Assembly: GCA_944324385.1 (NCBI GenBank)
Contig: CALUWD010000004.1
Coordinates: 1 to 64,000, forward strand
Length of the DNA stretch: 64,000 nt
Origin: Candidatus Gastranaerophilales bacterium
GTDB lineage: Bacteria; Cyanobacteriota; Vampirovibrionia; Gastranaerophilales; Gastranaerophilaceae
Reading direction: 5' to 3'
A model generated the notes under the pieces. That model had not been told where the DNA came from and searched no databases. It was given only the letters and a program-made list of their open reading frames with translations. The position numbers and the translations under genes were made by a program. Numbering within the stretch: position 1 is the first letter of the stretch; every line of letters starts with the position of its first letter. Of this stretch, positions 1-64,000 are shown piece by piece.

Positions 1-144
1 GCTGCTGATTATGGTAAAGCAGGAGCAGGTGGAGGCGGTGGAGGATATGCGTATAATACTACGATGTATCCGACAAATAACCCAGGCTATGGCGGTAATG
101 GACAAAATGGATATGTTTATTTGTATTGGACAGAGTATAACTAA
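1..144 (+). CDS. C-terminal fragment of a glycine-rich protein
   Basis: Frame 1 is open from the window edge to a TAA at 142-144, giving the last 47 residues of a protein whose start lies outside. A run of six glycines is followed by Gly/Tyr/Asn-rich sequence and an aromatic end (YVYLYWTEYN). Such tails occur in secreted or pilin-like glycine-rich proteins, but no domain is visible here, so no function is given. A strong hairpin terminator follows 22 bases later, which supports this as a real gene end. Confidence 0.7.
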   Translation, partial: AADYGKAGAGGGGGGYAYNTTMYPTNNPGYGGNGQNGYVYLYWTEYN

Positions 145-165
145 AGGTTTCGTATCTTAATTTAA

Positions 166-206
166 GGGGTGCACTCCAGGTAGATAATTTGCACCCCGTT
201 TTTTTA
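166..206 (+). terminator. Rho-independent terminator after the glycine-rich gene
   Basis: An 8-bp stem (GGGGTGCA at 166-173 with TGCACCCC at 190-197) and a 16-base loop are followed by a run of eight T. It separates the upstream gene from the tRNA genes. Confidence 0.9.
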
Positions 207-234
207 AAAAAGTATTTTATTTTAATTTTGTTTG

Positions 235-243
235 TGATAAGAT
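235..243 (+). promoter_or_regulatory. Possible extended -10 for the tRNA pair
   Basis: TG-A-TAAGAT lies 12 bases before tRNA-Arg and would start transcription near 250. No good -35 is seen, so this is tentative. Confidence 0.35.
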
Positions 244-255
244 TATTTTGAACTT

Positions 256-332
256 GCGCCTGTAGCTCAGCTGGATAGAGTGTTTGGCTACGAACCAAAA
301 GGTCAGGGGTTCGAATCCCTTCAGGCGCGCCA
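256..332 (+). tRNA. tRNA-Arg (ACG)
   Basis: The full cloverleaf can be drawn. The acceptor stem is GCGCCTG/CAGGCGC, the D arm starts with GCTC, and the anticodon stem TTTGG/CCAAA carries the loop CTACGAA with anticodon ACG. The T arm is GGGTTCGAATCCC-like. The 3' CCA is encoded in the DNA (330-332), unlike the neighbouring tRNA-Thr. A34 would be expected to become inosine to read CGU/CGC/CGA. Confidence 0.95.
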
Positions 333-333
333 T

Positions 334-359
334 AAAAGAGCTCTTTTTAGGGCTCTTTT
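334..359 (+). terminator. Hairpin between the two tRNAs
   Basis: AAAAGAGC (334-341) pairs with GCTCTTTT (352-359), followed by ATTATAATTTT. It could be a weak terminator or a processing hairpin between tRNA-Arg and tRNA-Thr. Confidence 0.4.
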
Positions 360-370
360 ATTATAATTTT

Positions 371-443
371 GCCGATGTGGCTCAGTTGGTAGAGCAGTCG
401 ATTCGTAATCGACAGGTCAGGGGTTCGAATCCCCTCATCGGCA
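371..443 (+). tRNA. tRNA-Thr (CGT)
   Basis: The acceptor stem is GCCGATG/CATCGGC. The anticodon stem GTCGA/TCGAC holds the loop TTCGTAA, anticodon CGT, and the T loop is TTCGAAT. The discriminator is A443 and the next bases are ATT, so CCA is not encoded and must be added by a nucleotidyltransferase. The last 9 bases overlap the 3' end of the opposite-strand acetyltransferase gene. Confidence 0.95.
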
Positions 444-968
444 ATTTGTGTTATTTAGGGTAAAAATTAAATGTTCCATTTTTTTGCCGTTTACGTTTTT
501 TATGAAATTGCCTGTTTCTTTTGCTCCGAGCCTTTTTGCAACCTTGATTGATTTTAAATTTATAGGGCGTATTTCAAAAATAACTTTGTCTAAATTCATA
601 ATTTCAAAGGCAAAATCTGCCATATGCCTTGCTGCCTCTGTTGCAAGACCATATCCAGTATACTTTTCATTTAAAATGTAGCCTATTTCATAGTAAATTT
701 TGCCATTTATTGTGTCTTGAGATAGCGAAATTTGTCCTACTATACCATTATTTGCTTTTGATTGCATAATGTAGTAGCCCTCACCAGTGCTTGTGTATGA
801 GCCCATGCAGTTTTCAATCCATTTTTTAACGTCTTTATTTGTAAAATTTTTTTCCCAGATTTCTTTTACGCTTTTTTGATTGAGCATTTTCGAAATTTCA
901 TTAAAGTCATCAAGCTCTATTTTTCTAAAGAAAAGCCTTTTTGTTTGTCCCCAATTTTTGTTTTTCAT
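435..968 (-). CDS. GNAT family N-acetyltransferase (RimJ/RimL-like)
   Basis: A 177-residue protein with the layout of the GNAT fold used by RimJ/RimL and antibiotic acetyltransferases. An N-terminal segment (LFFRKIELDDFNEISKML) leads into a central strand (IGYILNEKYTGYGLATEAARH) holding the acetyl-CoA-binding Gly-rich turn, and a C-terminal part has IRPINLKSIKVAKRLGAKETG. The family moves acetyl from acetyl-CoA to an amine; the acceptor cannot be read here. There is no Shine-Dalgarno; a TAAAAT -10 lies exactly 6 bases before the ATG. Its stop codon runs into the 3' end of tRNA-Thr on the other strand. It is divergent from the U32 gene, 30 bp apart. Confidence 0.85.
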   Translation of the reverse strand: MKNKNWGQTKRLFFRKIELDDFNEISKMLNQKSVKEIWEKNFTNKDVKKWIENCMGSYTSTGEGYYIMQSKANNGIVGQISLSQDTINGKIYYEIGYILNEKYTGYGLATEAARHMADFAFEIMNLDKVIFEIRPINLKSIKVAKRLGAKETGNFIKNVNGKKMEHLIFTLNNTNCR

Positions 969-974
969 AGTTAG

Positions 975-980
975 ATTTTA
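975..980 (-). promoter_or_regulatory. -10 box of the GNAT gene, leaderless spacing
   Basis: On the minus strand TAAAAT is followed by six bases (CTAACT) and then the ATG at 968. With a normal -10 to +1 distance, transcription would start on the A of ATG. Confidence 0.6.
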
Positions 981-986
981 TCATGT

Positions 987-992
987 TATAAT
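987..992 (+). promoter_or_regulatory. -10 box of the U32 gene, leaderless spacing
   Basis: A consensus TATAAT followed by TTTGAA and the ATG at 999. There is no room for a ribosome binding site. The opposite -10 is only 6 bp away on the other strand. Confidence 0.65.
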
Positions 993-998
993 TTTGAA

Positions 999-2792
999 AT
1001 GAATACGCCTTTAGAACTTTTAGCCCCCGCAAAAGATAAGAATTGCGCAATAAGTGCTATTAACTTTGGCGCTGATGCAATCTATATTGGTGCAAATGCC
1101 TTTGGTGCGCGAAAAAATGCTGCAAACAATTTGCAAGATATTAAAGATGTCGTTGACTATGCGCACAAATTTTTTGCAAGGGTGTATGTGGCACTAAATA
1201 CCATTTTAAGGGATGAGGAGCTTAATGATGTTCAAAAGCTGCTTTATGATTTGTATGAAATAGGGGTAGATGGCATTATAGTGCAGGATTTTGGTATTTT
1301 TAAATTGGATTTGCCGCCTTTTTTAATTTCAGCAAGTACTCAGTGTGATATTCGAGATAGTCAAAAAGTTAAATTTTTTGAAAACATTGGTGTAGATAGG
1401 GTAATCCTTGCGCGCGAGCTGTCATTAAATCAAATTAAAGATATTTGTAAAAGTACTGATGTTGAGGTTGAAACCTTTATCCATGGCGCACTTTGCGTGA
1501 GCTATAGCGGTCAGTGCTATCTAAGTTACGCGCTTGGCGGGCGTAGTGCAAATCGCGGAGAATGTGCCCAACCCTGTCGGAAAAAATATACCCTGATTGA
1601 TGAAAATGGCAAAGTTTATGCAAAAAATAAACATCTTTTGTCATTGAAAGACTTTTGCGCTGCACCTTGTTTAGATGATTTAGTTAAGGCTGGTGTAGTT
1701 TCTTTTAAAATTGAGGGTCGATTAAAGGATGAAAATTATGTTAGAAACGTTGTAGCTTATTACAATATTTTGCTTGAAAAATATAAAAGAATTTCATCGG
1801 GCAAAGTTTTTTGCGATTTTGAGCCTAACGTTACTAAAAGCTTTAATCGTGGTTTTAGCACCTACTTTTTAAAGGGCAGGGCGGAGGATATTTATAATTT
1901 TGACACACCAAAGCAAATTGGTGAGAAAATTGGGGTTGCAAAAAATATTGCAAAAGATTTTTTTGAAATAAAAACAGATGTAAAAATCAATGCTCAAGAT
2001 GGTTTGTGCTATTTTTCAAACGATAATTTAGAGGGCTTTTTGGTAAATAAAATTGAGTTTAAAAATGGGGTTTTGCGGATTTTTCCAAATTCTATGCCAA
2101 AAATTAACGCGGGGACGATAATTTATAGGAATTTTGATTTTGAATTTGATAAACTTTTGAAAAATTCGAAAACAAAAAGGCAAATCGGGGTTGAATTTTT
2201 TGTATTTGAAGATAAAATTTTAGCACTTGATGAGGATGGTTGCAGCTCTAAAATGCCTTTTGATACTAAAGAGCGGGCTAATAATCAGGACAAAATGCGC
2301 TTTGTGTTTGAAAATCAGCTTGGAAAAACCGGCGAGAGTGATTTTTATGTAGAGAAAATTGTTTTTAAAACAGATAATTTGCCATTTTTAAAAATTTCTC
2401 AAATTAACACTATAAGGCGCGATTTGCTTGAAAAATTAATGATAAAAAGACTTGAAAAATATGACGAAATTAGAAAAAACAGGAAAAAGAAAAAAATTTC
2501 TTGTGCGCCTTTTCCGCTGAAAAATAACGATTACAGGCTGAATATTCACAACAAAAAAGCGCAAGAGTTTTACAGTGACTGTAATGTAGAGTGTTTAGAG
2601 CGCTCTTACGAGTTGAAAAAAGTTAAAAATGCGGAGCTTATGAGGACAAAACACTGTCTGCGCAGGGCTTTTAATATGTGTTTAAAAGGGCAAAAAGAAA
2701 AGGAAAAGCTATTTTTATTAGATGAAAATGCAAAAAAATTAAGGCTTGAGTTTGATTGTAAAAAATGTGAAATGGTAATAAAAGAATACTAA
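999..2792 (+). CDS. U32 family protein, RlhA-type (rRNA hydroxylation) candidate
   Basis: A 597-residue member of the U32 'peptidase' family. The N-terminus (LELLAPAKDKNCAISAINFGADAIYIG) is the family TIM-barrel opening. The region near residues 161-195 (HGALCVSYSGQCYLS, then RGECAQPCR) holds the clustered cysteines typical of U32 enzymes, some of which bind Fe-S. Characterised relatives include RlhA (23S rRNA C2501 hydroxylation), TrhP (tRNA uridine hydroxylation) and UbiU/V. The long C-terminal part (residues 400-597) fits RlhA-like architecture better than the short TrhP form, but the substrate is not certain. It has no ribosome binding site and a TATAAT 6 bases before ATG. Its stop interlocks with that of the convergent TPR gene. 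Confidence 0.85.
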   Translation: MNTPLELLAPAKDKNCAISAINFGADAIYIGANAFGARKNAANNLQDIKDVVDYAHKFFARVYVALNTILRDEELNDVQKLLYDLYEIGVDGIIVQDFGIFKLDLPPFLISASTQCDIRDSQKVKFFENIGVDRVILARELSLNQIKDICKSTDVEVETFIHGALCVSYSGQCYLSYALGGRSANRGECAQPCRKKYTLIDENGKVYAKNKHLLSLKDFCAAPCLDDLVKAGVVSFKIEGRLKDENYVRNVVAYYNILLEKYKRISSGKVFCDFEPNVTKSFNRGFSTYFLKGRAEDIYNFDTPKQIGEKIGVAKNIAKDFFEIKTDVKINAQDGLCYFSNDNLEGFLVNKIEFKNGVLRIFPNSMPKINAGTIIYRNFDFEFDKLLKNSKTKRQIGVEFFVFEDKILALDEDGCSSKMPFDTKERANNQDKMRFVFENQLGKTGESDFYVEKIVFKTDNLPFLKISQINTIRRDLLEKLMIKRLEKYDEIRKNRKKKKISCAPFPLKNNDYRLNIHNKKAQEFYSDCNVECLERSYELKKVKNAELMRTKHCLRRAFNMCLKGQKEKEKLFLLDENAKKLRLEFDCKKCEMVIKEY

Positions 2793-4471
2793 CCTCTTTG
2801 CCTTAAAAGCTGCTCTAGGCGCAGTATTTGCGAGTTGTAAAAGTCTGCTTTTTCTTTGTCGTTCATTTTTTGGGCAAGGTTTTTTGCCTGCCTTTTATAA
2901 TTGATTTCCTCAGGTGCTATTTCAATTGCCTCTTTAATGTACAACATGGCGTTTTCTAAATCTCCCATTGTTTCGTAGGCTCTTGCTGTTTGTGCGTAGT
3001 ATTTTGCAGGCATAGGATTTAGCGTAAGCGCAATTTTGAAGTTTTCAAGAGCTGCCTCTGCTTGGCAAGTGTCGTTTTGGACAAGCCCTAAGAAATAAAA
3101 GCCCTCGGCGTTGTTTATGTCCATTTCATTTAAAATTTTAAGATTTTCAATCGCTGCGTCGTAATTTTTAAGTCTGTAATAAATTCTTGCAAAGGAATTA
3201 AAAGTGCTTGGGCATCTTGGCGCACTGTGTTCAAGTTTTTTCGTGTATTCAAGCGCTTTATCGTAACATTTGTCGTCAATTAAAATGTCGATAAGTTCAA
3301 CAGCGTAGAAAACTGAATCAGGGTAAGCTTCAAGCGCTGTTTTATAAAGATTTTCAGCTTCTTTGTACAACTTTAATTGCTTGTAAATTTTTCCTAAAGA
3401 CTCAATTAAAATAGGGTTTTTTGCTTCTTCTGGGTTGCTGTTGTAATAATTTTCCAGAATTTCTTTTGCTTTTGTGCAATTTTGAGTTGTTAAACTTAAA
3501 GTGTTTTTCAAAATTTGCGCGTTCGGGTACATTTTAGAGTCTTTGTCGATTAAATCTAAATAAAGTAGTGCACCCTTTTTATCATCTTGTTTTGATAAAA
3601 TCCACGCCAAAAGGAAATGATGCTCATCTAATTGTGGTGAAAATTCATTTTTTAATTTTAAAATAGCTATTGAGCTTTTTAGGGCAATTTGTGCTTCTTC
3701 AAGCCAATTTATGTCAATATATGCCTTTGCAAGCTCAAAACAGCACTTATCATTTGTTTTATCCAGCTTTATGCACTCTAGATAATTATCAATTGCTTCA
3801 AAAAAGTGCCCTTCGATGTGCTCTATTGAACCTAAATAAAAATGCGCTAAAGAGTTTTTTTCAATTTCTAGAGCATGTTGGAAAAGTTTTTTTGCGTCTT
3901 TATAATTTTCATCATTATAATATTTAAGTGCAAGTTCAAAACAAGGCTGAAAAAGAGTTTTATCCTTTTCGACTGCTCTTTTTAAAAATTCCTCTTGGGG
4001 ATATAAGCCTGTTTTTGACATAATGTAAAGAATTTGCGCGTTGTTTTTCAAGTCCTCGTCGAAAGATTCGTATAAATCTTTCATTTTGTCAAAATATTTT
4101 AGCTTGTATAAAATTTGTAAGTGATTAATAAAATAATCAGCGTTATGTGTTGTTTTTAATAGTCTTTCAGAGGTATCAAGAGCTTTTGAGTATTGCTCTA
4201 AATAAAAGTAAATTTTAGACATTTCACTTAATGAGTGGGTGTGATTTTTGTCTATATCAAGAACTTTTTCGTATTCTTCAAGTGCGCGATCGTAATTTTT
4301 TAAAAGCACGTATAAATCAGCAATTTGCGATATTATTTCGGCATTTTCTCTGCCTTCTTCGCATTCTAGTGCCTTGTAGAGCATTTCTATTGCTTCTTTG
4401 TAAAGTTTTGAATTTTTAAGTTCAAAGGATTTTTTTATATAATCTATTGAATTTTCGTTATTTGAGTCCAT
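2789..4471 (-). CDS. Tetratricopeptide repeat protein
   Basis: 560 residues made almost wholly of TPR helix pairs. Clear units start near residues 10 (KSFELKNSKLYKEAIEMLYK), 45, 80, 190 (CFELALKYYNDENYKDAKKLF), 225, 360 (LGKIYKQLKLYKEAENLYK), 430, 465 and 495. There is no signal peptide, membrane segment or catalytic domain, so it is probably a cytoplasmic scaffold; partners are unknown. On the minus strand TATAAT lies exactly 6 bases before ATG, with no Shine-Dalgarno. The stop (TAG) shares four bases with the U32 stop. Confidence 0.9.
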   Translation of the reverse strand: MDSNNENSIDYIKKSFELKNSKLYKEAIEMLYKALECEEGRENAEIISQIADLYVLLKNYDRALEEYEKVLDIDKNHTHSLSEMSKIYFYLEQYSKALDTSERLLKTTHNADYFINHLQILYKLKYFDKMKDLYESFDEDLKNNAQILYIMSKTGLYPQEEFLKRAVEKDKTLFQPCFELALKYYNDENYKDAKKLFQHALEIEKNSLAHFYLGSIEHIEGHFFEAIDNYLECIKLDKTNDKCCFELAKAYIDINWLEEAQIALKSSIAILKLKNEFSPQLDEHHFLLAWILSKQDDKKGALLYLDLIDKDSKMYPNAQILKNTLSLTTQNCTKAKEILENYYNSNPEEAKNPILIESLGKIYKQLKLYKEAENLYKTALEAYPDSVFYAVELIDILIDDKCYDKALEYTKKLEHSAPRCPSTFNSFARIYYRLKNYDAAIENLKILNEMDINNAEGFYFLGLVQNDTCQAEAALENFKIALTLNPMPAKYYAQTARAYETMGDLENAMLYIKEAIEIAPEEINYKRQAKNLAQKMNDKEKADFYNSQILRLEQLLRQRG

Positions 4472-4477
4472 AGTGCT

Positions 4478-4483
4478 ATTATA
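4478..4483 (-). promoter_or_regulatory. -10 box of the TPR gene, leaderless spacing
   Basis: Minus-strand TATAAT, then AGCACT, then the ATG at 4471. The predicted transcription start coincides with the start codon. Confidence 0.65.
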
Positions 4484-4500
4484 TTTTTTTATTACAACAT

Positions 4501-4529
4501 TTGCAACTAATTTGCTTTACATCTAAAAT
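4501..4529 (+). promoter_or_regulatory. Promoter of the GT2 gene, leaderless spacing
   Basis: A -35 TTGCAA (4501-4506), a 17-bp spacer and a -10 TAAAAT (4524-4529), followed by six bases and the ATG at 4536. This is the most complete example of the leaderless pattern in the window. Confidence 0.65.
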
Positions 4530-4535
4530 AAAAAT

Positions 4536-5324
4536 ATGATTAATGATAAAAAAGTTGTTGTAATAATGCCTGCATATAATGCAGAAAAGACCCTTGAAAA
4601 AACCTTTTCAGAGATTTATAGAGGTATTGTTGATTCAATTATTTTGGTTGACGACAATTCACATGATAATACTAAAGAAATTGCGAAAAATCTTGGTATT
4701 ACAACAATTGTTCACAAAAATAATTTAGGTTACGGCGCAAATCAAAAATCTTGTTATATAGCAGCACTAAGGGAAAATGCTGATATCGTAGTTATGTTGC
4801 ATCCTGATTATCAATATACGCCTAAATTAATTCCAGCTATGGCGTCAATGATTGCTTTTGGCGAATACGATGCAGTTGTTGCTTCGCGTATGCTTATGGG
4901 GTCGGCTTTAAAGGGTGGAATGCCTTTGTACAAGTATATTTCAAATAAATTTTTGACAATGTTTCAAAATTTATTCAGCGGGAAAAGTCTTTCTGAGTAT
5001 CATAGCGGTTTTCGCGCTTTTAGCGCGGATGTTTTAAAAGCCTTGCCGCTTGGTGAGTGTGATGACGATTTTATTTTTGATAATCAAATGCTCTCACTTG
5101 CTTTTTATTACGGTTTTAAAATGGGTGAAATTTCTTGCCCTACAAAGTATTTCCCTGATGCAAGCTCAATTAATTTAAGACGCTCAATTAAATATGGCTT
5201 TGGGGTTTTAGGGGTAAGTATTGAATATTTCCTTGCTAATTTAGGGATTTACAAGTCAAAAATCTTTAGAAATGACGCTAAAAAGTTGGATTTGAATGCA
5301 GAACTCGAGTATTACGACATATAA
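4536..5324 (+). CDS. Glycosyltransferase family 2 (polyprenyl-phosphate sugar synthase type)
   Basis: 262 residues with the GT-A fold of dolichyl/undecaprenyl-phosphate sugar synthases. Visible are [18 protein letters not shown] at the start, the nucleotide-binding DDNS near residue 40, the metal-binding site replaced by HPDYQ near residue 90, and the acceptor loop [16 protein letters not shown] near residue 155. The C-terminus has no long membrane anchor. It likely moves a sugar from a nucleotide donor to a lipid phosphate on the inner face of the membrane. The next gene, a membrane glycosyltransferase, overlaps its end by 29 bp, suggesting that the product lipid-sugar is used by it. There is no Shine-Dalgarno. 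Confidence 0.88.
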
Positions 5325-6795
5325 AAATATAATTTACAAGATTGCAATTTGCTCGCTACTGTTTTTTTCTTGTTTTGCAAGAATATTGGCATATTTGCAA
5401 AATAGACCACTCTGGCATGATGAATGTTCGCTTGCACTCAGTATAGTTTTTCACAATATAAAAGATTATTTTTTACCCTTGGCGCATGAGCAATGCGCGC
5501 CATTTGGGTTTTTGGCAGTAACAAAAATTTTTACAAACATTTTAGGTAATAGTGAATATGTTTTGCGTTTATTGCCTTTTTTATGCTCGATTTTATCTGT
5601 TTTAGCTTTTTATTTTTTAACTAAAAGTGTTTTCAATAAGTGGTATTGTGCACTGGTTGCAAATGCTCTGTTTGCAGTTAATTTAAGACTTATATATTAT
5701 GCTCAAGAGTTTAAGCAGTATTCTTGTGAGGTGTTTTTTGTAACTATTGGCTTGCTATTTTTTTTAAACTTTGACTGCAAAAAAATAACACTAAAAAATT
5801 CACCAATTTATGCTATAGCTTTGTTTTTACCTTTTTTGTTTTCTTACAGTTATGCCTTTGTATTGGTTTCTTATATTTTTTACGAGTTTGTTAGAAAAAA
5901 TAAAACAATTTCAAAGGGGCTTTCTGCTTTTGCCTTGCTAACTTTTTTATTACTTTCGTTTTATAGTATTTTTGTGTCCCTTAGACAAGGGAATTCAATG
6001 TATCAGGTCTATGGTGCTTATTGGTCAAACGGATTTTTAAAGCCCACTATTTTTAGTTTTATTAATTTATTTAGTCAAAATCTCTCATACTTTTTTTGTC
6101 CTAATAAATTTGTTTTATTTCAATTTTTGCTTGCGTTTTTTGGCTTTTGTGCGCTTTGTATAAAAAAAGAAAAAATATTTTTAACTCTGCCCTTGTTTGT
6201 TGCGATTATTGTTTCCCTCTTTGGCATTTACCCGATGAATGAGCGCCTTGCGCTTTGGTCTTTGCCGCTTTTTATAATTTTTATTGTATATTGTTTTGAG
6301 TTTTTGGATTTTACAAAATTTTGGCAAAAAGCGGTAGCATTTCTTTGTTTGGTGTTTTTTGTATTTGGTTTTAGTAGTTATAATCCGGCTTATTTTAACT
6401 CTATTTTTAATATAAATGAGCTTAAAAAAAATTTTTCTAGCACCGTAGATGCAAGATTTGCAGTGCAGTTGGTAAAAGACAATTTCAATCCTTCAAAAGG
6501 CGAAATTATTGTATATAATGACGCTTCTGATTCTGAAATTGCCTATTATTTCTCAAGATACAAAATTAATACACAAAGAATGATAATGATAAAAATCGTG
6601 GAATATGATAAAAATGTTTATATCGCCAATCTTTCAAAACTTAAAAAAGATTATGTTTATTATTTTTGCATACCATACGATTATTATGAAAGGCCAATTT
6701 TACCATGGCTTGACGAGTGGATAAAAGACAACGCAAAAGAAATTTATTTTATAAAGACTAAAGGCAAATCTTACGTTGCTAAAGTTAAACTTTAA
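5296..6795 (+). CDS. Multi-membrane-span glycosyltransferase, GT39/ArnT-like
   Basis: 499 residues with about ten hydrophobic helices. The first periplasmic loop has [12 protein letters not shown], matching the acidic (D-E) motif of GT-C enzymes such as ArnT and [22 protein letters not shown] near residue 137 matches the second conserved loop. Such enzymes use polyprenyl-phosphate sugars to glycosylate lipids or proteins outside the cytoplasmic membrane. The gene starts inside the GT2 gene (29-bp overlap), so translation is probably coupled. A final soluble part of about 110 residues follows the last helix. Its stop interlocks with the convergent c-di-GMP gene (TTAA shared). The substrate is unknown. 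Confidence 0.8.
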
Positions 6796-8651
6796 ACAGT
6801 TGTAGACAAGCTTGGAGCAATTACAATAAATTGCCTTACAAGTTCTTTATCCCACTGAACGCCAGCACCTAGTTTTAAAATTTCGCAAGCCTTTTCAACA
6901 CTTAAACCTTTTCTATATGGTCTGTCTGAAACAAGTGCATGGTAAGCATCAGCAATTGACACTATTCTTGCGTTAAGCGGAATTTCTTCACCCTTTAGAC
7001 CACAGGGGTAGCCTGTTCCATCCCAATGTTCATGGTGATACTTAACCATAGAAATTAAGTCGCGCAGTGATTCGTTTGGCGCAAGAACCTTGTCAGCGCC
7101 TATTACAGGGTGTTGTTTCATAATTTCCCACTCATCATCATCAAGCATTGCAGGTTTCCTTAATACGTTTTCAGGAATACCAATTTTACCTATATCATGT
7201 AAAAGTGCGCCGAGTTTTATGCGCTCAACTTCAGCTTCAGGCAATTGAATTGCTCTTGCAAGAGCCTCAGAATACCTTGAAACAAGGCTAGAGTGACCTT
7301 TTGTGTATGGGTCTTTGGCATCTATTGTACCTGCTAGGGATGTTACAACTTCAAGCATATGTTTGCTTGATAAAATTTGTTCATTGTGGAATTTGTGTAT
7401 CAGTTCTTCTTCAAAATCAACACCTATTTGAGCGTGTTTTTTAGTTAAGACTTCTGCAAAACATTTTAGCGCCTCGTCATCCCAGAAATTGTAGTCTTCA
7501 GATGTTACAATAACGCAAGTTCCGCTTTCGTAACATTTACTTTTAGAAATGTACATTGCTTGTTCTGCAAGCAACACGAGTTTTTCATGGTTTTTTGAAG
7601 TTTGTGGATATGTTGCAATGCCACAGCTTAACTTAACAGGCCCAACATCGTCAATAAGTACGCAAGATAATGCATATGATAAATATTCTGCGATGTACTT
7701 TGCCTCATCTGTTGAAGTGTTTGGCATTATGATGCTTATTTCATCCCCGCCATAACGACCTGCAAAATCTGTATTTCTTATGTTTTGTTTAAGTTTTTTA
7801 GCTACGGTTTTAATTATTTCATCACCTTTAGCGTGTCCAAATTCTCTATTTATTTGTGAAATATTTAAGATATCAAAAATGCAAACTGAAAGTGGTGAGT
7901 TGGATTTGTTGCAGCTTTCAATTTGCCTTATAAGTTCTTCCTGGAAGCATTTGTGGTTTGCAAGCCCTGTAAGTGAGTCGATGTCAGTATTTTTATCTAC
8001 TAATTCAGCCAAATTTCTGTTGTGGATGAAAATTGCCATATAGTTTGATAAAAATTGATACAATTCAGTACAGCTGTTTAGTTGGTTGTCACCGACAATA
8101 AATACTCCAAGGCACTCGCCAAATGAAATTAATGGCATAATTATGCAAGGAGAGCTGTTTAAATAGTTTGCTTTTAAAAATTTATTATCCTGACAATTTT
8201 GAATTGTCTTTGTTGAATAACACTTAATGAGTGGGTTTGTGTCATCGTTAAGCATTATTTTTGTGTTAAAAATTGAACCTATTTTATCTATTAATTTTAC
8301 GTTAATGCAGTTGGATTGAGGGTTTAAAAGCCCAATAGCGCTAAAGTTTGTTTGCATGTTGGTTGTTAAAATGTTGTGCAAAATATAGAAAAGTTGCCCT
8401 AAGTCATTCTTTTGTGCAAATGCTTCATTGATTATTTTGAGTGTCTGTTTATAATTGATGCTTAAATTTTTGGTATTTAAATTCGACGAGTAACCGCCAT
8501 ATAATCTGTTTGCACTTGTTCTGTTGCCCTGAGGCGTATTTTTTTGGTTATTAATGGGGTTTGAAAACAATATATTTATTTTAGAATCTTCTGATTTTAT
8601 ATTTGTTTCGCCCGTTTGACCTGCATTATGGGGATTTTTATAATAATTCAC
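6792..8651 (-). CDS. GAF-GGDEF-HD-GYP cyclic-di-GMP turnover protein
   Basis: 619 residues. About 70 variable residues lead into a GAF-like sensor (about 75-215), then a GGDEF domain (about 222-385) with YGGDEI near residue 299 and an RNTD inhibitory site five residues before it. An HD-GYP domain (about 430-610) has HDIGKIGIPE near 484 and HHEHWDGTGYP near 536. GGDEF makes and HD-GYP breaks c-di-GMP; both active sites look intact except that the fifth GGDEF residue is Ile. There is no signal peptide or membrane segment. It starts with GTG and has GGAAGG placed five bases before it. An extended -10 on the minus strand lies at 8727-8735. Confidence 0.92.
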   Translation of the reverse strand: MNYYKNPHNAGQTGETNIKSEDSKINILFSNPINNQKNTPQGNRTSANRLYGGYSSNLNTKNLSINYKQTLKIINEAFAQKNDLGQLFYILHNILTTNMQTNFSAIGLLNPQSNCINVKLIDKIGSIFNTKIMLNDDTNPLIKCYSTKTIQNCQDNKFLKANYLNSSPCIIMPLISFGECLGVFIVGDNQLNSCTELYQFLSNYMAIFIHNRNLAELVDKNTDIDSLTGLANHKCFQEELIRQIESCNKSNSPLSVCIFDILNISQINREFGHAKGDEIIKTVAKKLKQNIRNTDFAGRYGGDEISIIMPNTSTDEAKYIAEYLSYALSCVLIDDVGPVKLSCGIATYPQTSKNHEKLVLLAEQAMYISKSKCYESGTCVIVTSEDYNFWDDEALKCFAEVLTKKHAQIGVDFEEELIHKFHNEQILSSKHMLEVVTSLAGTIDAKDPYTKGHSSLVSRYSEALARAIQLPEAEVERIKLGALLHDIGKIGIPENVLRKPAMLDDDEWEIMKQHPVIGADKVLAPNESLRDLISMVKYHHEHWDGTGYPCGLKGEEIPLNARIVSIADAYHALVSDRPYRKGLSVEKACEILKLGAGVQWDKELVRQFIVIAPSLSTTV

Positions 8652-8726
8652 GTCAACCTTCCGAAAAATTCTTCACTTGTTACTAATAAATCATACACAG
8701 AAAAATAATTGCCTTTTTTGTTAAGA

Positions 8727-8735
8727 ATTATAACA
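8727..8735 (-). promoter_or_regulatory. Extended -10 promoter of the GGDEF-HD-GYP gene
   Basis: Minus-strand TG-T-TATAAT predicts a start near 8720 and a leader of about 69 bases. This is unlike the leaderless genes and consistent with the Shine-Dalgarno before the GTG. Confidence 0.5.
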
Positions 8736-8766
8736 CAAAAATTTTAAAAAAGAAGTGTATCACGTA

Positions 8767-9078
8767 CTATTGTAAAGTTTTTGGGACAAAAAGTAACATT
8801 TTAAGAGATGATTTTTCTCCATATAAAATTTGAATATTATTTTTAGGTAAATTTAAAATCTCGCTTAGATATTTTATTATTTCTTTATTTGCTTTACCAT
8901 CTACTGCCGGTTTTGATATTTTTAGTTTAATAAAATCATCAAAAAATTCTATTGAATTTTTCTTTGAATTTGCACTCACTTTTATTTGTAGCTTGATTTT
9001 ATCTTGAGAATTTTTTATTAAATTTAAAAATTCATCAAGATTTTTTGGCATTATAATTTTATTTACATCATTTGGCAT
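8767..9078 (-). CDS. DUF167 (YggU/UPF0235) family protein
   Basis: 103 residues. The core (KIKLQIKVSANSKKNSIEF, then LKISKPAVDGKANKEIIKYL) is the hallmark of the small DUF167 family, whose VxPxAxxN...vPPvdGkAN..l pattern is recognisable. Molecular function is not established for the family. About 25 residues precede the core, so an internal start is possible. It is read toward the GGDEF-HD-GYP gene and is divergent from rel. Confidence 0.8.
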   Translation of the reverse strand: MPNDVNKIIMPKNLDEFLNLIKNSQDKIKLQIKVSANSKKNSIEFFDDFIKLKISKPAVDGKANKEIIKYLSEILNLPKNNIQILYGEKSSLKMLLFVPKTLQ

Positions 9079-9140
9079 ATAGAAAAATATTGTTCAAAGT
9101 TGTAAAATTCCTATGTATCATTATATATTAGAAAAAATTC

Positions 9141-11381
9141 ATGTCATATCTTGTAATTTTTGAAGAATTAAAAGACCTTTTAAAAAAGCAAAACCGCTCT
9201 CAGGCTGAAATTTCAGATATTGAGCGTGCTTTTGAGTTTGCAAGAAAATTGCACGAAGGCCAGTATAGAATTTCAGAAGAACCCTACATAGTTCACCCTG
9301 TTGAAGTTGCAAAAATCTTAACAGAGCTAAAGGCTGACAAAGACAGTATTATAGCGGCTTTCTTGCATGATATTTTGGAAGATACTGATACTCAGCCTGA
9401 GGAAATAGAGCAAAATTTTGGTGCAGATGTTCTAAAGCTTGTTCAAGGTGTTACAAAACTTGGAAAATATCAGTTTAAATCTAAAGAAGAACGTCAAGCA
9501 GAGAACTTTAGGCGCATGTTTATTGCAATGGCGCAAGATGTTAGAATTATTTTTCTAAAATTAGCTGACAGGCTGCACAACATGCGCACATTAGGTTATA
9601 TGGCTGCAAATAAGCAAAAGCGAATAGCGCAAGAAACCCTTGATATTTTTGCTCCCCTTGCTAATCGTTTGGGTATTGGTAAAATAAAAGCCGAGCTTGA
9701 GGACTTATCTTTAAGATATATAAATCCTGAAAAATATTATGAAATTGCAAAACTTGTAGCACAAACTAAAAACGAGCGCGACGCTACAATTTCAGCACTC
9801 ATTGAAGATATTAGCGCTAGTCTTAAGGAAAATGGTATACAAGCAAAAATAAACGGTAGGGCTAAACACTACTATAGTATTTATAAAAAAATGGAAAGGT
9901 TAAATGTAACTTTTGACCAGCTTTATGATGTCAGCGCAATCAGGGTTATTGTTGATGATGAAAAAACTTGTTATGAGGTTTTAGGTATAATCCATTCTCG
10001 CTTTAAACCAATCCCTGGGCGCTTTAAAGACTATATTGCAATGCCAAAAGGCAATATGTATCGCTCTTTGCACACATCTGTTATAGGGTCGAAAAATAAA
10101 CCTGTTGAAATTCAAATTAGAACTAAAGAAATGCATGAAGTTGCAGAGTATGGTGTTGCAGCGCATTGGAGATATAAAGAATCCGGTTCTGTCAAATCTG
10201 ACAACAAATACGATGTACAATTTTCTTGGATGCGCAAAATGATGGAAATTGACAAGGATTCATCAGATGCCAAGGATTTTGTTGAAAGTGTTAAATTAGA
10301 CTTGTTTTCAGATCAGGTGTTTGCTTTTACCCCTGCTGGAGATGTTATAGATTTACCCGCAAACTCTACTCCTGTTGATTTTGCATATCGTATTCACACA
10401 GAAGTTGGACACAGGACTGTTGGTGCGCTTATAAATGGCAGAATAGCGCAGCTTGATACAAAACTTAAAAACGGTGATATTGTTGAAATTTTAACATCCA
10501 AACAGTTTATGCCAAAAATTGACTGGCTTAATTTTGTTGTTACAAAAAGCGCAATTTCAAAAATTCGCCTATGGTTTAAAAAGTATAACAGGGAAGAAAA
10601 TATTGAAATAGGGCGTGCAAATCTTGAGATTTATATTACAAAGCCTGTTTTTGACGAGCTGTTAAAATCGGGTGAAATTGAACGCACAGCTCATGAAATG
10701 AATTATAAAACTCAGGACGATTTATTTGCTGCAATTGGCTATGGCGAGACCACTCTGCATAAAGTTGCAAATAAGCTGAAAAAACCAGCTCCTGAGCCTC
10801 CTGATATTAAAAACATTCCTGAAAGAGTGCAACAAGACAGTCAAAAACGCAAAAAAGATGCAAAAAAATATGATATAGTTGGACTTGAGGACATGCTCTG
10901 GAGTCTTGCAAAGTGCTGTACACCAATCCCTGGAGAGCCAATTGTTGGCGTAATCACACGCTCTAAGGGTGTTAGTGTGCATAGGCTTGATTGCAAGTGT
11001 CTTTATGATGTTGAACCTGAGCGCATGATGGATATAAAATGGGCTGACAAGGTTTCAAAAGGAACATATATTGCTCATATTAGAATAGAAACTCAAGACA
11101 GAGTCGGACTTTTAAAAGATGTGCTTTTAAAAATTGCAGATACAAACATTTCTTATGCAAACAGCTATTCAAAAAATAAAAAATTTGGCATAATAGATTT
11201 AGGTATTGAACTTGATAATATAGAAACTCTAAAAAAAGTTATAGCAAATATCCAATCAATACCTGATGTGTACTCTGTAAGAAGATTGCAACAAAAAGAC
11301 CAAGGCTTTGGCCCTAAGCCAAAAAAACATAACCACAAGTATAAAAACCATCATCAGGACAAAAAACATGAAAATATTTAG
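9141..11381 (+). CDS. rel: RelA/SpoT bifunctional (p)ppGpp synthetase/hydrolase
   Basis: 746 residues, full length for the long RSH family. The hydrolase HD domain (about 25-195) has HEGQYRISEEPYIVHP and HDILEDT near residue 75, so the hydrolase looks intact. The synthetase domain (about 235-345) has DVSAIRVIV and YRSLHTSVIG. A TGS domain (about 390-450) begins VFAFTPAGDVIDLP, a Cys/His-rich segment (CCTPIPGEPIVG, about 592) follows, and a C-terminal ACT domain starts near 650. It controls the stringent response. As the only long RSH seen here, it is likely bifunctional. The C-terminal tail is basic and His-rich (KPKKHNHKYKNHHQDKKH), which is unusual. ribF starts inside its end. Confidence 0.95.
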   Translation: MSYLVIFEELKDLLKKQNRSQAEISDIERAFEFARKLHEGQYRISEEPYIVHPVEVAKILTELKADKDSIIAAFLHDILEDTDTQPEEIEQNFGADVLKLVQGVTKLGKYQFKSKEERQAENFRRMFIAMAQDVRIIFLKLADRLHNMRTLGYMAANKQKRIAQETLDIFAPLANRLGIGKIKAELEDLSLRYINPEKYYEIAKLVAQTKNERDATISALIEDISASLKENGIQAKINGRAKHYYSIYKKMERLNVTFDQLYDVSAIRVIVDDEKTCYEVLGIIHSRFKPIPGRFKDYIAMPKGNMYRSLHTSVIGSKNKPVEIQIRTKEMHEVAEYGVAAHWRYKESGSVKSDNKYDVQFSWMRKMMEIDKDSSDAKDFVESVKLDLFSDQVFAFTPAGDVIDLPANSTPVDFAYRIHTEVGHRTVGALINGRIAQLDTKLKNGDIVEILTSKQFMPKIDWLNFVVTKSAISKIRLWFKKYNREENIEIGRANLEIYITKPVFDELLKSGEIERTAHEMNYKTQDDLFAAIGYGETTLHKVANKLKKPAPEPPDIKNIPERVQQDSQKRKKDAKKYDIVGLEDMLWSLAKCCTPIPGEPIVGVITRSKGVSVHRLDCKCLYDVEPERMMDIKWADKVSKGTYIAHIRIETQDRVGLLKDVLLKIADTNISYANSYSKNKKFGIIDLGIELDNIETLKKVIANIQSIPDVYSVRRLQQKDQGFGPKPKKHNHKYKNHHQDKKHENI

Positions 11382-12279
11382 AACAATTAATCACAATCCT
11401 GACCTTGCCCTTGCACTAGGGTACTTTGATGGTGTTCATCTTGCGCATCAAAAACTTATTTCGCATGTTGTAGACTATGCAAAAGAAAATAAAAAAAAGT
11501 CTGCAGTTATTACATTTGAAATAAACCCTGCAAATTATTTTAATAAAGAAAAAGTTTATAATATTTGTTCAAACGAAGAAAGACTGGAGCGAATTGAGGC
11601 TCTGGGAGTAGATTTTGCCTATATTTTAGACTTTGAGCAGTATATGCAGTATGAGGCACTTGATTATTTAGAAAATGTGCTTGTTAAAAATTTTCAACCA
11701 TGTTGTATTGCAACAGGGTTCAATCATAAATTTGGTAGAGGCAAGGAGGGTGATACAAAGCTTTTATCAAAGTATTCAGATAAATTTGGATACAAGTATA
11801 TGGAGCTTTCTGTGCAAAAAATTCAAACTTGCCTCATAAGCAGTTCAAATATACGAGATATGATTTCAAACGGGCATATTAGAAATGCAAATTTGCTTTT
11901 AGGGCACTCTTTTTCGCTAAAAAATAATGTGGTAAAAGGGGACGCAATTGCAAGAAAGTTAGGCTTCCCAACGGCAAATATTTTCTGGCCAAATAATATA
12001 GTTCACCTTCCCCATGGGGTTTACTTTGGTTATGCTGTGGTTGATAAAACCTACCCTGCGCTTATTAACTGGGGTGTAAGACCGACTTTTGATGGTAGCG
12101 ATGAAGAAGTTGTTGAAGTGCATATTTTAAATTTTGACTCTCAAATTTATGGAAAAATAATAAGAGTGTTATTTTTGATGAAAATAAGGGATGAATTTAA
12201 ATTTCCAAATAAAGAAGCACTTATTAAACAGATTCAAGAAGATGTTGAAACTGCTAAAAAACTTGCAAGGTTATCTTAA
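11368..12279 (+). CDS. ribF: Bifunctional riboflavin kinase/FAD synthetase
   Basis: 303 residues with both RibF domains. The N-terminal FMN adenylyltransferase has LALGYFDGVHLAHQ near residue 15, TGFNHKFGRGKEGD and SSSNIRDMISNG. The C-terminal kinase has GDAIARKLGFPTAN near residue 195 and NWGVRPTFDG. It converts riboflavin to FMN and then FAD. I chose the ATG at 11368 because it has AGGA eight bases upstream and starts right at the conserved domain; an in-frame TTG at 11308 would add a poor 20-residue extension. It overlaps rel by 14 bp, so the two are probably cotranscribed. Its stop region overlaps a small opposite-strand gene candidate. Confidence 0.93.
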   Translation: MKIFRTINHNPDLALALGYFDGVHLAHQKLISHVVDYAKENKKKSAVITFEINPANYFNKEKVYNICSNEERLERIEALGVDFAYILDFEQYMQYEALDYLENVLVKNFQPCCIATGFNHKFGRGKEGDTKLLSKYSDKFGYKYMELSVQKIQTCLISSSNIRDMISNGHIRNANLLLGHSFSLKNNVVKGDAIARKLGFPTANIFWPNNIVHLPHGVYFGYAVVDKTYPALINWGVRPTFDGSDEEVVEVHILNFDSQIYGKIIRVLFLMKIRDEFKFPNKEALIKQIQEDVETAKKLARLS

Positions 12280-12354
12280 TATTAAATTTGTAAGTACAAA
12301 AAATAAAACGTAGCATGAAAAAATGTACATTCCACATAGTTTGGTAATACTCAT
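12271..12354 (-). CDS. Candidate 27-residue hydrophobic peptide
   Basis: The minus strand has AAAGGAG, the best-matching ribosome binding site in the region, five bases before an ATG at 12354. The frame runs 27 codons to TAA at 12271-12273. The peptide starts MSITKLCGMY, continues with one hydrophobic helix rich in Phe, Leu and Val (IFSCYVLFFVLTNLIL) and ends in Arg. This is the size and shape of single-span membrane peptides, including type I toxins. A possible -10 (TATAGT) lies upstream. It overlaps the ribF stop by 9 bp. No homologue is known to me; coding is inferred only from the Shine-Dalgarno and the hydrophobic pattern. Confidence 0.5.
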   Translation of the reverse strand: MSITKLCGMYIFSCYVLFFVLTNLILR

Positions 12355-12411
12355 GTTTCTCCTTTGTTAAAAACTATACTCATAAAATATTATTTAAATG
12401 AATTATGTGAA

Positions 12412-12423
12412 CCGCCCGGGCGG
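12412..12423. promoter_or_regulatory. All-GC palindrome CCGCCCGGGCGG
   Basis: A perfect 12-bp palindrome of only G and C in a region that is otherwise about three-quarters A+T. It lies between the divergent small peptide candidate and the large F-x-G gene. No T-run follows, so it is not a standard terminator. A protein binding site is possible. Confidence 0.4.
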
Positions 12424-12460
12424 GTAATTAATTTGTATTTTTAACATAAGTTTACATTTC

Positions 12461-12489
12461 TTGCATGTTTTAGCTTAAAGTGTTACAAT
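12461..12489 (+). promoter_or_regulatory. Promoter of the 675-residue F-x-G protein
   Basis: TTGCAT, a 17-bp spacer and TACAAT, with transcription expected to start near 12496. This leaves a leader of about 125 bases before the ATG at 12621, the longest apparent leader in the window. Confidence 0.6.
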
Positions 12490-12620
12490 AACACCCGCTC
12501 TAGTTTAGAAGCATCCATCACAAACTTTTGTAAAAATATTTAAACAAAGAAGCCAAAAATAGCAATTTTTAAATTGTTTGTTTTTTCAAAAAGTGTCAAC
12601 GTGTGACAAGTAGAGGTTAA

Positions 12621-14648
12621 ATGAAAGTCCAAAATATTAAGCAAACGGCATATAATAGCCAAAGAATTAACAATGAAAATGAAAACAACACATCTTTTAG
12701 GGGTGCTACAGATGCTCTTGTTAGTTTTTGGGAAGGTGTAGACAGGGGTGGCCTTGCTGCAAGCTTTACTATACAAGACATGCTTGGTACAAATATACCA
12801 AGGACTTGGGCTGCAAAAGACGTTGGCAAAGATTTAACCGGAAAAAACAACTGGGGTGCGGTATTAGAAAACGGATTGCGCGAGTTTTTAACAGGTCCGA
12901 GCATGTTTGTTGTCCCTGGGGGTGTTTTGTATGCTTCAACTAAATTTGGAGCTAAGTCTAATGCGGTTCCTGTTCAAACAATAAAAGATTTTGCTGAAAT
13001 TATAAAAAAATCAAATATTGACACCACAAGTAAAGAAGCGTTTAAAAAATCATTTTACGGAAGTGTTTTAGAACGTGTTTTTTCTAATTTTGATGGCATA
13101 AAAGATATTGAAAACCTTGCACAAAAAGGCATTGATATTGACGATTATATTGCGCAAATTTTGAAAATGGAATCCGCAAAGAAAAAAGGCCTTCTAAATA
13201 ACATTAAAAATGCTGCGATGCCGGATTCAAAAGAAGAAATTTTAGAGGGTATTATAAAGAAATTTGTTACTGATAAAAAAGCAAATACTACTGGTTATCC
13301 AAATTTCTTAAAAGCTTTAATTACTGACACTAGTGCTGATAAAGCTGCTAAATACGAAGTTAAAATTGGTGATTTGATTGACCGAATGATTAAATATTCT
13401 GATGATTTGTATGAATCGTTAGGGAAGCAAAAAGGTAGCCTTGATGATATTCTTGAAAGTTTTACAAAATCAAGAATGGGCTCAAGATTTGCTACAAATA
13501 TTTTAATGGGTGTGTTCACAGCAGCTGCAATGTGGTTTATACCTAGAATTTATACTGTTAATAAAACAAATCCTGAAACAGACCCTGTAAGGCAAAAAGC
13601 AAGCGAACTCAAGGGTGATAAAAATAATCAAACAAACGGCCAAGTTAACTTTAGTGGTGGCGGCATAAGCAAGCTTATGAATGACATTGGAGAAAAAGTT
13701 AACCCTGGGCAAAATACGTGGTTATCTAAACACGCTTCATCTCTTGAAAGTAATTGGATTAACGTAGCTAGACCAATATTTTATACATTAATTACTTGTT
13801 TTACTTTGATTCCACGCCTTATTCAGTCTACAAAAAGAGATATTGAAAGTTCTAAGAAAAATGGCGGTCCTGTTCAATGGGATGAAACTTCAAATATTCT
13901 AAGGCGTGATATTACAACAATTCTTACCATACTTTTTGCAATGGAAGGTATGGGTGCCGGTATGGGGCTCCTTGGCTCTAAAAAAAGCGGTATTGTTCTA
14001 ACAAGCGACATTTTAAGAAAAGAAGACAGCTTCTTTAAAAAATTCATTAAGATATTTAATCCTGAAGGTGGTGTGCAGGTTCTTGGAAAAGCTGAAAACA
14101 CCGCACAAATGTCTAATTTTGAAAATTTAGACCAAGTTATAAGATTCTTTGAGAAAAACGATGAAAACAAAGGTAACTTATATAAACTATTGCACATTGA
14201 TGCAAAAGCCAAAAATAAAGAAGGAAAAGAAGCCTCAACTTTTTATAACGCAGCTAAAAAATTGTTTGGCGATGTTATAGAAAATGAAAAACTCAAAGCT
14301 GTAGATTTAAGAAATTATATAGCAAATAACAAATTAAATGAAAATGATGTAAAAGAATTCTTGGGAATTTTAAATAATACAAAGAAAAATCCTCTTTTGA
14401 ATTTTGCAAATAAATTAAATGCTATATTTCAAACAGTTTCACTAGGAATAGTAACAGGATTCTTGGGTTTTGGTTTGCCAAAAATAAACGATGCTATTAT
14501 CAAGAAAAAATATTTGAAAAACGATAATACCTTGCAGCCAAAATATTCTGATCCAAATATGCCAATTCCCGCGTATAGTATCTTGAATAACTTAAAACCA
14601 AATGAAAAACAAATATATCAGTATTTCTTAGGAAATAAAAATGTATAA
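12621..14648 (+). CDS. Large protein of unknown function with N-terminal F-x-G tag
   Basis: 675 residues, no family recognised. A polar N-terminus reaches NTSFRG at residues 23-28, followed by helical sequence. Hydrophobic stretches occur near residues 95-110 (FLTGPSMFVVPGGVLYA), 295-312 (ATNILMGVFTAAAMWFI), 385-400, 430-455 (ITTILTILFAMEGMGAGMG) and 610-630, which could be membrane helices. A second F-x-G (QVNFSGGG) sits near residue 343 in the polar stretch between hydrophobic parts. There is no classical signal peptide. The gene at 50474 has the same design. Start: ATG with GAGG about five bases upstream. It is monocistronic, with its own promoter and a shared terminator. Confidence 0.85.
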   Translation: MKVQNIKQTAYNSQRINNENENNTSFRGATDALVSFWEGVDRGGLAASFTIQDMLGTNIPRTWAAKDVGKDLTGKNNWGAVLENGLREFLTGPSMFVVPGGVLYASTKFGAKSNAVPVQTIKDFAEIIKKSNIDTTSKEAFKKSFYGSVLERVFSNFDGIKDIENLAQKGIDIDDYIAQILKMESAKKKGLLNNIKNAAMPDSKEEILEGIIKKFVTDKKANTTGYPNFLKALITDTSADKAAKYEVKIGDLIDRMIKYSDDLYESLGKQKGSLDDILESFTKSRMGSRFATNILMGVFTAAAMWFIPRIYTVNKTNPETDPVRQKASELKGDKNNQTNGQVNFSGGGISKLMNDIGEKVNPGQNTWLSKHASSLESNWINVARPIFYTLITCFTLIPRLIQSTKRDIESSKKNGGPVQWDETSNILRRDITTILTILFAMEGMGAGMGLLGSKKSGIVLTSDILRKEDSFFKKFIKIFNPEGGVQVLGKAENTAQMSNFENLDQVIRFFEKNDENKGNLYKLLHIDAKAKNKEGKEASTFYNAAKKLFGDVIENEKLKAVDLRNYIANNKLNENDVKEFLGILNNTKKNPLLNFANKLNAIFQTVSLGIVTGFLGFGLPKINDAIIKKKYLKNDNTLQPKYSDPNMPIPAYSILNNLKPNEKQIYQYFLGNKNV

Positions 14649-14650
14649 AA

Positions 14651-14675
14651 AATGAGAGGTTTTGCCTCTCATTTT
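14651..14675. terminator. Bidirectional terminator
   Basis: AATGAGAGG (14651-14659) pairs with CCTCTCATT (14665-14673) across a 5-base loop, with A-rich sequence before it and T-rich after it. It serves the convergent genes ending at 14648 (+) and 14704 (-). Confidence 0.85.
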
Positions 14676-14703
14676 CATATGCAGTTAATGTTATACATGC
14701 AAC

Positions 14704-15150
14704 TTAATTTTCAAATTTTTTTCTAAGTTCAATTTTATCTGAATATTTTTGATTAATTTCGCCTGATTTGTAAGCACCATCATTGTTTATTTGATATGCT
14801 GTAATGCCTGCAATTGCTGCTCCTGCCACAGTTAGCAGTTTTGCTGAGCCTGGTAGATTTTTAAACTTTGTTGCTGCTTTTTTAAGAGCCTCTGTTGCTT
14901 TTGGTGCAAGTTCCTTAAAAGTTTCACTGTTTGCTACTTTGCTCATTAAGTTGCTTACTACCTTATTTGCACTTTTTGATTTCACTGCCGCAGCTGTACC
15001 TGCGCCTATAGCAAGTGTTGCACCTGCTGTTTTTAAGTTTGTTTTAACCGCGTTTGTCATTTGTTCCTTAGTATTACCAAGTCTTTCTGATAAATTTGCG
15101 TTAGGGTTGTATATCAAGCTTTTTGGTACTGTTGTAGCATTTACTATCAT
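14704..15150 (-). CDS. Small Ala/Lys-rich protein of unknown function
   Basis: 148 residues, no family recognised. Two small-residue hydrophobic stretches (AGATLAIGAGTAAAV near 43-56 and LLTVAGAAIAGITAYQI near 104-120) flank a basic helical region (ALKKAATKFKNL). The shape suggests a membrane-associated helical protein, but glycine-zipper-like segments are also seen in soluble proteins. AAAAGGAG before the ATG supports the start. The neighbouring F-x-G gene is convergent and shares its terminator. Confidence 0.75.
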   Translation of the reverse strand: MIVNATTVPKSLIYNPNANLSERLGNTKEQMTNAVKTNLKTAGATLAIGAGTAAAVKSKSANKVVSNLMSKVANSETFKELAPKATEALKKAATKFKNLPGSAKLLTVAGAAIAGITAYQINNDGAYKSGEINQKYSDKIELRKKFEN

Positions 15151-15420
15151 AAATTTTCTCCTTTTATTTATTTTCTCTGCTAATTCAAAAACGTTTCTGA
15201 TGTATTTATAAAGAAATTTTTAAAAAGAAAATTGCTAAAATTAATGAAATAAAATTTCTTAAATATCCAAAAAGAAGAAGTAATAATGCTTTACAGCTTA
15301 ATAAAACTTAATATTATACAAACTACTATGAAAATATAATTCTAAAAAAATATTAAATACTGATTAAATTTCGTTATAAATAAGTCAAGATGAAATTATA
15401 CTTATTAATACGGTGTAATT

Positions 15421-15747
15421 ATGGATATTAAAAGACTACTCGGAAAAAAAATTAAGCAGTACCGCATATTGAGAAATTACACTCAAGAACAGCTTGCTGA
15501 AAAGTTAAATATATCTCAAAGAACATTGAGCGGGATTGAGTGTGGCGCAAATTTTTTAACGGCGCAAACCTTAAATAAAATTTTTGAAGTTCTGGAAATT
15601 ACCCCTGATGATTTATTTTATCTTAATTATTTGAAACCAAATAAAGAGCTGGTTAACGAGTTAATTAGTGATATAAAAATGCAAGTTAATGATACAGATA
15701 AATTGCACACTATTTATAAAGTTGTAAAAGCAATAATTAAAGATTAA
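15421..15747 (+). CDS. XRE family helix-turn-helix regulator
   Basis: 108 residues. Residues 8-62 form a Cro/CI-type HTH (IKQYRILRNYTQEQLAEKLNISQRTLSGIECG), with a short helical C-terminal part likely for dimerisation. Proteins of this size usually repress nearby genes, but none of the neighbours is an obvious target. There is no clear Shine-Dalgarno. Its stop abuts the stop of the convergent TPR gene (TAATTA). Confidence 0.88.
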   Translation: MDIKRLLGKKIKQYRILRNYTQEQLAEKLNISQRTLSGIECGANFLTAQTLNKIFEVLEITPDDLFYLNYLKPNKELVNELISDIKMQVNDTDKLHTIYKVVKAIIKD

Positions 15748-16512
15748 TTATTTAACAATTCTCAAGTTAGTTTTTTTGTTTTGTTTTAAGTTATATATCT
15801 CGCAAACTCTGCCAACAAGTGATTTTGTAGTGTCTGAGTGTGGTTTTCTTGCGATATATTTTTTATAGTATCTTATAGCTCGAGAAAATTTATTCATTTT
15901 ATCAAAACAAATGCCCAAACCTAAATTTGCCCTGTAATATGCTGGATTAATATTTAAAATTTGATAAAACAAATACGATGCCTCAGAATACCTTTCAAGT
16001 GTAATATACAACCCTGCCATATGATTGTATGCAGGTATGTAATGAGGGTTTTCTTCAATAATTTTTTGATAAATACTAAGTGCCATTTCCTCCTCGCCTA
16101 AAAGCTCATGAGAAATTGCTAATTGTACTTGTGCATTTATATTTTTTGGATCGAGTTTTATTGTGCGTATAAAATTTTTTCTTGCCTCTTGGGAGTTGGC
16201 ATTTAAAAGGTGATTTAAACCAAGCTCGTAATATATTTCAGAATCAAAACGGCTTATAGTTTTTGCTTTTACCAAGTGGCTTATAGCTTTGTCATAGCAC
16301 TTTATTTTCTTATAAGCTTTTGAAATTTCTTTATATAGGGAAATGTCAGGTTTCGAGAATATCATGGACATTAAATACTCTTTTATGGCTTGTCTGTAGT
16401 TTTTTTGATTCATGAATTTTCTTGCAAGTTTAAAATGCTCACATTCTCTTGAGTCAGCATTTTGCAAGAATTTTTCAAATTTTTCTTCACTACAAGTTAC
16501 TTTAATGCCCAT
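15748..16512 (-). CDS. TPR repeat protein
   Basis: 254 residues with about five TPR units from residue 20 to 235, for example ARKFMNQKNYRQAIKEYLMS, ELGLNHLLNANSQEARKNF and GLGICFDKMNKFSRAIRYYKKYI. There is no signal peptide or other domain. AAGGGA about eight bases before the ATG supports the start. Partners are unknown. Confidence 0.88.
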   Translation of the reverse strand: MGIKVTCSEEKFEKFLQNADSRECEHFKLARKFMNQKNYRQAIKEYLMSMIFSKPDISLYKEISKAYKKIKCYDKAISHLVKAKTISRFDSEIYYELGLNHLLNANSQEARKNFIRTIKLDPKNINAQVQLAISHELLGEEEMALSIYQKIIEENPHYIPAYNHMAGLYITLERYSEASYLFYQILNINPAYYRANLGLGICFDKMNKFSRAIRYYKKYIARKPHSDTTKSLVGRVCEIYNLKQNKKTNLRIVK

Positions 16513-16603
16513 AAATTTATCCCTTATAAACAGTTTATGTTTATTTTGAAAAAAATAGATTAATCTTTTGATTTAATTTTTTGGGTATCTAAAGATTTAT
16601 TTT

Positions 16604-16612
16604 TGATATAAT
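16604..16612 (+). promoter_or_regulatory. Extended -10 of the mscS gene
   Basis: TG-A-TATAAT predicts a start near 16619, just before AAGGAGGT, giving a short leader of about 17 bases. Confidence 0.6.
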
Positions 16613-16635
16613 TTAAAAAAATATAAGGAGGTCTT

Positions 16636-17469
16636 TTGGATATATTAGAATTTTTAAAAGGGCTAAAATGGTCTACAATACTAAATATTTTGTTCACTTT
16701 AGTGTTTTTTGTCTTTGCGTTGAAATTTGTAAAAACCTTCATGCTGCATTTGTTTGAACGTTTCAAAAAGAGAGCAAAAGACATTGAAAGTGCTAAAAAC
16801 TTTGATACACTGTGTATAATTTCAATTCATGCAATTAATTTCATACTTTTTATTTTTGTTGCTATAAACATTTTAAATCACCTAGGTGTGGACGTTCGTC
16901 CAATAATTACAGCAGCTGGAGTCTTAGGTGTTGCAGTTGGTTTTGGTTCAAAAAGATTTGTTGAAGATTTGTTATCTGGCCTTACTATACTTTTTGAAGG
17001 GCAAATTCGTGTGGGAGACGTGGTTGAAATTCAAAATGTCACAGGGACTGTTGAAAAAATCACGCTTTCAATTATTGTTTTAAGAAGTATTGATGGTGCT
17101 GCGCATTTTATAAGAAATGGCATGGTTGATATGGTTACAAATTATACAAGAGGATATTCATATTCTCTGGTAGAAATTCCTGTTGCGTACAAAGAAAACA
17201 TCGCTCAAGTTATGGATGTAATCAAGCAAATCGGTGAAAATTTAAGAAATGAAGATGACTGTAAGGACAAGATTTTAGGTGAAATTGAGGTATTGGGTTT
17301 AGATAAATTTAACGATAGTTCAATTTCTATTCTTGCCAGATTTAAAACTCTCCCTCGCCATCAATGGGAAGTAAAAAGAATTTTTAATCTTAGAATAAAA
17401 GAAAAATTTGACGAACTGGGAATTGAAATTCCATTTAATCAACTGGTGGTTACTCAAAATCAAAATTAA
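16636..17469 (+). CDS. mscS: Small mechanosensitive channel (MscS family)
   Basis: 277 residues. Two N-terminal helices lead to the pore helix and beta domain: VGVAVGFGSKRFVEDLLSGLTILFEGQIRVGDVVEI near residues 95-140, matching the MscS signature, then GTVEKITLSIIVLRSIDG. It opens under membrane tension to release solutes during osmotic downshock. The start is TTG, chosen because a near-perfect AAGGAGGT sits at 16624-16631; no ATG fits as well. Confidence 0.93.
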   Translation: MDILEFLKGLKWSTILNILFTLVFFVFALKFVKTFMLHLFERFKKRAKDIESAKNFDTLCIISIHAINFILFIFVAINILNHLGVDVRPIITAAGVLGVAVGFGSKRFVEDLLSGLTILFEGQIRVGDVVEIQNVTGTVEKITLSIIVLRSIDGAAHFIRNGMVDMVTNYTRGYSYSLVEIPVAYKENIAQVMDVIKQIGENLRNEDDCKDKILGEIEVLGLDKFNDSSISILARFKTLPRHQWEVKRIFNLRIKEKFDELGIEIPFNQLVVTQNQN

Positions 17470-17473
17470 AAAA

Positions 17474-17495
17474 AAGCAGGGTTTAAACCCTGCTT
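17474..17495. terminator. Bidirectional terminator, perfect 22-bp palindrome
   Basis: AAGCAGGGTTT meets its own complement AAACCCTGCTT. A long A-run precedes it on the plus strand, giving a T-run for the minus-strand pepA transcript. It is shared by mscS and pepA. Confidence 0.88.
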
Positions 17496-17500
17496 AAATT

Positions 17501-18997
17501 TTATAGTGACATAATGTAATTTGTCAGTGTTCTTACCATAACGCCTGTTGCGCCTTTGTTTAGCTCTTTATATGGTTTATCAATAAAAGCTGTGCCTGCT
17601 ATATCAATATGAGCCCAGTTTTTGCTTTTCGTAAAGTTTTGCAAAAATCTTCCTGCTACACTTGCGCCTGCAAATCTTGAGCCTGTATTTCTCATATCTG
17701 CAATATCACTTTTTAGCATATCTTGCATATCATCGAATATTGGCAGTTCCCAGAGGGTTTCACCTGATTTTTTACCAATGTTTATAATGTTTTTAATCAT
17801 CTCTGAGTTATTACCCATAATGCCTGTTATATTTTGGCCAAGAGCCACAATGCAAGCGCCTGTTAGAGTTGCAATGTCTATAACTTCATCTGCTTCAAGT
17901 TCATCAGCGTATGTTAGAACATCAGCTAGGGTCAATCTGCCCTCTGCATCAGTGTTATCAACTTCAATTGTTTTACCATTTTTAGCAGTCAAAACATCAC
18001 CTTGTTTGTATGACTTTCCGCTTGGCATATTTTCGCACAATGCGCTAAGTGCGTGGACTTCAACATCCGGTTTGAGTGCTGCTATTGCCTGGATTACACC
18101 CAAAACTGTTGCGCAGCCAGACATATCAGTTTTCATTGTAAGCATAGAATTTGCGGGTTTAATATCTAAACCGCCCGAGTCAAAAGTTATGCCCTTGCCA
18201 ATTAGAACAATTTTTTTCTTTGCTTTTTTAATTGGTTTGTATGCGAGGTGTATAAACTTTGGCTCTTGTTCGCTTCCTTGTCCCACTGCAAGAAATGCAT
18301 TAAAATTCATCTCGCTCAATTGCTTTTTGTTATAAACTTCAAAAGTGAGACCAGATTCTGCGCTCAAGTTTTTTGCAATTTGCGAGATTGCTTCAGGTGT
18401 AGCAGTTTGCGCAGGTTCGTTTATTAAATCTTTTGTAAAATTCATAGCCGAACAAACTATTTTTGCGTTATTAATGCCAAGTTTTGCTAGTTTTTCCTCT
18501 TTTGTGTCATCTGTTGTTATTCTAATTTTTTTGATTTGTGCAGTAGTTTTTTTTGATTTGTATTTATCGTAATCATACATACTGATTAAAATACCCTCGG
18601 TCATTGCGCTAGCGCAAGCTTGTGCATCAAAGTTGCCACATTCAAGACCTAAAAGCTCCATTGAAACATTTTTAGTATTTAATGATTTGTCAAGCTGTTT
18701 TATAACTTTTGCGCATAATTCTCTTAATTTTGTGCAGTCAAAATCTTTTTTCTTGCCCAAGCCTACGAGCATAATTTTATCCGAGGGAATTCTTAACTGT
18801 GTTGGGATGCATACTGTATCTAAAAATTTTCCTTTAAATCCTTCTTTTTTAATTAAATCATTACTAATTAAGCCCTTTAGAGCTTTGTCAATTTTTTGTT
18901 GTTTGTAACTTAAAACTTTGTCATCTTCAAAAATTCCAAGCACAATAACGTTAGCTAGAGCGGTTGTCATCTCTTGATTTTTAACAGAAATATCCAT
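17501..18997 (-). CDS. pepA: Leucyl aminopeptidase (M17 family)
   Basis: 498 residues, the usual length for M17 enzymes. The C-terminal catalytic domain has GKGITFDSGGLDIKP near residue 260 and NTDAEGRL near residue 345, the two metal-binding signatures; ATLTGACIVALG follows. It releases N-terminal residues from peptides using two metal ions, normally as a cytoplasmic hexamer. GGAG before the ATG at 18997 supports the start, which lies 17 bp inside the end of trmFO, so the two are cotranscribed. Confidence 0.95.
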   Translation of the reverse strand: MDISVKNQEMTTALANVIVLGIFEDDKVLSYKQQKIDKALKGLISNDLIKKEGFKGKFLDTVCIPTQLRIPSDKIMLVGLGKKKDFDCTKLRELCAKVIKQLDKSLNTKNVSMELLGLECGNFDAQACASAMTEGILISMYDYDKYKSKKTTAQIKKIRITTDDTKEEKLAKLGINNAKIVCSAMNFTKDLINEPAQTATPEAISQIAKNLSAESGLTFEVYNKKQLSEMNFNAFLAVGQGSEQEPKFIHLAYKPIKKAKKKIVLIGKGITFDSGGLDIKPANSMLTMKTDMSGCATVLGVIQAIAALKPDVEVHALSALCENMPSGKSYKQGDVLTAKNGKTIEVDNTDAEGRLTLADVLTYADELEADEVIDIATLTGACIVALGQNITGIMGNNSEMIKNIINIGKKSGETLWELPIFDDMQDMLKSDIADMRNTGSRFAGASVAGRFLQNFTKSKNWAHIDIAGTAFIDKPYKELNKGATGVMVRTLTNYIMSL

Positions 18998-20309
18998 CTT
19001 TAATCTCCTTTATGTACTCAAGTGCAATTTTTGATAGTATTGCGCTTTTTTCTTCTTTATTTTTTCTTATTTTTTTGTCAAATTCTACCTTTTTTATTAT
19101 ACCCCAGTTAGAGTTAACTGGCTGAAAAGATTTATGTCCTTCAAAAGTAATGTACTCTATAAGTGCGCCCAGCATACATTTTGAGCTTAACTCTATAAGG
19201 GGTTCTCCTTTTAAATATTTTAGCATGTTTATTGCTGCAAAAAGTCCTGTTGTAATGCTTTCACTGTAGCCTTCTACACCTGTTATTTGTCCTGCAAAAA
19301 AGAGGTTCTGTTTGTTTTTTGCCTGTAAACTTTTATTTAGAATTTTAGGGCTGTTAATAAAGGTATTGGCGTGCATTACTCCATATCTTACTATTTGTGC
19401 GTTTTCAAGCCCAGGGATTGAATTTAATAGTCGCTTTTGCTCTCCCCACTTTAAATTTGTTTGAAAACCTACCAGATTGTATAAATCAGCCTCTTTGTCA
19501 TCTTGTCTTAGTTGTACAACAGCATAGAACTGATAGTTTTTATGTTCTTCTTTTCTTGTGCGTTTGTCAAAAAGCCCGACAGGCTTCATCGGTCCAAACC
19601 TTAATGTGTCTTTACCTCTTGAGGCAAGGACTTCAACAGGCATACAACCTTCAAAATATCTTGCTTCAAAGCTTTTTAGGGGAATTTTTTCTGCAGTTGT
19701 AAGTATATTATAAAAATTCTCATATTCTTCTTTTTCCATTGGGCAGTTTATAAAGTCTGCATCTCCTTTATCCCAACGGCTTGCATAAAATGCTCTATCA
19801 AAATTTATTGACTCTTTTTTGACAATTGGTGCTATTGCGTCAAAAAAATGAAAATTTTCTTCTCCTGTTAATTTCTTAATTTCATTGCATAGGGAATCAG
19901 ATGTAAGAGGGCCTGTCGCAATTATTGTTGACATGTCAGGTAGCGATGTTATTTCTTCTCTAATTACAGTAATATTGGGGTGATTATTTATAAGTTGTGT
20001 TATTTTTGAACTAAACCCTTTTCTGTCAATGGATAAAGAATTGCCTGAAGGTACGCGATTTTTAAACGCTTCTTGCATAAGGGTTGAGCCTAAAAGTAGC
20101 GCTTCTTCTTTCAATAATCCAGACGCACTGCCTGTGCCTACTGAGCCCAAACTATTTGAGCATACAAATTCTGCAAAATCTTCGCTTGTGTGCGCGCCTG
20201 TTGTTTTTTTTGGGCGCATTTCATATAATTCTACCTTAATATCGTGATTTGCCAGATATAATGCCGCTTCTGAGCCTGCTAAACCTCCACCTGCAACAAT
20301 TACCTTCAA
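18981..20309 (-). CDS. trmFO: tRNA m5U54 methyltransferase, folate/FAD-dependent
   Basis: 442 residues. The N-terminus VIVAGGGLAGSEAA is the FAD-binding site. FVCSNSLG puts a cysteine at residue 50, and EGCMPVEVLASRG places the second conserved cysteine near residue 223; both matter for catalysis in TrmFO. FAGQITGVEGYSES near the C-terminus is typical. The enzyme makes ribothymidine at tRNA position 54 using methylene-tetrahydrofolate, in place of SAM-dependent TrmA. It overlaps the HD-GYP gene by 4 bp upstream and pepA by 17 bp downstream. Confidence 0.95.
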   Translation of the reverse strand: MKVIVAGGGLAGSEAALYLANHDIKVELYEMRPKKTTGAHTSEDFAEFVCSNSLGSVGTGSASGLLKEEALLLGSTLMQEAFKNRVPSGNSLSIDRKGFSSKITQLINNHPNITVIREEITSLPDMSTIIATGPLTSDSLCNEIKKLTGEENFHFFDAIAPIVKKESINFDRAFYASRWDKGDADFINCPMEKEEYENFYNILTTAEKIPLKSFEARYFEGCMPVEVLASRGKDTLRFGPMKPVGLFDKRTRKEEHKNYQFYAVVQLRQDDKEADLYNLVGFQTNLKWGEQKRLLNSIPGLENAQIVRYGVMHANTFINSPKILNKSLQAKNKQNLFFAGQITGVEGYSESITTGLFAAINMLKYLKGEPLIELSSKCMLGALIEYITFEGHKSFQPVNSNWGIIKKVEFDKKIRKNKEEKSAILSKIALEYIKEIKDGYFC

Positions 20310-21295
20310 AATTTTAACTCCTCAAAAGATGTTGTATCCCCATAGCTTAGCATGTGTACAAAAGCGTAAAGAGGTTTTGGGGAAAATGCTCTACTTCCGG
20401 CTTTTAGTAATGCTCTTAGCGCTTCTCTAAAATTTGAGATTTCCATATTTGTTGCAGAAGATGTCATATTATCAAAGTGATTGCATACTGCAATAATTTG
20501 AGCATATTCACTTATCATTGTTGATGAAATGCCATATGGCCAGCCTGTGCCATCCATTCTTTCATGATGTTGCAGGGCAACGCGCGCTATATTTTCATTT
20601 AATTTTAGCTCAGTTTTAATTAATCTATGACCTGCAAGAGGATGCCTTTTGTAAGCGATTTCTTCGTCTTTTGTCATCATTGATATGTTGCTTACCTCTC
20701 CAACAAGCTCTATTTTTCCTATATCATGCAATAGTGCGCTTAGTGCTATTTCCATGATTTGAACTTCGTTGTATTCCAATTTGTTTGCTAAAAATACACT
20801 AAAAATAGCTGTGTTTAGAGGGTGAATGTTTTTATGTTCGCCTAATAGCTTTAATTCTGAAAAAAATTGCACATTTTTTCTTATTAGCTGAGAATCTTTG
20901 ATAATCTTGTCTCTAATTTCTAAAATCATTGATTTTGCGCGCATAACATCGTTTTGGTTGAACATGTTCATAGCGTTTACATAACCTGATTTTAATTCTA
21001 TTTGAGATTGAAAATCTATTTTCGCTTTTTTGTTTAGTGGTCCGTATTTCTTAATTTCTTCTTGGTTTTGATAGTTGTCCTGCGTGTATTTTTTTGTTAC
21101 TCTTGTAAAATTTTCTTTCTTTTCTTCTTCCTGCTTTTCTTCTTTTCTAAAGAGAACTTCATGATTTCTTACCAGCAAAATTTTGCCGGGTGTTAATATT
21201 TCGCCGGCTTCGAGTATTTTTGTCCCTTTCTCGTCATACAAATCATAAGGGAGTACTTTTTGTGAAATTATTTCTTCACTGGATACAACTATCAT
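20306..21295 (-). CDS. HD-GYP domain protein, GWP variant
   Basis: 329 residues. An N-terminal segment of about 55 residues (KVLPYDLYDEKGTKILEAGEILTP) is the short domain often preceding HD-GYP domains. A charged linker of about 45 residues follows, then the HD-GYP domain with HDIGKIEL near 190 and HHERMDGTGWPYG near 242. The family hydrolyses c-di-GMP; here the GYP triad reads GWP, so activity or specificity may differ. It is first in the operon with trmFO and pepA. On the minus strand TATAAT lies exactly 6 bases before ATG, with no Shine-Dalgarno. Confidence 0.9.
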   Translation of the reverse strand: MIVVSSEEIISQKVLPYDLYDEKGTKILEAGEILTPGKILLVRNHEVLFRKEEKQEEEKKENFTRVTKKYTQDNYQNQEEIKKYGPLNKKAKIDFQSQIELKSGYVNAMNMFNQNDVMRAKSMILEIRDKIIKDSQLIRKNVQFFSELKLLGEHKNIHPLNTAIFSVFLANKLEYNEVQIMEIALSALLHDIGKIELVGEVSNISMMTKDEEIAYKRHPLAGHRLIKTELKLNENIARVALQHHERMDGTGWPYGISSTMISEYAQIIAVCNHFDNMTSSATNMEISNFREALRALLKAGSRAFSPKPLYAFVHMLSYGDTTSFEELKF

Positions 21296-21301
21296 TACTA
21301 A

Positions 21302-21307
21302 ATTATA
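21302..21307 (-). promoter_or_regulatory. -10 box of the HD-GYP-trmFO-pepA operon, leaderless spacing
   Basis: Minus-strand TATAAT, then TTAGTA, then the ATG at 21295. A leaderless mRNA is predicted. Confidence 0.65.
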
Positions 21308-21348
21308 ACCCCGTTTTTTTTAAAATACACACGTTATTTGTATGATTA

Positions 21349-21357
21349 TGGTAGAAT
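21349..21357 (+). promoter_or_regulatory. Extended -10 of rlmN, leaderless spacing
   Basis: TG-G-TAGAAT followed by TTTACT and the ATG at 21364. This is the same spacing as the divergent operon opposite. Confidence 0.6.
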
Positions 21358-21363
21358 TTTACT

Positions 21364-22380
21364 ATGGACGCTTTAGTAAAATTTTCATTAGATGAACTTG
21401 AAAAATATGTAGAGAATATGGGCGAAAAAAAATTTCGCGCAAAGCAGCTCTTTTCGTGGATTTATTCTAAATCTGTCTCAAATTTTGATTTGATGAGCGA
21501 TATTAATAAAGATTTTAGGGAAAAGCTAAAAAATTGTGCCGTGATTTTAGATACTAAAATTAAAAAGAAACAAGTTTCATCTGATGGTACAATCAAGTAT
21601 TTGATAGAATTTAGTGATGGAAACTGTGCTGAGTGTGTACTTATGCGCTTCGACAATCGTTCAAATTTGAGTGCTTGTGTTAGTTCGCAAGTTGGCTGCT
21701 ATATGGGCTGTGATTTTTGTGCGACAGCAAAAAGGGGGTTTGTAAGGAATCTTGAACCGTATGAAATTTTAAGCCAAATATTAACAATTCAACAGGATAC
21801 TGGACTAAAGATTACAAATGTTGTTTTTATGGGGCAGGGCGAGCCTTTAAATAATTACGATAATGTTTGCGAAGCAATTGAGCGAATAAATAAGTATTTA
21901 AATATAGGAATAAGACGAATTACAATATCAACTTGTGGTATTGCGCCTAAAATTAAGCAACTGTGTGAAATGGAACTTGTTCCAACGCTTGCAATTTCAC
22001 TACATTGTGCTGATAGCAACACAAGAAGGCAAATTATGCCTGTAGAAAATAAATATAATCTTGATGAGCTTAAAAAATCACTTATCTACTATTGTGATAA
22101 AACAGGCAAAAGAGTTACACTTGAATATGTTTTAATTGGTGGCTTGACTGATACAAAAGAAATGGCGCAAAAACTTTGCGATTATATTAATGATTTAAAA
22201 TGTAATATAAATTTAATCCCTTATAATCCCATTGGGGTTGATAAATATAAAAAGCCAACAAAAAAAGATATTATGATTTTTAAATATTTGTTGGAATCTC
22301 AAGGTAAAAAAGTTACTGTAAGGCTTGAGCGTGGTGCTGATATAGACGCTGCTTGTGGTCAGTTGGCTGGAAAAATTTAA
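21364..22380 (+). CDS. rlmN: Dual-specificity 23S rRNA/tRNA A2503/A37 methyltransferase
   Basis: 338 residues. The radical-SAM cluster is GCYMGCDFC with cysteines at 112, 116 and 119. The catalytic cysteines align at 105 (CVSSQVGC) and 331 (AACGQLAG). It methylates C2 of A2503 in 23S rRNA and of A37 in some tRNAs. All key residues are present. There is no ribosome binding site and the -10 lies 6 bases from the ATG. A hairpin directly after the stop is shared with fliD. Confidence 0.95.
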   Translation: MDALVKFSLDELEKYVENMGEKKFRAKQLFSWIYSKSVSNFDLMSDINKDFREKLKNCAVILDTKIKKKQVSSDGTIKYLIEFSDGNCAECVLMRFDNRSNLSACVSSQVGCYMGCDFCATAKRGFVRNLEPYEILSQILTIQQDTGLKITNVVFMGQGEPLNNYDNVCEAIERINKYLNIGIRRITISTCGIAPKIKQLCEMELVPTLAISLHCADSNTRRQIMPVENKYNLDELKKSLIYYCDKTGKRVTLEYVLIGGLTDTKEMAQKLCDYINDLKCNINLIPYNPIGVDKYKKPTKKDIMIFKYLLESQGKKVTVRLERGADIDAACGQLAGKI

Positions 22381-22405
22381 AATGCACCCAATTGTGGGTG
22401 CATTT
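22381..22405. terminator. Bidirectional terminator between rlmN and fliD
   Basis: AATGCACCCA pairs with TGGGTGCATT over a 4-base loop. The T-rich side (TTTTAAATTTTT) follows on the minus strand, so it is strongest for fliD. Confidence 0.85.
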
Positions 22406-22430
22406 AGTGCTTTTATGTGGGATGAGGTTG

Positions 22431-24179
22431 TTAACTTAAAAACGAAGAGTATTGTTGTTGTAGTTTTGAAATCATCTCATCCATATACTGAAATTTCTTT
22501 GTAAGTTGCGATTCGTAAGAGTCTAAGCTTTCATATGCTCTTGTGATTTTATCCTCTTGTGTTGAAATCATTCTTGAGATAGATTCGCTTTTTACGGCAA
22601 ATAATCCACTTGTAGGATCAAGAGTGTTTTCAACTTTAGTTAGCATTTGGTCAAATATTCCGGTTTTATCACCAGTGTATCCGCCAGATATTAGATTTTT
22701 AACTGAGTTTGAATCTTTTGCCCAAGCTTTATCAAATGCTTCTTCATCAAAAACTAGCGTAGTTGCTGAATTTGAAACATCAAGACCGGCATCTCCGGTT
22801 GATATGCCTATTTGAGAAAGCATCCCAAAAGCGCCGTTGTCGCTTACTATTGAACTTACCATATTTCTTAATTCATTTTGAATGCTTCTCATATTGATAT
22901 CCATTTCAAGATATCCGTCTTTTGCTGTTGCAGTGTCAATTTGTTCTGTTATTTTATTGTATGCATCAACAAATTCTTTAAGCGCACTTTTTACATCTGT
23001 TAAGTCGCTCTTTGCATTGAGTGTCACTTCTGTTGTGTTATCTTCGTCGCTACCATCTGTTACCTTAAGTGCGTTAATTGTAAGACCGTTTATACCCGTA
23101 GATTCACTTGTTACAGTATTTGAAGATGAAACTATTTTGTTACCGTTTACTGTAAGAATAGCATTTTGTCCAAGAGTTTGAGAGCCATCTGCAAGGGCGC
23201 CATCTTTTGTTAGACCAAAAACATCAAAGAAATTTGTACCTTCTGCTTCTAGGCTTATGTTAAATTCGCCACTTTCTTTTGAAGTTAATACAAGTTTGTT
23301 TGTAAGTGTGTCATATTTAGCGCTTACCTTTGCATCTTCTGTCGTGTTTATTTTGTTTATTAAATCTTGAAGCGAGGTTTTTTCGTTTATTTCAAAATCA
23401 ACGCCGTTAATTTTTATTGTTCCCGATGTAATTGGCTCGGACAATCCACTTTCTTCGCTTGACATTGCTTTGTTTGTAAGGATGGAAGTTTGAACATAAG
23501 CGCTTTTGACGCTTGTGCCCGTTGAATCTGTTAGCTTCATTATACTTGCAAAGTTCGAAGTATCTGAAAAGCTTCCAACTGAAATTTTTTCGCCACCTGT
23601 TGATGATATTTCAAACGTACCATCGTCATTAATTTTTGCTTCAACTTTTCCACCAGCTGCATCGTTGATTTTGTTTGCGATGTCGCCCATGGTGTCTTTT
23701 GTTCTGTCTATTTCTATTTCGTATCTTTTGTTATCAACATAGAATGAAAAAGTTCCGCCTTTTGACTGGTTATTGCCGACTTGCGAGTATAGTGTATCTT
23801 CAGCTATTAATTTTCCAGGGTTTGTAGTACTTTGTGCAACAGTGTTTGTCGCAAGCTGTTCAACGGATACTTTTATATTTCCTGTTGCAAGTCCGCTTGT
23901 ACTTGTTGCGCTGACGTATTTATCCGCACTTGAGGTAATGTTTGTCTTGCCCCAAATGTCATTATCTGTACCAGTTATGACGCTTGTAAAATTTTTCAGT
24001 GCGCTTTGCAGGTTTGTAAAAGATGTTTTTATGGTACTTAGCGCGCTATTTTGGTTTTCAAGAGCGGTTTTTTTTGTTTCAAGAGGAGTAACAGTGCTTG
24101 CTTGCTTCGCTGCAACAAGTTGTTCAATCCAAGATGAATAATCTAAACCGGAGCCTAACCCGCTAAATTGTATACTCAT
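22431..24179 (-). CDS. fliD: Flagellar filament cap protein (hook-associated protein 2)
   Basis: 582 residues. The N-terminal FliD signature is clear (IQFSGLGSGLDYSSWIEQLVAAK). The middle is Thr/Ser-rich repeats with two related strands (KGGTFSFYVDNKRYEIEIDR and SGTIKINGVDFEINEK), and the C-terminal domain ends in a coiled coil (YESQLTKKFQYMDEMISKLQQQYSS). It caps the growing flagellum and helps flagellin fold. AAGGAA precedes the ATG. It is the last gene of the flaG-fliS-fliT-CDF-fliD set. Confidence 0.93.
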   Translation of the reverse strand: MSIQFSGLGSGLDYSSWIEQLVAAKQASTVTPLETKKTALENQNSALSTIKTSFTNLQSALKNFTSVITGTDNDIWGKTNITSSADKYVSATSTSGLATGNIKVSVEQLATNTVAQSTTNPGKLIAEDTLYSQVGNNQSKGGTFSFYVDNKRYEIEIDRTKDTMGDIANKINDAAGGKVEAKINDDGTFEISSTGGEKISVGSFSDTSNFASIMKLTDSTGTSVKSAYVQTSILTNKAMSSEESGLSEPITSGTIKINGVDFEINEKTSLQDLINKINTTEDAKVSAKYDTLTNKLVLTSKESGEFNISLEAEGTNFFDVFGLTKDGALADGSQTLGQNAILTVNGNKIVSSSNTVTSESTGINGLTINALKVTDGSDEDNTTEVTLNAKSDLTDVKSALKEFVDAYNKITEQIDTATAKDGYLEMDINMRSIQNELRNMVSSIVSDNGAFGMLSQIGISTGDAGLDVSNSATTLVFDEEAFDKAWAKDSNSVKNLISGGYTGDKTGIFDQMLTKVENTLDPTSGLFAVKSESISRMISTQEDKITRAYESLDSYESQLTKKFQYMDEMISKLQQQYSSFLS

Positions 24180-24283
24180 AATAGTGATTCCTTATCAGTA
24201 AAAAATTTTTAATAAATCCTTTTATATATTTTAGTATATTCCACGTTTTGCAAATATTAATCGTATAAAAATTGTAAATGTAA

Positions 24284-25189
24284 TTATTTGTTACATTTTG
24301 AGCAGATACAAAAGGGTTCCGCATGTATCATTATATCACAATTTTTTAATTTCTCTTTTATTTTTGTTTCAATTTTGTCACAGATGTTATGAGCTTCTAT
24401 AAGAGTCATACCTGAAGGCAGCAGTATTGTCATTTGAATTAATCTTTTTGAACCTGATTTTGATGTCCTTATTTGCTTTGTTCCAACAACTCCATGTGCT
24501 TCAAATTCTCTTATAACTTCATCTATGGTGTTTTTATCTTCATTGGGCAACGAGCCGTCCAAAAGGTTATTTGAGCTTTGTTTTGTAAGTTTTATGCCTG
24601 TTCTAAATATTATTGCTGCAACAAATATTGCAATAATAGGATCTAGTATGCTTAGCCCTGTTATTTTTACTGCAAACAACCCTGCAATAATACCTAAGGA
24701 CGAATATATATCTGCCCTTAGGTGCTCAGCGTCTGTTTTAAGCGCTATTGAATCTGTTTTTATTGCGACTTTGTGCAAATAAGTGCTTACAGCCCAGTTT
24801 ACAATAACTGATAAGAGCATTATAGAAATACCTATTGTTGTTTGTATTTCGTATTCTCCGCCTTTTACAATTATTTTTTCACACGCCACAAAAAGTATGT
24901 ACAGTGCTGTTAGAATAATTAAAATCGCTTCAATGAAACCTGCTAAGTCTTCGTATTTACCATGTCCAAATGGGTGATCATCATCCGCCGGTTTTGAAGA
25001 TTTTGAGACAGAAAAATAAGCAAGACAAGATGCGCTTAAATCTGCAAATGAATGCAGTGCTTCTGATAGTATGCTTATACTGCCAGACAATATGCCTGCT
25101 GCGACTTTAATTATAATGAGTATTAAGTTTGAAAAAATTGAGATTGCAGCTGATGTTTTCTTCTCTTTTACAATTGTTTGGTTTGTCAT
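24284..25189 (-). CDS. Cation diffusion facilitator metal exporter
   Basis: 301 residues, about six membrane helices then a cytoplasmic domain. The metal site of helix 2 is seen in SILSEALHSFADLSAS and the following DDHPFGHGKYEDLAG loop; helix 5 has TDAEHLRADIYSS. CDF proteins export Zn2+, Fe2+ or Mn2+ against protons. The very C-terminus has cysteines spaced C-x-C-x2-C (CICSKC), which could bind metal. The start codon overlaps the stop of the fliT-like gene by one base, so it is translated from the flagellar operon. Confidence 0.9.
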   Translation of the reverse strand: MTNQTIVKEKKTSAAISIFSNLILIIIKVAAGILSGSISILSEALHSFADLSASCLAYFSVSKSSKPADDDHPFGHGKYEDLAGFIEAILIILTALYILFVACEKIIVKGGEYEIQTTIGISIMLLSVIVNWAVSTYLHKVAIKTDSIALKTDAEHLRADIYSSLGIIAGLFAVKITGLSILDPIIAIFVAAIIFRTGIKLTKQSSNNLLDGSLPNEDKNTIDEVIREFEAHGVVGTKQIRTSKSGSKRLIQMTILLPSGMTLIEAHNICDKIETKIKEKLKNCDIMIHAEPFCICSKCNK

Positions 25190-25560
25190 TATTCTTTTAT
25201 GTCTATGGTTGATTGTACTTGAGGCATTTGTGCCATATATGCTCTTGTTATTTTTTTACTTTTTGAAACCTTTTGCAGTTCTTTTTTAAGGTCTTCACGT
25301 CTTTGTTGGAGCAGTTCAATGTTTACTCTTTCAAATTCTTCAATTTTTTTCCTGAATTCAAGCCTTTGTTTTTCTTCTGCTTCGTTTGTTTTTACTGTTT
25401 TTTCAAACCTTTTTATGCTTTTTAAAACTTCGCCCTTGTTTCTTAAAATGTCGTCAAGGTCTTCTATTTTTCCGTTTTCTATAATATCTTTTACACTTAC
25501 GCACATTTTATAGGCCTTTTCGTATAAAAGTATAAGATGATTAAAATTATTATTCGTCAT
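25189..25560 (-). CDS. FliT-like flagellar export chaperone (candidate)
   Basis: 123 residues, all helical and charged, starting MTNNNFNHLILLYEKAYKM. The size, the helical pattern and the place directly after fliS fit FliT, which holds FliD before export; sequence identity is too low to be sure. I start at 25560, where GAGGA sits just upstream. A longer reading from 25605 would add a Met/Lys/Thr-rich stretch that merely reads the acidic tail of fliS in another frame. It overlaps fliS by 11 bp. Confidence 0.65.
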   Translation of the reverse strand: MTNNNFNHLILLYEKAYKMCVSVKDIIENGKIEDLDDILRNKGEVLKSIKRFEKTVKTNEAEEKQRLEFRKKIEEFERVNIELLQQRREDLKKELQKVSKSKKITRAYMAQMPQVQSTIDIKE

Positions 25561-26020
25561 TGTCCTCGTCGTCATCTTCTTCATCGTCATATTTTTCATA
25601 CTCATCTGTTTCAGAGATGTTTACCCTAGAACACAGTTGTGCTCTTTCTTTTTGGGCAATTGAAATTGCCTCTTCCCATGTTGCCTTTAGTTCTTTTAAG
25701 AATTTTAAAACTTCGTCAATAGGGGCGATTTCATGCTTCATATTTGCCTGAACCAGTCTTGTAATAAAATACTCGTAAAGGCTTATAAGGTTTTGTGCAA
25801 GTTCAGGATTTGGCTCTTTGTCGATTGTATTTATAAATTCTTCAATTATTTTTTGTGCACCCATAAGATTGTTGTGTGATTGCTCCCAGTTTTTTTCATT
25901 TAGCGCAATTTTTGCTTTGTTTAAAAATTGAATTGCGCCATCATAAAGCATTATTAAAATTTTTTCATTAGATGCTGTTTCTACTGTTGTTTTCTGGTAT
26001 TGTTTGACATACTGGTTCAT
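25550..26020 (-). CDS. fliS: Flagellin export chaperone FliS
   Basis: 156 residues. The N-terminal part VKQYQKTTVETASNEKILIMLYDGAIQFLNKA is the standard FliS opening, and NLISLYEYFITRLVQANMKHE is the conserved third helix. It binds the flagellin C-terminus to stop early polymerisation. The last 18 residues are almost only Asp and Glu, an extension not needed by the FliS fold. It follows the flaG-like gene by four bases. Confidence 0.93.
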   Translation of the reverse strand: MNQYVKQYQKTTVETASNEKILIMLYDGAIQFLNKAKIALNEKNWEQSHNNLMGAQKIIEEFINTIDKEPNPELAQNLISLYEYFITRLVQANMKHEIAPIDEVLKFLKELKATWEEAISIAQKERAQLCSRVNISETDEYEKYDDEEDDDEDNDE

Positions 26021-26024
26021 ATGC

Positions 26025-26450
26025 TTATATCCTTTTGTTTACAAGTATTCCTGCCGGATTTTTAAGATTATCTACAAAGACTGAAAGTTTGTTAGGTGTA
26101 ATTTCTTGTACTACAACACCTTGCTGTTTATTGTATATTACTAGAGAATTTCTATTTTCATCTGGTTTAATTTCATACAAATCTTTATTTGTAAGGTCTA
26201 TTTTTTCATATTCGGCAATTTCTGTTTCTTCTTGAGGAGTTTCATCTTCCTTGGAGGAAGAACTGTCACCGCCAAAAAACGATGTATTTTCTTTATCATC
26301 GGTATCAATGGCACTTTTTTTGTCCAGCGAGTTTACACTCCTTGAACCTTCTCCAAGTCTTGCCTTAAAGTCAGAGTTTATGGCATTTTCTTTTGATGTG
26401 TTTTCGGGAGTTATTCTGAGTTGATTTACTGATATTCCGTCAAGTCCCAT
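26025..26450 (-). CDS. FlaG-like protein
   Basis: 141 residues. The C-terminal 60 residues (NSLVIYNKQQGVVVQEITPNKLSVFVDNL, then GILVNKRI) match the pattern of the FlaG domain: a strand, an x-I-P/T-P turn, a helix and a final strand. The first 90 residues are polar and low in complexity, and contain NTSFFGG at 56-62, close to the F-x-G tag of the large protein at 12621. Being first in the fliS-fliD operon supports the FlaG call. The start has AAAGG upstream, with TATAAT at 26465-26470. Confidence 0.65.
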   Translation of the reverse strand: MGLDGISVNQLRITPENTSKENAINSDFKARLGEGSRSVNSLDKKSAIDTDDKENTSFFGGDSSSSKEDETPQEETEIAEYEKIDLTNKDLYEIKPDENRNSLVIYNKQQGVVVQEITPNKLSVFVDNLKNPAGILVNKRI

Positions 26451-26464
26451 TTTTTGCCTTTTGT

Positions 26465-26470
26465 ATTATA
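26465..26470 (-). promoter_or_regulatory. -10 box of the flagellar operon
   Basis: Minus-strand TATAAT 14 bases before the ATG at 26450, giving a leader of about 8 bases. A sigma-28-type promoter was looked for and not seen. Confidence 0.45.
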
Positions 26471-26573
26471 GATATATTTTATATTATCTCATATTATTTC
26501 AATAAATTAAATGGTGTATTTTAATTATTTTTATTATAAACTATAATCATTAGGGAAGTTAGTGGGGTAAGCT

Positions 26574-27323
26574 GTGGAAATTCAAAAAAATTCAGAACTT
26601 TTTTTAAACAATATTTATGCACTACCTTTGTGGGTAAGACAGGTTGTTTACCTCAAAACAGAGCAAAGGCTTTCTGAAGAGCTGGACGATTTTTTAGAAT
26701 TACTAAGCCCAAAAGAGCCATTGCAATTTTTAGTTCCAGAGCTAACTTTTAAAGGCAAGCGTGAACTTGAGGAAAGAGCTCATAATTTTAGTGAGCAGTT
26801 CTATGTATTTTTAGAAAATTGTAAAGATGGTTTTGATATTTTTGAAATTACCTTAAGGAATTTTTGGACACTTTCAGAAACTGCTGGTATTTTTGTGCGT
26901 GCAGTTGAAAAAGAGTATATTGAAATTCCAAGTTGTGAGAGCAATTATGTAATAATTCAATTTCTTGCTAATAAAATTAGGACAGGCGAACTTTTAAAAA
27001 GACTTGGCAAAATTGATGTTATTCAGCTAGAAAATGCTATTCGTGAACAGAAAAGAAAAGCTGAAGCTGGAAAAAATATGCGTATAGCTGATGTGATGAT
27101 AGAGTTGGGCTATATTACAGAAAAAGATGTTAAAATTATCTTGCTTTTTAAAGATGAGTCCAAAAAACGCTTTATTATGAGCTTAGGACTTGCTTCTTTG
27201 AAAATGGATAATCCTGCTACAGTTTCGCAGGTTTATCAGAATATGCAAAAAGAATTAAAGCGCCTAGAGCAAGAAAATAGAATTCTCAAGGCGAGATTGA
27301 AAAAGCTTTTAAATATTCAATAA
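26574..27323 (+). CDS. MshEN/GspE-N-like domain protein with C-terminal coiled coil
   Basis: 249 residues, GTG start with AGTGGGG upstream. Residues 138-190 (RTGELLKRLGKIDVIQLENAIREQ, then IADVMIELGYITEKDV) show the double L-x-x-x-G-x-I-t pattern of the N-terminal domain of type II secretion/MshE ATPases, a domain that binds c-di-GMP in MshEN proteins. There is no ATPase domain. The last 35 residues form a Lys/Glu-rich coiled coil. The N-terminal 130 residues are unknown. It sits beside the flagellar operon and a few kilobases from two HD-GYP genes, so a c-di-GMP effector role is possible but unproven. It is cotranscribed with the next gene (3-bp gap). Confidence 0.65.
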   Translation: MEIQKNSELFLNNIYALPLWVRQVVYLKTEQRLSEELDDFLELLSPKEPLQFLVPELTFKGKRELEERAHNFSEQFYVFLENCKDGFDIFEITLRNFWTLSETAGIFVRAVEKEYIEIPSCESNYVIIQFLANKIRTGELLKRLGKIDVIQLENAIREQKRKAEAGKNMRIADVMIELGYITEKDVKIILLFKDESKKRFIMSLGLASLKMDNPATVSQVYQNMQKELKRLEQENRILKARLKKLLNIQ

Positions 27324-27326
27324 ATT

Positions 27327-28265
27327 ATGATTAATATTAACCCTGCAAAACTTCTTTATTCGAAACGAGGCAATGTTATTGATGAAGAATATTTTGGCTT
27401 TATTTTTTTGTATGACAATTTTTCTTTATTAAAAAAAATAGGTCAGGATAACGGTGCAAAATTTTATTTGCGTTCACTTTCAAAACCTGTGCAAGCAAGT
27501 ATAATGCAAGACTTTAATGTTGTTGAGAAATTGGGCTTAACACAAGAAGAAATTGCAATATGTTGTGCCTCTCACAGCGGTACAAATATTCATATTTCTT
27601 TGGTGCGCTCAATTTTAGCAAAAGCTGGACTTGATGAAAGTTTTTTGTTGTGCCCTTGCGCAACTCCTCTTGATATAAAGGATTTTGACGGTATAAAAAA
27701 ACCCATATATCACAATTGCAGTGCAAAACATACGCTAATGCTGGCTATATCGAAATTAAATTCTTGGGATTTAAAAAAATATACTGATGTAGACCATCCT
27801 TTGCAGAAATTGATTTACAAAAGGCATATTGAATTGAGCGGTGCATCAAAGGCGGGAATTTCGTACGATGGTTGCTCAACACCTGTTTTTGCCTTAAGTA
27901 TGTCTGAAATTGCGCAAATGTTTTTTAATTTATTTAAAAAATGCGATTTTATTACCAATGCAATGTTAAATAACCCATATATTTTAGGTGGGAATGACAG
28001 ACTTGATACTGAAATAATTGAATTAGGTGAAAAAAATCTTGTAGCAAAGGTTGGAGCAGGCGGATTTTTGCTTGTTTATAATATCAAAGAGGATAAAATT
28101 TTAATTATTAAAATGTCTCAAAATAATAATTTGCCAAGGAGAATTGTTGCGCTTAATGTTCTTTATGAAATGGGTTGGATAAAGGAAAATCCAGCGCCAG
28201 AGCACTTTTGTAACGATGTAGGCAAAATGGTTGGTGACTATGTTTGTAATTTTTCTTTTTTGTAA
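27327..28265 (+). CDS. Asparaginase II family (thermolabile L-asparaginase type)
   Basis: 312 residues of the Asparaginase_II family (PF06089 type). The family motifs RSLSKPVQAS near residue 50, CCASHSGTNIHISLV near 80, HNCSAKHTLML near 131 and YDGCSTPVFAL near 175 are all visible and in order. It would hydrolyse asparagine to aspartate and ammonia in the cytoplasm. It is distinct from the AnsA/AnsB fold. No independent ribosome binding site is obvious; it follows the MshEN-like gene directly. Confidence 0.85.
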   Translation: MININPAKLLYSKRGNVIDEEYFGFIFLYDNFSLLKKIGQDNGAKFYLRSLSKPVQASIMQDFNVVEKLGLTQEEIAICCASHSGTNIHISLVRSILAKAGLDESFLLCPCATPLDIKDFDGIKKPIYHNCSAKHTLMLAISKLNSWDLKKYTDVDHPLQKLIYKRHIELSGASKAGISYDGCSTPVFALSMSEIAQMFFNLFKKCDFITNAMLNNPYILGGNDRLDTEIIELGEKNLVAKVGAGGFLLVYNIKEDKILIIKMSQNNNLPRRIVALNVLYEMGWIKENPAPEHFCNDVGKMVGDYVCNFSFL

Positions 28266-28295
28266 CATAGTATAGAATTTTTTTTCTATGCGCGT

Positions 28296-28301
28296 TAAAA
28301 T
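28296..28301 (+). promoter_or_regulatory. -10 box of the ftsB-like gene, leaderless spacing
   Basis: TAAAAT, then CACTCT, then the ATG at 28308. Confidence 0.55.
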
Positions 28302-28307
28302 CACTCT

Positions 28308-28772
28308 ATGCAGATGGAAAATTTTAAAACATTAAATAAGGATAATTTAAGGCAAAAAGTTAGAAAAAACCAGAAAAAAAAGACTACAAGGGTGCGTTTT
28401 TATCACTCTTTTTTAACTATTGTTTTGATATTGTGCGTCTTCCAGATTAGCTATAGCGCACTTTTAAACATATCAAAGATAGTTGTTTATCATGGCAAGA
28501 TTATAAAATCCCGCGAATTGTTGTCTGAAGCACAAAAGAGGAATAAAACCCTTAAAAAAGAAGTTGAAAACTTTAATTCAATGGAAAAAGTTGAGTCTAT
28601 TGCAAGAAATAACTTAAAAATGGCTGCAAAAAATGAGGTTTTGGTTATAATTAACGAGCCTGAGCAAGTTAAGCGCAAACCAAAAACCCTCAAAGAAAAA
28701 ATCGTTTTTTACTTTGAGCAGAATGTGGCAAGCAAATTTAATATGAACGAAAATAACCCGTTTCCGAATTAA
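28308..28772 (+). CDS. Septum formation initiator (FtsB/DivIC-type) protein
   Basis: 154 residues. A basic N-terminus of about 30 residues is followed by one membrane helix (SFLTIVLILCVFQISYSALL), a coiled coil (KSRELLSEAQKRNKTLKKEVE) and the conserved region SMEKVESIARNNLKMAAKNEVLVII. That is the FtsB/DivIC layout, which links late division proteins. A basic C-terminal extension of about 40 residues is extra. The -10 lies 6 bases from the ATG. Confidence 0.8.
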   Translation: MQMENFKTLNKDNLRQKVRKNQKKKTTRVRFYHSFLTIVLILCVFQISYSALLNISKIVVYHGKIIKSRELLSEAQKRNKTLKKEVENFNSMEKVESIARNNLKMAAKNEVLVIINEPEQVKRKPKTLKEKIVFYFEQNVASKFNMNENNPFPN

Positions 28773-28928
28773 TTATTTAATTAACATAATATTTGGTGTA
28801 AAGCCTAGTTGCGAATTTAAGGAATTTATTGCAGCACTTGCAAGCCTGCGACGTTTTTTTGCCCCTTTTAACATAAGTTCAACACACTCAAGAGAATTAC
28901 TCATTGGTTTTTGCACTTTTTTAAGCAT
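28773..28928 (-). CDS. Candidate 51-residue basic protein
   Basis: An open frame of 51 codons fills the gap between the ftsB-like gene and glutaredoxin. It starts MLKKVQKPMSNSLECVELML, has a KGAKKRRR cluster in the middle and ends LGFTPNIMLIK. AAGGA lies about ten bases before the ATG. Its stop abuts the ftsB stop exactly (TAATTA), the same arrangement seen at other convergent pairs here. The basic patch could bind nucleic acid, but no family is recognised. Confidence 0.5.
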   Translation of the reverse strand: MLKKVQKPMSNSLECVELMLKGAKKRRRLASAAINSLNSQLGFTPNIMLIK

Positions 28929-29008
28929 AAAATAATCGTCCTTATCCTATGCTTAAAATATCGACAAAAAGGCTATTTTTCTTTAGTTTTTGTTACAAAG
29001 TTTTACAA

Positions 29009-29260
29009 TTAAAATTTAATTTCGCCATTATTGTAAGCTTCCATTAAATCTGTATATCCGCCGATTCTTTTGCCATCAATTATTATTTGTGGAACTGTAA
29101 CGTCGCCTTTTATATTGTACATTTCGCCAAGTTTTTTGCGCCAAGTGTCTTCATTGTCATCAATTCTTGTGCGCTTGTAATTTACTTTGTGTTCGTCTAA
29201 AAAAGCAATTGCTTTCTTGCAAAATGGGCAATAATCAACAGTGTAAATTTCTACATTCAT
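29009..29260 (-). CDS. grxC: Glutaredoxin
   Basis: 83 residues with the active site YCPFCKKA at residues 10-17 (CPFC rather than the usual CPYC), TVPQIIIDGKRIGGYTDL as the glutathione-binding half and normal length. It reduces disulfides using glutathione or a related thiol. Its start overlaps the stop of the upstream TPR gene by four bases. Confidence 0.9.
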   Translation of the reverse strand: MNVEIYTVDYCPFCKKAIAFLDEHKVNYKRTRIDDNEDTWRKKLGEMYNIKGDVTVPQIIIDGKRIGGYTDLMEAYNNGEIKF

Positions 29261-29718
29261 TTTTCTATCCTTTTTAAAACTTTCTCTACGCTCTCTTTTT
29301 CATCTTCAGCTATATCAAGTTTTAAATAGTCATTGAAATATTCAATTGCGCTTTCAATGTCATTTCTTGCCATAAAAAGCATGCCTAATTTTTTGTAGGC
29401 AAAGGGAAATTTCTCATTGATTGTAATTGCTTTTAAATATGCGCCAATTGCTTTATCTAATTGGTCGTTGCACTCGTAAGCTTCACCTAAGTTGTAGTAT
29501 ATTATTGCACTCTGGTGATGTTTTATAAGTTCCTCATAATTTGCAACCGCACTTGAATAATCACCGAGTTCAAATTGCAGTCTTGCGTATTCATAAAAAA
29601 GCTCCCAATTATCAGGTTCTTTTTCTTGCGCAACCTCTAGTGCTTCAAAAGCATCGTCATATCTGCAATCGTTTATAAGTTCTCTTATGTAATCTATTCT
29701 TGAAAGTTCGTTTTTCAT
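29257..29718 (-). CDS. Small TPR protein
   Basis: 153 residues with about four TPR units (WELFYEYARLQFELGDYSSAVANYEEL, IYYNLGEAYECNDQLDKAIGAYLKA, YKKLGMLFMARNDIESAIEYF). There is no signal peptide. It forms a two-gene unit with glutaredoxin. TATAAT on the minus strand lies 8 bases before the ATG, so the leader would be only about 2 bases; no Shine-Dalgarno is seen. Confidence 0.88.
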   Translation of the reverse strand: MKNELSRIDYIRELINDCRYDDAFEALEVAQEKEPDNWELFYEYARLQFELGDYSSAVANYEELIKHHQSAIIYYNLGEAYECNDQLDKAIGAYLKAITINEKFPFAYKKLGMLFMARNDIESAIEYFNDYLKLDIAEDEKESVEKVLKRIEK

Positions 29719-29760
29719 ATGGTTTAATTATATAGCAAATACAAAAAATAAGGAAATAGT

Positions 29761-30555
29761 ATGTCAGGACATTCTAAGTGGGCAAATATTAAACACAAAA
29801 AGGCTAAAACAGACGCTGCAAAAGGCGTGAGTTTTGCCAAATTTTCAAGAGAAATAATTATTGCAGCTAAAATTGGCGGTGCGGATATAAATGGCAACTT
29901 TAGGCTAAGAACTGCTGTCGAAAAGGCTAAGGCAGGCGGTTTGCCTAATGATACAATTAAAAGAGCAATCGAAAAAGGCGCAGGCGGCGGTAGTAATGAA
30001 AATTATGAAGAAATTACTTACGAAGGCTACGGCGCAGGCGGAGTTGCAGTGTTTATTGAAGCTGCAACAGATAACCGCAACAGAACTGCAGGAGATGTTC
30101 GAAGCTACTTTACAAAATTTGGCGGTAATTTAGGTGAAACAGGCTGTGTAGGTTGGATATTTGAGCCTGTGGGTGAAATTATAATAGAAATTCCAAAAGC
30201 CCCTGATAAGAAATCAAAAGAAGAAGTTAAAATGTTTACATTTGACGAGCTTTTTGAGGACTGTATGGAATTTGATCCAAAAGATGTTGTTGAAGAAGAT
30301 GGTGAGTATAAAATTACAACAACCGTTGAAGGCTTCCAGTCAACCGTTGAGGGATTAGAGAAATTAGGTTATAAGCTAAAAAGTTCTGATTTAACAAGAA
30401 TCCCTTCAAATTCTTGTGAGGTAACAGACCCTGCAATAGTTAGAAAAGTTATGCTTTTGCTTGAAAAATTGGAAGAACATGACGATGTTCAAAATGTTTA
30501 TTCTAATTTTGAAGCGGATGAGGATTTGATTAATCAAGTGGCGCAAAATCTCTGA
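29761..30555 (+). CDS. yebC: YebC/PmpR family (TACO1) protein
   Basis: 264 residues. MSGHSKWANIKHKKAKTDA is the invariant family start, followed by GGLPNDTIKRAIEKGAGG and GGNLGETGCVGWIF. Members act as transcriptional regulators or help ribosomes pass proline-rich stretches. AAGGA precedes the ATG. An insertion of about 15 residues (KAPDKKSKEEVKMF) sits in the third domain. Its last 26 bp overlap the end of comEC. Confidence 0.93.
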   Translation: MSGHSKWANIKHKKAKTDAAKGVSFAKFSREIIIAAKIGGADINGNFRLRTAVEKAKAGGLPNDTIKRAIEKGAGGGSNENYEEITYEGYGAGGVAVFIEAATDNRNRTAGDVRSYFTKFGGNLGETGCVGWIFEPVGEIIIEIPKAPDKKSKEEVKMFTFDELFEDCMEFDPKDVVEEDGEYKITTTVEGFQSTVEGLEKLGYKLKSSDLTRIPSNSCEVTDPAIVRKVMLLLEKLEEHDDVQNVYSNFEADEDLINQVAQNL

Positions 30556-33001
30556 TTCTGCTTTTATAATTTTCAACTTTACAAAGACCTTTTTGGCAAT
30601 TTGAAATTTTAATTGCACCAAGGTCTTTTGTAGTATAAATCTTGCTTTTGCTGGCTTTTAGAAATTCAAGTGTTTCAGGGGATGGGTGACCGTAAATATT
30701 GTAACCTGTTGAAATTATTGTATAGCGTGGATTTAGCCTGTTTAGCATTTCTTTGTTTACAACATCTTTTGCACCATGGTGTCCTATTTTAAAAATATCA
30801 ATACTGCCAAGGTTGTTTTTGTATTTTTCATACCCTAAAACTCCGGAATCACCCATAAATAAAGCGCTTGCATTATTTGAGTTCACAAGCGTGATAATAG
30901 AATTTTCGTTATCAATTTTATCAGTTTTGCCTGAAAGATTTGCACTGAATGTTTTTATACTGAAATCGTTTTCTTTGTATATAATCTCATTATTCTTTGC
31001 GACAAAATATTTAATCTGCTTGTCTTTTAAAATATTTATAATTTCTATCCCCTTACTTTCATGTGGATTTGAATTTTGTATATAAACCTTGTTAACTTTT
31101 AAATCATTTAAAATATCTTTTGCACCACCGCAATGATCAGCATCAAAGTGAGTAATAATAAGCAATTCAAGCTCTCTAATATTTTTATCTTTAAAATACT
31201 CCTCCATTATTGTTTTAGCATTTGAAACCCCTCTATATGGTGCCATTGCAGTATCTATCATTACATATTTACCCTTTGGGGTTTTAAGTATTGCACTGTC
31301 TGCGTTTCCAACATCAAAAACAATTATCTCAAAGTCTTTTGAGGGAATTTTTGTAAACGTTGCAAGAAATATAAAAATTACTGTAAAAGAGAGCAGGAGT
31401 AATTTTTTATTTTTAAAATTCTCTTTTACATTTTCTACAATAAGTACTAAAATGCACCAAAACAGAATTATTTGAAAGCAGCTTGGAGAGGGCATTGTAA
31501 GAATTGAATATTTAAGAGATGAAAAGAACTGCGAAATTTTTACAAGCAAAATAAGAAACGGATTAATTATAAAATCAAAAACAGGAATTATCTTATCCCC
31601 AATAAATGGTAGTGCGCTAAAAATTGAACTTATAAAGCCTAAAAAGCTTACAAGACCTATAAAAGGTACGACACAAAGATTAGCAAGCAAGCTCCAAGGA
31701 GTAAAAGTATTAAAATAATACATTTGTAATGGCGCAACATAAAACTGTGCGCAAAGTGGTACTAACACTACTGCCAGTAAAAATTTTGGCGAAAAGCTCA
31801 TAAGAATTATTTTAATAAATTTTGGATAATCCTTTATTTTTGCAATATATTCTTTGTTTTTGGCGTTTAATTTTTCACAAATCGGCTCAATAGTTACAAT
31901 AAGACCTATTGTTACAATAAAAGAAAGCTGAAAACCTACATCGCAAAACATTTTTGGGTCAAATAGCAGCATTACAAGACCGACAAAGAAAATAAGCGCA
32001 ACAGGTTTTGCTTCTCTATCTATTAACTTGCCCAAAAGTACAAATAGTAGCATAATCGCTGCTCTTAAAACAGGCGGTGGAAAACCTGTTGTAAAGGTGT
32101 ATAAAATTATAAAAAACACTCCGCCCCAAATTGAAATAACATAAGGCAATTTAAAAATATTTTGAGCTAAAAACCACCAAATACCAAAAATTAACGCAAC
32201 ATTTAAACCACTAGCTGCAAGTAAGTGTAAAAGACCTGAATTTATAAAGCTTTGTTTTATTTCGTCAGGCGGGTTAATTGCTTCATTGCCAAAGACTATA
32301 CCACCTAAAATCTCTAACTGCGGGCTTTTTACATATTTTGCATGTTTTTGGGTAATTTCTTTTCTTATGGTATCAGTTTTTTGAACTAAAAACAGATAAA
32401 ATTCATCTAAATTGCTAAAACTATCTGCTTTCTTTATTATTTTAAAATTTTCACCTTCGGAATATAAAATTGAAAAAGTATCTTTATATTTTAAATATTT
32501 TGCATAATCAAACTGCGAGGGATTTGTGGCACTTTTTGGCGGTCGAATGTTGCCTGTTATAATTATTGTGTCGCCAACTTGAATTTTGTTGAAATGCTTT
32601 CCAAAATCGTTAATTACAACGAGTGTTCTTGTGTCTTTTAAATTGTAATTCTTTTCTTTGAATAAAATATTTTCTACATCAAAATAAAATTTTGCGCGCG
32701 TCCCCTCTTTTGAAATTTGTAAAATTGAGCGCACTTTGCCTTGAGCTTGTATATTATTTAAGCGTTCATTAAAAAGTGAATCGTAGTCTTTTATTTGGAA
32801 ACCGGCGTTATAAAAGCCTAAGCAAAATGCAAGAAAAATTAATATAGAATATTTTGGTTTGATTAAATTTAAAAATATTGCCACAATAGTACAAATAGTT
32901 GCAATGGCAGCAAAAAGCTGTACACACTCAAAAATTTGTGCGCAAATACCAAAAACATAAAATAATGAAATTAAAACAATTAAAATGGTTTTAAGATTCA
33001 T
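30530..33001 (-). CDS. comEC: DNA uptake channel ComEC/Rec2
   Basis: 823 residues. N-terminal membrane helices and a DUF4131-like domain (about 30-190) are followed by the Competence core (INSGLLHLLAASGLNVALIF near 230, and about ten helices). A C-terminal metallo-beta-lactamase domain has THFDADHCGG near residue 616. ComEC forms the inner-membrane channel for single-stranded DNA during transformation, and its C-terminal domain may degrade the non-transferred strand. All expected parts are present, so uptake capacity is plausible, although no comEA or pilus gene is in the window. Confidence 0.93.
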   Translation of the reverse strand: MNLKTILIVLISLFYVFGICAQIFECVQLFAAIATICTIVAIFLNLIKPKYSILIFLAFCLGFYNAGFQIKDYDSLFNERLNNIQAQGKVRSILQISKEGTRAKFYFDVENILFKEKNYNLKDTRTLVVINDFGKHFNKIQVGDTIIITGNIRPPKSATNPSQFDYAKYLKYKDTFSILYSEGENFKIIKKADSFSNLDEFYLFLVQKTDTIRKEITQKHAKYVKSPQLEILGGIVFGNEAINPPDEIKQSFINSGLLHLLAASGLNVALIFGIWWFLAQNIFKLPYVISIWGGVFFIILYTFTTGFPPPVLRAAIMLLFVLLGKLIDREAKPVALIFFVGLVMLLFDPKMFCDVGFQLSFIVTIGLIVTIEPICEKLNAKNKEYIAKIKDYPKFIKIILMSFSPKFLLAVVLVPLCAQFYVAPLQMYYFNTFTPWSLLANLCVVPFIGLVSFLGFISSIFSALPFIGDKIIPVFDFIINPFLILLVKISQFFSSLKYSILTMPSPSCFQIILFWCILVLIVENVKENFKNKKLLLLSFTVIFIFLATFTKIPSKDFEIIVFDVGNADSAILKTPKGKYVMIDTAMAPYRGVSNAKTIMEEYFKDKNIRELELLIITHFDADHCGGAKDILNDLKVNKVYIQNSNPHESKGIEIINILKDKQIKYFVAKNNEIIYKENDFSIKTFSANLSGKTDKIDNENSIITLVNSNNASALFMGDSGVLGYEKYKNNLGSIDIFKIGHHGAKDVVNKEMLNRLNPRYTIISTGYNIYGHPSPETLEFLKASKSKIYTTKDLGAIKISNCQKGLCKVENYKSRIRDFAPLD

Positions 33002-33043
33002 TTTCCTAAAACCATTTTAATTATAATTCAAATTTTAAACAAA

Positions 33044-33913
33044 TTAATTAATTATTGTAACACCAATTCCACCTTGTGTTGATTTTAAATCTTTGTAATA
33101 TTGACCGTCGGTGTAGTACATTTCATCGCCGCTGTTGTCTTTGAATATGTCGCGATAATATGTGTTGTTGCTCTGTTGTGGCGCAGGGTAGTAAAAATTT
33201 TGCCCTTGGTTTTGATATGGTTGATAAGCGCCGTTGTACATATTATTTGCACTGTACGGTTGATACGAGGGGAAAGAATTAACGCTTGGCGAAAATCCTG
33301 TCATGCCACCTGATGAAAACATGTTAAAGGCATTTTTTATAGCATTTTTAAAACCGTTTTGTGGTTGATAAGGGTCATTTTGAAAGTTTTGATAAGGCAT
33401 TTGTGCCAGCTGTCTTGATTGGTCTTCAAGGCTTGAACTTGCGACTTTAAGCGTTTCAATTCTTGAAGTTAAATTTCCGCTTTGATTTGCACCTAAAATA
33501 GACCTTTCAAGTCTTTGTATGCGGCTTTGCGTATCTTCATTGTTATAGGTTTTGTTAAATATTTTCTTTTCTAATGAGGCAAGCGTGTTTTTATCTTTTC
33601 TGCTTATACTTTTTTCATCAAGCGTGTTTTCTATAGCTTCGACTCTTTGAGCTAGCGATAAATTGGAATAGTCCTTTTTATAAAGTTTGCTCTCAAGTCT
33701 GTTTAACCTTATTTCAATTGGTTCATCTTCAAATGTCCTATTAAAGGCTAATTTTTCTATTTCGCTAATTTTAGGGTAGCTTGCGCTGTTTGGTACAAAT
33801 TCTGTCCCGTCAGGGTTTCTGTACTTGACCTCTGGCAAGTTGTCAATTACAATTTCGCAATATGCGCTTTGAATTGATAGTAAAATAGTTAAACATAAAA
33901 TTAATTTTTTCAT
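33044..33913 (-). CDS. Secreted protein with three 22-residue repeats and Gln/Tyr/Pro-rich tail
   Basis: 289 residues with a signal peptide (MKKLILCLTILLSIQSAYC). Three repeats of about 22 residues lie at 56-77, 77-98 and 118-140, sharing aromatic-x-K/R-x-aromatic, then R-L/I-x-x-L-E-x-x-L. The C-terminal half is disordered and rich in Asn, Gln, Tyr and Pro. No enzyme domain is visible. The repeats may form helical pairs on the cell surface; this is a guess. It is followed in the minus direction by comEC and preceded by another secreted protein. Confidence 0.75.
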   Translation of the reverse strand: MKKLILCLTILLSIQSAYCEIVIDNLPEVKYRNPDGTEFVPNSASYPKISEIEKLAFNRTFEDEPIEIRLNRLESKLYKKDYSNLSLAQRVEAIENTLDEKSISRKDKNTLASLEKKIFNKTYNNEDTQSRIQRLERSILGANQSGNLTSRIETLKVASSSLEDQSRQLAQMPYQNFQNDPYQPQNGFKNAIKNAFNMFSSGGMTGFSPSVNSFPSYQPYSANNMYNGAYQPYQNQGQNFYYPAPQQSNNTYYRDIFKDNSGDEMYYTDGQYYKDLKSTQGGIGVTIIN

Positions 33914-33951
33914 AATCTGAGCATAGGACTTAAAATATTTTTTTCATCACC

Positions 33952-34677
33952 CTATTGGGCATTACCTATCTCAAATATTGTTCTCTCTATTTCATTTAAT
34001 AGTGCTGCAGATTGTTCTTTTATATTTTTTGGCGCGTAGACACTGTCTTGAATGGGCATGTAGCGCGAGTAAAAGTTTGCGTCAAATTTTAAATTGCCCA
34101 ATACTTTTGCACTGTAGTTTACATGCCTTACAGCGTAATAGCTGTTGGTTTGAGCGTATGCGCTATATTGATATTTTTTTTCAAGATTTGTTGTTTGTAA
34201 ATCCAATACATTAACATTTGCGTTAAAAAACTGAATTGAGGCGTCATTTTTTATGCACTCTCTCAATTTTTCAAGAGTTTCTTTTATTTTCATTAAATCA
34301 TTTACATAGTCTGAATTTTTATCTTTTTTTATAATTACATCTAAAAACAGTGGGTCATTCAAGGGAGCATCAAGTAAAAGCCCGTTTTTTAGGTCTTTTT
34401 CACTGTATTGTTTTTGAGGTATAGTCTGAGTCGCCTCTTTTTTGTGCTCAAAATCTTTGTTTATATCTGGAATTGTGCCGTAATAACCTTTGCCCTCAAG
34501 ATTTACATCCGGTTTTTTATCTCTTTTAAAAAAGTTTGTTATTTTACTTATAATGCTTTCTTTTTTTGGTTGATTATAAGTGCCATTGGGGTTAATTATG
34601 GTGTCGTCATTCGCACAAAAAGCTTGCGAATTAAAAAATGCAAAAAATATAAAAATGACCAAAAAAATCTTTTTCAT
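33952..34677 (-). CDS. Secreted protein of unknown function
   Basis: 241 residues. The signal peptide MKKIFLVIFIFFAFFNSQAFC may be cleaved after the cysteine or the alanine. The mature part has a polar linker and then a helical region rich in Asn and Tyr (LEKKYQYSAYAQTNSYYAVRHVNYSAKV). I do not recognise a family. TATAAT on the minus strand lies 7 bases before the ATG, so the leader would be about one base. Confidence 0.7.
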   Translation of the reverse strand: MKKIFLVIFIFFAFFNSQAFCANDDTIINPNGTYNQPKKESIISKITNFFKRDKKPDVNLEGKGYYGTIPDINKDFEHKKEATQTIPQKQYSEKDLKNGLLLDAPLNDPLFLDVIIKKDKNSDYVNDLMKIKETLEKLRECIKNDASIQFFNANVNVLDLQTTNLEKKYQYSAYAQTNSYYAVRHVNYSAKVLGNLKFDANFYSRYMPIQDSVYAPKNIKEQSAALLNEIERTIFEIGNAQ

Positions 34678-34714
34678 ATATTAGATTATACTTTTTTATT
34701 AAAAAAAGACAAAA

Positions 34715-35269
34715 TCAGAAATGTTTTTTATTATATTTGTTCTGCACGTTTGTAATATCTGTTTTTAAATACTCCTCAATTGCATCAGCTGCCAAAGTAG
34801 TTACTTTATCAAGTTTTTCTTTTTCATCTTCTCTAAAATTAGCAAGTACAAAATTCTCAACAGGCATGTTTTCAATCAAAGGTCCAATTCCAACCTTTAG
34901 CCTGTCAAAATCAGATGAGCCAACTAAATTTATTATTGATTTTAGTCCGTTATGACCGCCATCAGAACCGTTTTTTCGAAATCTTAATGTACCAAGTTCA
35001 AGCGTAAAATCGTCACAAATCACAATAAAATCTCGAACAGTTAGTTTGTAAAAATTCATAAGTTCAACAACTGCACGCCCTGATAAATTCATATAAGTTT
35101 TTGGCAAAAGATATAAAACATCACCTTTTTTGCCAAAAAAAGATTGAAATTTTTCGCTTAATGTTACACTGTTTTTCTCAAGCAATTTATCAACCACCAT
35201 AAAGCCAATGTTGTGGCGAGTTTTAAGGTATTTAACCTCCGGATTTCCTAAACCAATAATGGCTTTCAT
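34715..35269 (-). CDS. pth: Peptidyl-tRNA hydrolase
   Basis: 184 residues, standard length. IGLGNPEVKYLKTRHNIGFMVVD contains the catalytic His of HNIG and the substrate Asn. LLPKTYMNLSGRAV, ICDDFTLELGTLRFRKNGSDGGHNGLKSI are the other family signatures. It recycles peptidyl-tRNAs dropped from ribosomes. AAAGG precedes the ATG. Confidence 0.95.
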   Translation of the reverse strand: MKAIIGLGNPEVKYLKTRHNIGFMVVDKLLEKNSVTLSEKFQSFFGKKGDVLYLLPKTYMNLSGRAVVELMNFYKLTVRDFIVICDDFTLELGTLRFRKNGSDGGHNGLKSIINLVGSSDFDRLKVGIGPLIENMPVENFVLANFREDEKEKLDKVTTLAADAIEEYLKTDITNVQNKYNKKHF

Positions 35270-35373
35270 TTTTTACCTTTCTTTATATTTATCCTTTTGT
35301 GTACTCTTTTTGCTAATTAAAAAAAAGAGCTTTAGGGTTATCTGTAAAATATCATATTAGACGGAGTTGAATT

Positions 35374-35946
35374 ATGTCAATGAAAAATAAACCTATAGTA
35401 AATGAAAAAAGTTCACAAAAAGTAGCAAAATTCCTTGAAAAAAACAATCTACATAAAAAGGATTTTGCTCAAATGATTGGTGTTACCTTATCTTATGTGT
35501 ACAATTTAATTGATGAGACAATTCCGTTTTCATCGCGCGGGACTACACTTGAGAGAATTGCAACAGTTATGGACATAAGGCCTGAGGAATTTATTGAGTA
35601 TCAAATTCCTCAAGATCCGCCTGTTTACAATGAAAATCTTGAGTTTTTAAAAGATGCAATCAAACATAACAATCTATCAACTGTTGATTTTCTAAAAATG
35701 TTCGAGCGAAAAAAACGACTTCACCTTGTTGATATTTTAAGGGGTGCAAAGCCTTTGCATATTGATTTTTCTGAATTGAAAAGTATATCCGATGCGCTTA
35801 ATTTGCCTGATGAAGAACTTTATGAATTGTGGCGCAGAAGAATGATTGAGTTTTTAAAAGAAGGCGGTTTTAATATTGAAAAAAATAAGAAATTGATTGA
35901 TTCGATGTTTGAAGGTGCAAAAAAGTATTTAAAAAATGAACAATAG
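35374..35946 (+). CDS. Regulator with two tandem helix-turn-helix domains
   Basis: 190 residues. Residues 12-75 form an XRE-like HTH (VAKFLEKNNLHKKDFAQMIGVTLSYVYNLI, ERIATVMDIRPEEF). Residues 90-155 repeat the same plan in diverged form (FLKDAIKHNNLSTVDFLKMF, LKSISDALNLPDEELYELW). The C-terminal 35 residues are helical. The second copy has lost the usual recognition-helix polarity, so it may serve dimerisation. CGGAG before the ATG supports the start. The LysM gene follows in the same direction. Confidence 0.75.
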   Translation: MSMKNKPIVNEKSSQKVAKFLEKNNLHKKDFAQMIGVTLSYVYNLIDETIPFSSRGTTLERIATVMDIRPEEFIEYQIPQDPPVYNENLEFLKDAIKHNNLSTVDFLKMFERKKRLHLVDILRGAKPLHIDFSELKSISDALNLPDEELYELWRRRMIEFLKEGGFNIEKNKKLIDSMFEGAKKYLKNEQ

Positions 35947-35967
35947 CATTGTAAACTTTTCTTAATG

Positions 35968-35982
35968 TTGTAATTGTTACAA
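35968..35982. promoter_or_regulatory. Inverted repeat before the LysM gene
   Basis: TTGTAA-TTG-TTACAA, a perfect 6-bp inverted repeat, includes a possible -10 (TACAAT, 35978-35983). It lies 59 bp before the LysM start and could be an operator for the tandem-HTH regulator just upstream. Confidence 0.4.
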
Positions 35983-36040
35983 TCTTGACTTCTTGAATAC
36001 TTTTCCAATAACATGCAATTGTAAAAGAATAAGAGGTCAT

Positions 36041-36607
36041 ATGAAAAGTTCAACCTTACATAGAGCAGGACTATCAAGAGAGAATATGTCCGCGCTGGAA
36101 AGTTCAAGAACGTTTGATTTGGATAGAAGTGAGTATTTGCGTTATACAAAACCAATTGCAAAAACTTCTGAACTCGATGTACTTTGGAGAAATGTTGGAA
36201 AAACAAGTATTGACACAAGAACAACAAAACAAAAAGCCCCTGGGGTTTACCTTTTAATAGGTTTTATTTGTGGATGTTTGTTTATGGGTCTTATTTCGCT
36301 AATTGCTGGAATTTCTAATTTTATTGGCTCTCAAAAAACCCAAGAAATTATTGTTCAACAAACTCCTAAGGCTAATGTTGCAGTAATTGGTGCTGATAGT
36401 CAAACAAGCGGTACAGTTGCTTCTGTCCCAAGTGAAGAAAAATATGAAATTAAAAGCGGTGATACTTTAGATAAAATTGCATACAGATTTTATGGAAAAT
36501 ACGATGTTGAGAAAATTGAAGCAATTCAAAAAATTAACAACATTACAAACCCATCTGCATTGCAAATAGGGCAAGTAATTATTATCCCTGTTGACTCTCA
36601 AAGATAA
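36041..36607 (+). CDS. Membrane-anchored LysM protein
   Basis: 188 residues. A cytoplasmic segment of about 65 residues is followed by one membrane helix (YLLIGFICGCLFMGLISLIAG) and a C-terminal LysM domain (YEIKSGDTLDKIAYRFYG, then INNITNPSALQIGQVIIIP) that would bind peptidoglycan outside. I start at 36041, where AAGAGGT stands just upstream; a longer frame from 35993 has no ribosome binding site and adds a poor N-terminus. A strong terminator follows. Confidence 0.85.
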   Translation: MKSSTLHRAGLSRENMSALESSRTFDLDRSEYLRYTKPIAKTSELDVLWRNVGKTSIDTRTTKQKAPGVYLLIGFICGCLFMGLISLIAGISNFIGSQKTQEIIVQQTPKANVAVIGADSQTSGTVASVPSEEKYEIKSGDTLDKIAYRFYGKYDVEKIEAIQKINNITNPSALQIGQVIIIPVDSQR

Positions 36608-36633
36608 ATAAGGTTAAATTTATGTAACAAAAT

Positions 36634-36664
36634 TGGCTCAGATGTTTGTCATCGAGCCTTTTTT
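36634..36664 (+). terminator. Terminator after the LysM gene
   Basis: GGCTC-A-GATG and CATC-GAGCC form a stem with one bulged base and a 5-base loop, followed by seven T. Confidence 0.9.
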
Positions 36665-36709
36665 GTGTAATTATAGACAAGGTCTTTTTAAAAGTAGAGA
36701 GTAGTTTGA

Positions 36710-38254
36710 ATGTATAGTCGATTATTTTTGTTATTAACAACATTATTTTTTCTTCCCCAGCGTGTATACGCAATTGGGGTAAATGAATGCGTAGATAAAT
36801 ATTTTGCACCATTTTCGGATGCTTTTTCAAATTTAATTTTTACTTCCGTTAAAATTGCTGGAACAAGCGTTCCTATAATAATTTTGTTCTTGATATTATC
36901 AAGCATATTTTTTACATTTTATTTAAGATTTATAGGTATTTGGGGGTTTAAACACTCTCTAAAACAACTTTTTGGCAAATACCACAAAGAACATGATAAC
37001 GATAGAGATGGCGAAGTAAGCTCTATGGGGGCTTTTGCAACTGCGCTTTCAGGCACTGTGGGGCTTGGTAATATTGCAGGTGTTGCAATAGCTATTTCAA
37101 TAGGCGGCCCTGGGGCTATGTTTTGGATGGTCTTTGGTGCTATATGTGGTATGGCATCAAAATTTTTAGAATGTACACTGGCAGTAAAATATAGAAGATT
37201 TAACGCCGATGGCTCTGTTTCTGGCGGACCAATGTTTTATATTGCCCATGGGTTAACCAGAAAAGGTTTAAGATGGCTGGGTCAGCCTTTAGCACTTATA
37301 TTTGCGCTGATGTGCGTGCCTGGAGCGCTTGGTGGCGGTAATATGTTGCAAATAAATCAAGCAACGCAGCAAATGATAAATATTACAGGTGGTGAAAATA
37401 GCTTTTTTGCTACTCATAGCTGGGTTTTTGGTTTGATAGTTGCAATTATTGTAGGGTTGATTATTGTCGGTGGTATTAAATCAATAGCAAATGTTACATC
37501 AAAAGTTGTGCCTATAATGTGCGGAATATATTTGCTAGCAGCAGTTGCAATTATTTTAATGAATTTTCAACAAATCCCACATGCAATTTTGACAATATTT
37601 AAAGAAGCATTTATGCCGCAATCCGTTGCAGGCGGTATTATAGGCACAATAATAATAGGTTTTCGCCGTTCTGTTCAGTCAAATGAAGCTGGTTCTGGCT
37701 CTGCTCCCATTGCCTATGCTGCAGTTAAGACAAATGAACCAATTTCTCAAGGTTTTGTTTCTTTAATGGAGCCGTTTTTAGATACAGTTATTATTTGTTC
37801 ACTCACAGCTTTTGTAATTATTGTTACTGGTGAATATTTAAATTATCAGGAAGGTATTACAGGGGTGCAGCTAACTTCAGCTGCTTTTGCGGGCGCTTTT
37901 TCATTTTTCCCATATGTTCTTGCAATTGTAATTATTCTTTTTGCAATTTCAACAATTATAAGCTGGGCATATTACGGGCAAAAAGCTTGGAACTATATGT
38001 TTGGTGAAGGTTTTAAACGTACAAAAGTTTACCAAATAATGTTTTGTATCTTTATTGTAATTGGTTCATCTATGAATTTGCAAAGTGTAATTGATTTTAC
38101 AGATTCAACAATGCTTGCAATGGCAGCACCTAACCTTATTGCAATTTTCATACTTTTGCCTGAAATTAAACAAGACTTAATTGAATATTGTAAAAAATAT
38201 AAAATGATAAATAAATTAAATGCTCCTTGGTTTAAAGATGAAAAAGCAGTATGA
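36710..38254 (+). CDS. Sodium:alanine symporter (AGCS family)
   Basis: 514 residues with about ten membrane helices. ATALSGTVGLGNIAGVA near residue 110 is the AGCS signature; GGGNMLQINQATQQM and NEAGSGSAPIAYAA are further family motifs. It imports alanine or glycine with Na+. The first 21 residues look like a cleavable signal peptide, which is uncommon but seen in some AGCS proteins. The BioF-like gene begins 17 bp before its stop, implying cotranscription with an alanine-using enzyme. Confidence 0.9.
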   Translation: MYSRLFLLLTTLFFLPQRVYAIGVNECVDKYFAPFSDAFSNLIFTSVKIAGTSVPIIILFLILSSIFFTFYLRFIGIWGFKHSLKQLFGKYHKEHDNDRDGEVSSMGAFATALSGTVGLGNIAGVAIAISIGGPGAMFWMVFGAICGMASKFLECTLAVKYRRFNADGSVSGGPMFYIAHGLTRKGLRWLGQPLALIFALMCVPGALGGGNMLQINQATQQMINITGGENSFFATHSWVFGLIVAIIVGLIIVGGIKSIANVTSKVVPIMCGIYLLAAVAIILMNFQQIPHAILTIFKEAFMPQSVAGGIIGTIIIGFRRSVQSNEAGSGSAPIAYAAVKTNEPISQGFVSLMEPFLDTVIICSLTAFVIIVTGEYLNYQEGITGVQLTSAAFAGAFSFFPYVLAIVIILFAISTIISWAYYGQKAWNYMFGEGFKRTKVYQIMFCIFIVIGSSMNLQSVIDFTDSTMLAMAAPNLIAIFILLPEIKQDLIEYCKKYKMINKLNAPWFKDEKAV

Positions 38255-39386
38255 ATTTTACAAAAAGAAGCTTGATGAACAAAAGAAAAATTTTAATTTT
38301 AGAAACTTGAAATCGCTTGAAATTTCTTCTAAGTACATTTTGCAGGACGGTAAAAAACTTTTAAATCTTTCATCAAATGACTATTTGGGTATAAGCACAA
38401 GAAAAGACATAAGGGATGAGTTTTTAAAAACTTATGATTTGCCCATAAGTGTACCATCAGCAAGGCTTTTGTGCGCAAATACAACCTCTTATGATAAACT
38501 TGAAAATTTTCTGAGTGATAAATTTTCAAAAGAAGCCTGTTTACTTTTTAACAGCGGGTATCACGCAAATGTTGGGATATATAGTGCATTAGCAAAAAAA
38601 GGCGACGTTGTTTTTTGCGATAAATTAAACCATGCAAGTATAATTGATGGAATTCACTTGGGTGGAGCAGATTTAATTCCATTTAAACATGCAAATTATG
38701 ATGATTTAGAGAGCAAGCTTAACAGATACGCAAAAAAATATGAAAATATAATAATTTCATCAGAGGCGCTGTTTTCTATGGATGGTGATTTTTGTGATGT
38801 AAAAAAACTTGTCGAATTAAAAGAAAAATTTGAGGCAATTTTAATTATTGACGAGGCACACTCTTTTGGGGTTTATGGTGAGGGACTCGGGTATTGCGCT
38901 CAAGAAAAAATGCTTGATAAGATTGATTTAATAATGGCAACTTTTGGCAAGGCTGTTGGTTCTTATGGCGCTTTTTGCGTTGGGGATAAAATATTAATAG
39001 AATATTTAACTAATTTTGCACGTTCTTTTATTTTTTCTACAGTTTTTCCTCAAATAAGTGCTGAATTTGCTTATTTTGTGCTTAAAAATTATATTTTTTC
39101 TTCAAATGTTTTACAAGATAAGCTTTTAAATTTAAAAAATTATGTTCATAAAAACCTTTCAGAGCTTAACATTTTAGGTTCAAGCTATATTGTGCCAATA
39201 GTCTTGGGTGAGAATGAAAAAGCACTTAGTGCATCAAAATTGCTTTATGATAACGGTTTTTATTCTTTAGCAATAAGGTACCCTACAGTTGCCAAAAACT
39301 CTGCGCGCCTTAGGATTTCGCTTAATTCTTCTATTGAGCAGGCTGATTTAGATCCTCTTTTTGAGGTTCTCTCCCGCATAAAATAA
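38238..39386 (+). CDS. bioF: Alpha-oxoamine synthase, BioF-like (8-amino-7-oxononanoate synthase)
   Basis: 382 residues from the ATG at 38238. The PLP enzyme family marks are LLNLSSNDYLGIS near 40, FNSGYHANVGI near 105, IIDEAHSFGVYGEGLG near 205 and the Schiff-base lysine in ATFGKAVGSYGAF near 238. BioF condenses L-alanine with a pimeloyl thioester in biotin synthesis; close relatives use glycine or serine, so substrate is not certain and no other bio gene is in the window. It overlaps the alanine symporter upstream and the RND gene on the other strand by 56 bp. Confidence 0.82.
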   Translation: MKKQYEFYKKKLDEQKKNFNFRNLKSLEISSKYILQDGKKLLNLSSNDYLGISTRKDIRDEFLKTYDLPISVPSARLLCANTTSYDKLENFLSDKFSKEACLLFNSGYHANVGIYSALAKKGDVVFCDKLNHASIIDGIHLGGADLIPFKHANYDDLESKLNRYAKKYENIIISSEALFSMDGDFCDVKKLVELKEKFEAILIIDEAHSFGVYGEGLGYCAQEKMLDKIDLIMATFGKAVGSYGAFCVGDKILIEYLTNFARSFIFSTVFPQISAEFAYFVLKNYIFSSNVLQDKLLNLKNYVHKNLSELNILGSSYIVPIVLGENEKALSASKLLYDNGFYSLAIRYPTVAKNSARLRISLNSSIEQADLDPLFEVLSRIK

Positions 39387-42300
39387 TATACAGGCAAGGT
39401 GTTACAATAAGTGTAATTGCAACCGAGCTCAAAAGTCCAAAAATAATTGCAACTGCAAGGGACGAGAACATTGGATCTCGACCTATCCAAAGCGGCAACA
39501 TACCCCCTATTGTTGTAATTGCAGTTAAAATTATTGGAGTTATGCGACTTCTTGTTGCCTTTTGAATTTTTAAAATTAAATTTTTATTTTTGCTTGTTTT
39601 TCTCTCTTTTTCAATTGTATCAAGCAAGACAACTGCGTTGTTTGTTGCAATGCCTATAAGGCAGATGTATGCTAAAAATGTCATAAAACCAAATTCACTG
39701 TGTGTAATCAAAAGCCCTATATTTGCCCCGCTAAGTGCCATAAAGGCGCTTGATAGAATTATAAAAGGAATTTTGTACGAGTTAAAAAATCCAATTAAAA
39801 GCAAGAGAATTATACCAAAAGCTATTGGCAACTTTTGCGCAATTGATTTATTGCCTTTCTTTGAACTTTCAACGCTTCCGCCTGCTTCCCAGCCGTAGCC
39901 AAGCGGATAGTTTATGTTATTTAGATAAGGTTTCATTTTATCCATAACCTTTTGGGCAGTTGTTTTTTGATTATCTATATAGCCTTGCACAGTTACTGTT
40001 AAAAGCCTGTTGTGCCTAAATATTTTCGGGTATTCAAAAACAAGTGACAGGTGCGCAATTTCAGATAGTGGCATTGAATTTCCATATAGCGAAGAATAGA
40101 TACTCATAGAGTCGATTTTATCGATATTGTTTCTTGATAGCGCATTTAAACGGTAAATAATAGGCACTGAGGTTGTATCACGCCAGTAGCTCGATACTTC
40201 AAGACCGCTGAGCCCGCTCTGTAAGGCTTTTGCTACACTTTCATTTGTTATACCATATCTTGAGGCACTTTGCTCATCAACATTTATTTTTATTTTTGGT
40301 GTTTTTGCTCCCCAGTCGTCTTTTACAAGAATTACACCTTCTATCTCTCTTAATTTTTTTTGAACATCTCGAACAATTTCAAAAAGCTTGTTTTCATCAT
40401 TGCCTGAAATTCTTATTTCAACAGGAGCATCGTAAGGTGGGCCAAGCGGTACTTTTCTTGCTATAACATTAGCATCAGCAAAGGTTTTTGAGCAATAATC
40501 CTGTACATTTTTTACATCTTCGCCTACTTTTTTGTAGTTTTTTGTATTTACAAGAATCATTCCGTAATTACTTTTTATCGGCTCAGGGCTTGCACTTAAT
40601 ACGTATCTTGGGGCGGATGTTCCAATATAGCTTGAAAAGTTTTTGACATTTTTAAGTGTTTTAATGTAATCTTGAGCTTTTTCGACTGTTTTTTGCGTAA
40701 CTTTTATATCTGTTCCCTCAGACAGATTAAATTCTACCTCAAACATTGCTCTATCCGAGTCGGGGAAAAATATTTTTGGTACAAATGAAAACAAGGTAAA
40801 GGATATTCCGACCAATATTATTGCTATAAAGACTGTTCTTTTTGGTGAATAAATAGCGTTTTTGACGTATTTTGAGAGATATTTTGAAACATTTATTTCC
40901 TTAAAAGAGCTATTTACACCCTTTTTGTAAAAATTTTCCATTAAATATGGCAAAAGTGTAATTGATAAAAACCACGATATTAAAAGGGTGGTTGCAACCA
41001 CTTTAAAAAGACTTGATGTGTACTCGCTAACAGTAGAATTTGCAAGGTAAATGGGTAAAAATGCGCATGATGTGGTAAGTGTTGAGATTAAAAGCGGTGT
41101 TTGAAATTTTTCACAAATATTAATTGCAGACTGTTCTAAATTCTTTGTTTTGCGTTTAATTTCTTTTAAAATGCCCTCAGATATTACAATTGAATTATCA
41201 ACAAGTATCCCCAACGATATAATTAATGCGCTTAGAGAGATTTTATCCAGTCCTATTTTTAAATTTCCCATTACAAAAAAAGTTCCTAAAATTGTAACAG
41301 GTATGATAAGACCAACTATTAAACCTGCTTTTACACCAAGTATTAAAAGGATTAGACCTATTACTATAATTACACTTTGAAAAAGGCTGCTTGTAAATTT
41401 ATCTGTCAGATATTTTACATAATCAGGTTGAAATGCTGCTAATTCAACGTTTACGCCTATAGGTATATAGCTTTTTAATTCTTTTAACCTTTTTTTAACG
41501 TCTTTTCCGAATTTTAAAATATTGCCGTTTTCTTTCATTGAAAGAGCAATTATTTGAGCCTTTTGTCCGTTAAATTCCGTTATAACCTGTGGAGGGTTTA
41601 AATAGGTTTTTTCTACCGTCAAAATGTCCCCCAATTTCAGCGCATCTCCTTTTTTTGGCAGCGAAATGACAGTATTTTTAATGTTTTCAAGGTCTTTATA
41701 GTTATCCTGAGTTTGCAATAAAAGATACCTGTCACCTACAAGAATTTCTCCGCTTGGGGCGATTATATTTGCACTACTTAGTACTTTTTGCAGCTCGTCA
41801 GGGCTCAAGTTGTATTTTGCAAGTTTTGAATTGTCGTAATAAAGGTAAACAACTTCCTGTTGTGCGCCTATTATTTCTGCTTTTGCGGTGTCTTTTAGTT
41901 TAATTAATTCATCTTTTATGGTGTCTGTATAACTTTTTAGTTCAATGTATTCATAATCATTGCCAAATACAGCAATTACAATTCCAAAGACATCTCCAAA
42001 TTCATCGTTCACCACAGGTGTCAAGCCTTTTGGCAGGGTCGAGATTGCATTATTTATTTTTCTTCTTAATTTATCCCAAATTGGCTGCAAATCTTTATAT
42101 GTTTCAAATACATTCACATATACTATGCTTTTGCCTTCGTAAGAGCGGCTTTTTATTTCTTCAACTTCGCTCATTTGCTCAATGGCAACTTCAATTTTAT
42201 CAGTTACATATTTATCAACTTGCTTTGCATTTGCGCCTTTGTACGCTGTTGTGACTACTGCTGTCCTTATTTTAAATCCGGGGTCTTCGTTCCTTGGTGT

Positions 42301-42393
42301 TGTAATGTAGTAGGAAATTCCGCCTAAAATTAAAATTATAACAAGGGTGATTAATAAAAATTTGTTTTTTAAAAAAAATCTTGTAAGGTGCAT
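39331..42393 (-). CDS. RND family efflux transporter (AcrB/HAE type)
   Basis: 1020 residues, full length. An N-terminal helix is followed by a large periplasmic loop, then the first block of membrane helices with LVDNSIVISEGILKEI near 393, a second periplasmic loop from about 545 to 830, and the final helices. The pump uses the proton gradient to export drugs, detergents or metabolites. It is translated together with its adaptor (one-base overlap); no outer-membrane TolC-like gene is next to it. Its last 56 bp lie across the end of bioF. Confidence 0.92.
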   Translation of the reverse strand: MHLTRFFLKNKFLLITLVIILILGGISYYITTPRNEDPGFKIRTAVVTTAYKGANAKQVDKYVTDKIEVAIEQMSEVEEIKSRSYEGKSIVYVNVFETYKDLQPIWDKLRRKINNAISTLPKGLTPVVNDEFGDVFGIVIAVFGNDYEYIELKSYTDTIKDELIKLKDTAKAEIIGAQQEVVYLYYDNSKLAKYNLSPDELQKVLSSANIIAPSGEILVGDRYLLLQTQDNYKDLENIKNTVISLPKKGDALKLGDILTVEKTYLNPPQVITEFNGQKAQIIALSMKENGNILKFGKDVKKRLKELKSYIPIGVNVELAAFQPDYVKYLTDKFTSSLFQSVIIVIGLILLILGVKAGLIVGLIIPVTILGTFFVMGNLKIGLDKISLSALIISLGILVDNSIVISEGILKEIKRKTKNLEQSAINICEKFQTPLLISTLTTSCAFLPIYLANSTVSEYTSSLFKVVATTLLISWFLSITLLPYLMENFYKKGVNSSFKEINVSKYLSKYVKNAIYSPKRTVFIAIILVGISFTLFSFVPKIFFPDSDRAMFEVEFNLSEGTDIKVTQKTVEKAQDYIKTLKNVKNFSSYIGTSAPRYVLSASPEPIKSNYGMILVNTKNYKKVGEDVKNVQDYCSKTFADANVIARKVPLGPPYDAPVEIRISGNDENKLFEIVRDVQKKLREIEGVILVKDDWGAKTPKIKINVDEQSASRYGITNESVAKALQSGLSGLEVSSYWRDTTSVPIIYRLNALSRNNIDKIDSMSIYSSLYGNSMPLSEIAHLSLVFEYPKIFRHNRLLTVTVQGYIDNQKTTAQKVMDKMKPYLNNINYPLGYGWEAGGSVESSKKGNKSIAQKLPIAFGIILLLLIGFFNSYKIPFIILSSAFMALSGANIGLLITHSEFGFMTFLAYICLIGIATNNAVVLLDTIEKERKTSKNKNLILKIQKATRSRITPIILTAITTIGGMLPLWIGRDPMFSSLAVAIIFGLLSSVAITLIVTPCLYIILCGREPQKEDLNQPAQ

Positions 42394-43454
42394 TAGTATT
42401 TTACCTTTTGTCCTTCCTGCACCTCGCCCACCCCTCTTGTTACAAGGTAATCACCGCTATTTAGTCCACCTGTAACGTTAATTTTATCGTTATTTAGTTC
42501 GCCTGTTGTAATGATTGTTTTTTTAATTTCCCCGATACCGTCTTTTCTGTTGATAATTGTATAGACTATGTCGTTGTTTCTTTCTTTTATTATTGAATTT
42601 ATTGGGATGTAAATTTGCGTTTTGTCTTCAGGCTCAATTTCAAACACTGCGCTTGCGCTCATACCATCTTTTAGCATTGGACTTTGGTTAGTGATTTTTA
42701 ATTTTACCCTGTAAGATAACCTTTCAAGGCTTGTTTCGCTCATTTCCTTTACATAGCCTTCGAAAATTTTATTTTTTATTGCGTCAACTCTTATTTTTGC
42801 CTTTTGTCCGCGTTTAATTTTATTAATGTAGTTTTGCGAAACAAAAATAAATGCTTCAACATCTGAGTTTCCCTGAAATTGCACAACTGTTGTTCCGGGG
42901 CTTAAATATTGCTGTTCTGATACTGCTTTTGAGAGTATGATTCCGTCTGTTGGGGCGTAAATTCTCTCATATCCAGAGCGATGGCTCATGTAGTTTAATT
43001 TTTCCTGAGCAATTTGAATTTGTGCGTTGGATGATTCCATTTTAGTTTTGGCATTGTCTAAATCATTGTCTGAAATTCCGCCTGCGGCGTGTAATTTTTG
43101 AATTCTTTCGTAATAGTTTTTTGCGTTTTGGTATTGAATTTTAGCGTCAGAAAGCGCGTATTTTGCCTCTTGTACTTGAATATTGTACAAAGGAGCGTCA
43201 AGCTCTGCTATTATTTGACCTTTTTTTACCTTTTGCCCCTCGTCTACAAGTATTTTTTTCAAAGTTCCTTCGATTTGAAAGCTTAAATCGGTTAGCGAGC
43301 TTGATTTTAAATATCCAAAAAATGTTTTATTTGTAATGTCTGTGCCACTTTGCACAATCGTGTATTCAACAGGTCTGATTGTCTCTTGCGATTTAATAGT
43401 GCAGCCTGAAAAGAGTAAAATCGATAAAATTGTTAAAAAGAATAATTTTTTCAT
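42393..43454 (-). CDS. RND efflux periplasmic adaptor lipoprotein
   Basis: 353 residues. The N-terminus has a lipoprotein signal ending LLFSGC (Cys 18). The membrane fusion protein plan is clear: barrel-sandwich half (GTLKKILVDEGQKVKKGQIIAELD near 60), a coiled-coil hairpin (about 88-145), the second lipoyl half (RIYAPTDGIILSKAVSEQQYL) and a beta-barrel region. It links the RND pump to an outer-membrane channel. It is first of the two-gene unit. Confidence 0.92.
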   Translation of the reverse strand: MKKLFFLTILSILLFSGCTIKSQETIRPVEYTIVQSGTDITNKTFFGYLKSSSLTDLSFQIEGTLKKILVDEGQKVKKGQIIAELDAPLYNIQVQEAKYALSDAKIQYQNAKNYYERIQKLHAAGGISDNDLDNAKTKMESSNAQIQIAQEKLNYMSHRSGYERIYAPTDGIILSKAVSEQQYLSPGTTVVQFQGNSDVEAFIFVSQNYINKIKRGQKAKIRVDAIKNKIFEGYVKEMSETSLERLSYRVKLKITNQSPMLKDGMSASAVFEIEPEDKTQIYIPINSIIKERNNDIVYTIINRKDGIGEIKKTIITTGELNNDKINVTGGLNSGDYLVTRGVGEVQEGQKVKY

Positions 43455-43508
43455 TATTCAAATGATATTACAGTTTTTAATTAGCTTTTATTGCCCAGGG
43501 GGATATAA

Positions 43509-44411
43509 TTAAGCGCGTGGGTGGGCGGAATCGTAAACTGATTTTAGTCTTGCGCTTGAAACGTGCGTATAAATTTGTGTGTTAGATATGCTGGCATGGC
43601 CCAAAAGCTCTTGCACTATTCTTAAATCAGCACCATTTTCAAGCAATCTTGTTGCAAAACTGTGGCGAAAAACGTGCGGTGTAATTTTTTTAGGCAGTTC
43701 AATTTTTTGTACAACCTCATTTAGTGCTTTTCTGATACTTTGGTTTTGCAGTCTAAAACCGTTGTAGTTAATAAAAAGAGGTGATGATGGAGTTTTTTTT
43801 GTTTTGCAAATTAAATCTGAAACATTTTCTATATAGTTTTTGAGATTTTCTTTTGTTTTGTCCGGAATTAGGACTATTCTTTCTTTTGAACCCTTGCCAA
43901 GCACTCTTATTTCGTTTTGTTCAAGGTTTAAATTTTCGTAATTAAGTCCTGAAAGTTCACTTATTCGCATTCCTGATGCCCATAAAAGTTCAAAAATTAC
44001 TCTATTTCTATATCCTGCAGGTGTTTCAATTTTGACGTTTCTTAAAATATTCTCAACTTCTTCTTCACTCATAAAGTCGGGCAGGGATTTTGGTCTTTTG
44101 GGAGCGCAAATTGCATCAGATGGGTTATTTTCAATAATTTCTTCTTTGTATAAAAAATTGTAAAAAGCCCTGATGGAGGCAATTTTCCTTGCGACGGTTG
44201 TTTTTTTGTAGTTTATTTTTTGAATAAAATATAAATATTCGCTAAATTTTTTTGTGTCAATCTCATCTACATTTAAATTATCTGCCCAAATTAAAAATGT
44301 GTAAACGTCGCTTGTGTAAGCGCGAACAGTGTGTGAGGAAAAGTTCTTTTCACTCTTTAGGTATATTTTAAAATCTTCCAGATATCTTTCGGAATTATTG
44401 TTAACTCCCAT
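43509..44411 (-). CDS. xerC: Tyrosine recombinase XerC/XerD family
   Basis: 300 residues, the usual Xer size. The N-terminal SAM-like domain has YLEDFKIYLKSEKNFSSHTVRAYTSDV. The catalytic domain has ASGMRISELSG (first Arg), GKGSKERIVLI (Lys), HVFRHSFATRL (His-x-x-Arg), LGHASISNTQIYTHV (His and the nucleophile Tyr). It probably resolves chromosome dimers at dif; no dif site was recognised here. GGGGA before the ATG supports the start. XerC versus XerD cannot be decided. Confidence 0.88.
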   Translation of the reverse strand: MGVNNNSERYLEDFKIYLKSEKNFSSHTVRAYTSDVYTFLIWADNLNVDEIDTKKFSEYLYFIQKINYKKTTVARKIASIRAFYNFLYKEEIIENNPSDAICAPKRPKSLPDFMSEEEVENILRNVKIETPAGYRNRVIFELLWASGMRISELSGLNYENLNLEQNEIRVLGKGSKERIVLIPDKTKENLKNYIENVSDLICKTKKTPSSPLFINYNGFRLQNQSIRKALNEVVQKIELPKKITPHVFRHSFATRLLENGADLRIVQELLGHASISNTQIYTHVSSARLKSVYDSAHPRA

Positions 44412-44489
44412 AAAATCCCCAAAACATTTCTTTTTTAATTATACACGCATTTTTAAAAAAATAATATAAATTCTGTATTCAAAAATGTA

Positions 44490-44507
44490 AAGAATAATAT
44501 TATTCTT
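44490..44507. promoter_or_regulatory. 18-bp perfect palindrome, possible operator
   Basis: AAGAATAAT joined to ATTATTCTT. It overlaps the expected -35 region of a TATAAT at 44511-44516 that would drive the gene at 44572. The AT-rich palindrome resembles operators of Fur-family regulators, but the exact class is not known. Confidence 0.45.
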
Positions 44508-44571
44508 ATATATAATTATCCCCATTTTTGTTATATCATTTAAATGACTCCCAACCCAAAAAGGTATAAAA

Positions 44572-45210
44572 TTGCAAAATAACTTTGATAGCCTTGATAA
44601 TCTTGATATTCAAGTAAGAAAATCTTCTGTAGTACAGGAGAGAGCGGGGCTTGTCGCGGTTTACATGTATAAACAGTTTCTCGATTTTCAACAGTCTACT
44701 CAGTTGACACAGGAAATGTTTATAAAAATGATTGACACTATGCAGTCTGTTATTGAGTATTTAAAACAGTCATTTAAAATCAGAAATATACCGTCGCAAA
44801 ATGTCTATTGCGAGGTGGATAATTCTCAAACTCTTGCCTATGTTAACATTTTGTGGCATAAAATAACTTTTACATCTCGTTTTAATATTTCGCCAAAAGC
44901 CTTGCCCCAAGAGGGGAGAGCGCCATTGTTTTGCGGCAGAATTTTTGCACTAAATGGCAATTATAACCTTATTATGAAGGGTGCTGAAGATTATGATTCG
45001 CAAATGAGAGCGCTTTTAGATAATGAAATAGCCTCTTTGTACGTGCCTGCGGAAAAAACTCAAAATTCCATAATGACAATAAGGCATAAAGATAATCAGG
45101 AGTTTTTAATAAGCCCTATTGACGCGCCAAGGGAGTTTTTATTAAAAGTAATTGAACTTGTTTGCGCTGGTGGTCAGTTCCATGAGCAAGGCGGAAAGAA
45201 AATATTTTAA
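44572..45210 (+). CDS. Conserved-looking protein of unknown function
   Basis: 212 residues, no family recognised. The N-terminal half is helical (QQSTQLTQEMFIKMIDTMQSVIEYLKQSF); the C-terminal half looks like mixed strands (YVNILWHKITFTSRFNIS, FCGRIFALNGNYNLIMKG) with no catalytic motif. It starts with TTG, supported by AAAAAGG seven bases upstream; there is no ATG nearby. It is soluble. A bidirectional hairpin follows. Confidence 0.7.
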   Translation: MQNNFDSLDNLDIQVRKSSVVQERAGLVAVYMYKQFLDFQQSTQLTQEMFIKMIDTMQSVIEYLKQSFKIRNIPSQNVYCEVDNSQTLAYVNILWHKITFTSRFNISPKALPQEGRAPLFCGRIFALNGNYNLIMKGAEDYDSQMRALLDNEIASLYVPAEKTQNSIMTIRHKDNQEFLISPIDAPREFLLKVIELVCAGGQFHEQGGKKIF

Positions 45211-45211
45211 A

Positions 45212-45233
45212 ACCCCTGAATTTCTTCAGGGGT
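45212..45233. terminator. Bidirectional terminator
   Basis: ACCCCTGAA pairs with TTCAGGGGT over a 4-base loop, with T-rich sequence on the minus-strand exit. It is shared by the genes ending at 45210 (+) and 45239 (-). Confidence 0.85.
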
Positions 45234-45238
45234 GTTTA

Positions 45239-45439
45239 CTAGTTTTGTGCGGAGGACAGGAGTATAATTTTTTTCATAAAATCCTGAAAAAATGACATTT
45301 TCGGATTTTCTACATTTTGCACTAACTCTCTTAACTCGTTTTCTACTTCTGCACTTCTTGGATTGAGTTCGCATAAGTCAGGGTTGTACTCTCCATAATT
45401 TAAGTATTCATTCATTAAAGCTTCGCCTTTCTGCCACAT
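45239..45439 (-). CDS. Small acidic protein of unknown function
   Basis: 66 residues, no family recognised. AAGGAT sits about eight bases before the ATG and the gene ends on a shared terminator, both favouring a real gene. The protein is acidic in the middle (RSAEVENELRELVQNVE) and ends in a short hydrophobic helix (FMKKIILLSSAQN). Confidence 0.6.
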   Translation of the reverse strand: MWQKGEALMNEYLNYGEYNPDLCELNPRSAEVENELRELVQNVENPKMSFFQDFMKKIILLSSAQN

Positions 45440-45507
45440 ACACTGTATCCTTGTTGTATTTAATGATTCGGCATGTTTTTGTCAAAACTTTAGTAATTGT
45501 ATATTTA

Positions 45508-45516
45508 TGTTAAAAT
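45508..45516 (+). promoter_or_regulatory. Extended -10 of tsaE-tsaB, leaderless spacing
   Basis: TG-T-TAAAAT, then six bases, then the ATG at 45523. The same TATGTTAAAAT core occurs before the phosphohexomutase gene at 52829-52838. Confidence 0.6.
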
Positions 45517-45522
45517 TTATTT

Positions 45523-46023
45523 ATGAGAATCGAGTGCAAAAATTTATCAGATACAAAAAAACTTGCCATAGCTTTTGTTAAAAACTTGCCTACTGATGGG
45601 TGTTTTGTATCTTTATATGGCGATATTGGCGCAGGAAAAACTGCTTTTGTAAGATATGTTTTAAAGGAATTGGGTGTAGGTGAAAAGGTTACAAGTCCTA
45701 GTTTTGTAATATTAAACGAGTATATGGGATATAAAATGCCTATATATCACTTTGATTTATATCGCCTTGAAAATGAAGGTATTAAAACGATAGAACAAGA
45801 ACTTGCGGATTATTCAAAGCGGGGTGTTTTGACCTTTGTTGAGTGGGCTGATTTTTCTTGCGGCGCACTAAGTTATGATAGATTAAATATAAAAATACTC
45901 TATCCTGATGTGCTTGAATATAACGAAGAAGGTGATCCGAGAATTTTTGAATTTGAGCCAATGGGCGAGAGAAATGAACTTTTTGCAAGAAATATTATAA
46001 AAGATTTTGAGGCAAGCAAATGA
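45523..46023 (+). CDS. tsaE: tRNA threonylcarbamoyladenosine ATPase TsaE
   Basis: 166 residues. Walker A is YGDIGAGKTAFVRYVL near residue 33; SPSFVILNEY and IYHFDLYRLE and VLTFVEWADF are the family marks. TsaE energises the TsaB/TsaD complex that adds t6A at tRNA position 37. A C-terminal extension of about 30 residues goes past the usual end. It overlaps tsaB by four bases. Confidence 0.93.
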   Translation: MRIECKNLSDTKKLAIAFVKNLPTDGCFVSLYGDIGAGKTAFVRYVLKELGVGEKVTSPSFVILNEYMGYKMPIYHFDLYRLENEGIKTIEQELADYSKRGVLTFVEWADFSCGALSYDRLNIKILYPDVLEYNEEGDPRIFEFEPMGERNELFARNIIKDFEASK

Positions 46024-46667
46024 ATATCCTTTGTTTTGACACATCTTTAGATAAAACATATATTTTAATCAGCTGTGGGGATAAATTTTTATCCAAAGAA
46101 ATAAAAAGTGATGAAAAAAACTACCATAGCGCTTATTTGATTCCTGCAATTAAAAAAATGTGCGCTGAGTTGAATATGCAGCTGCAAACGCTTGATGCGA
46201 TTGTTACAAACTGCGGGCCTGGGAGTTTTACAGGGATTCGCGCAGGCTTAAGTGTTGCAAAAGTCATGGCTCTTGAACTTAATTTGCCTGTAGTTGGTTT
46301 AAATTCTTGCGAAATTCTAAAAAAAGCCTGTGGTGTGCATGATGCAGCTATTTTGCTAGATGCAAGACGCCTTATGTATTATTTTTATGATGGTGATGAA
46401 ATAAAGCTTATTTTAAAAGATGAAGTTGAACAAAAAATCAAAAACTGCACAGTCGTTTGCGATTCTAACGTTTATAAAGACTTTTTAGATGTTCAAAATG
46501 CAAAGCTTATAAATTATGAGGAGCAAAATTTTGAGCTGGAAAAAGTTATGTATGAGTTGGGATTGCAAAAAATTAAATCTTCAAAAAATATTAAAGAAGA
46601 TTTTTCGCACAATAAATTAAAGGCAAATTATATACAAACACCACCTGTTTTTTCAAAAGGTAATTAA
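46020..46667 (+). CDS. tsaB: tRNA threonylcarbamoyladenosine protein TsaB
   Basis: 215 residues. ILCFDTSLDKTYILIS opens the ASKHA fold, and TNCGPGSFTGIRAGLSVAKVMA near residue 65 is the TsaB signature. It partners TsaD and TsaE in t6A synthesis. Its start overlaps the tsaE stop (ATGA). Its stop interlocks with the convergent SprA-related gene. Confidence 0.93.
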   Translation: MNILCFDTSLDKTYILISCGDKFLSKEIKSDEKNYHSAYLIPAIKKMCAELNMQLQTLDAIVTNCGPGSFTGIRAGLSVAKVMALELNLPVVGLNSCEILKKACGVHDAAILLDARRLMYYFYDGDEIKLILKDEVEQKIKNCTVVCDSNVYKDFLDVQNAKLINYEEQNFELEKVMYELGLQKIKSSKNIKEDFSHNKLKANYIQTPPVFSKGN

Positions 46668-47062
46668 CCTATTATATCAAACGTTTCGCCTTGTTTTGAG
46701 TTATCCCTTTTAAAATCTTGTGCTTCGTTTAAAACACTTTGCGCTTGTCTTGCAACATTTAAATCTGCATCTGATAAATCAGACCCTGGGGCAAGGGCTG
46801 CTCTTCTAACTTGTTTTGCTTGTGAAATTGTTTCATCAGGGTTTGCCTTATTTAATGTCGGGATTTTAATGCTTACATGACCGCTTACGGGGATGCCTTG
46901 AGGGCTGTATTCAATGACAATCGGGCCGCCCAATGAGCCTGCAGCAGCCTTATGTGCTGCCTCATGGGAGTAAATTCTGCTGTAGTTATCTTTTTTAAGC
47001 TGTTCTAATTCCTGCTTTTGATTTCTTTGACCTAAAAAAGAATAGTTCCTAACATCAATCAT
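46664..47062 (-). CDS. SprA-related putative metalloprotease
   Basis: 132 residues. The family pattern is clear: RIYSHEAAHKAAAGSLGGP near residue 30 with HEAAH as a zinc-type HExxH motif, then VSGHVSIKIPTLNKANPDETISQAKQVRRAALAP near 62-95. This matches the SprA-related family, often annotated as putative metalloprotease; the role is unknown. It is short, with little beyond the conserved core. GGAAGGG about nine bases before the ATG supports the start. The protein lacks a signal peptide. Confidence 0.8.
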   Translation of the reverse strand: MIDVRNYSFLGQRNQKQELEQLKKDNYSRIYSHEAAHKAAAGSLGGPIVIEYSPQGIPVSGHVSIKIPTLNKANPDETISQAKQVRRAALAPGSDLSDADLNVARQAQSVLNEAQDFKRDNSKQGETFDIIG

Positions 47063-47088
47063 TTTACGCTACCCTTCCAACTACTATA

Positions 47089-47115
47089 ATTATAGCATAT
47101 TTTTTAACATTTCAA
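47089..47115 (-). promoter_or_regulatory. Promoter of the SprA-related gene
   Basis: Minus-strand TTGAAA, a 15-bp spacer and TG-C-TATAAT give an extended -10 promoter. The leader, about 20 bases, contains the Shine-Dalgarno. Confidence 0.55.
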
Positions 47116-47120
47116 CAGGG

Positions 47121-48068
47121 TCATGGTAAAAATTCTTTTACTATCATACCGTTTGCACTTATTTCAATTGGCACTGGTGATGCTGAAATCAAGTTAACAG
47201 AGGCATTTGTGCAATCAAGTCCCCATAAGCCCAAAAAGATTTGTTTTTTGTCCTTGTCCCAAGCAAACGCTTCTATTGCAACAACTTGCGGATTTTCTTT
47301 GCTAAAGCCTAAGGGTTTAATGTCCCATCTGTAATTATCCAATGCCAGTCCTGTTTTTGCGTGGTATTTTTTAATTATTTCATTAACTTGAGCAAATTTT
47401 ATTGCAAACCATTGATCCTGTTCGCCATCCATAAAATAAATCCAAATATAATTTCTAAAAATACCTTCTTTTGCTGAACCTACTTTTTCTTTTACAAGGA
47501 GCTTTGTGGAATCTGAAGAAAAATCTACAATCGTTAGGGTTGAGAAAAGATTTTCCCTGAATTCCTCTGTGCCTGTCGAAATTGCAGGAGTTCTTTGGGT
47601 GTTTAGTACGCTTGCGCTTAAGGCTCTATTCATTGAATTTAAGCTGCCTTTTAATTTTTGTACATATATATCACTTGAAATTTGGTTGCAAGTTGGGGAA
47701 TAATAATATTCGCCATATGCCATATATTTCATGCGCCTGTCAAAAACCCCTTGACCCCTTATGTCAAGCTTGTTTTGTATTTCAGAAAAATTTACTTCTC
47801 TGTTGCCTGCGCTAATGTTGTATTTTACAAATTTTTTTGACGGCGGAGTTTTAGGCTTAAAATCTTTGTCCTGAGGTCTTTGATAGGATGGGATTTTCCT
47901 GTCTTCAAGGTTAATATTTTTTGCCTTTTCCTCCCATTCTTCCTTAGTTTGAACCATTTTTTCAGCTTCTTGTTTGCTTTTTTTAGAGAATGGATTGTGT
48001 AATTTAAAAGCATGGGCATTTTGGCAAATGCAAAGTAAAAGCAAAATAAGTGCTAAAAGCTTTTTCAT
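47121..48068 (-). CDS. Secreted protein of unknown function, third gene of a two-component operon
   Basis: 315 residues with a signal peptide (MKKLLALILLLLCICQNAHA). A charged linker of about 60 residues is followed by a larger domain (residues 80-315) with many strands, for example NYIWIYFMDGEQDQWFAIKF and VVAIEAFAWDKDKKQIFLGLWGLD. No family is recognised. Its start overlaps the response regulator stop by four bases, so it is made with the two-component pair and may be its periplasmic sensor partner or product. Confidence 0.75.
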   Translation of the reverse strand: MKKLLALILLLLCICQNAHAFKLHNPFSKKSKQEAEKMVQTKEEWEEKAKNINLEDRKIPSYQRPQDKDFKPKTPPSKKFVKYNISAGNREVNFSEIQNKLDIRGQGVFDRRMKYMAYGEYYYSPTCNQISSDIYVQKLKGSLNSMNRALSASVLNTQRTPAISTGTEEFRENLFSTLTIVDFSSDSTKLLVKEKVGSAKEGIFRNYIWIYFMDGEQDQWFAIKFAQVNEIIKKYHAKTGLALDNYRWDIKPLGFSKENPQVVAIEAFAWDKDKKQIFLGLWGLDCTNASVNLISASPVPIEISANGMIVKEFLP

Positions 48069-48736
48069 CTTTGTACAAGACCTTCTTTAATGGCTGTTAC
48101 TGCAGCTTTTGTTCTGTCTGTAAGGTAGAGTTTTTGCAAAATACTGTGTACGTGTGCTTTTGTGGTTGAAAGGGATACAACTAATCTTTGTGCAATTTCT
48201 TGATTTGAGAGCCCTTCAACAATTAAAGAGAGAACTTCAAGCTCTTTTTTTGTTAAACCATATTTGTTATTTGCTGTTTTTGTTTTGTCTTGTTGAGTTT
48301 CTTTTTGCTCGTTGATACCGGATAATACAATTCTTGCAATCTGTGGGTCGAGCCAGCCTGCTTTTTGACTAACTGCTTCAATAGCGTTAATTAAAGTTTG
48401 TTCATTTGAACCTTTCATAATGTAGCCATCAGCCCCTGCTTTTAGTGCCGCAAAGACATCTTCGTTGCTGTCGCGAGATGTAAACATTAAAACAGAGGAG
48501 TTAAGCCCTGCTTCTTTAATTCTTCTTGTTGCTTCAATGCCGTCAATTTTAGGTAAGCCAATATCCATTAAAATGACGTCAGGGTTAAGTTTAAGGGCAA
48601 GATTTACACCCTCTTGACCATCTTGAGCCTGTCCTAAAAGTTCAAATTGCGGAGTATTTTCAACAACAATTGCAATCCCCATCCTTGCAACCAAATGGTC
48701 TTCAACAATTAAAATTTTTATTTTGTCATTACTCAT
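48065..48736 (-). CDS. NarL/LuxR family response regulator
   Basis: 223 residues. The receiver domain (1-125) has ED at 12-13, the phospho-acceptor Asp 58 (VILMDIGLPKIDG) and the conserved Thr/Lys positions (MFTSRD, GYIMKG). The C-terminal HTH (GLTKKELEVLSLIVEGLSNQEIA, STTKAHVHSIL) binds DNA. It is between the kinase gene and the secreted protein gene with four-base overlaps at both ends. Confidence 0.92.
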   Translation of the reverse strand: MSNDKIKILIVEDHLVARMGIAIVVENTPQFELLGQAQDGQEGVNLALKLNPDVILMDIGLPKIDGIEATRRIKEAGLNSSVLMFTSRDSNEDVFAALKAGADGYIMKGSNEQTLINAIEAVSQKAGWLDPQIARIVLSGINEQKETQQDKTKTANNKYGLTKKELEVLSLIVEGLSNQEIAQRLVVSLSTTKAHVHSILQKLYLTDRTKAAVTAIKEGLVQR

Positions 48737-50286
48737 AATAAAACCTTATCCTCAAGTGCTGCATTTTTAAGGTTAAAGATGAATTTCGAGCCTTTGTCCA
48801 CTTCGCTTTCGACCCAAATTGAACCATTGTGTGCTTCTACAATTCTTCTTGACAAATAAAGTCCAAGCCCTGTAGAGCAAGAGCGTTTTTTGCTTGTACC
48901 TTGTGAAAATCTTTTAAAAAGTTTCATCTGGTCTTCCTTGCTCAAGCCAACTCCGTTATCTTCAACGCTTATCTGTGCATCTTTGCCAATTTTTTGACTT
49001 TTAACTATAACTTTGGTGTTTTCGCCACCATGCTTTATTGCATTTCCTAAAAGGTTTGAAATCACCCTTCGTATCTCGTTTTTATCTGCATTTATCATTA
49101 ATTCTTCATTTTCAAAATCAAAAATTATTTCTGTATTATTCTGTTTAAAAAGCACCTCAAGCTCTTTTGCACAATCTTTTATGAGCTTATTTACACAAAA
49201 TCTTGTTTTGCATAAAAATATTTTACCTGCCTCATACCTGTAAACCTCAAGCAGAGCATTTGTAAGACCAAGCATGTCTTCATTGCTTTTTTTCATGGCA
49301 AATACCAGCTCTTTTTGTTTTTCGCTAATTTCACCAAGTGTTCCCTTGAGCATAAAATCCAGACCGCTTATTGCAGCAAGCAGTGGAGTTCTTAGGTCAT
49401 GTGTAAGTGTTGCAATAAAATCATCACGCAATCGTTCGTTTTCTTTTTGATAAGATACATTTCTTATAACTGCAACAACAAAATCGTCTTTGTCGCTTTC
49501 GATTTTTGCAAGACTTATTTCTATTGGAATTTTTGTATTGTTTTTGTAATTTACAAGACAAAAATTCCTTAAAAATACAGGATTTTTTGTCTTAAAAGGA
49601 TTTTCATGTCTTTGATTTTTTTCATTTATTATTAATTCAAAGAAATTTTTGTTTAAAAGATCTTTTTCGCCAGTCCCAAAAAGCTCGCAAGCTGCCTGAT
49701 TTAGCGAGTTTATAACATAATCTTTTTTAAAAGTTACAATGCCATCTGCACAGTTTGTAAAAATTGCATTTAGTTTTTCTCTGCTTTCATAAAGTTCTTT
49801 TGATCTTTTCTGAACCAGTGCTTCAAGGTTTTTTGAATATTCTTCAAGCTCGTCATTTGCCTTTTTGAGCTGAATAATTTTTTCCTTTAATGCTCTTTTT
49901 AAATTTGTTCTTTCAATTGCATTTTTTATATTTAAAACTAAATCGTCATTGTTCCATGGTTTTTCAATGTATTTAAAAATCCCAACTTCATTAATTGCTT
50001 TTATTGCGTTTTCCTTGTCAGCATAACCTGTTAAAAGAATTTGAGTTGTGTCTTCTTGTAGGGGGAGTTTTTTTGCGCGGGATAAAAATTCAATACCTTC
50101 CATTTTTGGCATGATAAAGTCTGAAATTATAAGTTCACACTGGTTGATTTTTAAATATTCCAATGCCTCAAACGGGTCATTAAAGGACTCTGTATCCTTA
50201 AGCCCTTCAAGTTTTAGAAGGGTTTCAAGAGTTCTGGTGACCATAACTTCATCATCTACTAGTACAATTTTCCCACAAATTTCCAT
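48733..50286 (-). CDS. Hybrid histidine kinase REC-PAS-HisKA-HATPase
   Basis: 517 residues, no membrane segment. An N-terminal receiver domain (Asp 56 in IISDFIMPKMEG) leads through a coiled coil (about 130-172) to a PAS domain (about 172-285). HisKA follows with the phospho-His in LTHDLRTPL near 297, then the ATPase with NLLGNAIKHGG and DNGVGLS and TGLGLYLSRRIVEAH. With the receiver in front, it is likely controlled by another kinase in a relay and signals to the LuxR-type regulator downstream. The ATG lies six bases after TATTCT on the minus strand; no Shine-Dalgarno is seen. Confidence 0.92.
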   Translation of the reverse strand: MEICGKIVLVDDEVMVTRTLETLLKLEGLKDTESFNDPFEALEYLKINQCELIISDFIMPKMEGIEFLSRAKKLPLQEDTTQILLTGYADKENAIKAINEVGIFKYIEKPWNNDDLVLNIKNAIERTNLKRALKEKIIQLKKANDELEEYSKNLEALVQKRSKELYESREKLNAIFTNCADGIVTFKKDYVINSLNQAACELFGTGEKDLLNKNFFELIINEKNQRHENPFKTKNPVFLRNFCLVNYKNNTKIPIEISLAKIESDKDDFVVAVIRNVSYQKENERLRDDFIATLTHDLRTPLLAAISGLDFMLKGTLGEISEKQKELVFAMKKSNEDMLGLTNALLEVYRYEAGKIFLCKTRFCVNKLIKDCAKELEVLFKQNNTEIIFDFENEELMINADKNEIRRVISNLLGNAIKHGGENTKVIVKSQKIGKDAQISVEDNGVGLSKEDQMKLFKRFSQGTSKKRSCSTGLGLYLSRRIVEAHNGSIWVESEVDKGSKFIFNLKNAALEDKVLL

Positions 50287-50292
50287 AATTAC

Positions 50293-50298
50293 AGAATA
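50293..50298 (-). promoter_or_regulatory. Possible -10 of the two-component operon, leaderless spacing
   Basis: Minus-strand TATTCT, then GTAATT, then the ATG at 50286. The hexamer is weaker than the other examples. Confidence 0.4.
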
Positions 50299-50420
50299 AA
50301 ATATTTGTTTAATTCAGACAAATATTTTACAAAAATATAAATTTCTCTTTTAAAGTAGCAAATTATATTTTTACATGTTTTGTAATAATAAAAGTGCGAG
50401 TTTGAAATTATAAAGTTTAC

Positions 50421-50449
50421 TTTACAATTGCTTGATACACGCATATAGA
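50421..50449 (+). promoter_or_regulatory. Promoter of the 781-residue F-x-G protein
   Basis: TTTACA, a 17-bp spacer and TATAGA. Transcription would start near 50456, leaving an 18-base leader. Confidence 0.55.
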
Positions 50450-50473
50450 GTGTGAAATAATTTAAGAGTAAAA

Positions 50474-52819
50474 ATGGATTTGAAGGTTATAAATTCAAAT
50501 ATTACCAAACAAAAACAAAGCATTAACAAAAAAAATGCCTCTTATTTTCCACCTTTAAATTATAAAAATCAAGAAATTAATTTTACAGGGCTAGGTTCAA
50601 CATTATCAACTGTAGGAAATAAGCTAACAAAAAGTTCTGTTCACTTTAGTGATTACAATATTAGAAAAGACCAGCTGAATAAGCTTTTTGGTGATGAGTT
50701 TTCCATAATGGAAAAAGAGTTCCAAGAGTTTTCTCAGGGTTTTTTGAAATTCGACAAAAAAATAATATTTGATAAAAATGGCGGGGTGACTTTTGTAGAG
50801 GATGGTATCCTGCCAAAATTTTTAAAAAGTGCAGCTTATCCTTTTAAAGACTTATGGCTTGATGTTGCAAGCTGGGCTTTAAGAGGTGCTTCAAGACTAG
50901 AAAAAGTCCCTGTCTTATCTGATGGTGCAAAAAATTTACTAAATTCAAATGTATTACAAAAAAGAGCTAATGCAAAAAACGCTGAAGAAATTTTTTGCAT
51001 TATGCAAGGAGCTTTTTCAGACATTGCAAGCAATGAAAAAACTTTTAACAAACTTGCAAATAGTGCCATGCAGCACATAAGACCAAAGACAGCCCAAGCT
51101 TTATCTGGTGATTTTTCTGACACGCCTGAAACAGTTTTGCACAATATGCTACATGCTGCAAGTAGTGTCAAGGGTAACTACAAAACAGCTGACGAGAGAA
51201 CTATTAATAGAATATGCACAGGGCTTGTAAGTGCTACAATGGCAGGAATTGATTTTTATAATATTTCAAGAATGCAAAATGATGATGACGCGCTTGCAAA
51301 AAAATCTCAAAAGAAAAGATTTAAACAGGAAAGCTCAAGGATTTTAATGAGCGCTGGCATGACATTTTTGACACTAGGGGCGCTGTCTAAGTATGCAAAT
51401 TCGAATAAATATATTGCTTTATTTACAATTGCAGGTACAACTTTAATTTCTGAGATTTTATCAAGACTTATGAGTGGTATGCCTTTGCGCCCATTGAAGC
51501 CTGAAGAAGCCAAGGATTTTTCTTATCACAAACATAGCAAGAAAAACAAAAACGCTGACGTAAAAAATAATGAGCCAAGCCAATTAAAAACGGATAATCA
51601 AACTCAGATAATTAAAGACATTCCAGATGAATTTGGAAAATTTGTGATAAATAAAAAGCCTGACGAAAATCAAACCCAGACAAAATTTAAGGGTTCAAAA
51701 GAGTTAAAGAAAAATGATGATAATGGTACTCCTCTAAATGCTCAAAACCTGCTAAAGGCTTTTGGTGTGTTGCTGGCTGCAGGTCTTGGTGTTTGTTTTG
51801 CAAGAAGCAGAAATGAAAAATTTAACTCCCTGCTGAAAAATATAAGAGCAGGCATGGATAATGCCGTTGATTTATTAACTAAAAAAGATTACCTTGTGCC
51901 ACTTGATAAAGCAAGGGACATGCTTAGTAATATTTCAAATAATTTTGGCTTAACTGATTTTTCAAGAAAATTATCGACCGAGCTTGAAAGTGATAAATAT
52001 GCAAAAATTATTAAGCAGGTTGATGGTAAAAATGTTGAATATGTTAAATTGGGCAGAGTTGACAAGAAATTTGTAGCGCCAATTATTAAAGCCGTAACTT
52101 ACCCGTTTGGTTTTGTTTGGGGTGTTATAAGATTCCCAACCAAAATTATGCGCGGACTGTTTGAAAAAGAAGCCTCAAAAGATTTATCTAAAATCAATTC
52201 TGAAGATTTAATGAGCCTTTATAAAATATACGACAAGGCTAAAAATAAACTTGATGCAGGCAAAATTACGCCTGATGAATTTAGTAAGCTGATTAAGCGA
52301 AAGACAATTATTGCTGCAGAAAACAAAACAGGTAAGTCTACTTATAAAAACTCTTCTTTAGCGGCAATTTCAAGACCTCTGGTTACTTTAATTGCAAGCT
52401 ATTTCTTTGTAAATGACTATAGAAATGAGGTTTTAATAACATCTCATGGCGAAGATGTGGAAGGCGCAAATGCTGTTGCTAAAGAGCGTGTAATGCATAA
52501 GGTCTCTAATTTCTTCTTTAATTCACTACTTATGAACTTGTTTAATTCAGTATTTGAGTCAGCTTACCATGGTAGCTTAATTGGTGCAGGTGCAGTTGCT
52601 GCTGCAACTGAGTTCACAAATGAAAATCTAATACGTAAATCAATTGGTGTACCAACCAAGAAAATGTCGCGCGAAGAAATTCAAGAACATGACAGACAAA
52701 ATCTTGAACGCAACGACTTCTGGGGCAAATATTTCCGCTTTATGTCTAAATTAACTGGCAAAAAGACAATTTCGCAAAAAGTTCAAGATCAGGAAAAGAA
52801 AAAGGCTCAAAAAGCATAA
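50474..52819 (+). CDS. Large protein of unknown function with N-terminal F-x-G tag (second copy of the design)
   Basis: 781 residues, no family recognised. A polar Lys/Asn-rich N-terminus leads to INFTG at 35-39, then long helical sequence. Hydrophobic stretches lie near 280-325 (ILMSAGMTFLTLGALS, YIALFTIAGTTLI), 430-445 (LLKAFGVLLAAGLGVCFA), 535-550 and 690-720 (FFNSLLMNLF, LIGAGAVAAATEF). A second tag (QTKFKGSKE) sits near residue 403 in the polar linker. The overall plan matches the 675-residue protein at 12621, though sequence likeness is low by eye. There is no signal peptide. The phosphohexomutase gene follows 54 bp later with its own promoter. Confidence 0.85.
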   Translation: MDLKVINSNITKQKQSINKKNASYFPPLNYKNQEINFTGLGSTLSTVGNKLTKSSVHFSDYNIRKDQLNKLFGDEFSIMEKEFQEFSQGFLKFDKKIIFDKNGGVTFVEDGILPKFLKSAAYPFKDLWLDVASWALRGASRLEKVPVLSDGAKNLLNSNVLQKRANAKNAEEIFCIMQGAFSDIASNEKTFNKLANSAMQHIRPKTAQALSGDFSDTPETVLHNMLHAASSVKGNYKTADERTINRICTGLVSATMAGIDFYNISRMQNDDDALAKKSQKKRFKQESSRILMSAGMTFLTLGALSKYANSNKYIALFTIAGTTLISEILSRLMSGMPLRPLKPEEAKDFSYHKHSKKNKNADVKNNEPSQLKTDNQTQIIKDIPDEFGKFVINKKPDENQTQTKFKGSKELKKNDDNGTPLNAQNLLKAFGVLLAAGLGVCFARSRNEKFNSLLKNIRAGMDNAVDLLTKKDYLVPLDKARDMLSNISNNFGLTDFSRKLSTELESDKYAKIIKQVDGKNVEYVKLGRVDKKFVAPIIKAVTYPFGFVWGVIRFPTKIMRGLFEKEASKDLSKINSEDLMSLYKIYDKAKNKLDAGKITPDEFSKLIKRKTIIAAENKTGKSTYKNSSLAAISRPLVTLIASYFFVNDYRNEVLITSHGEDVEGANAVAKERVMHKVSNFFFNSLLMNLFNSVFESAYHGSLIGAGAVAAATEFTNENLIRKSIGVPTKKMSREEIQEHDRQNLERNDFWGKYFRFMSKLTGKKTISQKVQDQEKKKAQKA

Positions 52820-52829
52820 AAATTATTTT

Positions 52830-52838
52830 ATGTTAAAA
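52830..52838 (+). promoter_or_regulatory. Extended -10 of the phosphohexomutase gene
   Basis: TG-T-TAAAAT predicts a start near 52845 and a leader of about 29 bases that contains AAGGAG. Confidence 0.5.
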
Positions 52839-52873
52839 TAATCCTAAAGTTGCATTAACAAAAAGGAGTTTTT

Positions 52874-55102
52874 ATGAGCAAAGAAAATCCATCCCAGCTT
52901 GAAAAGATGTTACTTGAAGGTGTTAAAAACAATACCCCTGAAAGTATTAAACAAGATAAGATTTTTGATTATAACGATAAAAATAAATTCACTTTTACTC
53001 TTACAAAAGAAATTGTTGAAAAACTTGAACTTAAAAAATGGTTTGAGGGGTACAAAAAAGAAGCAATGGTTTCAACTGCAGGTATTAGAGGCCCTCAAAA
53101 TGTCTTATACCCACATGATACAAGATTTCCCATTAACACAATAGGTATAACTCTTGCTACACTTGCAAAAGCACTGGTTTTAAAGGAAAAATACCCTAAA
53201 GACGAACTTATAAAGCTTGTAGGTTGTGAAGTTCGCTATAATTCAAAAACTTATCTTGATATAATTGCACGTATTCAAAGTGCTCTAGGTATTAGAACCC
53301 TTACGCCCGTTGAGCGTCAAACTATACCAATTTGGCTTGCTTCATTTCTTGCTTTTAAGCTTGATTTAGTTGGTGCAGAATATATTACAAGCTCCCATGG
53401 TATAAGTGTAAAAAATGCTACTAAAGACTTAAATAATCAAGGGTCGCAGTTTTTGCCGGATGAAAGCATTGAATTTGTTAATAAAATCGAGGAAATTTTA
53501 AATACTGTCGAAAAAGAAGGCGAATATAAAATTGAATTTGAAGCATCTCGAAACGATTTAATTGATGAAAAAACAATGGAAAAGCTAAACAACGGTATTG
53601 ACTTGTACGTTGAATACTTAAAAAATGGTGTTGCTAATCAAAAAAATGTTGAATTAATTAAAAATTTTGATAAGAAAATTGTCATAGATGCTGTTGGTGG
53701 AGCTGCTTACAATACTTTAAGCAAAATATTAAATAAGCTGGGTATTGAAAGTAAATTTGACTGGCTAAATACTCAAGAAGACCCATTTTTCCACTCAATT
53801 GGCAAAGATATAAAAGACTCTAAATTTTATGATTGGTCGCTTGATATTACGGTTGTTGCAAAAAACAAAGAAGGTAAGGAATATTTCCCTGTTATTGAAA
53901 CACTTAAATATGATGAAAAATTAAAAAAATACCCCATAGGTACAGTTTGCCTTGTAACAGACCCTGACCATGACAGGTTGAGTGTTGTTCAGGTTGAAGA
54001 TATTAAAAAAGAAAAGCAAGTCAATGACGCTGGCGTAGATACGGTAAAACTTGATGACGAGCGCATATTGTGTGTATTTAGCGCAAATCAGGCATTTTTA
54101 ATGATTATGGATTTTTGGGCACATTTGCTTAAAGAAAATGGCACATTTGACAAGCACAAACGTTTTATAATAAAAACCACCGCAAGTTCAAAAACTTGGG
54201 ATGAATGGGCAAAAAATAACGGTATTGAAGTAATTAACACTCCTGTTGGCTTTAAAGAAATAGCAAGTGCAACGAAAAAAATTGAATACCAAATTGAACA
54301 AGGTGTAAAAGATATTAAAATAACTGATATTTTCGGAAAAACAATTTCTCTTGGAGATTCGCCCAGAATGATTTTTGGCGGTGAAGAATCAGGAGGTATG
54401 ATTATAGGTTCGGAAGAACTTATTAAATCTTTAGGTGGCAGATGCGCTCTTGCCATGAGAGAAAAAAGTGCAACTGAAGCCATAATTGTTACATCTGCAC
54501 TTGTTGCAAGCCTTAATGTTTCTCTATGGGAGCATTTAAACAGTGTTTATGCTAAAAATAGCATTATTGCAAAGTTTGACGTAAGAGAAGACATTGCATA
54601 CTATAATGAGTCAGAACCTAACATTGAAAAATTAAAAGAGGCAAAGCTCAAGGGCGAAGGCTTAAGGACTAAAAATGATATTTTCTATCTCGCGCTTGCA
54701 ATTGCTAAATATGAAAATAAAATCACACTTGAAAACATAAAAGAAATTCTCTCATCAACATTTAGCAAACTTGATTTTTCAAATTTGCTAAATGTCAAGT
54801 TTGTAGGTGATGGCACTTATCTTGATTTTAGCGATAAATTTGTTGAAATTCGCCCGTCAGGAACGGATGCAAAAACAAAAGCATACGCAGGCGGTGCAAA
54901 TAGATTAGAGCTTTCTGATTTTGCAAAGATTTTAGGAAATTATAGCGGAGATTTAAATGATACTTACAAAAAGTATTTGAGCGAAGAATATGTTAATTCT
55001 GCAAAAGATAAATCGCTTGAAGTTTATGAAGTATTTGCAAAGACTGATGAAGATAAAAGAGAATTTAAAATCCCTAATTACAAAGACACATTTCTAAAAT
55101 AA
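52874..55102 (+). CDS. Divergent phosphoglucomutase/phosphomannomutase family protein
   Basis: 742 residues, far longer than the usual 450-580. The family motifs are in order: STAGIRGP near 58, the phosphoserine loop as ITSSHGIS near 173, the metal loop TDPDHDRLSV near 362, the sugar loop GGEESGGM near 502 and the phosphate loop RPSGTDAK near 660. The serine and histidine of TxSHN are kept, but Asn is replaced by Gly. Extra length lies between the second and third loops and in charged insertions. It likely isomerises a hexose or hexosamine phosphate. AAGGAG precedes the ATG. Confidence 0.85.
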   Translation: MSKENPSQLEKMLLEGVKNNTPESIKQDKIFDYNDKNKFTFTLTKEIVEKLELKKWFEGYKKEAMVSTAGIRGPQNVLYPHDTRFPINTIGITLATLAKALVLKEKYPKDELIKLVGCEVRYNSKTYLDIIARIQSALGIRTLTPVERQTIPIWLASFLAFKLDLVGAEYITSSHGISVKNATKDLNNQGSQFLPDESIEFVNKIEEILNTVEKEGEYKIEFEASRNDLIDEKTMEKLNNGIDLYVEYLKNGVANQKNVELIKNFDKKIVIDAVGGAAYNTLSKILNKLGIESKFDWLNTQEDPFFHSIGKDIKDSKFYDWSLDITVVAKNKEGKEYFPVIETLKYDEKLKKYPIGTVCLVTDPDHDRLSVVQVEDIKKEKQVNDAGVDTVKLDDERILCVFSANQAFLMIMDFWAHLLKENGTFDKHKRFIIKTTASSKTWDEWAKNNGIEVINTPVGFKEIASATKKIEYQIEQGVKDIKITDIFGKTISLGDSPRMIFGGEESGGMIIGSEELIKSLGGRCALAMREKSATEAIIVTSALVASLNVSLWEHLNSVYAKNSIIAKFDVREDIAYYNESEPNIEKLKEAKLKGEGLRTKNDIFYLALAIAKYENKITLENIKEILSSTFSKLDFSNLLNVKFVGDGTYLDFSDKFVEIRPSGTDAKTKAYAGGANRLELSDFAKILGNYSGDLNDTYKKYLSEEYVNSAKDKSLEVYEVFAKTDEDKREFKIPNYKDTFLK

Positions 55103-55106
55103 TAAA

Positions 55107-55128
55107 AACGCCTCCTTTTGGAGGCGTT
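55107..55128. terminator. Bidirectional terminator
   Basis: AACGCCTCC pairs with GGAGGCGTT over TTTT. It is flanked by A-rich and T-rich sequence and is shared by the phosphohexomutase (+) and trxA (-) genes. Confidence 0.9.
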
Positions 55129-55132
55129 AATT

Positions 55133-55456
55133 TTATAAAAGTTTTTCAATATTTGAAATAATAGCTGATTTTGGCATTAAACCAACCATAACTTCTTTAG
55201 CCTCGCCATTTTTAAATAGTAATAAGCTTGGCAAACCGCTTATTTGGTATTCTTTTGCGGTTTTTAGGTTTTCATCAGTGTTAATTTTTACAACTTTTAA
55301 CTTGCCTTCAAATTCTGCAGCAATTTCATCTAGCAGCGGACCCATTTTTCTGCAAGGACCGCACCAGGGTGCCCAAAAATCAACAAGTGTAAGGCTTTCG
55401 CTTTTTAAAACTTCTGCTTCAAAAGTTGCATCATTTATGTCTTTAGCGTTACTCAT
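55133..55456 (-). CDS. trxA: Thioredoxin
   Basis: 107 residues with VDFWAPWCGPCRKMGPLLDEIA near 25-45, the classical WCGPC active site, and the cis-proline loop SGLPSLLLFKNG. It reduces disulfides using thioredoxin reductase. AAAAAAGGAG before the ATG supports the start. It shares a short divergent promoter region with nth. Confidence 0.95.
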   Translation of the reverse strand: MSNAKDINDATFEAEVLKSESLTLVDFWAPWCGPCRKMGPLLDEIAAEFEGKLKVVKINTDENLKTAKEYQISGLPSLLLFKNGEAKEVMVGLMPKSAIISNIEKLL

Positions 55457-55480
55457 AGTTTGTATTCTCCTTTTTTACGT

Positions 55481-55488
55481 ATTATAAT
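55481..55488. promoter_or_regulatory. Overlapping divergent -10 boxes for trxA and nth
   Basis: ATTATAAT reads TATAAT on the plus strand (55483-55488) and TATAAT on the minus strand (55481-55486). Predicted starts are about 55495 (+) and 55474 (-), only 21 bp apart. Confidence 0.5.
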
Positions 55489-55503
55489 CACAATTATCAT
55501 TAT

Positions 55504-56160
55504 ATGCAAGTTGCCAAAATGGATATAGATAATATAGTTAAAAATTTAAAAAAAGACAATGAAACAAATGCAGTTGTAAGGACTGAATTTGTTGAGTTTA
55601 TGGAGCATGTAGCAGATCCTTATATTGTTTTGATTTGCTGCATTTTAAGTTTAAGGACAAATGATAAAACAACCTACCCTGCTGCAATGCGTATGCTTGA
55701 GCTTGGCAAAACTCCGCAAGAGATTATGAATGTTGATTTTGAAACTTTATCTAAGGCAATTTATCCTGTCGGATTTTATCAGAATAAAGCCCGCCAGATA
55801 ATCGACTTATCACGTGAAATTGTTGAAAAATATAACTCAAAGGTGCCTGATAGTATTGATGAGCTTGTAAAGTTTAAGGGGGTAGGGAGAAAAACTGCAA
55901 ATTTGGTTTTAACTAAGGGCTTTAATAAGCCTGCAATATGTGTTGATGTCCATGTGCATAGAATTTCTAACCGTTTGGGGTATGTAAAAACAAAAAATCC
56001 TGATGAAACAGAGTTTGCGCTCAGGGAAAAATTGCCAAAAAAATACTGGATTGATTTTAACACTTTGCTTGTGACCCATGGGCAAAATATATGCAAACCT
56101 CAAAAGCCACTGTGCGATAAGTGTTCAATAAAAAATTATTGTTCAAAAAATATAAAATAA
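55504..56160 (+). CDS. nth: Endonuclease III
   Basis: 218 residues. The helix-hairpin-helix ELVKFKGVGRKTANLVL carries the catalytic Lys, CVDVHVHRISNRLG carries the catalytic Asp, and the C-terminal CKPQKPLCDKCSIKNYC is the 4Fe-4S loop. It removes oxidised pyrimidines from DNA and cuts the abasic site. An in-frame ATG at 55519 could also be the start; no clear Shine-Dalgarno distinguishes the two. Confidence 0.93.
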   Translation: MQVAKMDIDNIVKNLKKDNETNAVVRTEFVEFMEHVADPYIVLICCILSLRTNDKTTYPAAMRMLELGKTPQEIMNVDFETLSKAIYPVGFYQNKARQIIDLSREIVEKYNSKVPDSIDELVKFKGVGRKTANLVLTKGFNKPAICVDVHVHRISNRLGYVKTKNPDETEFALREKLPKKYWIDFNTLLVTHGQNICKPQKPLCDKCSIKNYCSKNIK

Positions 56161-56180
56161 ATGGGGCATTTGCCCCATTT
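56159..56180. terminator. Bidirectional terminator
   Basis: AAATGGGGC pairs with GCCCCATTT over a 4-base loop and is followed on the minus strand by a T-rich stretch. It is shared by nth (+) and the ferritin gene (-). Confidence 0.88.
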
Positions 56181-56182
56181 AC

Positions 56183-56665
56183 CTAGTCTTTGTTAAGCTC
56201 TCTATCCATAGCTTCAAGAGTGCAGGCGCACTCGTCAAATGCTTTAATTTTTTCTCTTAGTACTCTGAATTTTTCTTCTTCTTCAAGTTGTTCTTCTACA
56301 AACCAATTTAGAAAATTCATTGTTGCAAAGTCATCAAATTCCTTTGCGATTTTATAAAGTTCGTGGATTTTAGAGCTTATCATTTTTTCATGTTCAATTG
56401 CATCATTTAGCACATCTTGAGCATTAACCCAGTCTGTATCAGGTGCTTCAATTCTTTGATATGATATTTTTTCGTTCCTTAAAAGCAGATAATCATAAAT
56501 TTTTTGCGCATGTTCAAGTTCTTCTTTTGCCTGACTTTTCATAAATTTTGCAAAGCCATCCATATTTATTTCACTAAAATATGTGGACATTGCAAGGTAT
56601 AAATATGCGCTGTAAAACTCAAAATTAATTTGCTGGTTTAAAAGTTCAATTAATTTGTTATCCAT
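56183..56665 (-). CDS. ftnA: Bacterial non-heme ferritin
   Basis: 160 residues from the ATG at 56665. The four-helix ferritin is clear: LLNQQINFEFYSAYLYLAMS (ferroxidase Glu), KSQAKEELEHAQKIYDYL (E-x-x-H), and NWFVEEQLEEEEKF. It oxidises and stores iron. A longer frame reaches 56743 but would overlap the upstream gene; GAGGGGG about ten bases upstream supports the shorter form. It follows desulfoferrodoxin by one base. Confidence 0.93.
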   Translation of the reverse strand: MDNKLIELLNQQINFEFYSAYLYLAMSTYFSEINMDGFAKFMKSQAKEELEHAQKIYDYLLLRNEKISYQRIEAPDTDWVNAQDVLNDAIEHEKMISSKIHELYKIAKEFDDFATMNFLNWFVEEQLEEEEKFRVLREKIKAFDECACTLEAMDRELNKD

Positions 56666-56666
56666 A

Positions 56667-57068
56667 TTAATTTTCCCCCTCAAATTTGTTTTCCCAAAGA
56701 CCATGCAAATTGCATAGTTCAAATGCATCAAATTTCTTATCACATTTGCATTTAAACTTCATTTCAGGTTGTTCATGCGGTTTTAAATATTTTCTTTTTA
56801 CCCATTTGTGGTCTTTTGAAATAACTTCAATAAATTGAACGTAATGGTCTTCTTCCATAGGGTGAGGGGTAGAACCTACTCGTACAATTTTTTCTTCGTC
56901 ATGTTCTTCTAATACCGGAACATGCTTTTCTATTGTAATATCAGTGGTTTTTGGTTTTAAAAGCTCCATCGGTTGATTGCAGCAAACAAGCTCACCGCCG
57001 CCTGAAAGTACCACTTCTACAATGTTTCCGCAGACATTGCATTTAAATATGTCAAGTTTGTTTGTCAT
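56667..57068 (-). CDS. dfx: Desulfoferrodoxin (superoxide reductase)
   Basis: 133 residues from the ATG at 57068, which has AAAGGA upstream. The N-terminal desulforedoxin domain (FKCNVCGNIVEV, then LVCCNQPM) binds one iron with four Cys. The C-terminal domain has the catalytic iron ligands in EKHVPVLEE, GSTPHPMEEDHYVQFIE and CNLHGLWE. It reduces superoxide to peroxide without making oxygen, typical of anaerobes. Pairing with ferritin suits iron and oxygen stress. Confidence 0.95.
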   Translation of the reverse strand: MTNKLDIFKCNVCGNIVEVVLSGGGELVCCNQPMELLKPKTTDITIEKHVPVLEEHDEEKIVRVGSTPHPMEEDHYVQFIEVISKDHKWVKRKYLKPHEQPEMKFKCKCDKKFDAFELCNLHGLWENKFEGEN

Positions 57069-57135
57069 TTTGTTTCCTTTCTTTTTTGAAAGGTTAAACA
57101 AAACAGTTTAAAATTTTATTCCCCTATAGACTATA

Positions 57136-58743
57136 TCAGTTGCGCTTTTTAATTGCTTCAAGTTTAAGAAGATTTTTGGCATGGTTAATTGCTTCTTCTT
57201 CGTTACAAAATATATTTTCTTTACCTATTTGATCTGCTATATTTAATTTTTCAAGCTGCTCAAAAATTTGAGAATTTTTAATTACAAGATGTGGGATTAT
57301 CTCTTGAGATTTTAATCTTGTAATTATATCTTCAAGCGCAAAAATAGCACTTATATCAAAAGTATTTTCAGATTCATAACAAATAATTAAAAATTTTGTA
57401 CCCAGAATTTCTTCAAAATGTGAAATAATTTGTGTTGCGCTTCCAAAGAAAAATTCACCCAAAATGTGCACAACTCTTATCTTGTATCCTGTTTCATCCT
57501 GCAATTTTTTCTCAAGCTCAATTGTGTGCTTATCCTCTATATCTTTAAATTTAACATTTGTTTTATCTGCCAGCTGTTTTGCAAAAATCAATGCACTCAG
57601 CACTATCCCTGTGCTAACCGCAATTATAATGTCGTAAAATATTGTCAACAGAAAAACTGCTAGCATTACAAATAAATCTTGTTTTGGTGCATATTTTACA
57701 ACTTTTAAAAGTTTAGTATCTACAATATCCAAACCAACTTTGAAAAGTACTGCTGCAAGTGCGCTTAAGGGGATTTTATTTGCAAAATCGCTTGCAAATA
57801 AAATAATTAAAAGAAGAATTATTGCGCAAAAAATTGAACAAAATCTTGTTGCGCCACCTGCTTTAATGGCTGCTGCAGAGCGCATGGTGGCACCTGAGCC
57901 GCATATTGCGCCAAAAAGAGAGCAAATAATATTGCCTATACCTTGCGAGAGTACCATTTTGTTGTTATTGCAGTTGGTTTTTGTTAGTGAATCCACAACC
58001 AGATTTGTTAATAAACTTTCTGACGAGCAAACAATAGCTATAATTAGCGCAGGAATGATTAGCATTTTTAAATTTGAAAAATCTGCCCATATAATATTGG
58101 GTAAATGCGCACTTACTCCCTGAACAGTGGGGAGCTCTAGCCCGTATAAAACCGCAGCCAGTGTTGTAATTATGAGCGCTAAAATTTGTGAGGGGATTAT
58201 ATTAGTTATTTTTTTAGGTGTCCAAAATATAACTGCAAGCGCCAATAAACCTATTGTAAAGGCATTTTCGTTTATATTTAACATAGAATAAGAAAGATTT
58301 TTTAATGCTAAAAGTGGTGTTGCAAAAGACTTGTTGCCAAAAAACGGGCTGAGTTGCAATATAATTAAAATTGTACCCACTGCGTTCATAAAGCCTGAAA
58401 TAACAGGGTAGGGAATGTATTTTACAATATCGATTAACTTTGTTCTTGAAATTATTATTTGAAAAATACCTGCAAGAAAAATTACTGCAAAAAGTGCTTC
58501 AGGCTTACCACCTAAAGTTGCTAGTGCTGAAGCTGTTACAATTGCAGCTGGACCTGTTGGGCCTGATAAAAGTGGTTGGTTGCAGCCAAATACTCCGACT
58601 GTAAAACATAAGATAACTGCACCCCATAAACCGCTTGCAGCACCTACTCCAATGGCTACTCCAAAGGCTAATGCTTGGGGTAGCGCAATAACTGCCCCTA
58701 AAACACCTCCTGTTAAATCTCCTAATATTTTTGTTTTTTTCAT
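57136..58743 (-). CDS. SulP family anion transporter with STAS domain
   Basis: 535 residues. The transmembrane part (about 1-400) begins LGDLTGGVLGAVIALPQALAFGVA, the SulP signature, and has GPTGPAAIVTASAL. The C-terminal STAS domain is about 425-535 (VRVVHILGEFFFGSATQI). SulP proteins carry sulfate, bicarbonate or other anions; the substrate is not clear. No Shine-Dalgarno is visible before the ATG. Confidence 0.92.
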   Translation of the reverse strand: MKKTKILGDLTGGVLGAVIALPQALAFGVAIGVGAASGLWGAVILCFTVGVFGCNQPLLSGPTGPAAIVTASALATLGGKPEALFAVIFLAGIFQIIISRTKLIDIVKYIPYPVISGFMNAVGTILIILQLSPFFGNKSFATPLLALKNLSYSMLNINENAFTIGLLALAVIFWTPKKITNIIPSQILALIITTLAAVLYGLELPTVQGVSAHLPNIIWADFSNLKMLIIPALIIAIVCSSESLLTNLVVDSLTKTNCNNNKMVLSQGIGNIICSLFGAICGSGATMRSAAAIKAGGATRFCSIFCAIILLLIILFASDFANKIPLSALAAVLFKVGLDIVDTKLLKVVKYAPKQDLFVMLAVFLLTIFYDIIIAVSTGIVLSALIFAKQLADKTNVKFKDIEDKHTIELEKKLQDETGYKIRVVHILGEFFFGSATQIISHFEEILGTKFLIICYESENTFDISAIFALEDIITRLKSQEIIPHLVIKNSQIFEQLEKLNIADQIGKENIFCNEEEAINHAKNLLKLEAIKKRN

Positions 58744-58776
58744 GATAAAAAAAATCGCCGTCTTATTTTTTCATAG

Positions 58777-58782
58777 TATAAT
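58777..58782 (+). promoter_or_regulatory. -10 box of ilvB
   Basis: TATAAT predicts a start near 58789 and a leader of about 26 bases with GGAGAA. The leader is too short for a T-box or attenuator. Confidence 0.45.
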
Positions 58783-58814
58783 GCAATTATACCAAAAACT
58801 AATGGAGAAAAAGC

Positions 58815-60530
58815 ATGGCTAAAGAAATGTTCACAGGTGCGGAAATATTCCTAAAATCATTGGAAGCAGAGGGAGTTGACGAGATTTTTGGATACCCCGG
58901 CGGTGTCATTTTAAATATATATGAGGCATTATACAATCAGGACAAAATTAAACACTATTTAGTACGACATGAACAAGCTGCAATTCACGCTGCAGAAGGT
59001 TATGCCCGTGTATCAGGTCGCCCCGGTGTTGCCCTTGTAACTTCAGGTCCCGGAGCTACAAATACTATAACAGGTATTGCAAATGCGTATTATGATGGCT
59101 ACCCGCTTGTTGTTTTTACGGGACAGGTTTCAACGGAACAAATAGGTAATGATGCTTTTCAAGAGGCAGATATCGTTGGCATTACACGCTCTTGCTGTAA
59201 GCACAATTACCTTGTCAAAGATGTAAAAGATTTAGCAAGAGTTATAAAAGAAGCCTTTTATATTGCTACAACAGGCAAACCCGGTCCTGTTGTAATTGAT
59301 ATGCCAAAAGATATTTTAACGGCAAAAACTACTTTTGACTATCCAAAAGAAGTAAAACTGGTAAGCTATAACCCAACCTACAAGGGGCACCCCTTGCAAA
59401 TTTCAAAAGCGCTAAAACTTTTAAGAGAAGCACAACGCCCTGTGATTATCTCTGGTGGTGGTGTTTTGCAGGCAGGCGCACATCATGAATTAACTAAATT
59501 AGCTCAACTTTTAGAATTGCCGGTTGCTCACACTTTAATGGGCAAGGGAACTTATCCAGAAAGTTCACCGCAAAGCCTTGGCATGCTTGGTATGCATGGA
59601 AATTACTGGGCAAATTATGCTGTTGTCCATGCTGATGTTATTTTTGCGGTTGGTACTCGTTTTAATGACAGAATTACAGGATGTCTAAAGCGTTTTGCAA
59701 GAGATTCTCAGGTAATTCACGTAGATATTGACCCTTGTTCAATTTCTAAGAATGTAAAAGTTGATATTCCAATTGTTGGTGATGCTAAAAATGTTCTTAG
59801 CGCAATGATAGAAGAATTGACTTCAAAACCATTTACTATTGACCATGTTGCAAAAGAAAAATGGCTTAAACAAATTGATGAGTGGAAACAAAAACGTGCA
59901 ATTCCTGAGTGTCCTTCAGACAAGTTAAGTGCAGTTAAGGTTATTGAAACAATTTATGAATATACAAAGGATTTTAGACCCATTGTATGTACTGAAGTCG
60001 GACAACATCAAATGTGGTGTGCGCAAATGTTCAAGTTTGACGAACCACGCCGTTTTATTACATCAGGCGGCTTAGGAACAATGGGATTTGGCTTTCCTGC
60101 TGCAGTAGGTGCTGCCGTTGCAGATAAAAATGCTCTTGTAATAAACATTGCAGGCGATGGCTCAATCCAGATGAATATTCAAGAACTTGCAACTTGTATG
60201 GACTATGGTCTAAAAGTTATCAACTGTGTTATTAACAACGGTTATTTAGGCATGGTTCGTCAGTGGCAGGAAAAATTATTTAATAAACACTACAGTCAAA
60301 CAAAAATTTCAGCTCCTGACTTTGTAAAACTTGCACAGGCTTATGGAGCAAAGGGTATTAGAGTTGAAAAAGAAGAAGAAATAATCCCTGCACTAAAAGA
60401 GGCAATGGAATCGAATTGTTCAGTATTTATTGATTTTGTTGTAGAAAACTTTGAAATGGTTTATCCTTGGGTGCTTGCAGGGCAACCTTTGAATAAAGTT
60501 TTACTTTCAAATGACCAAAAAGTTTGCTAG
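58815..60530 (+). CDS. ilvB: Acetolactate synthase large subunit
   Basis: 571 residues. The catalytic Glu is in YLVRHEQAAIHAAEGYAR near 53. The FAD/central domain and the thiamine diphosphate motif (IAGDGSIQMNIQELATCMDYGLKVINCVINN near 440-470) are intact. It makes acetolactate or acetohydroxybutyrate, the first shared step for valine, leucine and isoleucine. GGAGAA precedes the ATG. The regulatory subunit follows nine bases after the stop. Confidence 0.95.
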   Translation: MAKEMFTGAEIFLKSLEAEGVDEIFGYPGGVILNIYEALYNQDKIKHYLVRHEQAAIHAAEGYARVSGRPGVALVTSGPGATNTITGIANAYYDGYPLVVFTGQVSTEQIGNDAFQEADIVGITRSCCKHNYLVKDVKDLARVIKEAFYIATTGKPGPVVIDMPKDILTAKTTFDYPKEVKLVSYNPTYKGHPLQISKALKLLREAQRPVIISGGGVLQAGAHHELTKLAQLLELPVAHTLMGKGTYPESSPQSLGMLGMHGNYWANYAVVHADVIFAVGTRFNDRITGCLKRFARDSQVIHVDIDPCSISKNVKVDIPIVGDAKNVLSAMIEELTSKPFTIDHVAKEKWLKQIDEWKQKRAIPECPSDKLSAVKVIETIYEYTKDFRPIVCTEVGQHQMWCAQMFKFDEPRRFITSGGLGTMGFGFPAAVGAAVADKNALVINIAGDGSIQMNIQELATCMDYGLKVINCVINNGYLGMVRQWQEKLFNKHYSQTKISAPDFVKLAQAYGAKGIRVEKEEEIIPALKEAMESNCSVFIDFVVENFEMVYPWVLAGQPLNKVLLSNDQKVC

Positions 60531-60538
60531 GAGAAAAA

Positions 60539-61018
60539 ATGAGCACATTACATACATTATCTATTTTGGTAACAAATGAATCCGGCGTTTTATCACGTGT
60601 TGTGGACTTGTTTTCAGGCAGAGGCTACAATATTGAAAGTCTTACTGTAGCGCCTACAATCGATAGGAATTATTCAAAAATAACAATTACAACAATTGCA
60701 ACAAATGAAGCTGTTGAGCAAATTTGCAAGCAGCTACATAGAGTTATACCTGTCTTAAAAGTTTCTGATTTATCTGTAAATGATGCTATTGAGCGAGAAA
60801 TTGTCATGGTTAAATTGCAAGTTAAAGACGAAGATGCTGACAAGATTTTAAGAATAGCAGAAGTTACAGGCGCTAAGGTCATTGATATTACCGACAAAAA
60901 CTACACCTTGCAAATTGTTGCGGATGAAAAACAAATTCAAGCGTTAATCGAGCTTATAAAACCCTACGGCTATAAAGACTTTGTAAGAAGTGGCAAGGTT
61001 GCGCTTTCAAGAAATTAA
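60539..61018 (+). CDS. ilvN: Acetolactate synthase small (regulatory) subunit
   Basis: 159 residues. An N-terminal ACT domain ([31 protein letters not shown]) is followed by the conserved C-terminal domain. It gives feedback control by branched-chain amino acids. TAGGAGA just upstream marks the ATG at 60539; the frame opens five codons earlier at a codon without a ribosome binding site. Its stop interlocks with that of panD. Confidence 0.95.
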
Positions 61019-61362
61019 ACAATCTTGTTTTTATCATCAACATGCACAATTTTGGGTATAAAGTTTTGTTGTTCTTTTTCATCAAGAATTGCGTAAGCAA
61101 CAATAATTACTTTGTCACCTTTTTGCACTTTTCTTGCTGCAGCGCCATTTAGGCAAATAGTGCCAGAATTTTTTTCACCCTCTATAACATATGTGGAAAA
61201 TCTTTCACCATTGTTGATGTCTAAAATCTCGACTTTTTGATTAACTTTAATATTTGACGCCTCAAGCAAGGCTTTATCTATTGTAATTGAGCCGACATAT
61301 TCAAGATTTGCATCTGTTACAGTTGCTCTGTGTATTTTTGCGTATAAGAATTCCATTAACAT
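61015..61362 (-). CDS. panD: Aspartate 1-decarboxylase
   Basis: 115 residues. [24 protein letters not shown] contains the Gly-Ser self-cleavage site that yields the pyruvoyl group; [20 protein letters not shown] is the second signature. It makes beta-alanine for pantothenate and CoA. Either ATG at 61362 or 61356 may start it. Upstream on the minus strand there is an extended -10 (TG-A-TAAAAT, 61372-61380), and before that a terminator. Confidence 0.94.
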
Positions 61363-61371
61363 AGCGTAATT

Positions 61372-61380
61372 ATTTTATCA
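61372..61380 (-). promoter_or_regulatory. Extended -10 of panD
   Basis: Minus-strand TG-A-TAAAAT predicts a start near 61365, three bases before the first ATG, so the mRNA would be almost leaderless. Confidence 0.5.
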
Positions 61381-61400
61381 AAAAAATAAAAAACAAGCAT

Positions 61401-61426
61401 AAAAAAAACTGACCCAAAGAGCCAGT
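61401..61426 (-). terminator. Minus-strand terminator upstream of panD
   Basis: Minus-strand ACTGGCTC pairs with GGGTCAGT (two wobble pairs) over TTT and is followed by at least seven T. It ends a transcript read toward panD, but no gene is recognised on that strand between it and mnmE. Confidence 0.7.
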
Positions 61427-61439
61427 AAATTTACCACAT

Positions 61440-61462
61440 ATTAGAGAGAGGAATTAGAGAGA
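61440..61462. repeat. Direct repeat of ATTAGAGAGA
   Basis: Two exact 10-bp copies at 61440-61449 and 61453-61462 in the gap between panD and the DUF1796-like gene. They lie just upstream (minus sense) of the orphan terminator. Confidence 0.6.
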
Positions 61463-61502
61463 AAACTTTTTGAAACTTATTTTAGCCATATTATCTTTAC
61501 AC

Positions 61503-61524
61503 TTTTACTATTCCCATAGTAAAA
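61503..61524. promoter_or_regulatory. 22-bp inverted repeat at the -35 position
   Basis: TTTTACTAT-TCCC-ATAGTAAAA, perfect 9-bp arms, directly before the -10 at 61530-61535. It covers where a -35 would sit, so it looks like an operator. On the plus strand six T follow, so a weak terminator is the alternative reading. Confidence 0.5.
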
Positions 61525-61529
61525 TTTTT

Positions 61530-61535
61530 TATAAC
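61530..61535 (+). promoter_or_regulatory. -10 box of the DUF1796-like gene, leaderless spacing
   Basis: TATAAC, then GTTTAA, then the ATG at 61542. Confidence 0.5.
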
Positions 61536-61541
61536 GTTTAA

Positions 61542-62348
61542 ATGGAAATTGTTTACATTTTGTTACAAATTAATCTGCTAATAAGAAAAATCCTTGCAAA
61601 GTCTTGTTGTTTTTTTGTATTTGACAAAAAACTAAAAAGGGCTGTGGAAAATTATTTCCTGTATTTTAATTTTAAATATTTGCACCACTTTTCAACTATA
61701 AAATATAAAATATTGCCAATTGGAAGTTTTTGTTTTCCGCGCGTTGTTTGTACTCTTGCAAATATCAAGCCTCGCAAAATTTATGGTGAAAAAACCTGTC
61801 CTTTTGATTTGGCTTTTTATTTAGATCTTGAGTCTGTTTGCATGCTTTTGGAAAATAATTTTGAAAATTTTTTTGATGACGTTGAATTCGACCACTCTCG
61901 GGGGTGCTGGGTCAATAAAAAGCTTAATATAATTTTTAATCATGATACAAATCCCCTGAAAAGTAATTTTATTTGTAAATATAAAAATAGAATAGAAAAT
62001 TTTTATAATTATGTAGAAAATTCACCTTGCTTGTTTTTTGTTTATTCTACTTGGTATGAGGGTGAGTTTTTGAATGACGATTTTAAAAAGCTTTATTTGA
62101 CATTGCAAAAGATTACAAAAAACAAGCCTTTTGGCTTGGTTATTTTAAATCATTCTTTGTCTAAGGTTGACAATTTGCCTGAAAATGCAACTATTTTGGA
62201 TGTATCAGATTTTAATTTAGACGATTGGTTAAACAAAATTAAGTCTAAAGACGGTTTGCTTTTTGCAAGCAAGTTAGGTGATAAAATGAGTAAATTTATT
62301 CAAAAGGTTTTACTTTCCAATGCAAAAGTTTTCAAAAATATTGTTTAA
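61542..62348 (+). CDS. DUF1796-like putative papain-type cysteine peptidase
   Basis: 268 residues. A hydrophobic/basic N-terminus of about 60 residues precedes LPIGSFCFPRVVCTL near 65 and CPFDLAFYLDLESVCMLLENNFENFF near 88-115. The G-x-x-C-x-P start and the PFD motif resemble the DUF1796 family (predicted papain-like fold). NHSLSKVDNLPENATILDVSDF follows near 200. Family assignment is by eye and the activity is unproven. The last 39 bp overlap the end of mnmE on the other strand. Confidence 0.55.
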   Translation: MEIVYILLQINLLIRKILAKSCCFFVFDKKLKRAVENYFLYFNFKYLHHFSTIKYKILPIGSFCFPRVVCTLANIKPRKIYGEKTCPFDLAFYLDLESVCMLLENNFENFFDDVEFDHSRGCWVNKKLNIIFNHDTNPLKSNFICKYKNRIENFYNYVENSPCLFFVYSTWYEGEFLNDDFKKLYLTLQKITKNKPFGLVILNHSLSKVDNLPENATILDVSDFNLDDWLNKIKSKDGLLFASKLGDKMSKFIQKVLLSNAKVFKNIV

Positions 62349-63638
62349 AATATTATCTGTAATAACCTCTCCGCTAATTTCGCCCAGATTTGTGAGTGCA
62401 GCCTTAAGGTCTATGCTTATTAAATCTTGTAATTCTTGTTGATTTGCACCTTCTAGAGCATTGTTAAGTGCTTCAAGAGAAAGCTTTAGACAATTTTGAT
62501 GTCTTTGATTTGTTAAAAACTCATTTTCTGTTGGATTTAGACCTATTATTTCTTTGTAGAGAGCATTTTTAAGCTCTTCTATACCTTCTTTTGTAACAGA
62601 ACTGATTGAAATTTCGCCATTTTGCGATATTGATGGGCATAAATCACATTTTGTGCACACTATTAAATGTTTTTTATTTTTCGCAAGTTCAAAAATTTCC
62701 CTGTCTTTATCATTTATTCCCACTTGCCCATCATAGAGGCAAAGCACAACATCGGCTTGCTCAATTGCTGATTTTGACTGTTCTATGCCTATTTTTTCTA
62801 CCTTGTCGGCACTTTCGTTTCTTATTCCTGCTGTATCTATTAAAGTTGCACTAATGCCGTTTAAATCAAGAGTTTCTGTTATTGTGTCGCGCGTTGTACC
62901 TTCGATTTCGGTAACAATTGCCCTGTCAATATTTAAAAGAGCATTAAATAAGGACGATTTGCCTGCATTCGGGCGACCTGCAACGGCTATTTTAACTCCT
63001 TGCCTTAAAATGTTATGAATACGGGCATTTTTCAGGATTTCTTCAATATTTTTTATTGAATTTTCAATTTTTTCAATAATTTCATCATAACTAACTTCTG
63101 CGACATCTTCAGGAAAATCAAGCGAGGCAATGATTCTGCCTAAAATATCGCTTATTTGTGTTTTAATTTCCTCTATTTTTATTTTAAGCGCACCAGATAG
63201 GTTGTTTGCAGCGCCTTGTGCTGATTTTGTCGTTTTTGCATTTATTAAATCTAACACTGCTTCAGCCTGTGACAAATCAATTTTATGATTTAAAAATGCC
63301 CTTTTTGTAAATTCTCCACGCTGTGCAAGCCTTGCGCCGTTCTCAAGTATTAAGTTTAAAATTTCATTTATAACAACAGGTGAGCCATGGGTTTGTATTT
63401 CTGCTACATTTTCACCTGTATAGCTATGTGGGGCAACAAATGGTAGGACAATTACCTCGTCAATTTTTTTGCCATTATTTAAAATCCAGCCATGGTTAAT
63501 AATTTTAGGCACAATTTTTTTATTAAATATTTTTTGTACTATTTCAATTGAATTTTCGCCGCTAACCCTTATTACACCTATACCTCCGGTGCTAAGTGGT
63601 GTGGCTGTTGCGCAAATTGTATCAAATGTATAATTCAT
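62310..63638 (-). CDS. mnmE: tRNA modification GTPase MnmE
   Basis: 442 residues. The N-terminal folate-binding domain starts DTICATATPLSTGGIGVIRVSG. The GTPase domain has GRPNAGKSSLFN near 222, DTAGIR near 268 and TKCD in place of NKxD near 335. The C-terminus ends FCIGK with the essential Cys 439. With MnmG it modifies U34 of several tRNAs. On the minus strand TATTAT lies exactly six bases before the ATG, with no Shine-Dalgarno. It is divergent from yidC, a common pairing of neighbours near the origin in many bacteria. Confidence 0.95.
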   Translation of the reverse strand: MNYTFDTICATATPLSTGGIGVIRVSGENSIEIVQKIFNKKIVPKIINHGWILNNGKKIDEVIVLPFVAPHSYTGENVAEIQTHGSPVVINEILNLILENGARLAQRGEFTKRAFLNHKIDLSQAEAVLDLINAKTTKSAQGAANNLSGALKIKIEEIKTQISDILGRIIASLDFPEDVAEVSYDEIIEKIENSIKNIEEILKNARIHNILRQGVKIAVAGRPNAGKSSLFNALLNIDRAIVTEIEGTTRDTITETLDLNGISATLIDTAGIRNESADKVEKIGIEQSKSAIEQADVVLCLYDGQVGINDKDREIFELAKNKKHLIVCTKCDLCPSISQNGEISISSVTKEGIEELKNALYKEIIGLNPTENEFLTNQRHQNCLKLSLEALNNALEGANQQELQDLISIDLKAALTNLGEISGEVITDNILNNIFENFCIGK

Positions 63639-63644
63639 ATATGA

Positions 63645-63650
63645 ATAATA
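63645..63650 (-). promoter_or_regulatory. -10 box of mnmE, leaderless spacing
   Basis: Minus-strand TATTAT, then TCATAT, then the ATG at 63638. Confidence 0.55.
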
Positions 63651-63713
63651 TCATGTTTAAGGTAAAATTAAAATTGATAATCGCCAAAATGGCATGACAA
63701 CATAGGAGAGAAT

Positions 63714-64000
63714 ATGGATTTTATAGGATTTACCCTTTCAATATTACAATCTTTAGCAAGAATTGCAGGCAACTGGGGGCTTGCAATTATACTTTTGACA
63801 ATTATAGTGCGTGCTTGCATGTGGCCATCAAGCATCAGCCAGCAACGCTCTATGCGCAATATGCAAATTTTGCAACCTAAAATGAAAGCAATTCAGGAGC
63901 GCTACAAAAGCAATCCAGAAATGATGCAGCAAAAAATGATGGAGTTTTACAAAGAACACAAATTTAACCCCATGTCAGGCTGCTTGCCACTTTTATTACA
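63714..64000 (+). CDS. yidC: YidC/Oxa1 membrane protein insertase, N-terminal part
   Basis: The first 95 codons are in the window; the gene runs off the end. The N-terminal helix and the second segment (NWGLAIILLTIIVRACMWPSSISQQRSMRNMQ) lead into the cytoplasmic hairpin (LQPKMKAIQERYKSNPEMMQQKMMEFYKEH) and NPMSGCLPLLL, which are YidC signatures. It has no large periplasmic domain before the first conserved helix, as in Gram-positive and cyanobacterial forms. TAGGAGAG before the ATG supports the start. Confidence 0.93.
   Translation, partial: MDFIGFTLSILQSLARIAGNWGLAIILLTIIVRACMWPSSISQQRSMRNMQILQPKMKAIQERYKSNPEMMQQKMMEFYKEHKFNPMSGCLPLLL

What the first reader, a model, noticed from the sequence alone, without database searches (positions are those of the whole stretch)
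12621..14648. Large unknown proteins marked by a short N-terminal F-x-G tag
The 675-residue protein (NTSFRG at 23-28, QVNFSGGG near 343) and the 781-residue protein at 50474 (INFTG at 35-39, QTKFKGSKE near 403) share a design: polar N-terminus, tag, long helical body with several hydrophobic stretches, and a second tag inside a polar linker. The flaG-like protein also has NTSFFGG. A conserved tag on otherwise dissimilar proteins suggests a lineage-specific targeting, assembly or processing signal. The function of all is unknown. This is the best candidate here for an undescribed system.
Basis: partly seen in the sequence, partly recalled or inferred. Interest (0 to 1): 0.7.

Follow-up and report, generated by a model that had tools for sequence, protein, structure and literature searches.

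The report
Conserved N-terminal protein tag in Gastranaerophilales
Gut bacteria of the order Gastranaerophilales put the same short, polar, unstructured leader ending in Phe-x-Gly in front of many unrelated proteins, which looks like an undescribed address label, possibly for a second export machine that nearly all of them carry even when they have no flagellum.

Summary
The genome is a Candidatus Gastranaerophilales. Both proteins are order-wide families without known domain or fold and are not homologous to each other, yet both keep [TPVI]-[SNA]-F-x-G at the end of a disordered leader. In the 675-aa family only three alignment columns are at least 90% conserved; one is the tag Phe. The internal tags are explained: the 675-aa protein is a fusion of two genes that distant relatives keep separate, each able to start with its own tagged leader; the 781-aa protein is an internal duplication with a tag before each copy. 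A motif model trained on these families finds the tag near N-termini of other proteins (pooled odds ratio 3.7, p 3e-6), including paralogues of untagged housekeeping enzymes. Tagged leaders are Asn/Ser-rich and Asp/Glu/Leu-poor, like type III export signals, and nearly all members carry a second FlhA-like export gate, even those without flagellin. That route is inferred: tagged genes do not cluster with its genes. Rivals are an intracellular docking motif or a processing site.

The parts
12621..14648 (+). 675-aa protein (family 1), two tagged modules, no known domain
12687..12704 (+). tag 1, NTSFRG (residues 23-28), at the junction of the disordered leader and the first helix
   Evidence: F26 is one of three columns conserved at 90% or more among 34 family members; 23/28 leaders hold F.G; helix starts at residue 27
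12699..13610 (+). module 1 (residues 27-330); a separate gene in G016, G026, G033, G038, G040, G045 and others
13641..13658 (+). tag 2, QVNFSG (residues 341-346) in the disordered linker; corresponds to the N-terminal leader of the separate downstream gene
   Evidence: 20/20 fused members keep F.G here; split relatives L020 and L024 begin MQINKIQ...KSVAFKG and MKVSN...KKVSFGAG
13659..14519 (+). module 2 (residues 347-633)
   Evidence: separate ORF matching query 347-658 in relatives
50474..52819 (+). 781-aa protein (family 2), internal duplication, no known domain
50576..50590 (+). tag 1, INFTG (residues 35-39)
   Evidence: 21/24 leaders hold F.G; disordered 1-44
50801..51553 (+). repeat 1 (residues 110-360)
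   Evidence: homologous to repeat 2, hhalign probability 98.9%, E 2.7e-17
51680..51694 (+). tag 2, TKFKG (residues 403-407) in the linker between the repeats
   Evidence: 19/27 linkers hold F.G against 3.3 expected; disordered 364-421
52061..52816 (+). repeat 2 (residues 530-781)
26271..26288 (-). candidate tag NTSFFG in the FlaG-like protein (residues 55-60 of 26025-26450); membership not established
   Evidence: motif score 12.3; orthologues not examined

Best explanation
The tag is the conserved core of an N-terminal sorting leader: often a short start element (M-[KRQ]-[IV]-x-x-[IV]), then a disordered, Asn/Ser/Lys-rich, acid-poor stretch, then [VITP]-[SNA]-F-x-G immediately before a folded module. 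It sends its protein to a place other than the ordinary cytosolic pool. Shown: the motif is conserved while the rest of the leader diverges; it sits in front of unrelated modules; one tag goes with each module; several tagged enzymes have untagged paralogues in the same genome; family 2 is restricted to the order. Inferred: that it is a sorting signal, and that the route is the second, flagellar-type type III export apparatus found in nearly every Gastranaerophilales genome tested, including those without flagella. On this reading the two window proteins are exported or translocator-like membrane proteins and the tagged enzymes are exported metabolic effectors. That apparatus, as far as typed here: an FlhA/SctV-like gate, FlhB/SctU, FliF/SctJ, FliE, FliH/SctL, FliP/Q/R/O, FliN/SctQ.
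For: Conservation of the tag against shuffled segments and F26 as one of three conserved columns. Unrelated bodies. N-terminal enrichment with a model trained only on the two families: own genome T>=10 17/745 against 10/1796 body windows, odds ratio 4.2, p 2.7e-4; pooled over Gastranaerophilales samples 29/1604 against 24/4861, odds ratio 3.7, p 2.8e-6. The start element and F-x-G co-occur in three other genomes (odds ratio 19, p 1e-7; pattern chosen after looking). Tagged paralogues of untagged enzymes: FtsH-like, DSHCT helicase, GH13. Leader composition: Asn 2.6x, Ser 1.7x, Asp 0.38x, Glu 0.25x, Leu 0.36x relative to other N-termini. The leader of one tagged nucleotidyltransferase is 55-84% identical in front of a very different body in 11 genus members. 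The second export gate is seen in 53 of 57 order members (the four without it are 75-88% complete), in all 14 that lack flagellin, and not in the class outgroup; 96 of 98 order members listed in a class-wide search have it. Members without flagellin have one strong FlhB match, flagellated ones mostly two. Two tagged proteins weakly resemble effector families (AvrB_AvrC 5e-11, SseC 1e-3).
Against: Tagged genes are not clustered with the second export apparatus (3 of 76 genes within 15 kb against 18 of 691 elsewhere, p 0.35). Internal tags are kept long after fusion or duplication, which a purely N-terminal export signal does not need. Several tagged proteins are ATP-dependent enzymes (AAA, helicase). 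Other families of the class have the same export gate (60-68% identity) but lack family 2. The second apparatus looks flagellar rather than injectisome-like (FliE, FliO, FliF C-terminal domain) and no translocon was identified. Enrichment is significant in the own genome and G024 but not in G045 or G020 alone.
Confidence: 0.4

Rival explanations
1. The tag is a short linear docking motif that binds one hub protein inside the cell and tethers membrane proteins and enzymes to a common assembly, for example a membrane-associated body or storage-polysaccharide granule.
For: Tags recur inside proteins, one per module, and stay conserved there, as expected of a binding motif rather than a leader. 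Tagged proteins include ATP-dependent enzymes and alpha-glucan or sugar-nucleotide enzymes (GH13, nucleotidyltransferase) that make sense in the cytosol.
Against: No hub or compartment was identified. The preference for N-termini, the start element and the acid-poor composition are not needed for docking.
Confidence: 0.3
2. F-x-G is a protease processing site: the leader is removed and two-module proteins are cut into two, so that fused genes give the same products as the split genes of relatives.
For: The tag lies at the leader-module junction in both proteins and before each module; split and fused forms coexist.
Against: Residues right after the glycine are variable, and some members have FG-x or F-x-S instead of F-x-G; no protease was identified.
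Confidence: 0.12
3. The tag is only a domain-edge remnant (for example a helix cap or first strand) with no common function, seen as shared because F.G is frequent.
Against: The two families have unrelated bodies, the tag sits in or at the edge of disordered segments, and a model trained on them finds N-terminal tags on other proteins.
Confidence: 0.1

Closest known systems
N-terminal type III export signals (flagellar and injectisome substrates)
   Same: N-terminal, disordered, rich in Asn/Ser and poor in Asp/Glu/Leu; type III export gates are present in all order members tested
   Different: Those signals have no conserved sequence motif of this kind (general knowledge); the tag also recurs internally; secretion not shown; tagged genes not linked to the apparatus
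Type III-secreted glycogen enzymes of Chlamydiae (from general knowledge; a paper search for type III secretion, glycogen, Chlamydia and GlgA found 24 papers, none read in full)
   Same: Alpha-glucan and sugar-nucleotide enzymes with extra N-terminal leaders in a bacterium with a type III apparatus
   Different: Lineage, leader motif and apparatus type differ; secretion here is a hypothesis
Short docking peptides that load cargo into bacterial compartments (encapsulin or microcompartment targeting peptides; recalled, not tested)
   Same: Short conserved peptide, disordered linker, many unrelated cargoes
   Different: Motif differs, no shell protein was looked for, cargo includes multi-helix membrane proteins
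Organelle transit peptides (recalled)
   Same: Acid-poor, Ser-rich N-terminal extension on one paralogue while the other has none
   Different: No known organelle; cleavage unknown; the tag also occurs internally

Membership tests
Type III export substrates | type III export gate in the genome | tested here: met
   FHIPEP in 57/57 order members; the second, non-flagellar type in 53 of 57 and in all 14 without flagellin
Type III export substrates | N-terminal, disordered, polar, acid-poor leader without Sec signal | tested here: met
   composition; low pLDDT leaders; absence of Sec signals judged by eye only
Type III export substrates | genes linked to the apparatus or to chaperone genes | tested here: not met
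   no significant clustering near three gene clusters of the second apparatus; chaperones not searched. Linkage is common but not obligatory for substrates
Type III export substrates | effector or translocator domains | tested here: inconclusive
   one AvrB_AvrC match above cut-off over 75 residues, one weak SseC match below cut-off; most tagged proteins have none
Type III export substrates | secretion that depends on the apparatus | not testable with these tools
   needs an experiment
Flagellar export substrates only | tag absent where the flagellum is absent | tested here: not met
   tagged family 1 members in flagellin-less G015, G016, G020, G024, G026, G028
Encapsulin or microcompartment cargo | shell protein in the genome | not tested
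   no shell family search was run
Known protein domain family (both window proteins) | match above a curated cut-off or a fold match | tested here: not met
   Pfam and NCBIfam below cut-off; no PDB fold match at E <= 0.001 for either, none in the viral library for family 1

The most novel reading that the evidence does not exclude
Gastranaerophilales carry an undescribed protein delivery system: a filament-less, flagellum-derived type III apparatus conserved across the order, fed by dozens of proteins marked with a common F-x-G leader, including duplicated metabolic enzymes and large two-module membrane proteins.
Probability: 0.28. Interest if true: 0.9.

Novelty: new variant of a known kind. 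Interest (0 to 1): 0.68.

Why it matters
Gastranaerophilales are widespread, hardly cultured gut relatives of Cyanobacteria. A shared address label would turn many of their 'hypothetical proteins' into one system that can be tested as a group. It would also recast the partial flagellar gene sets of these genomes, which the papers read here explain as genome reduction or loss of flagella (PMC3787301, PMC4451040), as a conserved export machine that persists without a flagellum.

Tried and rejected
Known domains or folds for the two proteins: none. Homology between the two families: none; between the halves of the 675-aa protein: suggestive only (69%, E 4.5e-5; a comparison of the split forms alone gave nothing). 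Glycogen-granule targeting as sole explanation: set aside because tagged proteins also include a helicase, AAA proteins, a HAD hydrolase and membrane proteins. Flagellum-only export: rejected because tags persist in flagellin-less genomes. Gene linkage to the second apparatus: no support. A bare F.G pattern: not informative. Paper searches gave no description of the tag or of a second type III apparatus in this group; subscription journals are mostly not held.

Full report
Identity. The window is part of a 1.69 Mb, 42-contig genome. A scan of genome contigs with the 781-aa family returned 78 loci, most of them titled Candidatus Gastranaerophilales, Galligastranaerophilus, Melainabacteria or Cyanobacteria, the rest unclassified apart from one labelled Muribaculaceae. 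The organism is taken to be a member of Candidatus Gastranaerophilales.

Observation. Both ORFs and all tags are present as described. Neither protein has a domain above a curated cut-off or a fold match at E <= 0.001. Both families are order-wide: 49/58 and 50/58 sampled relatives. In a sample of 194 genomes of the class, family 2 was listed only in members of the order.

The tag is conserved where little else is. In an alignment of 34 family 1 proteins only M1, F26 and P318 reach 90%. F.G was counted in the aligned leader and linker segments and compared with 2000 shuffles of each segment: 23/28 (2.7 expected), 20/20 (3.0), 21/24 (3.8) and 19/27 (3.3); outside the genus 10/15, 7/7, 9/10 and 6/13 against 1.2 to 1.5. 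Related rows are not independent, so these are not probabilities. AlphaFold2 models place the tags in or at the edge of low-confidence leaders and linkers (mean pLDDT 74 and 68).

Why there are two tags. In several relatives the 675-aa protein is encoded by two neighbouring ORFs matching residues about 16-327 and 347-658. The second ORF can begin with its own leader and tag: L020 MQINKIQAPMLQKPQNNNKSVAFKG, L024 MKVSNSTQFNNSMLAAQNKKVSFGAG; not all do (L019 has none, L029 is unclear). The 781-aa protein is an internal duplication (98.9%, E 2.7e-17), while its profile does not match family 1. So each module has its own tag, reached by fusion in one case and duplication in the other.

Other tagged proteins. 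A 13-residue model trained only on these two families was run on other proteins. In the own genome, N-terminal windows exceed body windows at T>=10 by 17/745 to 10/1796, p 2.7e-4, and at T>=12 by 10 to 3, p 5e-4. Pooled over Gastranaerophilales samples, with both families excluded: 29/1604 against 24/4861, odds ratio 3.7, p 2.8e-6; single relatives are underpowered and G045 shows no enrichment. The class outgroup G057 gave no enrichment at most thresholds, with two to four N-terminal hits at high thresholds, one of them in an ABC-type ATPase. From the rule-based excess in the own sample (25/748 against 0.9% per body window) I estimate a few dozen tagged proteins per genome. Recognisable tagged proteins: GH13 enzyme, nucleotidyltransferase, FtsH-like AAA/M41, AAA, DSHCT helicase, HAD hydrolase (in G024), an AvrB_AvrC match, a weak SseC match, and many without domains. 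Paralogues of the FtsH-like protein, the helicase and the GH13 enzyme in the same genome have no such leader. In the GH13 family, N-extended members elsewhere in the order keep a motif such as KISFGR or ILSFGR before the first domain. The 72-residue leader of the nucleotidyltransferase is 55-84% identical in eleven genus members whose bodies show no similarity in that search, although both bodies match PF00483, consistent with leader exchange or recombination.

Mechanism. Leaders of 23 tagged proteins are rich in Asn and Ser and depleted in Asp, Glu and Leu (the list was chosen by eye). That resembles type III export signals. FHIPEP, the export gate of flagella and injectisomes, is found in 57 of 57 order members. 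A second type (E about 1e-215 to the family, against about 1e-265 for the flagellar one) is seen in 53; the four without it are 75-88% complete; a third, soluble FlhA_C-like protein is seen in most. The second type is 78-99% identical to the own copy across the order (96 of 98 listed members), 60-68% in other families of the class, and absent in the large-genome family f8. Fourteen order members have no flagellin, and all fourteen have the second gate; the P-ring gene FlgI is absent from them and from two others; they have one strong FlhB match where flagellated members mostly have two. Around the own second gate and on another contig lie FliH, FliF, FliE, a transglycosylase, FliR, FliQ, FliP, FliO and FliN/SctQ homologues. 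The papers read here describe partial flagellar gene sets as genome reduction or loss (PMC3787301, PMC4451040). I commit, at 0.4, to a sorting leader feeding this apparatus. The step from leader to apparatus is inferred: tagged genes are not clustered with it, and internal tags fit docking or processing at least as well.

Verdict. A real, apparently lineage-restricted, undescribed motif on unrelated proteins, with a clear evolutionary explanation for the double tags, and an untested but concrete hypothesis for its route.

Noticed in passing
own genome G000:C2:19267-21357 (-) with C2:21.4-25.9 kb, C3:61010-62035, C8:34.6-38.6 kb: Second flagellar-type export apparatus, present in nearly every Gastranaerophilales genome sampled, including those without flagellin or P-ring; not described in the papers found.
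   Followed up: partly
L174:6024-7469 (own genome C8:26024-27469): 481-aa soluble protein that carries only the FlhA/SctV cytoplasmic domain behind a different N-terminus; present in most order members.
   Followed up: no
L164:150-2270 and L285-L295: A 72-residue tagged leader conserved in front of two very different nucleotidyltransferase bodies within one genus.
   Followed up: partly
L064:7904-8719: Tagged 271-aa protein with an AvrB_AvrC match (E 5e-11, residues 189-263) in a gut bacterium.
   Followed up: no
window 14704-15150 (-): 148-aa Gly/Ala-rich hydrophobic ORF convergent to the 675-aa gene, with an Asn-rich start but no F-x-G.
   Followed up: no
own genome C5:86987-89059 (L171:16987-19059): Tagged paralogue of the 781-aa protein; several relatives have copies with internal stop codons.
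   Followed up: no
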